From the NCBI GenBank assembly GCA_035310145.1, contig DATGEL010000008.1:1-38387 (forward strand): 38,387 bases of DNA, read 5' to 3'. The stretch comes from Dehalococcoidia bacterium (GTDB lineage: Bacteria > Chloroflexota > Dehalococcoidia > CAUJGQ01). Positions within the stretch are counted from its first letter, which is position 1. Each line of letters begins with the position of its first letter. Below, in pieces: positions 1 to 38,387 of this stretch. The translations under genes were made by a program, and so were the position numbers. Under the pieces are notes generated by a model. The model searched no databases. It worked only from the letters and a program-made list of their open reading frames with translations, and had not been told where the DNA came from.

Positions 1-22
1 GAAGTCATCGGCCCCTTCCTGC

Positions 23-61
23 GCGACCGACCGTCCTCACTACGGTCGGTCGCTCTGTTTT
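23..61 (+). terminator. Intrinsic terminator of an upstream gene
   Basis: A perfect 12-bp inverted repeat (23-34 and 42-53, arms GCGACCGACCGT / ACGGTCGGTCGC) with a 7-base loop is followed directly by TCTGTTTT. This is the classic shape of a Rho-independent terminator on the plus strand. The gene it ends lies before the window. From here to 155 I see no convincing gene. Confidence 0.8.
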
Positions 62-155
62 CCTCGTTACCCTACTGCATCGCCACGCCTCGCCTCCGTC
101 TCATCCCTGCACCGTGCTTCCACAACTTCTGGGCACACCCGCTGCGGCCGCGCGC

Positions 156-184
156 TTGACGGCTCAGAATACATGTTCTATTAT
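156..184 (+). promoter_or_regulatory. Sigma70-type promoter for the VOC gene
   Basis: TTGACG (156-161), a 17-base spacer and TATTAT (179-184) form a near-consensus housekeeping promoter in an AT-rich pocket. The predicted start of transcription is near 191, giving a leader of about 65 bases before the GTG at 256. Confidence 0.65.
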
Positions 185-255
185 TGCGTAACAGGCCGTC
201 GTGTGGCCGGGCGCGGCGGCGGGGCACCGCCCCACGCCGGTGAAAGGGCAGCAAC

Positions 256-666
256 GTGGAATCGAACCTCTCGCACGTCCAGATCAATGTCCAACAGGCG
301 AACCTGCCGTTCTACCGCGACCTGCTGGCCCTGTTGCAGTGGCAGGTGCTCTACGACGACGAGGGCATGCTCGGCGCCGGCGACAAGAATGGCAGCAGCC
401 TCTGGTTCGCCGGCCAGGCGAAGCCCGTCGCCAACGACTACGACGGTCCTGGCGTGAACCACCTCGCGATCGCGCCGTCCGCGCAGAAGGACGTCGATAC
501 CGTCGTCGCCTACCTGCGAGAGCGCAAGGTGCCGCTGCTGTTCGAGACGCCGCGCCACCGTCCGGAGTTCGCCCAGAGCGAAGATCAGACCTACTACCAG
601 GTGATGTTCGAGTCGCCGGATCGCGTCCTCTTCGAAGTGGTCTACACCGGCGCGAAGTCCGCCTGA
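256..666 (+). CDS. VOC (glyoxalase/dioxygenase-fold) family protein
   Basis: A 136-residue protein of one VOC unit pair, the usual size for single-chain VOC proteins, which bind a metal and act on small molecules as lyases, epimerases, dioxygenases or binding proteins. The N-terminal SHVQINV strand with His7, the central GVNHLAI strand with a second His near residue 69 and the C-terminal RVLFEVVY strand with a Glu match the three usual metal-ligand positions, so it is probably an active metal enzyme. The start is a GTG with AAAGGG 7-12 bases upstream. It follows a strong promoter and appears to be monocistronic. The substrate cannot be told from sequence. Confidence 0.85.
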   Translation: MESNLSHVQINVQQANLPFYRDLLALLQWQVLYDDEGMLGAGDKNGSSLWFAGQAKPVANDYDGPGVNHLAIAPSAQKDVDTVVAYLRERKVPLLFETPRHRPEFAQSEDQTYYQVMFESPDRVLFEVVYTGAKSA

Positions 667-742
667 CGCGCCGCGACGGGCAAGCTGCACGCGAGCGGCG
701 GCCATTATCCGCGAGGTAACGGACCTGCGGCCGTCCCTGCGC

Positions 743-748
743 TACGAT
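743..748 (+). promoter_or_regulatory. Possible -10 box for a leaderless start
   Basis: TACGAT lies exactly 7 bases upstream of the ATG at 756, and no Shine-Dalgarno sequence is visible before either candidate start of the XRE gene. This is the spacing expected if transcription begins at the start codon. No good -35 box is seen. Confidence 0.35.
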
Positions 749-755
749 GGACGCG

Positions 756-1556
756 ATGAATGCGGTAATCGCGGACGGCGGTGTGGGCGGGCTGCTGCGC
801 GACTGGCGCCAGCGGCGCCGGCTCAGCCAGCTCGATCTCGCCGTCGAGGCTGAGGTTTCGACGCGGCACCTGAGCTTCGTGGAGACGGGGCGGTCGCGGC
901 CCAGCCGCGAACTGGTCTTGCACCTCGCCGAGCAGCTTGAGGTTCCGCTGCGCGAGCGCAACGCGCTGCTGCTGGCTGCCGGCTATGCGCCGGTCTATCG
1001 CCAGTCGGCGCTCGAAACCGTAGAGATGACGCCGGTGCGCGAGGCGCTCGACAAGATCCTCGCCGGCCACGAGCCGTTCCCCGCGATCGTCGTCGACCGC
1101 CACTGGAATCTGGTTTCCGCCAACCGGCCCTCGCTGGCGATCATGAGCTCCGGCGTGGCGCCCGCGCTGCTCACACCGCCGGTCAACGTCCTGCGCGCCA
1201 CGCTGCACCCCGACGGACTCGCGCCGCAGATCGTCAATCTCGGTGAGTACCGGTCGCACCTGCTCGACCGCCTGCACCGCCAGGTGATGCTCAGCGCCGA
1301 CGCCGAGCTTGCCGCGCTCGAACGCGAGCTGCGGGGCTATCCGGGCGACGAAGGGCCTGCACCGCACGGGACGGGAACGATGCTGTTCGTGCCCCTGGTC
1401 CTGCGCGCCTCCGCTACCTCGAAGCTGACCTTCTTCAGCACGATCGCCACCTTCGGCACCGCCATCGAGATCACCGCGGCCGAGCTCTCGATTGAGTCGT
1501 TTTTCCCGGCCAACCACGCCACCGCGAACGCCCTGCGCGCTGCCTGGAGCGCCTGA
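756..1556 (+). CDS. XRE-family regulator with MmyB-like ligand domain
   Basis: A DNA-binding regulator of 266 residues. The N-terminal helix-turn-helix (about residues 10-65: LRDWRQRRRLSQLDLAVEAE then STRHLSFVETGRSRPSR) is typical XRE. The rest (about 95-260) has the MmyB-like pattern, with VDRHWNLVSANRP near the start of the domain and LTFFSTIATFGTAIEIT near its end. In this family the C-terminal domain is PAS-like and may bind a fatty-acid-like ligand. I chose ATG 756 because of the -10-like TACGAT 7 bases upstream; ATG 747 in the same frame would add three residues. It sits between a VOC gene and an acyl-CoA operon, which it might regulate (inference). Confidence 0.85.
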   Translation: MNAVIADGGVGGLLRDWRQRRRLSQLDLAVEAEVSTRHLSFVETGRSRPSRELVLHLAEQLEVPLRERNALLLAAGYAPVYRQSALETVEMTPVREALDKILAGHEPFPAIVVDRHWNLVSANRPSLAIMSSGVAPALLTPPVNVLRATLHPDGLAPQIVNLGEYRSHLLDRLHRQVMLSADAELAALERELRGYPGDEGPAPHGTGTMLFVPLVLRASATSKLTFFSTIATFGTAIEITAAELSIESFFPANHATANALRAAWSA

Positions 1557-1603
1557 ACGCCCGCCTTCCCCTCTCATCCAACAGTGCAGCAGCGCAGCTT
1601 CCC

Positions 1604-1677
1604 CCTCACCCCCTGGCCCCCTCTCCATTCCACGGCTTCCCCCTCTCCATTCCATGGAGAGGGGCCAGGGGGTGAGG
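1604..1677. repeat. Palindromic intergenic repeat, copy A
   Basis: Arms of about 23 bases (1604-1627 and 1655-1677) form CCTCACCCCCTGGCCC.. / ..GGGCCAGGGGGTGAGG with one extra base in the left arm. A second CCCTCTCCATTCCA arm (1641-1654) lies inside, so a shorter 9-bp hairpin (1641-1663) can form instead. It fills the space between the XRE gene and the thiolase-like gene. It belongs loosely with the repeats at 2990, 26650 and 37478. The remainder of 1557-1783 shows nothing else. Confidence 0.75.
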
Positions 1678-1783
1678 CCAGGCGCTTGCGGAATCCGCGC
1701 GCAAACCGTACCGTTCAAGCCGGACCCGCCGACCGCCGGGCGGCGAGGTTGCGTGAAGCGGCAGAGACGAGACGGGGGAACGA

Positions 1784-2953
1784 ATGGCCGAGCCGACCAT
1801 CCGGGACAAGACCGCCATCGTCGGCATCGGCGAGACGCGCTATTACAAGCGCGGCGCCGCGCCGACACCCGAGTTCCAGCTCGCGTTAGAAGCGATCCTG
1901 CTGGCGATCGAGGACGCAGGCCTCAAGGTCGAAGACATCGACGGCTTCGCCAGTTACAGCAACGACCGCAACGACCCAACACGCCTGGCCGCGGCGCTGG
2001 GCCTGCCGTCGATCGGCTTCTCCAACATGTTCTGGGGCGGCGGCGGCGGCGGTGGCTCGGGTGCGGTGGGCAATGCCGCGGCCGCGGTGGCCGCGGGCTA
2101 CGCGAAGTACGTGGTGGCCTATCGCTCGCTGGCGCAGGGGCAGTTCGGGCGCTTCGGCCAGGGCTCGCAGTCCAAGGTCACGATCTATCCGATGTCTTAC
2201 ACGCAGCCCTATGGCCTGCTTTCGCCCGCGCAGAGCTTCGCCATGCGCGTGCATCGCTTCATGTACGACCACAGCATCGGCCACGACGCGCTGGCGGCAA
2301 TCTCGCTCGCCTCGTATCACCACGCGCAGTTCAACCCGCGGGCGGTGATGTACGGCCGGCCGCTCTCGCGCGAGGACTACGACAACTCCCGCTGGATCGT
2401 GGAGCCCTTCCGCCTGTTCGACTGCTGCCAGGAGAACGACGGCGCCGCCGCCGTGGTGATCACCACGCCCGAGCGTGCCCGCGACCTCAAGCACAAACCG
2501 GCGATCATCATGGCGGCCGCGCAGGGCTCGTTCTTCCGCCAGGGGGCGGCGGCACACAATGCGCCCGACTACGGCACCAGCAACTTCAAGGGTGTGGCGC
2601 CGCTGCTCTACCAGCTGGCCGGCATCGAGCCCAAGGACGTGCAGGTGGCGCAGGTGTACGAGAACTTCACCGGCGGTGTGCTGATGAGCCTGGTGGAGCA
2701 CGGCTTCTGCTCGCCAGACGAGGCGAACGAGTTCTGCACGGTGGAGAACCTGACCTGGCCCAACGGCAAGCTGCCGATCAACACCAGCGGCGGGAATTTA
2801 GCCGAGTGCTACATGCACGGCCTGGAGCTGATCACCGAGGCGGTGCGGCAGATCCGCGGCACCTCGACCTGCCAGGTGCCGAACTGCCAGATCTCGCTCG
2901 TCGCCTCCGGGCCGATGGTCTCGCCGGTAAGCAGCCTGATCCTGCGGGCGTGA
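1784..2953 (+). CDS. Thiolase-like lipid-transfer/acetyl-CoA acetyltransferase family protein without nucleophilic Cys
   Basis: A 389-residue thiolase-fold protein starting KTAIVGIGETRYYKRG, typical of the SCP2-thiolase/Ltp group. Where classical thiolases have the nucleophilic cysteine near residue 90, this protein reads NMFWGGGGGGGSG (81-93), so ordinary thiolysis is unlikely. The C-terminal part keeps an INTSGGNLAECYMHG block (332-346). In steroid-degrading actinobacteria, cysteine-less Ltp proteins pair with a DUF35 partner to make a retro-aldolase that cleaves beta-hydroxyacyl-CoA side chains. The next gene here is a DUF35 protein, so I infer the same kind of complex. A GGGGGAA ribosome site lies 6 bases from the ATG. 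Two CoA transferases follow on the same strand. Confidence 0.85.
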   Translation: MAEPTIRDKTAIVGIGETRYYKRGAAPTPEFQLALEAILLAIEDAGLKVEDIDGFASYSNDRNDPTRLAAALGLPSIGFSNMFWGGGGGGGSGAVGNAAAAVAAGYAKYVVAYRSLAQGQFGRFGQGSQSKVTIYPMSYTQPYGLLSPAQSFAMRVHRFMYDHSIGHDALAAISLASYHHAQFNPRAVMYGRPLSREDYDNSRWIVEPFRLFDCCQENDGAAAVVITTPERARDLKHKPAIIMAAAQGSFFRQGAAAHNAPDYGTSNFKGVAPLLYQLAGIEPKDVQVAQVYENFTGGVLMSLVEHGFCSPDEANEFCTVENLTWPNGKLPINTSGGNLAECYMHGLELITEAVRQIRGTSTCQVPNCQISLVASGPMVSPVSSLILRA

Positions 2954-2989
2954 GGGGGAGCGGCCCTCATCCTCACGTCGGTTCGACGG

Positions 2990-3064
2990 CCCTTCTCCCT
3001 CTCCCAATCCTGGGAGAAGGAGAAGGGCGATCCGGCGTAGAGCGTTCTGAAGGGCGTCGGGTTA
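2990..3064. repeat. Palindromic intergenic repeat, copy B
   Basis: Arms 2990-3006 and 3011-3027 (17 bases, one mismatch, loop ATCC; core CTCCCAATCCTGGGAGAAGG) make a strong hairpin. The flank GCGATCCGGCG..GTCGGGTTAGCG (3027-3064) is shared with copies at 26650 and 37478. It lies between the thiolase-like gene and the DUF35 gene. Confidence 0.8.
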
Positions 3065-3166
3065 GCGGACAACTGTCGGGGCGCGTGATATGCGTCCTTT
3101 GCGCCGGCGGGCGCGACTCGTGGCGCGGTGATGCGCGATGAGTTCAGGAGACATAAGGAAGTACTC

Positions 3167-3619
3167 ATGACCACGGACACGGTTCGGGAAGCGTATTTGC
3201 CGGCGGGGCTGCCGGCGCCGCGGCCTTCGCCCGACGGGCTGGACGCGCCGTACTGGGAGGCTACCAACCGGCATGAGCTGCTGGTGCAGCGCTGCAACGC
3301 CTGCAACGGCTTCCAGTGGGGACCGGAGTTCATCTGCTACCGCTGCCGCTCCTTCGATCTGCGCTGGGAGCGCGTCTCGGGGCGTGGCCGCATCTTCAGC
3401 TGGGAGCGCGTCTGGCACCCGGTGCACCCCGCCCTCAGAGAAGCCTGCCCCTATCTCGTCGTGCTGGTCGAGCTGCCGGACGCGGACAACGTGCGCATGG
3501 TCGGCAACCTGCTCGGCGACCCGATGCAGCAGGTCGAGATCGGCGGCGCGGTCGAGGCCGTGTTCGAGGACCACCCGGACGAAGACTTCACGCTCGTGCA
3601 GTGGCGCGTCGTCGAATGA
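3167..3619 (+). CDS. Zn-ribbon/OB-fold (DUF35) acyl-CoA binding protein
   Basis: 150 residues with a rubredoxin-like zinc ribbon, Cys43/Cys46 (CNAC) and Cys57/Cys60 (CYRC), followed by an OB fold (about 65-145) beginning GRGRIFSWERVWHP. DUF35 proteins act as partners of thiolase-like enzymes, helping to bind the acyl-CoA. The upstream thiolase-like gene is the obvious partner. I chose ATG 3167 because AAGGAA lies 6 bases before it; a GTG at 3128 in the same frame would add 13 residues outside the conserved domain. The next gene begins 46 bases after the stop. Confidence 0.88.
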   Translation: MTTDTVREAYLPAGLPAPRPSPDGLDAPYWEATNRHELLVQRCNACNGFQWGPEFICYRCRSFDLRWERVSGRGRIFSWERVWHPVHPALREACPYLVVLVELPDADNVRMVGNLLGDPMQQVEIGGAVEAVFEDHPDEDFTLVQWRVVE

Positions 3620-3665
3620 GCAGGCGGCATACATTGGCCGCTGCCTTCCGCCAGGTGAACGCGCG

Positions 3666-4931
3666 ATGAGCGAAACGCCGGCCGCGCTCACGCCGTTTCG
3701 GGCGCTGGATCTGACCGGGGCGCTGGGCGCGCTGGGCGGTCGCGTGCTCGCCGGCCTCGGCGCCGACGTGATCAAGATCGAGCAGCCGGGCGGCGACCCA
3801 GCGCGGGCGCACGGGCCCTTCTTCCAGAACACGCCGCATCCGCAGCGCAGCCTGTCGTGGATCTTCGCCAACGCCGGCAAGCGCGGAGTCACGCTCGATC
3901 TCGAGGCCGCGCGCGGGCGCGAGCTGCTGCTGCGCCTCGCCGCCGTCTCCGACTTCCTCTTCGAGTCGCTGCCGCCGGGCAGGCTCGCGGCGCTCGGCCT
4001 TGCCGACGAGTCGTTGTTGGCCGTGAATCCAGCGCTGGTGATCGTGCATATCAGTCCATTTGGCCAGAGCGGCCCGTACCGCGACTTCCAGGCCACGGAT
4101 CTCATCGCCTGGGCGCTGGGTGGCCAGCTCTACCTGGACGGCGACGACGACCGCGCCCCCACGCGGCCCACGGCGCCGCAGACCGAGTTGCTGGCCGGCG
4201 TACATGCCGCGGCTGGCGCTCTGACCGCGCACTACGCACGGCAGCGCAGCGGCCGCGGCCAGGTGGTGGACATCGCCGCGCAGGAGTGCGTCACCTGGAC
4301 GCTGATGATCGCCGCGCAGGTCTGGGATATCTCTCACGTCAACTCGCAGCGCGGCGGCGCTGTGCGCACCGCCCATCGCCTCGACGGCAGCACGCTCGTG
4401 CATCGGGTGCTCTGGCCCTGCAAGGACGGCTTTGTACTCTGGTCGCTGAGCGGCGGGCAGGCGGCGGGCACTTTGGCCTCGACACGGGCGCTGGTGCGCT
4501 GGATGGCCGACGAGGGCATGGCCGACGCTCCCACGGAGGTTGACTGGCCGCAGCTCAGCGCCGCGGCGATGGACCAGCAGACGTACGATCGGCTGAGCGT
4601 GCCCTTCCTCGCCTTCTTCGCCGGCAAGAGTAAGCGCGAGCTGTTTGAGGGCAGCCTGGCGCGGTCGATCCAGCTCGCAGCCGTGAACGAGATTCCCGAT
4701 GTGGCCGCGAGCCCGCAGCTCGCCGCCCGTGAGTACTGGATGGACGTCCCGCACGACTATCTCGGCGCCACGCTGCGCTTTCCCGGCGCGCCGGTGCGGC
4801 TCTCGCGCACGCCCTGGACGGCGCCGCGGCCGGCGCCGCTGCCCGGTCAGCAGAACGGCGAAGTCTACGGCGGCCTGCTCGGCCTCGGCGACGGCGAGCT
4901 GCGCGACCTGTGCGCGGCGGGCATCGTGTGA
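3666..4931 (+). CDS. Class III CoA transferase (CaiB/BaiF family)
   Basis: 421 residues, normal for the family, which moves CoA between carboxylic acids or racemises acyl-CoAs in the cytoplasm. The N-terminal RALDLTGALGALGGRVLAGL and GADVIKIEQPGGDP are the CoA-binding Rossmann part. SPFGQSGPYRDFQATDL is the family signature in the middle. The GRGQVVDIAAQE motif carries the expected catalytic Asp at about residue 202. It lies between the DUF35 gene and a second CoA transferase, so it probably activates or recycles CoA for the substrate of the thiolase-like/DUF35 pair. The short intergenic distances suggest one operon. Confidence 0.9.
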   Translation: MSETPAALTPFRALDLTGALGALGGRVLAGLGADVIKIEQPGGDPARAHGPFFQNTPHPQRSLSWIFANAGKRGVTLDLEAARGRELLLRLAAVSDFLFESLPPGRLAALGLADESLLAVNPALVIVHISPFGQSGPYRDFQATDLIAWALGGQLYLDGDDDRAPTRPTAPQTELLAGVHAAAGALTAHYARQRSGRGQVVDIAAQECVTWTLMIAAQVWDISHVNSQRGGAVRTAHRLDGSTLVHRVLWPCKDGFVLWSLSGGQAAGTLASTRALVRWMADEGMADAPTEVDWPQLSAAAMDQQTYDRLSVPFLAFFAGKSKRELFEGSLARSIQLAAVNEIPDVAASPQLAAREYWMDVPHDYLGATLRFPGAPVRLSRTPWTAPRPAPLPGQQNGEVYGGLLGLGDGELRDLCAAGIV

Positions 4932-4976
4932 GGCGTCGTTCGTGGGCGGCGGCACGCTTCCGAGGATAGGGTTCTG

Positions 4977-6230
4977 ATGTCCGAAGCTTCGTTGTTCGCG
5001 CCACCGGACGGCATGCCCTTCGCGGGCGTCAAGGTTGTCGACTTCGCCTGGGTGGGCGTCGGGCCGATCATTGCGCGGCACCTGGCCGACTTCGGCGCCA
5101 CGGTGATACGCGTCGAGTCGAGCACGCGGCCCGATACGTTGCGGCTGGCGCCGCCCTTCCGCGACGGCCAGCCCGGCCTCGACCGCAGCGCCTTTGGCGC
5201 GGTGTACAACACCAACAAGCTGGGCCTGGCGCTCAATCTGCGCCTGCCGCGGGCGCGCGAGCTGGCGTTGCACCTCGTGCGCTGGGCGGACATCGTCACG
5301 GACAGTATGACGCCCGGCTCGCTGGCGAAGCTGGGGTTGGGCTACGAGGATCTGCGCCGGGTGAAGCCGGAGATCTTGATGTACAGCACGACGCAGATGG
5401 GCCAGACGGGGCCGTACCGCGACTTCGGCGGCTATGGCCAGCACGGCGCCTCCACCGCCGGTTTCCACGCGCTCACCGGTTGGCCCGATCGCCCCCCCGC
5501 CGGCATCTTCGGGGCCTACACCGACTTCGTCGCGCCCTGGTTCTTGTACACGGCGCTGGTAGCGGCGCTCGACTATCGCGACCGCACCGGCGAGGGCCAG
5601 TTCTTGGATGAGTCGCAGGTGGAAGCGGCGATGCAGATCCTGGGGCCGGCGCTGCTCGATTACGGCGCTAACGGCCAGGCGCTGCGGCGCGGCGGCAACG
5701 ACGACGCGGAACTGACACCGCACGGCGTCTTCCCCTGCGCGGGCGATGACACGGCCGCGGATCGCTGGGTGGCGATCGCCGTGCGTGATGCGGGCGAATG
5801 GGCGGCGCTCGCGCGTGCGATCGGCCGCGCGGATTGGGCGCGGGCCGAGGCGTTGCAGGACGAGGCCGGCCGGCGTGCCCGCGCCGACGAGATCGCGGCT
5901 GCGATCGCGGCCTGGACGCTCGGGCGCACGCCCCACGAGGCGATGGCGGCGCTGCAGGCCGCCGGCGTGCCCGCCGGCGCGGTGCAGACCTGCGAAGAGC
6001 TGTTCAGCGACCCGCAGCTTCTTCACCGCGGCCACTGGTGGACGCTTGATCACGCGGTGATGGGGCCGCACGCCTACGACGCGCCGGCCTGGAAGCTGTC
6101 GGAGACGCCCGCGCGGCCGCGCCGCGCCGGCCCGGCGCTCGGCCAGCATACGCACGCCATCTGCCACGAGATCCTTGGCCTCGACGACGACGCGATCGCC
6201 GATCTCACGGCCGCGGGCGTCTTCGAGTAG
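4977..6230 (+). CDS. Class III CoA transferase (CaiB/BaiF family)
   Basis: 417 residues. GVKVVDFAWVGVGPIIARHL and GATVIRVESSTRPD form the nucleotide-binding start, QMGQTGPYRDFGGYGQHG the family signature, and TGEGQFLDESQVEA carries the catalytic Asp at about 211. It is distinct in sequence from the preceding CoA transferase, so the two may form a heteromer, as several benzylsuccinate-type CoA transferases do, or may serve two steps; I cannot decide which. GAGGATAGGG precedes the ATG. It is the last gene of the apparent operon before a 133-base gap. Confidence 0.9.
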   Translation: MSEASLFAPPDGMPFAGVKVVDFAWVGVGPIIARHLADFGATVIRVESSTRPDTLRLAPPFRDGQPGLDRSAFGAVYNTNKLGLALNLRLPRARELALHLVRWADIVTDSMTPGSLAKLGLGYEDLRRVKPEILMYSTTQMGQTGPYRDFGGYGQHGASTAGFHALTGWPDRPPAGIFGAYTDFVAPWFLYTALVAALDYRDRTGEGQFLDESQVEAAMQILGPALLDYGANGQALRRGGNDDAELTPHGVFPCAGDDTAADRWVAIAVRDAGEWAALARAIGRADWARAEALQDEAGRRARADEIAAAIAAWTLGRTPHEAMAALQAAGVPAGAVQTCEELFSDPQLLHRGHWWTLDHAVMGPHAYDAPAWKLSETPARPRRAGPALGQHTHAICHEILGLDDDAIADLTAAGVFE

Positions 6231-6363
6231 TGTTTCAGCCGCGGGGCGCGGCACACACCTCGCCGCGGCCGGCCTGCATCCTGGTCCTGGCGCAACACCG
6301 GGGCGCCGCCAGCCGGCCGCCGGTCTGCTACCGTAGGCACAGATCGCGGCGAAGGAGCTGGCG

Positions 6364-7086
6364 ATGCGAATCGGCATGGTGGCGCGGATCTTTCGCTATC
6401 CGGTGAAATCGATGCGCGGCGAGGAGCTGGCGCAAACCCCGGTGGGGCTGCAAGGTCTTCCGGGCGACCGGAGGTATGCCTTCGTGCAGGCAGGGTCGCG
6501 CAGCCAGTTTCCCTGGCTGACCGGCCGCGAGCTGGCCGGCCTGCTGCTGCATCAGCCGCGCTACGCCGACGGCTTCGATGGCCGCGGACGCGAGCCGGCG
6601 CTCCTGGTGCGCACGCCGGACGGCCGCGACCTGCCGGTGGTCGGGGACGAATTGCGCCGCGAGTTGGAACACGCCTACGGCGGGCCGCTCTTCTTGCTGC
6701 GCGACTACCGCGGCAGCTTCGACGTGGCGCAGGTATCCATCTTCGATCTCGGCATGGCACGGCGGCTGGCGGCCGAGCGTGGCGCCGCGCTCGATCCGCG
6801 CCGCTTCCGCGCCAACTTCTACCTCGAGCCGGATGGCGCGGCGGTGCCGGAGAGCGAGTGGGTCGGGCGGATCCTCGGGGTGGGGCCGGATCTGCGCTTG
6901 GCCGTCACCGAGCCGGACCAGCGCTGCATGATGATCAATCTCGATCCGGACAGCGCCGAACCGGATCCGGCCGTGCTGCGCACCGTGGCAGGCTCGCACG
7001 CGAACTGCGTCGGCGTCTACGCTTCGGTGTTGCGCCCCGGCGTGGTCGAGTGCGGCGACGCGGTGGAGCTGCTGGACTCGCCCTGA
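6364..7086 (+). CDS. MOSC domain protein (YcbX/MARC-like)
   Basis: 240 residues. The N-terminal beta-barrel (MVARIFRYPVKSMRGEEL, then LPGDRRYAFVQ) and the MOSC domain (VSIFDLGMARRLAAERGAAL to RTVAGSHANCVGVY) give the family order found in molybdenum cofactor-dependent reductases such as YcbX and mARC. The conserved cysteine is in DQRCMMINLDP near residue 187. The family binds Mo cofactor and reduces N-hydroxylated compounds, or moves sulfur. GAAGGAG lies 7 bases from the ATG. It stands alone, converging on the cell-surface gene across a 14-bp hairpin. Confidence 0.88.
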   Translation: MRIGMVARIFRYPVKSMRGEELAQTPVGLQGLPGDRRYAFVQAGSRSQFPWLTGRELAGLLLHQPRYADGFDGRGREPALLVRTPDGRDLPVVGDELRRELEHAYGGPLFLLRDYRGSFDVAQVSIFDLGMARRLAAERGAALDPRRFRANFYLEPDGAAVPESEWVGRILGVGPDLRLAVTEPDQRCMMINLDPDSAEPDPAVLRTVAGSHANCVGVYASVLRPGVVECGDAVELLDSP

Positions 7087-7152
7087 GGCCGGCGCCGCCG
7101 GTGCTCGCCCGTCGCTTGGTCACGGCCGTCCGCCCGCGATTCAGGCGCGCCA

Positions 7153-7184
7153 ACCCACCGCCGCTCATCCGAGCGGCGGTGGGT
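7153..7184. terminator. Bidirectional hairpin between convergent genes
   Basis: A perfect 14-bp inverted repeat (7153-7166 and 7171-7184, ACCCACCGCCGCTC / GAGCGGCGGTGGGT) with loop ATCC sits between the MOSC gene (+) and the LPNTG gene (-). No T-tract follows on the plus strand, so it is terminator-like rather than a textbook terminator. Confidence 0.65.
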
Positions 7185-7224
7185 CCACGCGAAGGGTTGG
7201 GGTTGTTCGGTCTACGGGCGCCCG

Positions 7225-7782
7225 TTAGCGGGAGGCGCGACGCAGAGCCACGATGCCGGCGCCGCCGAGGCTGAGGGCGATGAGCGCAAGCGGCAGGGCA
7301 AGGTCGGCAGCGGCGCCGCTCTCGGTGCCGGAGCCGGTGTTCGGCAGGGCGACCGCAACACGCGGCGCCGGAGCTGCGGCCGCCGGCTTCTGCGCGACGG
7401 CGCCCTGCCTCACCGGCGTGGCGCTTGCCGGCAGGTTGACGGTAGGCGTCGTCGTCCGTGAGGGCGGCGGTGGCGGCGTGGTCACCCGCGTGGGCGGTGG
7501 GGGCGGCGGCGGCGGGTTGCTGGGCGCCGTGGTGCTGGTAGGCACCGTCGTCGGCTGCGTGGCGGCCGTCGTGGTCGTCGTCGTGGTGGTCGCCGTTGCC
7601 GTCGTCGTCGTCACTACGGTGGGAGCGATGACGATACAAGGAACGTTGACCGTGCCGCACGTCTGGCCGTTCACGCTGTTCAGGCGGCCGCCAATCAGCG
7701 CCGTGGCTCCGATCGCCACCACTGCTGCTCCGGCGATCGAAACGCGCCGGTGCTGCGTGAGCCATGCCAGTGCTTTCCTCAT
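7225..7782 (-). CDS. LPXTG-anchored surface protein with Thr/Pro stalk
   Basis: 185 residues, sequence family not recognised, but the architecture is clear. Residues 1-35 (MRKALAWLTQHRRVS then AGAAVVAIGATALIGG) are a signal peptide. A short part with two Cys (GQTCGTVNVPCIVIAP) follows, then a stalk of Thr runs and Pro8/Pro5 runs, a PAAAAPAP linker, LPNTG (about 152-156), a hydrophobic helix and a RRASR tail. That is the complete cell-wall sorting signal used by sortases. The start at 7782 has GGAGGTGATC 5 bases upstream, a near-perfect Shine-Dalgarno, so the in-frame ATG/GTG candidates upstream are less likely. The stalk is encoded by a GTC/GTG microsatellite-like run. Confidence 0.75.
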   Translation of the reverse strand: MRKALAWLTQHRRVSIAGAAVVAIGATALIGGRLNSVNGQTCGTVNVPCIVIAPTVVTTTTATATTTTTTTTAATQPTTVPTSTTAPSNPPPPPPPPTRVTTPPPPPSRTTTPTVNLPASATPVRQGAVAQKPAAAAPAPRVAVALPNTGSGTESGAAADLALPLALIALSLGGAGIVALRRASR

Positions 7783-8011
7783 CGGGATCACCTCCGAGAA
7801 CTCGCCGGAAGTGTAACGCACGGACTATCGGGAGCGCTACTACTTCGGGCCCATTTCAGAAAAACTTGAGAAGATTCTTTATTGCATAACGCCTCGGCCG
7901 CCGGTTCAGGCGTGCACGAGGCGCCATGGGGCGGGGCGCGCGTGCCATTGTCGGGCGTCCTGCCCCCGTGCTTTACCTCCGGCCGGCCCGTGTGAGTGGG
8001 CGCGCCCTGCC
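7783..8011. other. Intergenic space between two surface-protein genes
   Basis: About 230 bases hold the leader of the LPNTG gene and an AT-rich patch at 7855-7890. I see no complete promoter and no hairpin that I would defend. TTACACT on the minus strand (near 7815) could be a -10 box but has no good -35 partner. Confidence 0.4.
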
Positions 8012-8935
8012 TCATCGAGCCTCCTGTGCGGCGGGTGACTGGCCCTGGTGCGGCGCCACGCCGCCCGCCCGTGGATTCGGCGGCGGCGCGGGCGGCTGCG
8101 CCGCGATCACGAACGTCCCGCCCGCGGCAGAGATGGCCCAGGCGCCGCCGCCCGGCCCCAACGAGTTCGCCAGATTGTAGACGCCGGCGGCCGGGTCGTA
8201 GGTATACACCGCGTCCGCGCCGGCGATCGTGGCGCCGCTGGCGGCGCTGGGATCGCCGATCAGCACCCAATCTCCGGCCGGCGCCGCAATCTGTGCAGAG
8301 CCGGCGCCGCCCGGGGCCAGCGGCACGTTCTGCGGCGCGGTGAAATAGGCCCAGTAGCCATGCCCGCCCAGGAGAGGCGTGCCGGCGGGCAGGCTGCTGT
8401 ACTGGCCGCGCAGCGGGTCCCAGGTCCAGGCGTCCACGGGCAAGATGGTGCCGTCGGGCGCGCCGACGATGTTCCAGCCGGGGGGATAGGTCGCCGTACC
8501 GCCGCCGGGCTGCGGCGGCGGCGCGCCGCCGACGGTGATCGTCGCGCTGAAGAGCAGCGAGGGCACGGTGCAGGCAGGTCTCGACATACGGCACGGCGCA
8601 TCGCCGGTAGCGTTGATCGTCGCGCTGCCCGGCGCAATCGCGTCCCACAGCCCCTGTACTTCGCGCACCAGGGCGATTCCCGGCGGCCGGCGCAGCACGG
8701 TCGTATCGGTCACGGACACGGTCCAGTTCAAGTTAACGTCCAGCCGTAGCTCGATGCGGTCGCCGAGTGCCACGCCGACGGTGGCGCCGTTGTCCGCGAG
8801 CGTGAGCGTGTGCAGCGTTCCAGCCGCGGGCGCCGCCCTGCCCGCACCGGCGGCGGGCAACACCAACCCCAGCGATAACGCTCCCACGAACAGGAAAATG
8901 CGGCTGAGCAGCCGGCGCCGGCCATCGATTCGCAT
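8012..8935 (-). CDS. Secreted protein with two internal repeats
   Basis: 307 residues with a signal peptide (MRIDGRRRLLSRIFLFVGAL, cleavage after about AAGAGRA). Residues about 40-110 contain VALGDRIELRLDVNLNWTV, which resembles the start of chagasin-type (I42) protease inhibitor folds, at low confidence. The C-terminal half holds two copies of a unit of about 60 residues: GWNIVGAPD..AWTWDPLRGQY..GGHGYWAYF and DWVLIGDPS..AVYTYDPAAGVY..GGGAWAIS. A low-complexity PPAPPPNP tail ends it. The start at 8935 has GAGGGAG upstream; an earlier in-frame start at 8989 would precede the signal peptide. Function unknown; it is probably exported. Confidence 0.7.
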   Translation of the reverse strand: MRIDGRRRLLSRIFLFVGALSLGLVLPAAGAGRAAPAAGTLHTLTLADNGATVGVALGDRIELRLDVNLNWTVSVTDTTVLRRPPGIALVREVQGLWDAIAPGSATINATGDAPCRMSRPACTVPSLLFSATITVGGAPPPQPGGGTATYPPGWNIVGAPDGTILPVDAWTWDPLRGQYSSLPAGTPLLGGHGYWAYFTAPQNVPLAPGGAGSAQIAAPAGDWVLIGDPSAASGATIAGADAVYTYDPAAGVYNLANSLGPGGGAWAISAAGGTFVIAAQPPAPPPNPRAGGVAPHQGQSPAAQEAR

Positions 8936-9031
8936 CGCTCGCGCTCCCTCGCTAGGCGGCCAATCCTGCTCAGAGGACGATTGGCCCACCGCGATCGTTG
9001 CAAGGGTCGTGGAGGCGCGGGCATCTGCGCT

Positions 9032-9298
9032 TCAGCCTGCCGCCGCGGTCTGCGCGGCGGCGCGTCGCGCCCGCTCGCGAAAGGCGAGCTTGTCGGCGTC
9101 GTGCGGCGGGGCCGAATGCTGCCAGAAATCGGTTTCGACCGCCTCCTCTCCGGTCTCAGTTTTGCGGAAGAGCGTCGCGGAGTAGAGGTCGCGGCGGCCG
9201 CCGAGGCCGGCCGGCAGTCGCGTGACGACGACGTGGAACGTGCCAGCGGGGCCTTTCGCCGGCTCGCTGTTCCAGAAGGGCCGCGCCCGCTCCGCCAT
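9032..9298 (-). CDS. Small hypothetical protein
   Basis: 88 residues with no motif that I recognise. It has a basic N-terminus (MAERARPFW), a middle that reads as beta strands (GTFHVVVTRLP, RDLYSATLFRK) and an Ala/Arg-rich helix at the end (FRERARRAAAQTAAAG). Start 9298 has GGGAGGA 6 bases upstream; an earlier in-frame candidate at 9343 lacks one. It diverges from nadD. The good ribosome site and the codon usage make it likely to be real. Confidence 0.6.
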   Translation of the reverse strand: MAERARPFWNSEPAKGPAGTFHVVVTRLPAGLGGRRDLYSATLFRKTETGEEAVETDFWQHSAPPHDADKLAFRERARRAAAQTAAAG

Positions 9299-9383
9299 CG
9301 TGTGTTCCTCCCGCGAGCCGCGTACGGTTCTTGCGCCCCGCATACCCTAGCCGCCGCGCCGCCGGGCGGCAAGCCGCGCGCTA

Positions 9384-9410
9384 TTGTCAGCGCCGATTCG
9401 CCACTAAGCT
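9384..9410 (+). promoter_or_regulatory. Promoter ending 7 bases before the nadD ATG (leaderless start)
   Basis: TTGTCA (9384-9389), a short 15-base spacer and TAAGCT (9405-9410) lie directly before GCAAGAG-ATG. A transcript would begin at or next to the start codon. The AAGAG that touches the ATG is too close to act as a Shine-Dalgarno. Confidence 0.45.
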
Positions 9411-9417
9411 GCAAGAG

Positions 9418-10062
9418 ATGAGCGGGCAGCGTCTGCAGATCGGCGTGCTGGGCGGCACTTTCGACCCGATTCACCTGGCGCATCTGCGCCTGGCGGAAGA
9501 GGCGCGCGAGCAGCTTGGCCTGCAGCGGGTGCTGTTTGTGCCGGCTCCGCGCCCCTGGCGCAAGTCGGGCCGCCGTATCACGCCGATCGCGCACCGCCTG
9601 GCGATGGTGCGGTTGGCCCTGGCCGGCAACCCGGCGTTCGACGTTTCGACCGTGGAGCTGGAGCAGGCTGGCCCCACCTACACGACGTTGACCCTGGAGG
9701 CGCTGCGCGCGGAGCTGGGCGCGGGCGTCACGCTGCACTTCATCCTGGGCAGCGACGCCTTGCAGGACTTGCCCAACTGGTGGCAGCCGCAGCGCCTCGT
9801 CAGGCTGGCGAAGCTGGCGGTGGCCGCGCGCGGGGAGCTGCCGGCGCATGAGCTGGCGTCGCTTGATCGGCGGATTCCCGGCCTGGCGGACGCCTGCGAA
9901 CGGATCGAGATGCCGGCGCTGGCGATCAGTTCCACCGATCTGCGCCGCCGGGTCGCCGCGGGCCGCTCGCTGCGCTACCTGGTGCCGGATTCCGTGGCCG
10001 CCTACATTGCCGAACACGGCCTCTACCTCCGCGCGCGGCTGGGGCGCTCCGGCTCGGTCTGA
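9418..10062 (+). CDS. nadD: Nicotinate-nucleotide adenylyltransferase
   Basis: 214 residues, the usual length. It joins nicotinate mononucleotide and ATP to make deamido-NAD in NAD synthesis. GVLGGTFDPIHLAHLRLAEE is the nucleotidyltransferase signature with the (H/T)xGH-like loop, LHFILGSDALQDLPNW binds the mononucleotide, and ISSTDLRRRVAAGRSLRYLV is the second ATP-binding block (SSTxIR type). The start at 9418 places the signature at residue 8; longer in-frame extensions to 9331 carry no conserved sequence. The rsfS gene that often follows is not here; a receiver gene converges on it 23 bases downstream. Confidence 0.95.
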   Translation: MSGQRLQIGVLGGTFDPIHLAHLRLAEEAREQLGLQRVLFVPAPRPWRKSGRRITPIAHRLAMVRLALAGNPAFDVSTVELEQAGPTYTTLTLEALRAELGAGVTLHFILGSDALQDLPNWWQPQRLVRLAKLAVAARGELPAHELASLDRRIPGLADACERIEMPALAISSTDLRRRVAAGRSLRYLVPDSVAAYIAEHGLYLRARLGRSGSV

Positions 10063-10085
10063 GCCCGCTCCGTGGGCAAGGGGCC

Positions 10086-10448
10086 TCAGGCGACGAACTG
10101 CTCGACTGTTTGCAGCAGCTCGTGCAGGCCGAAGGGCTTGGCGAGAAAGCCCTGGGCGCCGTGCAGCTCGGCCTCGGCGCGGGCGCGTTGGGCGGCGGTC
10201 ATGTACACCACCGGCACGCCGATCTCGCGGGAACGCAGCTCGTCGTGCAGCTCCCAGCCGGACATCACCGGCATGTTCAGGTCGAGCAAGATGAGCGACG
10301 GTTGCTGCTGCTGCACCTGCGCCAGCGCCTCGCGCCCGTCGCCGGCGGCCATCACGACGTAGCCTTCCTCTTCGAGAATCATGTGGACAAGGGCGCGGAT
10401 GTCGGGGTCATCATCGACGACGAGGATCAAGGCTGGCATTCCCTCCAC
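10086..10448 (-). CDS. Single-domain response regulator (receiver)
   Basis: 120 residues making one CheY-like receiver and nothing else. The acidic pocket is VVDDDPDI (Asp12-14), the phosphoacceptor is Asp56 in LLDLNMP, and the switch residues are Thr84 (YMTAAQ) and Lys104 (AKPFG). I chose the GTG at 10448 because AAGGA lies 6-8 bases before it; ATG 10439 gives the same domain, but its GGAGG is only 2 bases away. With no output domain it probably signals through protein contacts. It lies head to head with a PAS histidine kinase, a likely but unproven partner. Confidence 0.9.
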   Translation of the reverse strand: MEGMPALILVVDDDPDIRALVHMILEEEGYVVMAAGDGREALAQVQQQQPSLILLDLNMPVMSGWELHDELRSREIGVPVVYMTAAQRARAEAELHGAQGFLAKPFGLHELLQTVEQFVA

Positions 10449-10644
10449 ACGCTTTCCTTCACGGCTACGGCGCTTTCGCGGAGGCTCCGTCGCTTCAAAC
10501 GCGGGATCGGCGCAATGGTTACTGCCGTTGGCCTCCCGCACGCGTTGATCTCCGGCTACTGCTCATAATCCGCCTGGCCGCGCTGCCGCCGGCCGGGTGC
10601 GTTATGCTGCGTGCGGGCCGTGCGGCCGTGCCGGGGGTCTGATC

Positions 10645-12138
10645 GTGTCCGAATCACCAGCGCTCGCCACCGCGGGGCAGGTTGCGGCGGCACTGATCGT
10701 CCTCGATCGTGACGGACGCCTGCAGGTCAGCAGCCCCGCGGCGCGCGGCCTGCTCGGTTACGCCGACGGGGACGCGCTTCCACCGGAGCTGCTGACGCTC
10801 GTGCACTCCGACGATCGCGAGCGCGTTGCGGCCCTCCTGACCAACCTGGCGGACCGTGCCGGGGCCACGCGCGCGCTGAGCATACGCATGCGCCGGCGTG
10901 ACGGATCATGGTGCGGCGTTCATGTCACCGCCGCCGGCCTCGCTGGCTTGCCCGCGGCGCCGGCACTGCTGTTGGCCCTTTCTGCCTTCGGCCAGACAAG
11001 CGAGCCGTACCGCACCGAACAGGCGATGCTCGGCGCACGCATGCGCCTTGCGATGGTGTTTGAGCACCTGATCGACGGCATCATGGTGCAGGACAGCGCC
11101 GGCCACATCCTCTACGCCAATCGGGTGGCGGCGCAGCTCTGCGGCTTCGAATCCACGCGGGCGCTGATCGCCGCCCGGCCGCGCGATCTCGCGGCCCGCA
11201 TTGACCTGCTGGACGAGTCCGGCCAGCCTTTCCCGCCGGAGCTGCTGCCCGGCCGGCGCGTCTTGCGCGGCGAGGAGGTGCCGCCGCTCACGCTCGGGCT
11301 GCGCAACCGGCAGACGGGCACGGAGCGCTGGGTGTCGATCGCCTCGACGCCGGTGGACGATGCGCTCAACCAGAGCCAGATCGTGATCAGTGTGCTGCAC
11401 GACGTTACAGATAGCCGCCAGGTCGAGGAAGAGCTGCGCCGGGCCGTCGCGCTGCGCGACACCTTCCTCGCCGCGGCCTCGCACGAGCTGCGCACGCCGC
11501 TCACCTCGCTGCAGGGCTATCTGGAGGTCACGCGCCGCAGGCTGGAGCGCCAGGCGCCGGCGGAAAGCATCGCCGGCGGCTTGGAGGTGGCGATCCGCCA
11601 GGTGGCGCGGCTGACGCGGCTGGTCGGCGAACTGCTCGATGCCTCTCGCCTTACCCGTGGCCTGTTCGTGATCGAGCCGCAGCCGCTGGACCTCGGGCAG
11701 TTCGTCCGCCGCGCCGTCGAGATCGAACGCGCGGCCGCGACAAGCGAGCACCCGATCACCGTGCTTGCGCCCGCGGCGGGACCACTGGTGAGCGCCGACG
11801 CCGACCGCCTGGAACAGGTGCTCGCCAACCTGATCGGCAACGCGCGCAAATACTCGAAGCCGCTTTCACCGATCATAGTGACGGTGGCCGAGAGCGACGG
11901 GGCGGCCGCGCTCGCGGTGCGCGACGAGGGCATCGGCATCCCGGCAGAAGATCAGCCGCTGATCTTCGAGCCGTTCCACCGCGCCCGCAACGTGGATCGG
12001 GGGCTGACAGGCTTCGGCCTCGGCCTCTACGTGGCGCACGAGATCGTGCGGGCGCACGGCGGCACGCTGGCGGTGGAATCGCGACCCAGCGAAGGCAGCG
12101 TCTTCACGATCACGCTGCCGCTCGTGCCAGAGGCGTAA
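10645..12138 (+). CDS. PAS-domain sensor histidine kinase
   Basis: 497 residues, apparently cytoplasmic since no membrane helix is seen. It has two PAS domains (about 5-115 and 130-262, the second with DGIMVQDSAGHILYANRVAA), a HisKA dimerisation helix with phospho-His280 in FLAAASHELRTPLTSLQGYL, and an ATPase domain with N box LANLIGNARKYSK, G1 DEGIGIP, F box FEPFHRARNV and G2 GFGLGLYVAHEIV. The GTG at 10645 follows GGGGGT at 8 bases. It is divergent from the single-domain receiver at 10448. It probably senses a soluble or redox signal; the ligand cannot be told. Confidence 0.93.
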   Translation: MSESPALATAGQVAAALIVLDRDGRLQVSSPAARGLLGYADGDALPPELLTLVHSDDRERVAALLTNLADRAGATRALSIRMRRRDGSWCGVHVTAAGLAGLPAAPALLLALSAFGQTSEPYRTEQAMLGARMRLAMVFEHLIDGIMVQDSAGHILYANRVAAQLCGFESTRALIAARPRDLAARIDLLDESGQPFPPELLPGRRVLRGEEVPPLTLGLRNRQTGTERWVSIASTPVDDALNQSQIVISVLHDVTDSRQVEEELRRAVALRDTFLAAASHELRTPLTSLQGYLEVTRRRLERQAPAESIAGGLEVAIRQVARLTRLVGELLDASRLTRGLFVIEPQPLDLGQFVRRAVEIERAAATSEHPITVLAPAAGPLVSADADRLEQVLANLIGNARKYSKPLSPIIVTVAESDGAAALAVRDEGIGIPAEDQPLIFEPFHRARNVDRGLTGFGLGLYVAHEIVRAHGGTLAVESRPSEGSVFTITLPLVPEA

Positions 12139-12145
12139 CAGCGCT

Positions 12146-13372
12146 TCAGCCCAGCGTGCCGTCTGCGTAGAGCGCATCGGCCGTGGCTGAGTCCAGGCCG
12201 AGCAGCTCTCGTACGATCGTGTCGGTGTGTTCGCCCATGAGCGGGGCGCGCAGCGCCGGCTGCTGCTCGCCGGCGGGGCGAATGGGTTCGCCGTGCGTGG
12301 TGAAGACACAGCCTTCCGGCCCACGCTGCTCGTAAAAGTACTCGCGGCGATACCACGGGTCAGCCAGCACCTCGTCCAGTCGGCTGACCGGCGCGGCGGG
12401 CACGCCGGCCGCTTGCAGATGCGCGGCAAGCCTGGCGGCGGTCCAGTCGCTCGTGTCGGCCGCGATCAGCTCGTCCAGGGCGGCCTCGTTGGCGAGCCGC
12501 GCCGGCAACGAGGCGAAGCGTGGGTCCGTGCACCATGCCTCCTGGCCCAGCGCCCGGCACAGCGCCGCCCATTCACCGTCGCTCTCAACGGCGATCGCGA
12601 TCCAGCGGTCTTCGCCCTGCACTGGGTAGACGTTGTGCGGGCAGGCGCGGTCGGAGTGGTTGCCGCGGCGTTGCGGCTCGCTGCCTGCGACGGAGTGGGC
12701 CAGCAGCGCTGGACCGAGCAGACTCGCCGTCGATTCGTACTGGCTGATCTCGATGAACTGGGCGCCGGCGCCGCGGTCGCGCTCGATCAGCGCGGCAAGG
12801 ATCGCCGAGGTGGCGTGGAACGGGTTGCCGCTGAAGTCGGGATAGAGCGGGCCGAGGCCGAAGGGCGGGTCGCCCTCGTAGCCGGAAAGGCTGCTGATGC
12901 CGGCGAGGCCGTTGATGTGCGTGCCGATGCCGCCCCAGCGCCGCCGCTCGCCCTGGCTCTCGAACACCGGCATGTTGAGCACGATGATGTCCGGGCGCAC
13001 GGCTGCGAGGTCCGCGAATCCTAGCTCCCAGCGGTCCAGCCGGTCGCCGGTGAAGTTGGCCATCACGACGTCGGCCACCGCCGTGAGCTGCCGCGCGAGC
13101 GCCCGCCCGCGGGGCAGATTCAGGTTGAGCAGCAGGCTGCGTTTGTTGAGGTTCACGTCGTTGAAGGAGCCGTCCTCGTTGTAGCTCCATGGGCCGTCCG
13201 GATGCGGCCCCGTCTCGCGGATGCGGTCCACGCGGTTGTAGGACTCGACCTTGATCACGTCGGCGCCGAAGTTGGCGAGCAGCCGCGTGCCCAGCGGGCC
13301 GGCGATCATCCAGGTGAAGTCGAGCACGCGCACGCCGCGCAGCGGCAGCCAGGCCGCGTCCCGCCCGCTCAT
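12146..13372 (-). CDS. Class III CoA transferase, Glu in place of catalytic Asp
   Basis: 408 residues with the CaiB/BaiF pattern: GVRVLDFTWMIAGPLGTRLL, GADVIKVESYNRVDR, ANFTGDRLDRWELGF and LNMPVFESQGERRRWGG. At the catalytic motif the sequence reads GAGAQFIEISQYES, so Glu208 replaces the usual Asp. The gene overlaps the preceding CoA transferase by 4 bases (ATGA), so the two are translationally coupled and may form a heteromer. The downstream end lies 7 bases from the histidine kinase stop on the other strand. Confidence 0.9.
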   Translation of the reverse strand: MSGRDAAWLPLRGVRVLDFTWMIAGPLGTRLLANFGADVIKVESYNRVDRIRETGPHPDGPWSYNEDGSFNDVNLNKRSLLLNLNLPRGRALARQLTAVADVVMANFTGDRLDRWELGFADLAAVRPDIIVLNMPVFESQGERRRWGGIGTHINGLAGISSLSGYEGDPPFGLGPLYPDFSGNPFHATSAILAALIERDRGAGAQFIEISQYESTASLLGPALLAHSVAGSEPQRRGNHSDRACPHNVYPVQGEDRWIAIAVESDGEWAALCRALGQEAWCTDPRFASLPARLANEAALDELIAADTSDWTAARLAAHLQAAGVPAAPVSRLDEVLADPWYRREYFYEQRGPEGCVFTTHGEPIRPAGEQQPALRAPLMGEHTDTIVRELLGLDSATADALYADGTLG

Positions 13373-14568
13373 CCGGCCGCGCCGTCGCAGAGTTCAGCCA
13401 ACGTCACCGCATCCATGCCCAGCTCCTCGACCCAGATTGCACGGTTGTCCGCGCCAGTCGCCGGCGCAGGCTGCTGCGTGCCGATCGCGCGCTCGCCGAA
13501 GTGCCAGGGTGGCGCCGGATAGGCGACCGTGCGCTCCCAGCCCGGATGCGCTACCTGCCGGAAGAAGCCGCGCTGCTGCAAAAACGGGTCCGCGGCGAGG
13601 TCGGCAACGCTGTTCACGGGCGTGCAGGCTACACCAGCGCGCTGAGTCAGGGTTTGCAGTTCCTCTTTGCCGAAGCGTGAAGTAAAAGCCCCGATCAGCT
13701 CGTTGATGTGCTCGGCCCGTGCCAGGCGCTGCTCGGCGTCGTCATACCCTGCCTCGGCCAGGTCGCCGGCCGCGCCGTGCTCCTCCAGCAGCCCGGCGAG
13801 CTTCGACCACTGACCGGGCAGGGCGATCAGCACGACCCAGCCGTCGCGTGTGCGGAAGAGCGAGCGGTAGCCCGAGAGGCCCAGGCCGCGGCGCTGAGGC
13901 ACGCGCCCGTGCCAGGTGTAGTAGTTGGCGTTGGCGGTTTGCAGCGTGCTGAGGGCGGCGGCGAAATTGACTGGAACCTCGACGTGACAGCCATGGCCCT
14001 TGCACTGCTGCTCGAACAGACCCAGCAGCGCCGCGTTCGCCGCCAGCAGCCCGGCCATGTGCGCCGCCTGTTCCCCGCCCGGACGGTAGGGCGGCGCGTC
14101 GGGCCGGCCGTTCAGCGCCAGTAGACCGCTTTCCGCCGCGGCGATCAGGTCGCCGCCGCGCTGCTCGGCCTTCGGCCCGTGCAGCCCGAACGGCGTGACG
14201 CTGACAAGCACCAGGTCCCTCCGCGCGCGAGTCAGCCGCTCGCGCCCTGCGCGGCTGCTCAGCAGTTCCGCCGCCTGTCCGGACTCCAGCACCGCGTTGC
14301 AGGACGCTACGAGCGATTCGAGCCAGGCGAGGCCCGCCGCAGTGGTGAGATCGAGCGTGATACTGCGCTTGCCAGCGTTGAAATGCTCGAAGTAGGCGCT
14401 GATGCCGTCGATCAGCGGCGGGAAGCGCCGCATAGGGTCGCCGGTGGGCGGCTCCAAACGGATCACCTCGGCGCCCAGGTTCAGCAGCAGCTTCGTGGCG
14501 TAGACCGCCAACGCGTCGCAGGCGTCGAGCACACGCAAGCCGCGCAGCGGTCCGGCAGCCGCGCTCAT
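13369..14568 (-). CDS. Class III CoA transferase, divergent, Glu at the catalytic site
   Basis: 399 residues of the CaiB/BaiF family: GLRVLDACDALAVYATKLLL, GAEVIRLEPPTGDPMRRFPP, AGKRSITLDLTTAAG and TPFGLHGPKAEQRGGDL. The catalytic motif reads GHGCHVEVPVNFAA with Glu197 for Asp, and the usual Ser after it is Pro, so this subunit may be structural or have altered chemistry. It is the first gene of a two-gene operon (ATGA overlap with the next). The TetR gene lies 108 bases upstream on the same strand. Confidence 0.88.
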   Translation of the reverse strand: MSAAAGPLRGLRVLDACDALAVYATKLLLNLGAEVIRLEPPTGDPMRRFPPLIDGISAYFEHFNAGKRSITLDLTTAAGLAWLESLVASCNAVLESGQAAELLSSRAGRERLTRARRDLVLVSVTPFGLHGPKAEQRGGDLIAAAESGLLALNGRPDAPPYRPGGEQAAHMAGLLAANAALLGLFEQQCKGHGCHVEVPVNFAAALSTLQTANANYYTWHGRVPQRRGLGLSGYRSLFRTRDGWVVLIALPGQWSKLAGLLEEHGAAGDLAEAGYDDAEQRLARAEHINELIGAFTSRFGKEELQTLTQRAGVACTPVNSVADLAADPFLQQRGFFRQVAHPGWERTVAYPAPPWHFGERAIGTQQPAPATGADNRAIWVEELGMDAVTLAELCDGAAG

Positions 14569-14676
14569 GCGCCGCCGATCCGCGAGCCTACGCTCGCCGG
14601 CAGGGCCGCACGGGTATGGGCACGCTGCACGAGCCTCCAGCCGCTGAACCCGCGGCAGTTCGCCACGCGAGCCACG

Positions 14677-15300
14677 CTATCCCTCCCGCCTCAACACGCC
14701 GCTCACCACCTGCTCCGTGACCTGCGTTGCCACCAAGTCGGCGGACAGCGGTCCATCGGCAGCATACCAGCCGGCGGTGCCGAGACAGGCGCGCAGTAGG
14801 GTGAAGGCCGTGACCCTTGGGTCACGATCGGCAAAGGCGCCCGTGCGGATGCCTTCCACGACGATTTCGCGGATCAAGCGCTCGTAATGCCGCTGCAAGC
14901 CGCGGATGGTGGCGTGGCTCTCGGGGCTCAGCCGCTGGGCGTTGAGGATGTTCGCGTAGCGGTCCAGGTCGTCGAAAATGTGGTCCACCAGGTCGCGGAT
15001 TGCGGCGCGCAGCATCGGCTCCGCGGCCCCACCCGCGGCGATGATCGCTTCGAGCCGCTCGATGGCGTCGCGGATGGCGGTGGCGCGAATCTCGGTGAAG
15101 ATCTCCTCTTTGCTGCGGAAGTAGTAGTAGATCACGCCCTTGGTAACGCCGATCTTGGCGGCCACGTCGTCGAGCGAGGCGCTGGCGTAGCCGTCGCGCG
15201 CGAAGACGGCGGCGGCGGCGACCAGGATCTCACGCCGGCGCCCCTCAGCCTTCTCCACGTTCTGGATGCGATGGCCGCGCAGACCGCTCGGACCGCTCAT
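14677..15300 (-). CDS. TetR-family transcriptional regulator
   Basis: 207 residues. The N-terminal helix-turn-helix (about 20-65) reads ILVAAAAVFARDGYASASLD then VAAKIGVTKGVIYYYFRSKE, a standard TetR DNA-binding domain. The C-terminal ligand and dimer domain (about 85-205) resembles those of fatty-acid or CoA-ester sensing regulators, but I cannot name the ligand. Start 15300 has AGGGGGA 6 bases upstream. It could repress the ABC operon that diverges from it, the two CoA transferases that follow it on the same strand, or both. A short palindrome in the divergent region is a candidate operator. Confidence 0.9.
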   Translation of the reverse strand: MSGPSGLRGHRIQNVEKAEGRRREILVAAAAVFARDGYASASLDDVAAKIGVTKGVIYYYFRSKEEIFTEIRATAIRDAIERLEAIIAAGGAAEPMLRAAIRDLVDHIFDDLDRYANILNAQRLSPESHATIRGLQRHYERLIREIVVEGIRTGAFADRDPRVTAFTLLRACLGTAGWYAADGPLSADLVATQVTEQVVSGVLRREG

Positions 15301-15605
15301 CGACTGTCCCCCTGGACATGGGTGCAAGACCGGCGTTCCAGCACGATCGCACACCCACAAGCGGGAACCCGCGCCGGTTTTGCCCCTATCTGGAATCGAT
15401 CCTTCCGCATGCCCGCACCAGTCGCCGCGTCTTGCAAGCTCGCTGCAATGCAGCGTAGCACCCTCGGCGCCCGCGCACGCGGCACGACCGGATCCCGGCT
15501 GGTTGCCCAACTGCCGAGGCCGTGCTGCCAGCCACCGCGCACGGCGGCCACCGCCTTCCGCAGCCGCCACGCGACGTGTCTCAGCTTCACGGCCGTATCA
15601 TGCTT

Positions 15606-15665
15606 CTTGACGTTCTAATCGTTGAGATTAAACTCGCTAGTCAAGACCGGCAAGTACGGCCGGTC
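15606..15665 (+). promoter_or_regulatory. Promoter and candidate TetR operator before the ABC operon
   Basis: TTGACG (15607-15612), a 16-base spacer and TAAACT (15629-15634) form a promoter. The palindrome TAATC-GTTGA-GATTA (15616-15630) lies between the boxes, where a repressor would block polymerase. Wider arms CTTGAC (15606-15611) and GTCAAG (15640-15645) enclose it. A second inverted repeat (GACCGGC/GCCGGTC, 15645-15665) lies in the leader. The rest of 15301-15605 shows no gene or clear signal. Confidence 0.5.
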
Positions 15666-15710
15666 GCCGAGCGGCGAACAGGACCAGCAGGTCCGTTGGG
15701 GAGGCAGGCG

Positions 15711-17504
15711 ATGAGCGACGGCCCCGGACACTGGCATGGCTACTGGCAGCGGCGCGTCAACCGCCGGCACATGTTGCGCGGCGGCGTCCTCGGCCTGGCG
15801 GGCGGACTGGCCGCCTTCCACGCGGCCTGCAGCTCCTCGAACAACAACAAGACGTCGAACGCGGGCAACACGGCGCCGTCGGCCGGAGGGGCCGCCACGG
15901 GCGCGGCCCCAGCCAGGACATCGACCGTTACGGGCGGGCTGGCACCGCTGCAAGGCACCGCCCAGGCGGGCGGTGCCCTGGCGCTGCCGGTGCCGCAGAC
16001 GACCGCCATCCCGCTGGCGAACGGCCAGCCGGGCGGTAAGCTCAACCTCGCCACCGGGCTCGAACCGACCACGCTCGACCCGCTCAACGCGATCTCCGGC
16101 AGAGACTACGTGTACGGCGAGGCGATGTACGACTTCTTCGTCGCCATCCGCCACTTCAGGCTCGACCTCGACCACTCGCTCGCCCAGAAGTTCGAGATCG
16201 TCGATCCGACGCATCTCACCTTCCACCTGCGGCCGGGCGTGAAGTTCCACGACGGCTCGGACTTCGACGCCGCGAACTATCAGTGGAATATGAAGCGCCT
16301 GCAGGATCCGACGAACAAGGGCGTCTCTCTCGGCCAGTTGGCGGACATCGACCACATCGATACGCCCGATCCGATGACCGTCAGCATGGTGCTGAAGCAG
16401 CCGAACGCCGCGATCTTCAACTCGCTCGCGGCCTACACCGCGGTGCCCGTGTCGCGCACGGCGGTGGAGAAGTTCGGCGACAAGTTCAAATCGAACCCCG
16501 TCGGCACCGGGCCGTTTACCTTCGGCGAGTGGGTGACGGGCAGCCACGTCACCGTCAAGAAGAACCCGAACTACTGGATGAAGGACGGCGCCGGCAAGCA
16601 GCTACCATACCTGGACCAGGTCACGATCACCGTGATCCCGGACCCGAACACGCAGTTCGCCAACATCCAGTCGGGCACGGTGGACTACACCGGCATCGGC
16701 TCGCTCAACCTGCTGGACCCGGCCGGCAAAGACCCGAACCTGCAGGTCGTGCAGGGCATTCCGGGTAGCGCCGTCGCCTCCGTGATCGTCTTCAACACCG
16801 ACAAGGCGCCGCTCAACAACGTGAACCTGCGCAAGGCGTTCACCTTCGCGCTGGATGCGGGCGCGGTGAACAACACAATCTACTTTGGCAAGTATCAGAT
16901 CGCCAAAGATGCGATGATCACGCCGGGCGGCTGGGCCTACCAGGACACGCCGGGGCGGCCGGCCTTCGACGTAGCGCAGGCGAAGAAGTTCCTGGCAGAC
17001 GGCGGCCAGCCGAACGGCTTCAACGTCGACATGGTCGTCTACAACTCGCCGACCATCAACCAGCAGGCCGAGCTCTACAAGGCAAACCTGAAGGAGATCG
17101 GCATCAACGCGAACATCGTGATCGAAGATGTCGGCGCGGCGACCAACGACTTCTTCCAGAACGGCAAGTTCGCGGTCTACTCCACGGCCTGGGGCGGCAC
17201 CGACTACGAGCCGAACGTCGAGTCCACGCTGATCTACCAGGGGAACTCTGTCTACAATCCGATGAAGCACGAGGTGGCGCCCGGCCTCGACGCCATGATC
17301 GCGAAGGCACGGCAGTCCTTCGATACGAACCAGCGCAAGCAGCTCTACGGGCAGATCAGCGACGTGATCCTGAATCAGCAGTGCTTCTTTGTGCCGATGG
17401 TGCTCTCCACGCCGTATGCTGCCTTCCGCAAGAACGTCGGCGGCATCGAGGCCTGGCCGGACATCGGTGTGGCCAGGCTGCAGTTCCTGTGGATCAAGAG
17501 CTGA
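15711..17504 (+). CDS. ABC transporter substrate-binding lipoprotein (SBP family 5)
   Basis: 597 residues. The N-terminus has a twin-arginine-like RRHMLRG (18-24), a hydrophobic stretch GVLGLAGGLAAF and a lipobox ending at Cys40 (FHAAC-SSS), so it is probably exported folded by Tat and lipid-anchored. A Ser/Thr/Ala/Gly-rich linker (41-100) follows. The binding domain begins about residue 104, with the family 5 signature around LTFHLRPGVKFHDGSDFDAA (peptide, nickel or opine binders). GGGGAGGC lies 6 bases from the ATG. The permeases follow with only 4 bases between genes. Chemical specificity cannot be read from sequence. Confidence 0.92.
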   Translation: MSDGPGHWHGYWQRRVNRRHMLRGGVLGLAGGLAAFHAACSSSNNNKTSNAGNTAPSAGGAATGAAPARTSTVTGGLAPLQGTAQAGGALALPVPQTTAIPLANGQPGGKLNLATGLEPTTLDPLNAISGRDYVYGEAMYDFFVAIRHFRLDLDHSLAQKFEIVDPTHLTFHLRPGVKFHDGSDFDAANYQWNMKRLQDPTNKGVSLGQLADIDHIDTPDPMTVSMVLKQPNAAIFNSLAAYTAVPVSRTAVEKFGDKFKSNPVGTGPFTFGEWVTGSHVTVKKNPNYWMKDGAGKQLPYLDQVTITVIPDPNTQFANIQSGTVDYTGIGSLNLLDPAGKDPNLQVVQGIPGSAVASVIVFNTDKAPLNNVNLRKAFTFALDAGAVNNTIYFGKYQIAKDAMITPGGWAYQDTPGRPAFDVAQAKKFLADGGQPNGFNVDMVVYNSPTINQQAELYKANLKEIGINANIVIEDVGAATNDFFQNGKFAVYSTAWGGTDYEPNVESTLIYQGNSVYNPMKHEVAPGLDAMIAKARQSFDTNQRKQLYGQISDVILNQQCFFVPMVLSTPYAAFRKNVGGIEAWPDIGVARLQFLWIKS

Positions 17505-17508
17505 CGCC

Positions 17509-18465
17509 ATGCAAGCCTACATCGCCCGGCGGCTGCTGCAGGCGATCCCGGTGCTGCTGCTGATCACGTTCTTCGTCTTCTTCTTGGAGCAACTGATTCC
17601 GGGCGACCCGGTGTACGCCCTGATCGGGTCGAGCGGCGGGCAGGAGCTGGCGCCGAGCGTGATCCGCCAGTACCGCAAGGAGTTCCACCTGGACGACCCG
17701 ATCCCCGTGCAGTACGCGATCTGGTTGCAGCATGCGCTGCACGGGGACTTCGGCAAGTCGATTAAGAGCCAGCGTCCGGTGACGGAAGAGCTACGGGCGC
17801 GCATTCCCGTGACGCTGCAGCTTGGCCTCGCCGCGCTGATCATCGGCATCGCCGTCGCGTTTCCGCTGGGGATCACCGCCGCGCTCTTCCGCAACTCGCC
17901 GCTGGACCGGGCGATCACGGTGTTCTCGATCGCGGCGGTCTCGATCCCCGGCTTTTTCCTGGCGATCCTGCTGATCATCTTATTCGCGGTGAAGCTGCGC
18001 TGGCTGCCGGCCTCGGGCTTCACGGAGATCACGACCAACCCGCTGAAGGCGATCAAGCTGCTGATCTTGCCCGCGTTCGTGCTCAGCTCCGGCAGTATCG
18101 GCGGGCTGACGCGCTTCGTGCGCTCGTCGCTGCTCGAGGTGCTGCGCGCCGACTACGTGCGCACGGCGCGGGCCAAGGGGCTGCCGGGGCGGCGCGTGAT
18201 CTGGCTGCATGCGCTGAAGAACGCGATGCTGCCGGTGGCGACGATCATCGGCCTGCAGATCGGCTTCCTGCTGGCGGGTGCGCTGATCATCGAGCAGATC
18301 TTCGCCATCCCCGGCATCGGCCGCTATGTGATCCAGGGCTTCACCGACAAGGACTTTCCCGTGGTCCAGGGCTACGTGCTGCTGGTGGCGACCTGCGTCC
18401 TGGTGACCAGCCTGCTCACCGACCTGATCTACTCTGTGCTGGATCCGCGCATTCGCTTCAAGTAA
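17509..18465 (+). CDS. ABC permease, DppB/OppB type
   Basis: 318 residues with six membrane helices. The N-terminal helix (IPVLLLITFFVFFLEQLIPG) and PGDP motif are typical DppB. The EAA loop that docks to the ATPase is DYVRTARAKGLPGRRVIWLH. The gene starts 4 bases after the binding-protein stop and is followed by the second permease after 37 bases. It imports a peptide-like or other family 5 solute across the cytoplasmic membrane as a heterodimer with the next gene. Confidence 0.95.
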   Translation: MQAYIARRLLQAIPVLLLITFFVFFLEQLIPGDPVYALIGSSGGQELAPSVIRQYRKEFHLDDPIPVQYAIWLQHALHGDFGKSIKSQRPVTEELRARIPVTLQLGLAALIIGIAVAFPLGITAALFRNSPLDRAITVFSIAAVSIPGFFLAILLIILFAVKLRWLPASGFTEITTNPLKAIKLLILPAFVLSSGSIGGLTRFVRSSLLEVLRADYVRTARAKGLPGRRVIWLHALKNAMLPVATIIGLQIGFLLAGALIIEQIFAIPGIGRYVIQGFTDKDFPVVQGYVLLVATCVLVTSLLTDLIYSVLDPRIRFK

Positions 18466-18502
18466 ACGTCTAAACGTCGACTCTCCCCGGCGGAGATCGC
18501 GC

Positions 18503-19408
18503 ATGACCACATCATCGGAGCCGCTGGCGGTCCAGCCCGTCCTTGCGGGCGGCTGGCGGCTCTCACCCCGGCTGCGTCCCTGGCTGCGCCTGTTGCGCGA
18601 TCCGATCATCGCGGCCAGTGTCTTCATCGTCGTTTTCTTCGCCGTCTGCGCGATCTTCGCGCCGCTGCTGGCGCCGTACGACCCGTACCAGACGAACACG
18701 AATCCCGGCGCCTTCTTGAAGGGGCCGTCCTGGAGGCACCTGCTCGGCACCGACGTGCTGGGCCGCGATCAGTTGAGCCGCATGCTGTACGGCGCCCGCG
18801 TCTCGCTGGGCGTCGGCGTCGTCGCCACGGCGCTTGGCGGGACGGTTGGCGTGCTGCTCGGCCTCGTCGCCGGCTTCGTGCGCGGCGTCGTGGACGACGT
18901 GATCATGCGCTGTGTGGAGGCGCTGCTCTCGATTCCCCAGCTCGTGCTCGCGCTCGGCCTGCTCGCGGCGCTCGGCCGCAGCGTGCATACGCTCGTGATC
19001 GCGATCGGCATCGGCGGTATCGCCTTCCTCGCGCGGCTGGTACGCTCGCAAGTGCTGGCCGTGCGCGAGTTCGACTACGTGCTGGCGGCGCGCACGATCG
19101 GCGCACACCCGTTGCGGGTCTTGTTCCGGCATGTCTGGCCCAACTGCACGGCGCCGGTGATCGTCTCGCTGTCCCTCGGCGTCGGCTTCGCCGTGCTGGC
19201 CGAATCGGGGCTCAGTTTCCTGGGACTGGGCGTACCGCCGCCCACGCCGAGCTGGGGCTCGCTGCTGCAGTACGCCTTCCAGTATCTGTACGGTTATGCG
19301 TATCTCTCGATCGTGCCCGGTGTGGCGATCTCGCTGCTCATCCTCTCGCTCAGCCTGATCGGCGACGCCCTGCGCGACGTGCTCGACCCGAGCCTGCGCG
19401 GCACATAA
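18503..19408 (+). CDS. ABC permease, DppC/OppC type
   Basis: 301 residues. A cytoplasmic N-terminus of about 35 residues, a first helix (IIAASVFIVVFFAVCAIFAP), and the DppC-type extracellular LLAPYDPYQTN and HLLGTDVLGRDQLSRMLYGA lead into the permease core. The ATPase-docking EAA loop is DYVLAARTIGAHPLRVLFRH. FLGLGVPPPTPSWGSLL near the C-terminus is characteristic. No ATP-binding subunit follows; the next gene is a thioesterase, so the ATPase must be encoded elsewhere. Confidence 0.95.
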   Translation: MTTSSEPLAVQPVLAGGWRLSPRLRPWLRLLRDPIIAASVFIVVFFAVCAIFAPLLAPYDPYQTNTNPGAFLKGPSWRHLLGTDVLGRDQLSRMLYGARVSLGVGVVATALGGTVGVLLGLVAGFVRGVVDDVIMRCVEALLSIPQLVLALGLLAALGRSVHTLVIAIGIGGIAFLARLVRSQVLAVREFDYVLAARTIGAHPLRVLFRHVWPNCTAPVIVSLSLGVGFAVLAESGLSFLGLGVPPPTPSWGSLLQYAFQYLYGYAYLSIVPGVAISLLILSLSLIGDALRDVLDPSLRGT

Positions 19409-19425
19409 CGCGCTACGCTTACGGC

Positions 19426-19444
19426 ATCGCTCGCTGCGAGCGAT
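19426..19444. other. Perfect 8-bp hairpin after the permease
   Basis: ATCGCTCG-CTG-CGAGCGAT lies 17 bases after the permease stop and 21 bases before the thioesterase start. There is no T-tract. It may be an attenuating hairpin, a processing site or an operator. Confidence 0.4.
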
Positions 19445-19465
19445 CCAAATTCGCCGGAGCGCCGT

Positions 19466-19882
19466 ATGCCCTTCTCGGTGCGCTTTCCCACCCGGCACAC
19501 CGATTGCTACGCCGCCACCGGCTTCGTGCACGCCGGCGTGCTGCTGGCCCTCACCGAGCTGGCCTACGCGGCGGGCGAGCTGGCGGCGGGCATCAGCAAG
19601 CCCGCGCACATCGTCGCGGTCGAAGTGCGCACGCGGGCCGAGTACCTGCGCCCGCTGCCCTGGCAGGACGGCGCGATCGTGGAGGTCACCACCCCGGCGG
19701 CGCAGGCGGAGGGCTTCACCCAGACCTTCACCCTGCGCTCGGCGCGCACCGAGCGCACGATCGCGCGCATCGAGCACGACTGGGTCTGGCTGGACACGCA
19801 GTCCGGCCGCGCCGTGCCGCTGGACGAGCAAACCTGCACCCGCCTGCTGTCGCTGAACGAGCTGAGCGGCGAGCCGGCCTGA
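19466..19882 (+). CDS. Hotdog-fold acyl-CoA thioesterase family protein
   Basis: 138 residues, the typical size of one hotdog domain. The long helix (HAGVLLALTELAYAAGELAA) wrapped by strands (HIVAVEVRTRAEYLRPLPW, FTQTFTLRSARTERTIARIE) is the hotdog order, and the RxxDxD-like start RFPTRHTDCYAATGFVHAG resembles 4-hydroxybenzoyl-CoA-type thioesterases, with Asp13 in the region of their catalytic Asp. It probably hydrolyses an acyl-CoA. GGAG lies 7 bases before the ATG. It ends 12 bases from the end of metH, which converges on it. Confidence 0.75.
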   Translation: MPFSVRFPTRHTDCYAATGFVHAGVLLALTELAYAAGELAAGISKPAHIVAVEVRTRAEYLRPLPWQDGAIVEVTTPAAQAEGFTQTFTLRSARTERTIARIEHDWVWLDTQSGRAVPLDEQTCTRLLSLNELSGEPA

Positions 19883-19894
19883 GCCGCCGTGCGG

Positions 19895-22800
19895 CTACAC
19901 CACGTTGAAGTAGTGCGCGTCGGGGTGGTGGACGACGATCGCCGAGGTCGTCTGCTCCGGCTCCCACATGTACTCGTCGGTGAGCGCCGCGCCGATCCGC
20001 TCGGGCCCAAGCAGCCGCGCCAGCACGGCATCGTGCTCGCGCTCCGGGCAGGCAGGATAGCCGAACGAGTAGCGGGCGCCCTGGTACTCCTTGCGGAAGA
20101 GGCCGCGCACGTCCGCCGCGTCGTTGCAGGCGATGCCCAGTTCCTCGCGGATGCGCTTGTGCCACAGTTCGGCCAGCGCCTCCGTGGCTTCGACGGAGAT
20201 GCCGTGCAGGTGCAGGTAGTCGCGGTACTCGCGCGCGGCGAACAGCTCGTGCTCGCGCTCCGTCGCTCGTGGCCCCATCGTCACCGCGTGCAAGGCAACC
20301 ACGTCCAGCTCGCCGGAGTTGACGGGGCGGAAGTAATCAGCCAGGCAGAGCTGCTTGCCGCCGAGCTGGCGCGGGAAGGTGAAGCGCGCCAGCTCCGTGC
20401 GCCCGTCTTCGGCATAGAGGATCAGGTCATTGCCCTGCGACTGGCAGGGCCAGTAGCCGTAGACCACCTGTGGCGCCAGGAGTTGCTCTTCGATGCAGCG
20501 GTTCTGCCACTCGCGGTAGACCGGTCGCACCTCGGCATCGAGCCACGCTTCGTACTCACCCTTGGGCAGGCCGCGGCTGTTGGTGTAGCGCCACTGGCTG
20601 CGGAAGAGGGCGATCTCGTTGATGTGCGCGTAGACCTCGTGCAGGCCGATGCCGCGCGCCACGCGCACCCCGAAAAACGGCGCCCGCGGCACAGGATTCG
20701 TCCAGCCGACGCTCGAAGGCGCGACGAAGCGCTTCGCCTCTTCGAGGCGACGCTCGCGCTCGTCACTCTGGTCCTCGACCTTCTGGTAGTCCTCGAGCTG
20801 TTGCGCCTCGGCGGCCTGCGCTTTCTTGCCGCCGCGCTGCGCCAGCACATGCCCTTCGCCGCGCACGATCGCGTCCATCGTGCGCAGTCCTTCGAAGGCG
20901 TCCTGGCCGTAGAAAACCTGACCCTTGTAGAGGCCGCGGAGGTCGTTCTCCACGTAGCCGCGGGTCAGCGCCGCGCCGCCGAGCAACACCGGGTATTTGG
21001 ACAAGCCGCGCTCGTTCAGCTCGAGCAGGTTCTCCTTCATGATCACCGTGGATTTCACCAGCAGGCCGGACATGCCGAGCGCGTCGGCGCGCGTCTCTTC
21101 GGCCTTCTCGACGAAGGCCTGCAGCGGCTGCTTGATGCCGATGTTGTGCACCGTGTAGCCGTTGTTGGAGAGGATGATGTCCACCAGGTTCTTGCCGATG
21201 TCGTGTACGTCGCCCTTGACCGTGCCGAGCACGATCGTGCCGCGGCCCGCCGCGCCGGTTTGCTCCAGCATCGGCTCCAGGTAAGCGACGGCCGATTTCA
21301 TCGCCTCGGCGGACTGCAGCACGAAGGGTAATTGCATCTCGCCGCTGGCGAAGAGCTCGCCCACCACGCGCATGCCGTCCAGCAGGATTTCGTTGATGAT
21401 TTCGAGTGCCTGATATGGCCGCGGCGCCGGCTGGCGTCGGCGCTTGTCTCCGTTCTCCGGCCTCGCGCCGGTTGGCCGCGGCGTGGCCAGCGCCTCGTCC
21501 AGGTCCCTCTCGATGCCCTTGCGCTCGCCGTCGATGATGCGCCGCTTCAGCCGTTCCTCCACCGGCAGGCCGCTCTCGGCGCCGCGCTCGCGTGGCGCCT
21601 CGTCGCCGACGAACAGCTCGATGAAGGCCGTGAGCGGGTCGAAGCCTTCGGTGCGCTCGTCGAAGACCAGTCGCCGCGCCGCCTCGCGCTGCGCCGGATC
21701 GATGCGGTGCAGCGGCAGGATCTTCTGCGGATTGACGATCGCCGCATCGAGCCCGGCCTCGACCGCGTAATGCAGGAAGACCGAGTTCAGCACCTGCCGC
21801 GCCGCCGGCTTGAGGCCGAACGAGATGTTGGAGACGCCGAGGATCGTGTAGCAGCCGGGCAGCTCGGCCTTGACGCGGCGGATCGCCTCGATCGTCTCGA
21901 TGCCGTCGCGCCGCACCTCTTCCTGGCCGGTGGCGATCGGCATTGTCAGTGTGTCGAAGATCAGGTCCTGGGGCCGCATCCCCCACTTTTCGATCGCGAG
22001 GTCGTGGATGCGGTGCGCCACGCGCAGCTTCCAGTCGGCGGTGCGCGCCTGGCCCTCTTCGTCGATGCAGAGCGCGACCACGGCGGCGCCGTGCTGCCTG
22101 GACAGCGGCATCACGCGATCCATGCGCGCTTCGCCGTCCTCGAGATTGATCGAGTTGATCACGGCGCGACCGCCGAGCCGCTTCAGCGCCGTCTCGATCA
22201 CGGCCGCCTCGGTGGAGTCGATCATCAGCGGCAGCGTGGATTGGGTACCGAAGCGGAAGGCGACGGCGTCCATGTCCTTCGTGCCGTCGCGGCCGACGTA
22301 GTCGACGCAGACGTCGAGCAGATGCGCCCCTTCGCGCACCTGCTGCTTGATCATGCCCTGCATCGCGTCGTAGTCGTCGGCGAGCAGCAGCTGGCGGTAC
22401 TGCCTGGAGCCGTTGGCGTTCAGCCGCTCGCCCACGACCAGGAACGATGTCTCCTGCTGCAAGGTCACCGGCGTGTAAAGGCTGGCGACCGACGGCTCGA
22501 ACTGCGGGCTGCGGGCCACGGGCGCATGGCCCCAGAGCGCGTCGGCCAGCGCCTTGACGTGCGCGTTGGTCGTGCCGCAGCAGCCGCCGACGATGCTCAC
22601 GCCGAACTCTTGGACGAAGATGCGCTGGTAGCGCACCAGCTCGTCCGGCGTGAGCGGATAGACCGCGCCGGCGGCGTTGACGATCGGCAGGCCGGCGTTC
22701 GGCAACACGGAGATCGGCCGGCGACTGTGCTGGCTGAGGTAGCGGATGTGCTCGCTCATCTCGGCCGGCCCGGTGGCGCAGTTGATGCCGATCACGTCGA

Positions 22801-23446
22801 TCGGGAAGGGATCGAGCGCCGCCAGCGCCGCGCCGATCTCGGTGCCGACGAGCATCGAGCCGGTCAGCTCCATCGTCACCTGGACGATCAGCGGTACGCG
22901 CCGTTTACTGCGCTCCATCGCGCGCAGGGCGCCGGCCAGCGCCGCCTTCGCCTGCAGCGGGTCGTAACAGGTCTCGATCTGCAGGAGATCGACGCCGCCG
23001 TCGAGCAGGCCCTGCGCCTGGGTCATGTAGGCGTCGAGGACGGCGTCGTAGCTGACGTGCCCCAGCGTGGGCAGCTTCGTGCCCGGCCCCATCGCGCCGG
23101 AAACCCAGCGCGGCCGGTCGGGCGTGCTGAACTCGGCGGCGAGCGTGCACGCCATTTCGGCGGCGGCCTTGTTCAGCTCGTAGGCGCGATCGGCGAGCTC
23201 GTACTCGGCCAGCACCAGTGGCGTGCCGCCGAAGCTGTTCGTCTCGATCACGTCGGCGCCGGCCGCGAGATAGCCGGCGTGGATCTCGCGCAGCACGTCG
23301 GGGCGCGAAAGGGTGATCAGCTCGTTGCAGCCGTCTTTGCCCCAGAAGTCGTCGTCGCCAAGATCGCAGCCCTGGATCGCCGTGCCCATCGCGCCGTCGA
23401 AGATCACCACGCGTTCCCGGAGAACCTGTAAGATGTCCGGTTTCAT
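19895..23446 (-). CDS. metH: Cobalamin-dependent methionine synthase
   Basis: 1183 residues, full length for MetH. Module order: homocysteine-binding barrel (about 1-300) with zinc ligands Cys223 (GINCATGP) and Cys289/Cys290 (VGGCCGTTN); pterin barrel (about 320-600, SFLVVGERLNANGSRQYRQL); B12 cap and Rossmann domains (about 640-870) with the cobalt ligand His748 in DVHDIGKNLVDI; and the AdoMet reactivation domain (about 900-1183, with YSFGYPACPE). It transfers a methyl group from methyl-tetrahydrofolate to homocysteine. ATG 23446 is preferred over GTG 23452 because AAGAAGG lies 6 bases upstream of the ATG. It is a single-gene unit with its own promoter; no B12 or SAM riboswitch is recognisable in the leader. 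Confidence 0.97.
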   Translation of the reverse strand: MKPDILQVLRERVVIFDGAMGTAIQGCDLGDDDFWGKDGCNELITLSRPDVLREIHAGYLAAGADVIETNSFGGTPLVLAEYELADRAYELNKAAAEMACTLAAEFSTPDRPRWVSGAMGPGTKLPTLGHVSYDAVLDAYMTQAQGLLDGGVDLLQIETCYDPLQAKAALAGALRAMERSKRRVPLIVQVTMELTGSMLVGTEIGAALAALDPFPIDVIGINCATGPAEMSEHIRYLSQHSRRPISVLPNAGLPIVNAAGAVYPLTPDELVRYQRIFVQEFGVSIVGGCCGTTNAHVKALADALWGHAPVARSPQFEPSVASLYTPVTLQQETSFLVVGERLNANGSRQYRQLLLADDYDAMQGMIKQQVREGAHLLDVCVDYVGRDGTKDMDAVAFRFGTQSTLPLMIDSTEAAVIETALKRLGGRAVINSINLEDGEARMDRVMPLSRQHGAAVVALCIDEEGQARTADWKLRVAHRIHDLAIEKWGMRPQDLIFDTLTMPIATGQEEVRRDGIETIEAIRRVKAELPGCYTILGVSNISFGLKPAARQVLNSVFLHYAVEAGLDAAIVNPQKILPLHRIDPAQREAARRLVFDERTEGFDPLTAFIELFVGDEAPRERGAESGLPVEERLKRRIIDGERKGIERDLDEALATPRPTGARPENGDKRRRQPAPRPYQALEIINEILLDGMRVVGELFASGEMQLPFVLQSAEAMKSAVAYLEPMLEQTGAAGRGTIVLGTVKGDVHDIGKNLVDIILSNNGYTVHNIGIKQPLQAFVEKAEETRADALGMSGLLVKSTVIMKENLLELNERGLSKYPVLLGGAALTRGYVENDLRGLYKGQVFYGQDAFEGLRTMDAIVRGEGHVLAQRGGKKAQAAEAQQLEDYQKVEDQSDERERRLEEAKRFVAPSSVGWTNPVPRAPFFGVRVARGIGLHEVYAHINEIALFRSQWRYTNSRGLPKGEYEAWLDAEVRPVYREWQNRCIEEQLLAPQVVYGYWPCQSQGNDLILYAEDGRTELARFTFPRQLGGKQLCLADYFRPVNSGELDVVALHAVTMGPRATEREHELFAAREYRDYLHLHGISVEATEALAELWHKRIREELGIACNDAADVRGLFRKEYQGARYSFGYPACPEREHDAVLARLLGPERIGAALTDEYMWEPEQTTSAIVVHHPDAHYFNVV

Positions 23447-23562
23447 GGGCACCTTCTTCCCGGCTCATCTGCCCCCGGAAGCGATCGGAGGGCCGGCCCG
23501 TACGACGAAAGCGGGTTCGCCGCTGCCTGCTGGTTGTGCGGGAGGTCTTCCCCGGCGGTCCG

Positions 23563-23594
23563 CGGAAGCAACGCGAGGCGAGCGCGGCAGCCCG
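23563..23594 (-). other. Stem-loop in the metH leader
   Basis: On the minus strand GAGGCG..CGCCTC arms enclose a GC-rich loop in the 5' untranslated region of metH, about 120-150 bases before the start codon. It does not match the S-adenosylhomocysteine or cobalamin riboswitch cores as I know them. It may be incidental in such GC-rich sequence. Confidence 0.3.
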
Positions 23595-23609
23595 CCTCGG
23601 CACGTGTCC

Positions 23610-23647
23610 TTGACGCGATCGTATGTGTCGGTACGATCCGCCGTCAA
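23610..23647. promoter_or_regulatory. Mirror-image divergent promoter pair (metH / epimerase)
   Basis: Minus strand: TTGACG (23647-23642), 18 bases, TACGAT (23623-23618), giving metH a leader of about 165 bases. Plus strand: TTGACG (23610-23615), 16 bases, TACGAT (23632-23637), for the epimerase-like gene. The same two hexamers are used on both strands, so the block is an imperfect palindrome and the two promoters overlap completely. A further plus-strand candidate is TTGTGA (23694-23699), 17 bases, TAGGGT (23717-23722). Confidence 0.6.
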
Positions 23648-23766
23648 GCGCGTAGCGGAGCAGAAGAAGTGGGAATCAGGGGCTGACGGAAGATTGTGAA
23701 ATCTCTCGCAAAGTGCTAGGGTGGCTGCACGGCCGCGGCGCCGGGCACGCGGGAAAGGGCAAGGCC

Positions 23767-24708
23767 ATGATCCTCATCGCCGGTGGTACGGGGTTTATCG
23801 GCAGCGCGATCGCGCGGCAACTCGTGGCCCGCGGCCATACGGTCGCCGTGCTCAGCCGCCGAGGGGGTTCGTCAACCATTTCGCTGGGCGGCAAACCGGT
23901 CGAAGTCCGTCGCGGCGACGTCACCGAGCCGGCTGGCCTGGCCGCCGCCCTGACGGGCGTGGAAACCGTGGTCGGCGCCGTGCAGTTCCAGGACTTCCCC
24001 AACCAGAACCGCGGCAAGGGGCTGACCTTCGACAACATCGACCGCCGCGGCACGGAGCACCTGGTCGCCGCCGCGAAAGCCGCCGGCGCGTCGCGCTACG
24101 TGTACATCAGCGGCGTGGGGGCGGCGCCCGATGCGCCGCGGGTCTGGTTCCGGGCGAAGTGGGGCGCGGAGACGGCGGTGCGCGAGAGCGGCCTGCAAGC
24201 GCTGATCGTGCGCCCCTCGTGGGTCTTCGGTCCCGGCGACCACGCGCTGAACAAGTACGTCGCCTTTGTGCGCTCGCCGCTGCCTGTGGTGCCGGTAATC
24301 GGCAACGGCAAGCAACGGCTGCAGCCGGTGTTCGTCGAGGACGTGGCGCGCCTCGTTGCGGACAGCGTCGACGGCCGGGGGGCGGCGGAAGGCACGTTTG
24401 AGATCGGCGGGCCGCAGGTGCTGAGCATGGACGCGATCATTCGCGAAGTCGAGCGGGCGCTGGGAAAGAAGAAGCCGCTCGTGCACCAGCCCGTCTGGCT
24501 GACGAAGGCGCTGATGTCGCCCAAAGCCGCGATCCACGCGCTGCCGCTGCCGCTGACGCCGGAGGGCGTGACCTTCGCGACGATCGACGCGACCGCCGAC
24601 ACCGAGCCGCTGCTCGCGGCCTTCCCCGAGCTGCGCCTCACGCCGCTGCCCGAGGCGCTGGCGACCTACCTGAGTCCGGTGCGGCGCCGTTCCGCGCCTT
24701 CGGCATGA
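23767..24708 (+). CDS. NAD(P)-binding atypical SDR (NDUFA9/epimerase-like)
   Basis: 313 residues. MILIAGGTGFIGSAIARQLV is the Rossmann GxxGxxG start. The middle AGASRYVYISGVGAAP and the loss of the usual YxxxK place it with atypical SDRs such as the NDUFA9-like group, which includes ubiquinone-linked and nucleotide-binding members; RPSWVFGPGDHALNKY is the typical substrate loop. It is therefore probably a redox-sensing or binding protein, or a quinone-linked enzyme, rather than a classical epimerase. ATG 23767 directly follows AAGGGCAAGGCC. It is the first gene of a plus-strand run with the RraA and dehydrogenase genes. Confidence 0.85.
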   Translation: MILIAGGTGFIGSAIARQLVARGHTVAVLSRRGGSSTISLGGKPVEVRRGDVTEPAGLAAALTGVETVVGAVQFQDFPNQNRGKGLTFDNIDRRGTEHLVAAAKAAGASRYVYISGVGAAPDAPRVWFRAKWGAETAVRESGLQALIVRPSWVFGPGDHALNKYVAFVRSPLPVVPVIGNGKQRLQPVFVEDVARLVADSVDGRGAAEGTFEIGGPQVLSMDAIIREVERALGKKKPLVHQPVWLTKALMSPKAAIHALPLPLTPEGVTFATIDATADTEPLLAAFPELRLTPLPEALATYLSPVRRRSAPSA

Positions 24709-24794
24709 CCACGCGCGACGCGGCTTGCTTGACATTCGTGCCGGCGCGCGCCTTACATCGAGTCCGGAGCCGTTTCGCGATGAGGGAGCCCTGC

Positions 24795-25481
24795 ATGGCC
24801 GTCGAGCACCCGCCGGAGCTGCTGCGCGAGTTGGCCGGCATCACCACGCCCACGATTGCCAACGCGATCGAGCTGTTCAATCTGCGGCCGCGCGAGGCCG
24901 GCTTCGCCAGCGGCGCGATTCGCTGCATCTTTCCGGCCTTGCCAACGGTCGTCGGTTATGCCTGCACGGCGACGATGAAGGCGGCCAGCCCGCCCGGCGA
25001 CCGTCGCGCCGGCCGCGGCGAGATGTGGCAGCACATCCTCTCCGTACCCGCCCCACGCATCATCGTCGTGCAGGACGAGGACGAGCCGCCGGCGGTGGGC
25101 TCGCTCTGGGGCGAGGTCAACGGCAGCGTGCACAAGGCGCTGGGCGCCGTGGCCGTCGTCACCGACGGCGGCATCCGCGACATCGACGAGCTTGAGGCGA
25201 TGGGCATGCAGATGTTCGCCCGCGAGGTGATCGTCTCACACGCTAACGTGCATCTCACCAGCGTGGGCAAGCCGGTCACGGTTGGCGGCCTCACGGTCCA
25301 TCCCGGCGACCTGCTGCACGGCGACAAGCACGGTGTGATGCTGGTCCCGCACGAGATCGCCGGACAAATTCCGGAGGCAGTGCGCCGCATCGAGGCGTTC
25401 GAGCGGCCGATCATCGACCTCTGCCGCTCGCCCGAGTTCAGCGTGGAAGCGCTCGATGCGCTCTTCCAAAGGCGGATGTAG
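24795..25481 (+). CDS. RraA/HMG-aldolase family protein
   Basis: 228 residues of the RraA fold, a family of 4-hydroxy-4-methyl-2-oxoglutarate or oxaloacetate-type aldolases and decarboxylases, and RNase E regulators in E. coli. GSLWGEVNGSVHKALGAVAV and TDGGIRDIDELEAMGMQMF are the conserved core, with the GxxxD metal/substrate site; HPGDLLHGDKHGVMLVP is the end of the family. Start 24795 has AGGGAG 7 bases upstream; ATG 24780 would add five residues. Its neighbour, a malate/lactate dehydrogenase-type enzyme, suggests a joint role in hydroxy-/oxo-acid metabolism (inference). Confidence 0.88.
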   Translation: MAVEHPPELLRELAGITTPTIANAIELFNLRPREAGFASGAIRCIFPALPTVVGYACTATMKAASPPGDRRAGRGEMWQHILSVPAPRIIVVQDEDEPPAVGSLWGEVNGSVHKALGAVAVVTDGGIRDIDELEAMGMQMFAREVIVSHANVHLTSVGKPVTVGGLTVHPGDLLHGDKHGVMLVPHEIAGQIPEAVRRIEAFERPIIDLCRSPEFSVEALDALFQRRM

Positions 25482-25529
25482 GCTCGGTTCGCCTGCACGG
25501 CGCAAACGGCAGGCGCGGGAGCAGGGCAG

Positions 25530-26621
25530 ATGGGTACGACCACCCGGTTCAGCGCGCAGACGCTGATCGACTTCACGGCCGCGGTGCTGGCCCGCGTGGG
25601 TCTGAGCGAGGAGGACGCGCGGCGCGGCGCCGAGATCCTCGTCGACGCCGACCTGATGGGGATCGACTCCCACGGCATCGCGCATCTGAACGCGCACCGC
25701 GGCTACGCGCCGGGCATCAAGGCCGGCCTGGTCAACCCGCGGCCGCGGATCCGCGCCGAACGTGAGACGGCAGCGACCGCCCTGCTCGACGGCGACCGCG
25801 GCTTCGGCCTGACCGTAGGCCACTTCGCCATGCGCCTGGCGATGGAGAAAGCGCGGATGGCCGGGTGCGGTATGGTCACGGTGCGCAACAGCCGCCACTT
25901 CGGCGCCGCCGGCTACTATGCGCTGATGGCTACGCATGAGGACATGATCGGCATGGCGATGACCAACGCCGCGCCGTGGATGGTGCCGACGAACGCGAAG
26001 AGCAAGATGATCGGGACCAACCCGATCGCCGTGGCCGCGCCGGCGGGAAGTGAGCAGCCCTTCCTCTGCGACCTGGCGACGACCGCCGTGGCGATGGGCA
26101 AGCTCGAGATCGCCGAGCGCGAGGGCAAGCCGATTCCGGCGGGCTGGGCGCTGGACGAGAACGCGCAGAGCACCGTTGACATTGCCCGCGTGCGGCGCGG
26201 CGGCGGCCTGACGCCGCTCGGCTCGGACGGGGCGACCAGCTCGTACAAGGGCTACGCGCTGGGCCAGGTGGTCGACCTCTTCTGCGGCGTGCTCTCGGGC
26301 GCCGGCTTCAGCATAATTCTCGAACGCGGCGCCTCGGCCGCGGGCCACTTCTTCGGCGCCTGGCGCGTGGATGCCTTCCGCGACCCGGCCGAGTTCAAGG
26401 CGATGGTCGACGAGATGCAGCGCACGTTTCGTACGGCAGAGCCTGCGCCGGGCGCCGAGCGTGTGTTGCTTCCTGGCCAGCGCGAGTTCGAGGCCCGCGC
26501 CGAGCGCACCGCGCAGGGCATCCCGCTGCACGAATCGGTCGTGAGGACGCTTGTCGACCTTGCGGCAGAACTCGGGATTGCGGCGCCGGCGCCGCTGGCC
26601 CCACAGCCGGCGCCGGCGTAG
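25530..26621 (+). CDS. Malate/L-lactate dehydrogenase-type (Ldh2) oxidoreductase
   Basis: 363 residues, the usual size of the LDH2/MDH2 family (NAD(P)-dependent dehydrogenases of 2-hydroxy acids or ureidoglycolate, unrelated to Rossmann LDHs). MGIDSHGIAHL (43-53) holds the catalytic His48; the family commonly has Arg where this protein has His52. VTVRNSRHFGAAGYYALMAT and NAKSKMIGTNPIAVAAP are the nucleotide and substrate parts. GGAGCAGGGCAG precedes the ATG. It follows the RraA gene by 48 bases, in the same operon. Substrate unknown. Confidence 0.9.
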   Translation: MGTTTRFSAQTLIDFTAAVLARVGLSEEDARRGAEILVDADLMGIDSHGIAHLNAHRGYAPGIKAGLVNPRPRIRAERETAATALLDGDRGFGLTVGHFAMRLAMEKARMAGCGMVTVRNSRHFGAAGYYALMATHEDMIGMAMTNAAPWMVPTNAKSKMIGTNPIAVAAPAGSEQPFLCDLATTAVAMGKLEIAEREGKPIPAGWALDENAQSTVDIARVRRGGGLTPLGSDGATSSYKGYALGQVVDLFCGVLSGAGFSIILERGASAAGHFFGAWRVDAFRDPAEFKAMVDEMQRTFRTAEPAPGAERVLLPGQREFEARAERTAQGIPLHESVVRTLVDLAAELGIAAPAPLAPQPAPA

Positions 26622-26649
26622 ACGGCCGTCGGCCCTCATCCTCTCGTCT

Positions 26650-26776
26650 CTCCTTCTCTCAATCCTGGGAGAAGGAGACGATCCGGCGTCGCGCGTTCCG
26701 ACCAGCCTGCGGCTAACCCGACACGGTCCGATGCCAGCACCGCCCGATCGCCCCTCGCCCAGGATTGGGAGAGGGG
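26650..26776. repeat. Palindromic intergenic repeat, copy C (two hairpins)
   Basis: Two hairpins sit between convergent genes: arms 26650-26661/26666-26677 (CTCCTTCTCTCA / TGGGAGAAGGAG, one mismatch, loop ATCC) and arms 26751-26761/26766-26776 (one mismatch, loop GGAT). The spacer has GATCCGGCG and a CGGCTAACCCGAC that is the inverse of the flank of copy B. The pair looks like a repeat element with inverted ends, and could also terminate transcription from both sides. Confidence 0.75.
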
Positions 26777-26809
26777 ACGGGGGTGAGGGCCGAAAGCCGC
26801 GGCCGGCCG

Positions 26810-27967
26810 TCAGTTGCCGAGCTGGGCGCGGATCGCCGTCAACTCGTCCATGAAGGCGTCGCACTCGACCTCGGTGTTGTAGAAGTGCGGCGACACGCGG
26901 ATACCGGCGCCCGGCCGGTAATCGATGATGAAGCGCCGCCGGATCAGTTCCTGCGAAACGGCCTCGGCGTTGGGGAAGTCGATCGTGACGTGGCCGCCGC
27001 GCCGCGCGTCCACGGTTGGCGTGTTCACGGTCAGCCCCAGATCCTCGGCGCGGGCGATCAGGCGCGCGGTGAGCTGTAGCGATCGGGCACGGATGCGCTC
27101 CACGCCGACCTCGCTGACGATCCGATAGCCCTCGCGCGCCGCGTAGAGGGCGGGAATGCCCGGGGTGCCGCCCATGAAGCGCTCGATCCCCGGCGCATAC
27201 TCCAGCTCGCCCATGTCAAAGGCGAAGGGCCGCGCGTGCGAGAACCAGCCGGCCTCGCGCGGGCGCAGCCGCTCGACCAGATCGGGGCGCACGTAGAGAT
27301 AGCCCGCGCCCGGACCGCCGCACAGCCACTTCACCGAACCGCCCACGACGAAGTCGACGCCCAGCGCGGTCACGTCGAAGGGCACCGCCCCCGTCGCCTG
27401 GTACGAGTCGAGCAGGACAGAGGCGCCGTGCCGATGCGCCTTCTGCACCACCGCGGCCACGTCGATCAGCTCGCTGCTGCGGAAGGCGACGTGCGAGATC
27501 GGCACGATTAGCGTGTGATCGTCGATCGCCGACAGCAGGCGCTCAAGCGGAACCACAAGTTGGTCATCCGTGCCGATGTACTGGACTTCCGCGCCGAGAC
27601 GGCGTTGCTGCTCCCAGAAGTAGTGCATCGTCGGAAACTCGGAGTCGGCGTAGACGACCTTGCGCCGCGGCCCATCGTAGTCGAAGCACGAGGCGACGAC
27701 GCTGACCAGCGTGCTCACGTTCTGGTGCATGATCACGCTGCCGGACGGGGCGCCGATCAGGCCGGCGATCAGGTTGCCCGTCTCGCGCACCAGCGGCAGC
27801 CAGCTATTCCAGGCGACGACGCCCTCGTGCTCCCACAAGTCGGCGTAGGTTGCGAGGCCGTCGCGCACGCTGGCGGGCATGGCGCCGAGCGAATTGTTGA
27901 TCAGGTAGACCGAGGTCTTGAGGATGGGGAAGCGCTCCCGCCAGCGCAGCAGATCGTTGTCGCTCAT
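26810..27967 (-). CDS. Class V aminotransferase fold enzyme, kynureninase-like
   Basis: 385 residues of the PLP fold-type I class V group. SVYLINNSLGAMPASVRDGL starts the domain; VLLDSYQATGAVPFD and FVVGGSVKWLCGGPGAGYLY hold the PLP Asp and the Schiff-base Lys (about 230), with the KWLCGGPG form typical of kynureninases and related lyases. The end, IDYRPGAGIRVSPHFYNTEV, is family-like. GGAGGTGA lies 7 bases before the ATG and an extended -10 box lies upstream, so it may be its own transcription unit. It could cleave kynurenine or a cysteine-like substrate; the sequence does not decide. Confidence 0.85.
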   Translation of the reverse strand: MSDNDLLRWRERFPILKTSVYLINNSLGAMPASVRDGLATYADLWEHEGVVAWNSWLPLVRETGNLIAGLIGAPSGSVIMHQNVSTLVSVVASCFDYDGPRRKVVYADSEFPTMHYFWEQQRRLGAEVQYIGTDDQLVVPLERLLSAIDDHTLIVPISHVAFRSSELIDVAAVVQKAHRHGASVLLDSYQATGAVPFDVTALGVDFVVGGSVKWLCGGPGAGYLYVRPDLVERLRPREAGWFSHARPFAFDMGELEYAPGIERFMGGTPGIPALYAAREGYRIVSEVGVERIRARSLQLTARLIARAEDLGLTVNTPTVDARRGGHVTIDFPNAEAVSQELIRRRFIIDYRPGAGIRVSPHFYNTEVECDAFMDELTAIRAQLGN

Positions 27968-28008
27968 GCCCTCACCTCCGTCCGGCGCGCCCGGCCTCCA
28001 CCCACTGC

Positions 28009-28017
28009 ACGATACCA
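28009..28017 (-). promoter_or_regulatory. Extended -10 box before the kynureninase-like gene
   Basis: TGG-TATCGT on the minus strand (-10 at 28014-28009) lies about 42 bases upstream of the ATG, with no good -35. It suggests a separate promoter in the 133-base gap after the SelA-like gene. Confidence 0.35.
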
Positions 28018-28100
28018 GGCGCTGCCCCCTCAGCCGATCGAGAGCGTCAGGCGGTTGCGCTGCGCTCCGGCTTCGTTCCTTCTCGATTCAACGTCGTGTC

Positions 28101-29213
28101 TCAGCCGGCGGCATCCGTCGCCCCGCCCAGCTCCGCCAGCCGCCGGCCGATCAGCTCTGCCTCGTCGGCCGAGACGGCACGCGGGTCGATGAGCACCACG
28201 CCTTCGTCGAGATGGTGATTGCGCGTGCGGATCGGCGGCGTGCCCGCGGCGAGGGCGGCGGCCAGCGACCGCGCTCGTTCCGGCGTGCAAACCAGCGCCA
28301 GGCGTTCGATCGGCCGGCCGGCTTCGTCCGGCACGACGCGCAGCTCAATGCCGGGCAGCACGCCGGCCGGCGCACGGATGGCGGCGATCACTCCGGCCTG
28401 CCGCTCTCGCTCCTCGGCCATATTGCGACACAGATACTCGCGGAGCGCGGCCACCAGGCCGAGCATGTCCTCCTTGCCCACCTTCATCGGCCGCGCCACC
28501 CCGGCGAACTGGGCATCCGCAGCCGCAACCAGATCCGCTCGCCCGAGCAGCACGCCGCTGGTTGGACCCTCGAACGCCTTGCCGCCGCTGTACGCCACCA
28601 GGTCGGCGCCGGCGGCGAGGTAGCGGCGCAGATCCTCCTCCGCGGCCGCATCGACGACCACCGGCACGTCGCGCGCATGGCAGATCTCCAGCCAGGCCGC
28701 GAGCGGCAGCCCGTTCACCTGCGCGCAGTGGTGCGAGACCACGAACATCGCGCAGGCGACGCCTCCCGCCTCGATCGCCGCCTCCAGATCGCGCGGCCGC
28801 ACGTTGTTGACCGTGCCCACCGGGACCGGCCGGCCACCGCCGAGACGGATCATCTGCTCGATCGGGGCGCCGAAGTCGACCAGGTGGCCCGGCTGGATCG
28901 GCACGCGGTTGGACAGGCCGCGGCTGTGCGGCAGGCGGGCGATGGCGGCGCTGTCCGTGCCGGCGATGCAGCCCGCCACGGCCATCACCAGGCCCGCGCT
29001 GGCGCCGGCCGTAACCGTCCCGGCCTCGGCGCCGGCGAGCCGCGCGATCTCGGCGCCCGCCGCGTGACGCAGCGCGGCCAGGTCGACATGTGTTCGCGCC
29101 GCTTCGGCCATCGCCGCGATCGCCGCCTCGCCCAGGGCGCTGCCGCCGAGCGCCGTCAGCCTGCCGGCGGCATTGATCACGGGCGAGACATGCAAGTCGT
29201 CCAGCAGCCCCAT
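28101..29213 (-). CDS. SelA-like PLP enzyme (DgaE-type ammonia-lyase family)
   Basis: 370 residues. VINAAGRLTALGGSALGEAA at the start, HHCAQVNGLPLAAWLEICHA in the middle and the PLP site YSGGKAFEGPTSGVLLG (Lys about 218) fit the SelA-like group that includes DgaE, the D-glucosaminate-6-phosphate ammonia-lyase. It is shorter than true SelA (about 450 residues) and lacks SelA's extra N-terminal part, so it is not a convincing selenium transferase. It lies 21 bases after the SDR gene, downstream of a kinase and deacetylase, which fits a sugar-acid ammonia-lyase role. AAGGAG is 9 bases before the ATG. Confidence 0.85.
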   Translation of the reverse strand: MGLLDDLHVSPVINAAGRLTALGGSALGEAAIAAMAEAARTHVDLAALRHAAGAEIARLAGAEAGTVTAGASAGLVMAVAGCIAGTDSAAIARLPHSRGLSNRVPIQPGHLVDFGAPIEQMIRLGGGRPVPVGTVNNVRPRDLEAAIEAGGVACAMFVVSHHCAQVNGLPLAAWLEICHARDVPVVVDAAAEEDLRRYLAAGADLVAYSGGKAFEGPTSGVLLGRADLVAAADAQFAGVARPMKVGKEDMLGLVAALREYLCRNMAEERERQAGVIAAIRAPAGVLPGIELRVVPDEAGRPIERLALVCTPERARSLAAALAAGTPPIRTRNHHLDEGVVLIDPRAVSADEAELIGRRLAELGGATDAAG

Positions 29214-29234
29214 CGCCGGCGCTCCTTCGCGGCG

Positions 29235-30077
29235 TCAGGCCGAACGGCCGCCGTCCACCATCAAGACGGCGCCGGTCACGTAGCGTGCCTCGTCGCTGGC
29301 GAGGTAGACGGCGGCCAGGGCCACGTCCCGCGGCTCGCCGCGGCGGCGCAGCGGCGCCGAGCCCTCGAGCAGTGCGGCCCGCGCGGCCGGATCGTCGCGC
29401 AGGCGAACGAGGCGGGCCGCTTGCTCCGGCGACGCGCCGTCAAGCATCGCGGCGAACGCCGCGGGCTCCTCAAGCGCCGCCGCGATCTGCACGGTGCGCT
29501 CCGTGGCGATGGCGCCCGGGCAAATGCAGTTGCAGCGTACGCCGCCCGCGGCGTAGTCGAGCGCGATGCATTTGGTCAGGTGAATCACGCCCGCCTTCGC
29601 CGTGGCGTAGCCCGCGGCGCCGGCACGGGCGCTGACACCGCGCGTGGAGCCGATGTTGATGATGCTGCCGCTGCCACGGGTGAGCAGGTGCGGCAGCACC
29701 GCCCGCGACATCGCGAAGACCGACGTGAGCGTCACCTCCAAACAGCGGTTCCAGCTCTCGCGCGAGAGGCCGAGGATATCCGCCTGTCCGCCGCCACCGC
29801 CGACATTGTTCACCAGCACGTCGATGGCGCCGAAGGCCGCGAGCGCTTCCGCGACCGTCCGCTCCACCACGTCCGGCGCGGTGATGTCGCCGGCGACGCC
29901 CACGCAGGCGCCGCCGGCGGCGCGGATCTCTGCTTCCACCCGCGCCACGGCCTCGGGCTGCAGATCGAGGATCGCCACGCGCGCGCCGGCTTCGGCCATC
30001 GCCAGCGCCGTGGCGCGGCCGATGCCGTTGCCGCCGCCCGTAACGATCGCCGTCTTTCCTGCCAGTCGCTGCGTCAC
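29235..30077 (-). CDS. SDR-family oxidoreductase
   Basis: 280 residues, classical short-chain dehydrogenase. TAIVTGGGNGIGRATALAMA is the TGxxxGxG cofactor site, VNNVGGGGG the NAG-like motif, IINIGSTRG the catalytic Ser and YATAKAGVIHL the YxxxK pair; YVTGAVLMVDGGRSA is the usual ending. It reduces or oxidises a hydroxyl with NAD(P). I chose the GTG at 30077 because it has GGCGGA upstream and does not overlap the kinase; an in-frame start at 30176 would overlap it by 83 bases. An insertion of about 25 residues around 205-230 (MLDGASPEQAARLVRLRDDP) is longer than usual. Confidence 0.9.
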   Translation of the reverse strand: MTQRLAGKTAIVTGGGNGIGRATALAMAEAGARVAILDLQPEAVARVEAEIRAAGGACVGVAGDITAPDVVERTVAEALAAFGAIDVLVNNVGGGGGQADILGLSRESWNRCLEVTLTSVFAMSRAVLPHLLTRGSGSIINIGSTRGVSARAGAAGYATAKAGVIHLTKCIALDYAAGGVRCNCICPGAIATERTVQIAAALEEPAAFAAMLDGASPEQAARLVRLRDDPAARAALLEGSAPLRRRGEPRDVALAAVYLASDEARYVTGAVLMVDGGRSA

Positions 30078-30093
30078 GCTTCCGCCCAGCCGA

Positions 30094-31092
30094 TCAGCCC
30101 GCACACACCAGCGCCGCCAGCTCCGCAGCCTGGGCTGATTCAGCAACGGAATCGGCGAAGGCCCGCTCGTGCGCATCGTTCCAGTCGAGCGTGGCGCAAC
30201 GGAAGGCGAGACGCAATGCGCCGTAGACCGGCTCGAAGCGCGGGCGCACGGGCAGGGCGCCGGGCGCGACCGCCTGCACCGCCGTCAGCAGCGGCTCGAT
30301 CAGCGCACGGCCGGCGCGAAAGGCGCCGCCGCACAGCGCCAGGGTGAAGTCCTCGGCGCCGAGTCCCGTTGCGGCGAGACAGGTCAGCACGCCGCGTGCC
30401 AGCGCCTCGGCGGCGTCGCGCAGCAGCGCGCGGGCGGCCTCGTCCACGTCGGCCAAGGGGGCGACCAACGGCGCGAGGCGGGCGATCTGCTCGCGTGGCA
30501 GGTTTTCTTCGTAGATGCGGCGGCTCACGGCGCGGAACGAATCCACGCCGAAGTGCGCGAGCACCGCTTCGCGCAGCGCGGTTTGCGGCCCGCGGCCGTC
30601 CTCGGCGCGGGCGACAGCGATCAGGGCGCGGCGGGCGATGTCGTAGGCGCTGCCCTCGTCGCCAAACAGCGTTCCCCAGCCGTCGCAGCGGTGCGCGCGG
30701 CCATCGTGCCCGCGGGCGTACTCGAAGCTGCCGGTGCCGGCCAGCACCAGCGCGCCGAACTCTGCGCCGGCGCTGGCGAGGCAAGCGTCGGCCTCCGGTG
30801 CGAGGCGATACGCGGCGCACCGGACCACTCGCCTGACCGCTTCCTCCAGAAACGTCGGGCGCACCGGTCCGCTGCACAGCGCGACATCGACCGCCGGTTC
30901 GCCCGCGCCCGCAACACCCGCGCGGCGCAGCGCTGCCTCGATGGCGCCGCCGATCGCCGCGCCGGCCGCCTCGGGCGAGACGAAGCTGAGGTTTGATGGC
31001 CCGCCGCTGCCCCAGCCGCGCACACGCCCGAGTTCGTCCGCGATTAGGCAGACCGTCTTGCTGCCGCCGCCGTCCAGCGCGAGCAACCGCAT
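30094..31092 (-). CDS. BadF/BcrA-type ATPase, N-acetylglucosamine kinase-like
   Basis: 332 residues of the ASKHA fold. LLALDGGGSKTVCLIADELG (phosphate 1), LVLAGTGSFEYARG (phosphate 2) and DGWGTLFGDEGSAYDIARRA (the GDEGS block) match GlcNAc-kinase-like BadF proteins. Such proteins phosphorylate hexosamines in many bacteria; others activate radical dehydratases, but those carry two cysteines for a 4Fe-4S cluster, a pattern not apparent here. The start overlaps the deacetylase stop by one base (TGATG), so they are translationally coupled. It likely phosphorylates the product of the deacetylase. Confidence 0.88.
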   Translation of the reverse strand: MRLLALDGGGSKTVCLIADELGRVRGWGSGGPSNLSFVSPEAAGAAIGGAIEAALRRAGVAGAGEPAVDVALCSGPVRPTFLEEAVRRVVRCAAYRLAPEADACLASAGAEFGALVLAGTGSFEYARGHDGRAHRCDGWGTLFGDEGSAYDIARRALIAVARAEDGRGPQTALREAVLAHFGVDSFRAVSRRIYEENLPREQIARLAPLVAPLADVDEAARALLRDAAEALARGVLTCLAATGLGAEDFTLALCGGAFRAGRALIEPLLTAVQAVAPGALPVRPRFEPVYGALRLAFRCATLDWNDAHERAFADSVAESAQAAELAALVCAG

Positions 31093-32288
31093 CAGCCAAG
31101 CTCTTCAGGGACGAGCTGCATGCCGTGGGCGCCGCGCGTCGCTTCGTGCACGACGCCGCCTACGATCGCGTAGCGGGGAACTATTAGCCGGTCGATCGTC
31201 CACGCAGTGCGGTAGCTGTCCTGCACGCGCACGGCACGCTCCCCGATCTGGAAGACGGTGAGGTTGGCCGGGGCGCTGGGCGACACGCGGGTGATCAGGT
31301 CGTCGAGGCCGAACGTCTTCGCCGGCGCCAGGCTTGCGGCAGCAACGATGCCGAAGAGGTCCATGCTCTCGTTGCCGACACTCTGCGCCAGGTTCAGCAG
31401 CTTGCTCATCGTCAGGGCAAGGCTGTAGACGGGACCATCGCTGTTGCCGCGATGCAGGTCGGTGCTGACATGCCCAAGCGGCAGGCGCTGTGCGAGCCAA
31501 TGCCTGGCCACGTCGTGCGAGAATGAGCCGGAACCGTGGCCAACGTCGAGAACGACGCCCCGATCGATCGCCGCGCGAACGGCGGCGATTGGCGCGTTGC
31601 CGACGCGATCAAGCGGCCCGCCCGCCTTGCCGTGGAAGCAGTGCGTGATCACGTCGCCGGCCTCGAACAGGCGGCAGACCTCGTCCAGCGTCGGCGGCGC
31701 GTTGCCCACGTGCGCCATCAGCGGCACGCCCGCTTCCGCGGCAGCCTTCTTCGCCAGCACCACCGGCATGATGCCCAGCGCCCCGACCGCGCTGGCGCTG
31801 GCCCGTACCTTCATGCCCTTGATCCAGCCACGGTTGGCGTCGATCGTCTTCACGGCGTCGTCGACGTTGAGCCAGCCCACGATCTCCGACTCGCCGGGCA
31901 TGTGCATGTTGCCATGGCGGGAGATGTGCAGCAGGCCGAAGACCAGCGTCTTCGCCGGCTTCACCACGTACTCGTAAAAGGCTGCCGCGTTCGCCGCGCC
32001 GAAGGAACCTGCATCAAGCACGGCCACCACGCCCTGCTCGACGCCGATGCTGTCCGCGTCCAGGCAGCTCGGCTTGAACAGATTGAAGACGTGGGTGTGC
32101 GTATCGATCCAGCCGGGGCCCGTGATCAGGCCGCCGACGTCGATCTCCTGCGCGGCGGCGCCGGGCAGCCGTTCCTGCACGGCGGCCACGCGACCGCCGC
32201 GGATGGCCACATCGGCGGCGAACGTGCGCCGCGCGATCGGGTCGATCACCTCGCCGCCGCGCAGGATCAGGTCGAACACTTCTGGCAT
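31092..32288 (-). CDS. Amidohydrolase/deacetylase family metallohydrolase
   Basis: 398 residues. GPGWIDTHTHVF is the HxH metal site; GMKVRAS carries the probable carbamylated Lys; LMAHVGNAP and ITHCFHGKAG hold the next His ligands; VSTDLHRGNS has the catalytic Asp. This order is the amidohydrolase/deacetylase subfamily known from Atu3266 and EF0837, often found beside DgaE-type genes. It should remove an acyl group or open a ring in a small molecule. Start 32288 follows a GGAAGGCGG stretch; 32330 in the same frame would add only unconserved residues. First gene of the operon, with promoter 32353-32377. Confidence 0.88.
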   Translation of the reverse strand: MPEVFDLILRGGEVIDPIARRTFAADVAIRGGRVAAVQERLPGAAAQEIDVGGLITGPGWIDTHTHVFNLFKPSCLDADSIGVEQGVVAVLDAGSFGAANAAAFYEYVVKPAKTLVFGLLHISRHGNMHMPGESEIVGWLNVDDAVKTIDANRGWIKGMKVRASASAVGALGIMPVVLAKKAAAEAGVPLMAHVGNAPPTLDEVCRLFEAGDVITHCFHGKAGGPLDRVGNAPIAAVRAAIDRGVVLDVGHGSGSFSHDVARHWLAQRLPLGHVSTDLHRGNSDGPVYSLALTMSKLLNLAQSVGNESMDLFGIVAAASLAPAKTFGLDDLITRVSPSAPANLTVFQIGERAVRVQDSYRTAWTIDRLIVPRYAIVGGVVHEATRGAHGMQLVPEELG

Positions 32289-32321
32289 CGCCGCGGCGCC
32301 GCCTTCCGTCGCGCCGACTGC

Positions 32322-32377
32322 TTGACGCACTCGGCGCGGCCGCCCGTAGAATAGCGGGGCTTTGTCGCCGGCGGCAA
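32322..32377. promoter_or_regulatory. Divergent promoters sharing one -10 box
   Basis: Plus: TTGACG (32322-32327), 19 bases, TAGAAT (32347-32352), for the crotonase gene. Minus: TTGCCG (32377-32372), 18 bases, TATTCT (32353-32348), for the deacetylase operon. The seven bases TAGAATA serve as -10 on both strands, so polymerase probably cannot occupy both. Confidence 0.55.
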
Positions 32378-32437
32378 CGCCGCGCCCCCGCCGTCAAATG
32401 AGTTTCTTTCACACCCCGCACGCAGGAAGGTGGGACC

Positions 32438-33313
32438 ATGCGCAGCGGCGACTACGTGGGCTTCAACGTCGAGCTGAGCGATGCGGGCATCGCCACGCTG
32501 ACGTTCAACACGCCGGAGCGGCTTAACGGCCTCAATCAGTTGATCAAGCGCGAGTTGGTCGAGTTCGTGCAGCAGGCGCAAATGGACCAGGACGTGCGCG
32601 TGCTCGTGATCACCGGCAGCGGCCGCGCATTCTGCGCCGGCGACGACATCAGCGGCCGGCATATGCGCGTGCCGGATGGTGTTACGCCGGCCATGCAGCC
32701 GATCGGCCACGGCCACGGCAACCCGATCGGAACGTACGAGGGGCTGCGCATGCTCTCGCAGTCGCTGAACCTGGCCGTGCGCAACCTGGACAAGCCGACG
32801 GTCGCGGCGATCAACGGCGTCGCGATTCAAACCGGCCTCTCGCTGGCACTGGCCTGCGACTTCCGCCTTGCCGCGGAAGAGGCGCGGCTGGGCAGCGCCA
32901 CGCTGCGTTTCGGCCTGCTGCCGGACGAGGGCGGCCAGTGGCTGCTCGTACAGCACATCGGTGTGGCACGCACGCTGGACTTCCTGCTGCGCAGCCGCAT
33001 CGTCGGCGCAGCGGAGGCGCTGCAACTCGGCCTGGTGCACGAGGTCGTGCCGGGCGAGCAACTGGCGCCGCGGGCGCGTGCGCTGGCGACCGAGCTGGCC
33101 AACGGCCCGCAGGTGGCGATGCGGCTGCTCAAGCGCTCGGTCTACAACGCCGCCGAGCTGGACTTCGTGCACGCCCTGGACGAGATCGCCAGCAAGACGG
33201 CGATCACGGACCATCATCCCGACGCACGCGAGGGCGGCGCTGCCTTCCGCGAGAAACGCGCGGCCCGCTTCAACCAGGATCCGACCCACGAATCGCGCGC
33301 CGAGCCGGTGTAG
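32438..33313 (+). CDS. Enoyl-CoA hydratase/isomerase (crotonase) family protein
   Basis: 291 residues. The oxyanion hole parts are GSGRAFCAGDDISG (61-73) and INGVAIQTGLSLALACDFRL (125-144). By hand alignment the two glutamates of classical hydratases (Glu144 and Glu164 in rat crotonase) fall on Ser135 and Thr155, while LLPDEGG (160-166) keeps an acidic pair after Pro as in some isomerase-type crotonases. It may be an isomerase or another crotonase activity rather than a hydratase. The HGHGNP insertion (91-96) is unusual. AGGAAGGTGGG precedes the ATG. Downstream 33314-33438 shows nothing. Confidence 0.9.
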   Translation: MRSGDYVGFNVELSDAGIATLTFNTPERLNGLNQLIKRELVEFVQQAQMDQDVRVLVITGSGRAFCAGDDISGRHMRVPDGVTPAMQPIGHGHGNPIGTYEGLRMLSQSLNLAVRNLDKPTVAAINGVAIQTGLSLALACDFRLAAEEARLGSATLRFGLLPDEGGQWLLVQHIGVARTLDFLLRSRIVGAAEALQLGLVHEVVPGEQLAPRARALATELANGPQVAMRLLKRSVYNAAELDFVHALDEIASKTAITDHHPDAREGGAAFREKRAARFNQDPTHESRAEPV

Positions 33314-33438
33314 CGGGTTGCCTCATCCCCTGGCGCCCACTCGGGGCTTCATAAGCTTGCGCTGCCAGTTCTAGCCTGGTTGGCGGATCGGCGAACGCTG
33401 CGGCCGGCCTTTGTTCCGTGCGGCGCTGCTCCCCCTCG

Positions 33439-34092
33439 TCAGCGTCGCTCGGCCAATCCCGCGTCTGCCCAGCCGAGCCGCGACCGTACCCACATCGCGA
33501 CGGCGGCCGCGGTCTCCGCCGGCGTGGCCCGCGTGGTGTCGAGCAACGCGATGGGCGGATCGCTTGCGGCGGCGTGCTCAAGCAGCCACTGGTTGAAGGC
33601 CAGCATCCGCGAAAGCGTTGCCGGCTCCGACGAGCGGCGCCAGGCCGGGCGAGCCTTAAGCCTTGCCATCAGCGCCTGCGGCGTGCAGACCAGCGCCAGG
33701 TAGTGAATCGTCGCGAGATAACGCCGCTGCACGCAGCGCTCGACCTGCTCGGGCGCCAGCGAGCCCAGGAGCACCAGCGAGCGACCGCTCTGATGCATGT
33801 TCATCGCCAGGCGTAGCCACAACTCGCGAAAGGAACGATAGCCGTCCGCCGGCGTGTCGAACTCGGGTCCCCAGAGCACGTCGGCATCGAGCACCACGCA
33901 TTCGGGCAGCAGCGGCGGCAGCAGCAGGCCCACAGACGACTTGCCCGCGCCGCTGGCGCCGGTGAGTAAGAAAAGCGGCAACCGCTTGAACGGCTGCACA
34001 TGGCCGCAGCGCCGGCAGATCGCCACGGCCCGCCCCGGCGGTACGTCGCGCTCGGCGTCGTACACGCCGCAGCCGGGGCAGACGTTGAACAT
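33439..34092 (-). CDS. P-loop NTPase/kinase with N-terminal zinc ribbon
   Basis: 217 residues. A zinc ribbon, CPGC (Cys5, Cys8) and CRRC (Cys26, Cys29), is joined directly to a P-loop domain with Walker A GASGAGKSS (45-53). CVVLDADVLWG looks like a kinase Walker B/substrate part, and SLVLLGSLAPEQVERC and YLALVCTPQALMARLKARP resemble shikimate/gluconate or nucleoside kinase-like proteins. The substrate is unknown. It starts 6 bases after the YkgJ-type gene, so the two are one operon. A zinc ribbon on a small kinase fold is uncommon; the ribbon may bind nucleic acid or simply stabilise the fold. Confidence 0.75.
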   Translation of the reverse strand: MFNVCPGCGVYDAERDVPPGRAVAICRRCGHVQPFKRLPLFLLTGASGAGKSSVGLLLPPLLPECVVLDADVLWGPEFDTPADGYRSFRELWLRLAMNMHQSGRSLVLLGSLAPEQVERCVQRRYLATIHYLALVCTPQALMARLKARPAWRRSSEPATLSRMLAFNQWLLEHAAASDPPIALLDTTRATPAETAAAVAMWVRSRLGWADAGLAERR

Positions 34093-34098
34093 GACCGA

Positions 34099-34587
34099 TC
34101 ATTCCGTTGGCGGCAGCCGGCGCAAGCGGCGCAGGTGCCGCACGAACGCTGGCGCCTCGGGGCCGTCGAACAACGGCAGCACGGCGACAGGGTCGCGCCC
34201 ATCGCCCAGCTTCCGCAGTCCATCGAGGCATTCGCGCCGCGAAAGGCTGGCGTCCCAATCGCGGCAAGCCTGCGGCCGGGCCTCGTGCACGGCGCAGCCC
34301 GCGCGGCCGTCCTCTTCGCGGAGGAAGGTGCAGCCGCCCTCGCGCTCCAACAGCTGGTAGCGCTCCTCAGCCAACGGATACGGGCGGGCATAGCCCGCGA
34401 GGAACGCTTGCAACGGCAGGCCGAGGAAGCTCGCCAGCCGCTCCGCCTCATCGCGGCCGATCAGCGGCTGCCAGCGCCGGCAGCAGACGCCGCAACGGAA
34501 GCAGGGGATCGCCTCCTCGTCGGTGAAGCGGCCGAGTCCCGTGTCGAAGCTACGTTGAGACTCCGCGGCATGAAGGATGATGCGCAT
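34099..34587 (-). CDS. YkgJ-type cysteine-cluster (Zn/Fe-S) protein
   Basis: 162 residues. CFRCGVCCRRWQPL near the N-terminus, then GGCTFLREEDGRAGCAVHEA and RPQACRDWDASLSRREC give the CxxCxxCC...C...C...C pattern of the YkgJ family, thought to bind zinc or an Fe-S cluster and of unknown role. It is first in a two-gene unit with the zinc-ribbon NTPase. It diverges from the FmdB/selenoprotein-like genes across 172 bases. Confidence 0.85.
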   Translation of the reverse strand: MRIILHAAESQRSFDTGLGRFTDEEAIPCFRCGVCCRRWQPLIGRDEAERLASFLGLPLQAFLAGYARPYPLAEERYQLLEREGGCTFLREEDGRAGCAVHEARPQACRDWDASLSRRECLDGLRKLGDGRDPVAVLPLFDGPEAPAFVRHLRRLRRLPPTE

Positions 34588-34682
34588 CGCTGCCCATCCG
34601 CCGGCTCACGGCTTGCTTTCCCCATGTAGTGTCGCGCGCGGCGCTTGCTTCGGGCCACCACCTCTGTCCGGGGATCTCCCGA

Positions 34683-34713
34683 TTGCCGGTGACCGCCGCG
34701 GCGCTGATACACT
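34683..34713 (+). promoter_or_regulatory. Extended -10 promoter before fmdB-like gene
   Basis: TTGCCG (34683-34688) and an extended -10 TGATACACT (34705-34713, hexamer TACACT) lie 47 bases upstream of the FmdB-like start, with a long 19-base spacer. It would drive both the FmdB-like gene and the recoded gene. Confidence 0.45.
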
Positions 34714-34759
34714 GACGCCGATCACGGGGTTTCCAGCCCCACGCGGCGGTAAGGATGCC

Positions 34760-35014
34760 ATGCCGATCTATGAGTACGCCTGCGAACACTGCGGTGACCG
34801 CTTCGAGAAGCTACGGCCGATGAGCGCCGCCGGCCAGCCCGTGCCATGTCCCGCCTGCGGCCGTCCGGCAGGCCCGCTCGTCTCGCGCCTTTCACGCGTG
34901 ACCGGCGCCGAGGAAGGCGCCGGCGACGCGGACCTGGGCGCGGAGCCACCGGCGATGCCCGGTCACTCGCACGGCCACGGTCATTCCCATGGACCGGGCG
35001 GCCACATGCACTGA
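34760..35014 (+). CDS. FmdB-family zinc-ribbon protein with His-rich tail
   Basis: 84 residues. MPIYEYACEHCGDRFEKLRP is the exact FmdB start, with zinc ligands Cys8/Cys11 and Cys30/Cys33 (CPAC). The C-terminus is His/Gly-rich (GHSHGHGHSHGPGGHMH), able to bind Ni, Zn or Cu. FmdB proteins are putative regulators named from a formamidase operon, and their exact role is unknown. AAGGA lies 6 bases before the ATG. The recoded gene begins 13 bases after the stop, so co-transcription is very likely. Confidence 0.85.
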   Translation: MPIYEYACEHCGDRFEKLRPMSAAGQPVPCPACGRPAGPLVSRLSRVTGAEEGAGDADLGAEPPAMPGHSHGHGHSHGPGGHMH

Positions 35015-35027
35015 GACGGAGCGCAGC

Positions 35028-35663
35028 ATGCCTGACTGGCTCAAGCGTCTGACCGCGCGCGGCGCACCGGTGAACGACGTGCCCGTGGCCGTTGCAGCGC
35101 CGCCGAAGCCGCCGACCTTCAAAGCCGAGTTCGCTCCGGCCTTCGCGACGAAGCTCGCCGTGGACAGCGCCGGCGCGCCCGGGCGCGCCGGCGCCGAAGC
35201 GCTCTATCAGAAGTGGGCGGCGCGCTGGCAGGAGTTCTGAGAACCGGTCGGCACGGGCGGTCTGCCCGTCCGCGGCGAGCTGCTCGCTTTCTGGGACGCG
35301 GGTCCGTCTCCGTCCGACGAGACCGTCGCGGCCTGGCAGACCGCCGGCTGGCGCGTGGCATTGGGCGTCGAGCTGGTGGCGCACCTGGAGCCGGTGCTCG
35401 ATATCGACCGCTGCCGAGTCGGTTTTTGTGCCGAGTCCGAGGAGTTGGCGGCCGAATTCGTCAAGCTGATCGACGTCGAGAATCTTGAGGCGCGGCAGCG
35501 GCGGGCGCACCCGTCCGGCGTCGCCCAGCGCCTCGCCTGCGACGTGCTGCTGCCGCTGCGCCCGGACGCGCCCGACGATGAGGTCGACAACGCGATCGTG
35601 GCCGCCGTCAAGGCCTCGCACACGATCTTGTGCCCGGCCGGATTGCGCCCGCGGCCGGAGTAA
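35028..35663 (+). CDS. Probable selenoprotein of unrecognised family (Sec71 at TGA 35238-35240)
   Basis: Read with TGA 35238-35240 as selenocysteine, this is a 211-residue protein (MPDWLKRLTARG to GLRPRPE, TAA at 35661). The frame stays open for 140 codons after the TGA, in the same frame and codon style, and the next residues read EPVGTGGLPVRGELL. A hairpin with the bacterial SECIS form begins just after the TGA. There is no signal peptide or membrane helix, so it is cytoplasmic; it has Cys129/Cys134 and two later Cys, and a basic N-terminus with a Pro-rich part (KPPTFKAEF). I do not recognise the family. Without recoding it would be a 70-residue stub plus an ORF beginning at 35355. An in-frame nonsense mutation or a sequencing error is the alternative. 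It follows the FmdB gene by 13 bases. Confidence 0.6.
35241..35272 (+). promoter_or_regulatory. Bacterial SECIS-like hairpin
   Basis: The 18 bases after the TGA end in ACGGGC (35253-35258), the loop is GGTCT (35259-35263), and GCCCGT (35264-35269) closes a perfect 6-bp stem. Three more pairs (GGC... below a bulged C at 35252, with CCG 35270-35272) extend it. The loop starts at base 19 after the TGA, and GGT-CTG are codons 7 and 8 after it. The E. coli fdhF SECIS as I remember it has GGUCUGC at the same places. The general rule (loop 16-37 bases after UGA, G in the first two loop positions) is met. Confidence 0.65.
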
Positions 35664-35674
35664 GGCGGGCGGGG

Positions 35675-37306
35675 TCAGTGGCGCCGTGCCGGCGTCGCGG
35701 TAGTGCTGGTCCCACCGTTCCGGCGCGCGTGCAGCAGCAGCCAGTACTCCAGCGAATCGGCCAGCGCCAGCCATGACGCCTCGATGATGTCCGTCGAACA
35801 GCCGACCGTGCGCCAGATCTCCTCGCCGTCGCTGGACTCGATCAGCACGCGCGTCGAGGCCGCCGTGCCCGTGTTGCCGTCCAGGATGCGGACCTTGTAG
35901 TCGAGCAGGTGCACGCGACCGATCTCAGGATAGAAGTCGGCCAGCGCCTTGCGCACCGCGGCATCGAGCGCGTTGACCGGGCCGTTGCCCTCGGCGGCGG
36001 TGTGCCGGATCTCTTCGCCCACGCGGATCTTGGCCATCGCCTCGGCCAGCATCTCACTGCCGTCGCCGTCGCGGTCCGCCTTATGCCGGCGGCGCTCGAC
36101 GATCATGAAGTCTTCCAGCTCAAACGGCGCGGCGTAGTCGGGCTGCGAGCGGCGCACCAGCAGCTCGAACGAGGCCTCGGCCGCCTCGTACTGGTAGCCG
36201 CGGCTCTCCATCGTCTTGACCTGCTGCAACAGGCGCCGCGTCTCGGCGCTGCTGAGCGGCACGTACCAGCCCTGCTCCTCGAGCTTGGCGATGATGTTGC
36301 GCTGCCCCGAAAGCTCGGAGACGAGCACACGCTTGCCGTTGCCGACGCTGCTCGGATCGATGTGCTGATACGAGCTCACGTCCTTGACGATCGCGGCGAC
36401 GTGGTAGCCGGCCTTGTGCGCGAAGGCGCTCTGGCCGACGTACGGCGCCTGCGGATTCGGCACCACGTTCGCCAGCTCGCCGATGTAGGTCGAGACTTCG
36501 GTGAGCCGCGCAAGCTGCTCGTCTGCCACGCAGTCGACGCCCATTTTCAGCTTCAGATTGGCGATGATCGACATCAGGTTGGCGTTGCCGCAGCGTTCGC
36601 CATAGCCGTTGACGCAGCCCTGCAACTGCACCGCGCCGGCCTGATACGCCGCCAGCGTGTTGGCGACGGCGAGGCCCGCGTCGTCGTGTACGTGAATGCC
36701 GAAGGGCACGCCCGTGCGCTGCACCGCCTCCAGCGCCTGCAAGAGCTGCGGCGTGATCATGCCGCCGTTGGTGTCACAGAGCACGGCCACCTCGGCGCCG
36801 GCGCGCACCGCGGTGCGCAGCACCTGCAGGGCGTATTTCGGGTCGTTGAAGTAGCCGTCGAAGAAGTGCTCGGCGTCGAAGAAGACCTGCTTGCCGAGCG
36901 AGCGCATGTAGGCGACCGAGTCGGCGATCATCGCCAGGTTCTCTTCGGGCGTTGTCTCCAGGATCTCGCGCACCTGCTTCGCCGAGGCCTTGCCCACGAA
37001 GCAGACGGCCTGCGTTTCGGCGCGCACTATTGACTGGATGTTGGGGTCGTCCTCGCAGCGCAGACCGGCGCGGCGCGTGCCGCCGAAGGCGACGATGCGC
37101 GCGCGCCTGAGCTTGAGGTCGGGCACGCGCACAAAGAACTCGGCGTCCCTCGGGTTAGAGCCCGGGAAACCGCCCTCGATGAAGTCGACGCCGAGCTCGT
37201 CGAGCTTCTGCGCGACGAGCAGCTTCTCCTCGACAGAAAACGAGATGCCCTCCATCTGCGAGCCGTCGCGCAGCGTGGAGTCGTAGAGCTGGGGCTTGCT
37301 GGACAT
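35675..37306 (-). CDS. cimA: Citramalate synthase (CimA type)
   Basis: 543 residues, the length of CimA and related alpha-isopropylmalate/homocitrate synthase proteins. PQLYDSTLRDGSQMEGISFS starts the HMGL barrel, IEGGFPGSNPRDAEFF and FGIHVHDDAGLAVANTLAAY carry the active-site and metal His residues, and a C-terminal regulatory domain (about 410-535) resembles LeuA dimer regions. It condenses acetyl-CoA and pyruvate into citramalate for isoleucine synthesis, or is a close relative. The distance to leuB (414 bases, repeat-filled) and same strand suggest linked branched-chain amino acid genes. The stop lies 11 bases from that of the recoded gene on the opposite strand. Confidence 0.9.
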   Translation of the reverse strand: MSSKPQLYDSTLRDGSQMEGISFSVEEKLLVAQKLDELGVDFIEGGFPGSNPRDAEFFVRVPDLKLRRARIVAFGGTRRAGLRCEDDPNIQSIVRAETQAVCFVGKASAKQVREILETTPEENLAMIADSVAYMRSLGKQVFFDAEHFFDGYFNDPKYALQVLRTAVRAGAEVAVLCDTNGGMITPQLLQALEAVQRTGVPFGIHVHDDAGLAVANTLAAYQAGAVQLQGCVNGYGERCGNANLMSIIANLKLKMGVDCVADEQLARLTEVSTYIGELANVVPNPQAPYVGQSAFAHKAGYHVAAIVKDVSSYQHIDPSSVGNGKRVLVSELSGQRNIIAKLEEQGWYVPLSSAETRRLLQQVKTMESRGYQYEAAEASFELLVRRSQPDYAAPFELEDFMIVERRRHKADRDGDGSEMLAEAMAKIRVGEEIRHTAAEGNGPVNALDAAVRKALADFYPEIGRVHLLDYKVRILDGNTGTAASTRVLIESSDGEEIWRTVGCSTDIIEASWLALADSLEYWLLLHARRNGGTSTTATPARRH

Positions 37307-37477
37307 GAAGCGCCTTTCCTGCGATGCCGGCGCGGCGCCGGACGTGAACGGATGACTGATGACGCGGGCGGGCTACGCGTCGCCAATCACCCCCGCCCGA
37401 GGCTGCGCTCGGGCGGTTGCTATCTCCTCCGGCAGGCCGGCCGCGGTACGGCGCATCGTGTTGGCCCTCATCTCCCT
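37307..37477 (-). other. cimA leader region with a 9-bp hairpin
   Basis: On the minus strand CCGCCCGAG (37416-37408) and CTCGGGCGG (37401-37393), with loop CGCAGC, form a hairpin about 90 bases before the cimA start. It resembles an attenuator stem but has no T-tract. A 32-codon leader ORF overlapping it is not rich in Leu, Ile or Val codons. No T-box core is seen. Confidence 0.35.
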
Positions 37478-37700
37478 CCCCTTCTCCCATTCGTTGCACG
37501 ATGGGAGAAGGGGCGATCCAGTGTTGCTGGCTCGAACGGCGCCGGGTTAGCGAGTCACAGTATGTCGCGCCTTCAGCCTCTCAACCCATCGGTCTCAAGC
37601 TCCCCTCTCCCGGGATTGGGAGAGGTTCAAGCGCGCAGCCGACACCGGGGTGGTCCCAGCCGGCAAAGCGATCTCCCCTCTCCCAGGATTGGGAGAGGGG
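37478..37700. repeat. Palindromic intergenic repeat, copy D (three hairpins)
   Basis: Three hairpins lie between leuB and cimA: 37478-37490/37501-37513 (perfect 13 bp, loop of 10), 37604-37611/37618-37625 (8 bp) and 37675-37685/37690-37700 (perfect 11 bp, CCCCTCTCCCA/TGGGAGAGGGG, loop GGAT). The first is followed by GCGATCC..GGGTTAGCGAGTC, matching the flank of copy B. This is the densest cluster in the window. Confidence 0.8.
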
Positions 37701-37720
37701 CCGGGAGTGAGGGCCCGGTA

Positions 37721-38387
37721 TCACCCCTTCACGGCCGCGGCCACGGCGTCGCCCAGCGCCGTTGTCTTCACCAGCTTTGTGCCTTCCTGCGCGATGTCAG
37801 GTGTGCGCAGACCCTGTTCCAGCGCCTTGTCTACCGCGGCTTCCACCGCGTCTGCCTCGGCGCCCAGGCCGAAGGAGAGGCGCAGCATCATCGCCGTGCT
37901 CAGGATCATCGCCAGCGGGTTCGCCTTGCCCTGGCCGGCGATGTCCGGCGCGGTTCCGTGGATCGGCTCGTAAAGACCCTGGCCGGTGCCGTCCTTCTTC
38001 GTCTTGCCGAGGCTTGCTGAAGGCAGCATGCCCATCGAGCCGGCCAGCATCGAGGCTTCGTCGGTGAGAATGTCGCCGAAGGTGTTCTCGGTCACGATCA
38101 CGTCGAAGCTGGCCGGGCGGCGGATCAGGTGCATGGCGGCGGAGTCCACGAGCAGGTGCTCCAGCTCGATGTCCGGATTCTCCTTGCCCATCTCCACGGC
38201 GATCTCGCGCCACATGCGCGAGTTGTCGAGGATGTTCGCCTTGTCCACGCTGGTCAGCTTCCTGCGCCGCTGCCGCGCCAGCTCGAAGCCGGTTTGCAGC
38301 ACGCGCCGCACCTCCGGCTCGGTGTAGCGCATCGTGTCCACGGCGGCGCGGCCGCGGGCCGAGTCGTAGCGCTTCTGCGGCTTGCCA
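37721..38387 (-). CDS. leuB: 3-isopropylmalate dehydrogenase, C-terminal part (5' end outside window)
   Basis: About 222 residues are present; the start lies beyond the window end at 38387. [20 protein letters not shown] continues into [19 protein letters not shown], the isocitrate/isopropylmalate dehydrogenase block with the catalytic Lys, and then [20 protein letters not shown] with the metal Asp residues and [20 protein letters not shown], the NAD-binding loop typical of LeuB. It oxidatively decarboxylates 3-isopropylmalate in leucine synthesis. The stop is at 37721; copy D of the repeat follows directly. Confidence 0.95.

Follow-up and report, generated by a model that had tools for sequence, protein, structure and literature searches.

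An interrupted reading frame downstream of an FmdB-type gene

The window, by which we mean the whole stretch of 38,387 nucleotides analysed here (contig DATGEL010000008.1 of a Dehalococcoidia bacterium, assembly GCA_035310145.1), contains a small gene whose reading frame includes one TGA codon, preceded by a gene for an FmdB-type zinc-ribbon protein. The features of this locus are the following.

34760..35014, plus strand: FmdB-type zinc-ribbon gene (PF09723, E 1.3e-14), 13-nt gap to the putative selenoprotein gene
35018..35021, plus strand: likely ribosome-binding site GGAG, as read from the sequence, 6 nt 5' of the ATG
35028..35663, plus strand: putative selenoprotein gene, 211 residues with selenocysteine (Sec) at 71; a single TGA, with homologues that have TGA at the same codon
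35214..35636, plus strand: conserved domain, approximately residues 63-203, common to Cys-type relatives fused to CbiX, CDF or LarC-like proteins (hhalign and AlphaFold)
35238..35240, plus strand: TGA probably read as selenocysteine (residue 71), kept in seven genes and replaced by Cys in distant homologues
35243..35276, plus strand: predicted SECIS in full, counting a weaker lower stem formed by 35243-35246 and 35273-35276, from an RNAalifold consensus of seven sequences
35253..35269, plus strand: upper hairpin of the predicted bacterial SECIS, with a 6-bp stem (35253-35258 with 35264-35269) and the loop GGTCT (35259-35263), 18 nt after the TGA
35427..35429, plus strand: conserved Cys134, invariant in six TGA-type proteins and present in at least 90% of Cys-type proteins
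35619..35621, plus strand: conserved His198, located in the last helix and without variation in either the TGA-type or the Cys-type alignment

The frame at 35028-35663 terminates with TAA and comprises 211 codons counting the TGA. A single in-frame TGA at 35238-35240 in an otherwise continuous frame had been reported in a preliminary description of this DNA, and re-reading of the sequence returned the same coordinates. The FmdB-type gene and the putative selenoprotein gene likely form one transcript. Upstream of the FmdB-type gene, on the minus strand, the window also contains a gene for a CxxCxxCC putative zinc-/iron-chelating domain (34099-34587, PF03692).

The TGA codon is conserved in six Chloroflexota genomes

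With the single window protein as the query, no match was obtained in the genome contigs; relatives were found when an alignment was used instead. The search of relatives revealed the same in-frame TGA in genomes G001 and G064, a third relative was found in the Thermomicrobiales MAG AVDCRST_MAG49, and a class search centred on that MAG yielded the copies in G839 and G843. Altogether, TGA occurs at the identical codon in seven genes from six Chloroflexota genomes (the window's own genome, G000, and G001, G064, G739, G839 and G843), with G843 carrying two diverged copies (L132 and L133), each with the TGA and the hairpin. The six genomes are all drafts, MAGs in at least three cases, so that the evidence base is assembled sequence, and the G064 copy ends at the end of its contig. 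Annotation with standard stops splits these TGA-type genes.

The TGA-type relatives are 38-50% identical in protein sequence to the window domain and have the motif W..[RK]W.E[FYL]-U-EP...GG.P[VI]RG around the TGA. After the TGA, the first two positions of the codons are more conserved than the third, as in translated sequence. We looked for a conserved neighbour common to all TGA-type genes and found none, and a search of the plasmid collection gave no match. One further match, in G111 (L004), lacks the site motif and was set aside.

The hairpin downstream of the TGA is conserved in register

The upper hairpin reads ACGGGC-GGTCT-GCCCGT (35253-35269), with a 5-nt loop. In the E. coli fdhF SECIS, GGU-CUG forms codons 7 and 8 after the UGA. 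The window hairpin likewise has a GGUCU loop with GGU-CUG as codons 7 and 8, and this placement, the 6-bp stem and the loop, all proposed in the preliminary description, were recovered when the sequence was re-read. The resemblance is confined to the RNA, as the window protein is unrelated to formate dehydrogenase, and in contrast with the GGUCU loop of fdhF, five of the seven TGA-type genes have GGUCC. The hairpin register is kept in all seven. Published limits for bacterial SECIS elements specify a loop of 3-9 nt, a stem of 4-16 bp, G in the first two loop positions, a distance of 16-37 nt from the UGA and an MFE of at most -7.5 kcal/mol (PMC13188914). When scored as had been suggested, the hairpins of all seven genes, at -9.6 to -15.1 kcal/mol, lie within these limits.

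To what extent such a structure might arise by chance depends on which of its properties is considered. The combination of open frame, spacing and loop had been described as hard to explain by a random stop. This holds for the exact register, given that a GU loop in this position is found in only ~2% of synonymous recodings per gene, but it does not hold for the open frame or the stability of the hairpin, both of which are weak indicators at 70% GC: the chance of an open 140-codon stretch after a stop is ~6% at this composition, and the stability of the hairpin is equalled or exceeded in 18% of recodings. Open-frame length and hairpin energy were rejected as stand-alone evidence for this reason. 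The case for a selenoprotein draws its strength instead from the conservation of the TGA and the hairpin between genomes.

Codon usage and covariation provide further evidence on the hairpin. The GU of the loop comes from the second Gly codon, and this codon is GGT in 7/7 TGA-type genes compared to 8/56 Cys-type genes (Fisher p = 1.2e-5, a value that overstates independence because the seven TGA-type genes are related), and GGT accounts for 7% of Gly codons in the sampled window genes. Compensatory changes, in which both sides change, were observed at two inner stem pairs (columns 17-31 and 21-27); in G839, the stem change GGC to GGT together with CCG to CCA is wholly synonymous and preserves the pairing of the RNA. 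Comparison of the genes shows that the predicted SECIS is under selection.

The genomes encode the selenocysteine machinery

The preliminary description had proposed a genome search for selA, selB, selC and selD, and selA, selB, selD and tRNA-Sec were all found in the window's genome. Across the TGA-type genomes, selA and a tRNA-Sec with a UCA anticodon are present in 6/6, selB in the three genomes searched for it (G000, G001 and G064), and selD in the four searched (G000, G001, G064 and G739). Each selD has its own known Sec TGA, which serves as an internal control for TGA recoding in these genomes. In these selD loci (L095, L096, L097 and L094, in G000, G739, G001 and G064, respectively), the TGA lies in G-U-xxK, and standard annotation likely truncates the genes. 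The window itself contains, at 28101-29213, a gene for a SelA-family PLP enzyme (PF03841) that is a weaker match than true SelA, which is encoded elsewhere in the genome.

Distant homologues have cysteine at the TGA column and include fusions to metal proteins

A profile built from TGA-type proteins only (A1) retrieved distant homologues in which the TGA column is occupied by Cys, within W..FCELAL.GGPPHRG, and alignment of the TGA-type and Cys-type profiles with hhalign (probability 98.9, E 1.5e-17) placed Sec on Cys. Cys occupies the site in 56 distinct Cys-type loci, but because the motif filter allowed only Cys or a stop there, independent support for Cys comes from the profile search and the alignments. 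The residue at position 71, which the preliminary description had singled out for comparison, is Cys in these homologues rather than Trp or Arg. The same description had raised the possibility of homologues that begin near 35355 as separate proteins; the homologues are instead continuous through the site. TGA-type and Cys-type proteins form separate clades, each fully supported, with a long branch between them, so that no close Cys orthologue is known and the Sec/Cys pairs are between subfamilies. Stops inside L067, L070 and L074 (TGA), L068 (TAA) and L081 (TAG) were also considered and rejected: none falls on the Cys site, and all five loci have Cys there.

The Cys-type domain is found in several architectures. 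In Chloroflexota relatives it lies C-terminal to CbiX, and in L043 / L058 (G208 contig C163) it is part of a CbiC-CbiX-domain triple fusion followed by a tetrapyrrole methylase (TP-methylase) gene. L106, L109 and L135 are CDF (Cation_efflux) transporters with a C-terminal Cys-type domain, and a Fur-family gene adjoins the L135 fusion divergently. In L081 (G605 contig C416), a CbiX domain, a LarC-like Ni_insertion (PF01969) region and the Cys-type domain are encoded in a single frame. Of the 18 stand-alone Cys loci in the window's class (L024-L041), 15 have a divergent FmdB-type zinc-ribbon gene nearby, at ~350-420 bp. An FmdB neighbour is therefore common to the window gene and Cys-type genes and ties the Sec gene to its Cys-type relatives.

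Alternative readings of the TGA codon

If the TGA were a normal stop, 35028-35240 would code for a 70-residue protein, followed either by a second gene at 35355-35663 or by nothing. Long open frames are indeed common at 70% GC, and a GTG start is present at 35355. However, homology is unbroken through the TGA in both the full-length relatives and the Cys homologues, and the residues to either side of the TGA rank with the family's most conserved, even though the codons just after it would be non-coding under this reading, which we consider very improbable. Still smaller is the probability of a pseudogene or a sequencing error at the TGA: while the assemblies are all drafts and the case is read from assemblies rather than from reads, the same TGA is present in seven genes of separate assemblies, and the same hairpin follows it in every case. 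Decoding of the TGA as a standard amino acid, e.g., Trp, by a changed code or plain readthrough would also leave the frame open, but TGA terminates 11 of the 16 sampled window genes, the homologous residue is Cys rather than Trp, and the complete Sec machinery is present in the genome; we regard this, too, as exceedingly unlikely.

The window gene almost certainly encodes a selenoprotein of a new family, as judged from comparative sequence data. In the mechanism that we propose, the ribosome would insert selenocysteine at the UGA at 35238-35240, directed by the predicted SECIS hairpin together with SelA, SelB, SelD and tRNA-Sec, whose genes lie in other parts of the genome; the signals and the machinery are both seen in the sequence. 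The joint claim, that the gene product is a selenoprotein and also a member of a metal-associated domain family, is very likely correct.

Fold and family status of the domain

The preliminary description had guessed that the selenoprotein family might be undescribed, and we found no counterpart in Pfam, NCBIfam or the 2026 inventory of 119 prokaryotic selenoprotein families (PMC13188914). Pfam and NCBIfam models gave no match to the window protein; PF01903 (CbiX), in particular, is present only in the fused relatives. None of the 119 families has the window domain, the comparison being by name only for families that have no Pfam or NCBIfam model (PMC13188914). A sequence search of the PDB with the domain returned no relative, and the CbiX chelatases that came up in the PDB search were rejected, as they match only the CbiX part of the fusions. 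Searches of the open literature, taken without subscription papers and preprints, brought up no description of the domain family. DR2241, a multi-domain chelatase of Deinococcus that has extra domains, was absent from the sequence matches and from among the top fold matches listed. If confirmed, the window gene would add a selenoprotein family to the Chloroflexota and a protein domain absent from Pfam and NCBIfam.

The AlphaFold model of the window protein has a core pLDDT mostly >90, and that of a Cys-type domain, made from a separate alignment, has a pLDDT of 87.7. Both models resemble the small domain found in PLP enzymes of fold type I (VIA Z ~10, with 100-117 residues aligned at an rmsd of mostly 3-4), with best Foldseek E values of 0.019 for the window model and 1.4e-4 for the Cys-type model. 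Despite this likeness in predicted fold, the 211-residue window protein has neither the PLP-binding large domain of these enzymes nor a match to a PLP-enzyme Pfam family, and sequence identity is 6-20%; the match is not taken to imply a function. In the models, a helix that ends at Sec71 precedes the GG.PVRG loop, while Cys134 belongs to a strand and His198 to the final helix. Cys134 is possibly a partner or co-ligand of Sec71. In G706, a DegT-like aminotransferase frame (L092) has an N-terminal RW..GFCALGAIGGLPVRG similar to the motif at the Sec site, and the protein is consistent with the fold of the PLP small domain. Together, this motif and the fold hint at an origin of the domain, although we do not claim descent from L092.

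Several known proteins are similar to the window protein in some respects. The Chloroflexota sirohydrochlorin cobalt/ferrochelatase is a CbiX with a C-terminal extension, which corresponds to the Cys form of the window domain; unlike it, the window protein is without a CbiX domain and probably has Sec. The CobW-related (NF041053), FmdB and BtuF selenoprotein families are listed in the inventory (PMC13188914) and share with the window protein a link to cobalt or metal handling; an FmdB gene adjoins the window gene. In contrast with these families, the window protein matches no NCBIfam model, and the neighbouring FmdB has Cys.

A possible role in transition-metal handling

Based on the fusion partners, the Fur and FmdB neighbours and the conserved Cys/Sec, Cys and His residues, it is possible that the Sec domain serves transition-metal handling, a reading to which we give a chance somewhat short of even. 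The window protein is a free-standing form of a small alpha/beta domain, and its Cys relatives are the C-terminal parts of CbiX cobalt chelatases, CDF transporters and a CbiX-LarC-like protein. The domain may bind or deliver a transition metal, e.g., Co, Ni, Fe or Zn, with Sec71 (Cys in the relatives), Cys134 and His198 forming a metal or redox site. A more specific version is doubtful: here the protein would be a metallochaperone or metalation factor built on selenocysteine, with Sec71 bound directly to the metal, and the domain would hand cobalt, nickel or iron on to chelatases and transporters. These data point to selenium use in transition-metal handling; selenium in metal delivery, if true, would be a use not established for the families in the 2026 review (PMC13188914). 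Through the Cys-type relatives fused to CbiX, CDF and LarC-like proteins, the function of the entire domain family can be approached experimentally.

Alternatively, the protein could be a true selenoprotein in which Sec is a redox catalyst, a Sec71-Cys134 selenylsulfide reducing a disulfide, a peroxide or an oxidised cofactor, with the link to metals being indirect. Among selenoproteins whose role is known or has been proposed, most are redox proteins (PMC13188914). The window protein has a second conserved Cys, and CbiX was searched for but not found in three of the six genomes (G001, G839 and G843). On the other hand, the protein lacks CxxU and UxxC motifs, none of the top fold matches is thioredoxin-like, and the relatives are fused to metal proteins, not to reductases. 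While a purely redox role is a substantial contender, at roughly a one-third share of our confidence, we favour transition-metal handling.

Whatever its activity, the TGA-type protein cannot depend on CbiX in the three genomes in which CbiX was not found, and its role is likely broader than CbiX. In the window's genome, CbiX is present inside a cobalamin cluster. Such a cluster on contig C113 (L152) contains CbiC, CbiD, CbiG and a TP_methylase-CbiX-CbiX fusion, and is unlinked to the selenoprotein gene.
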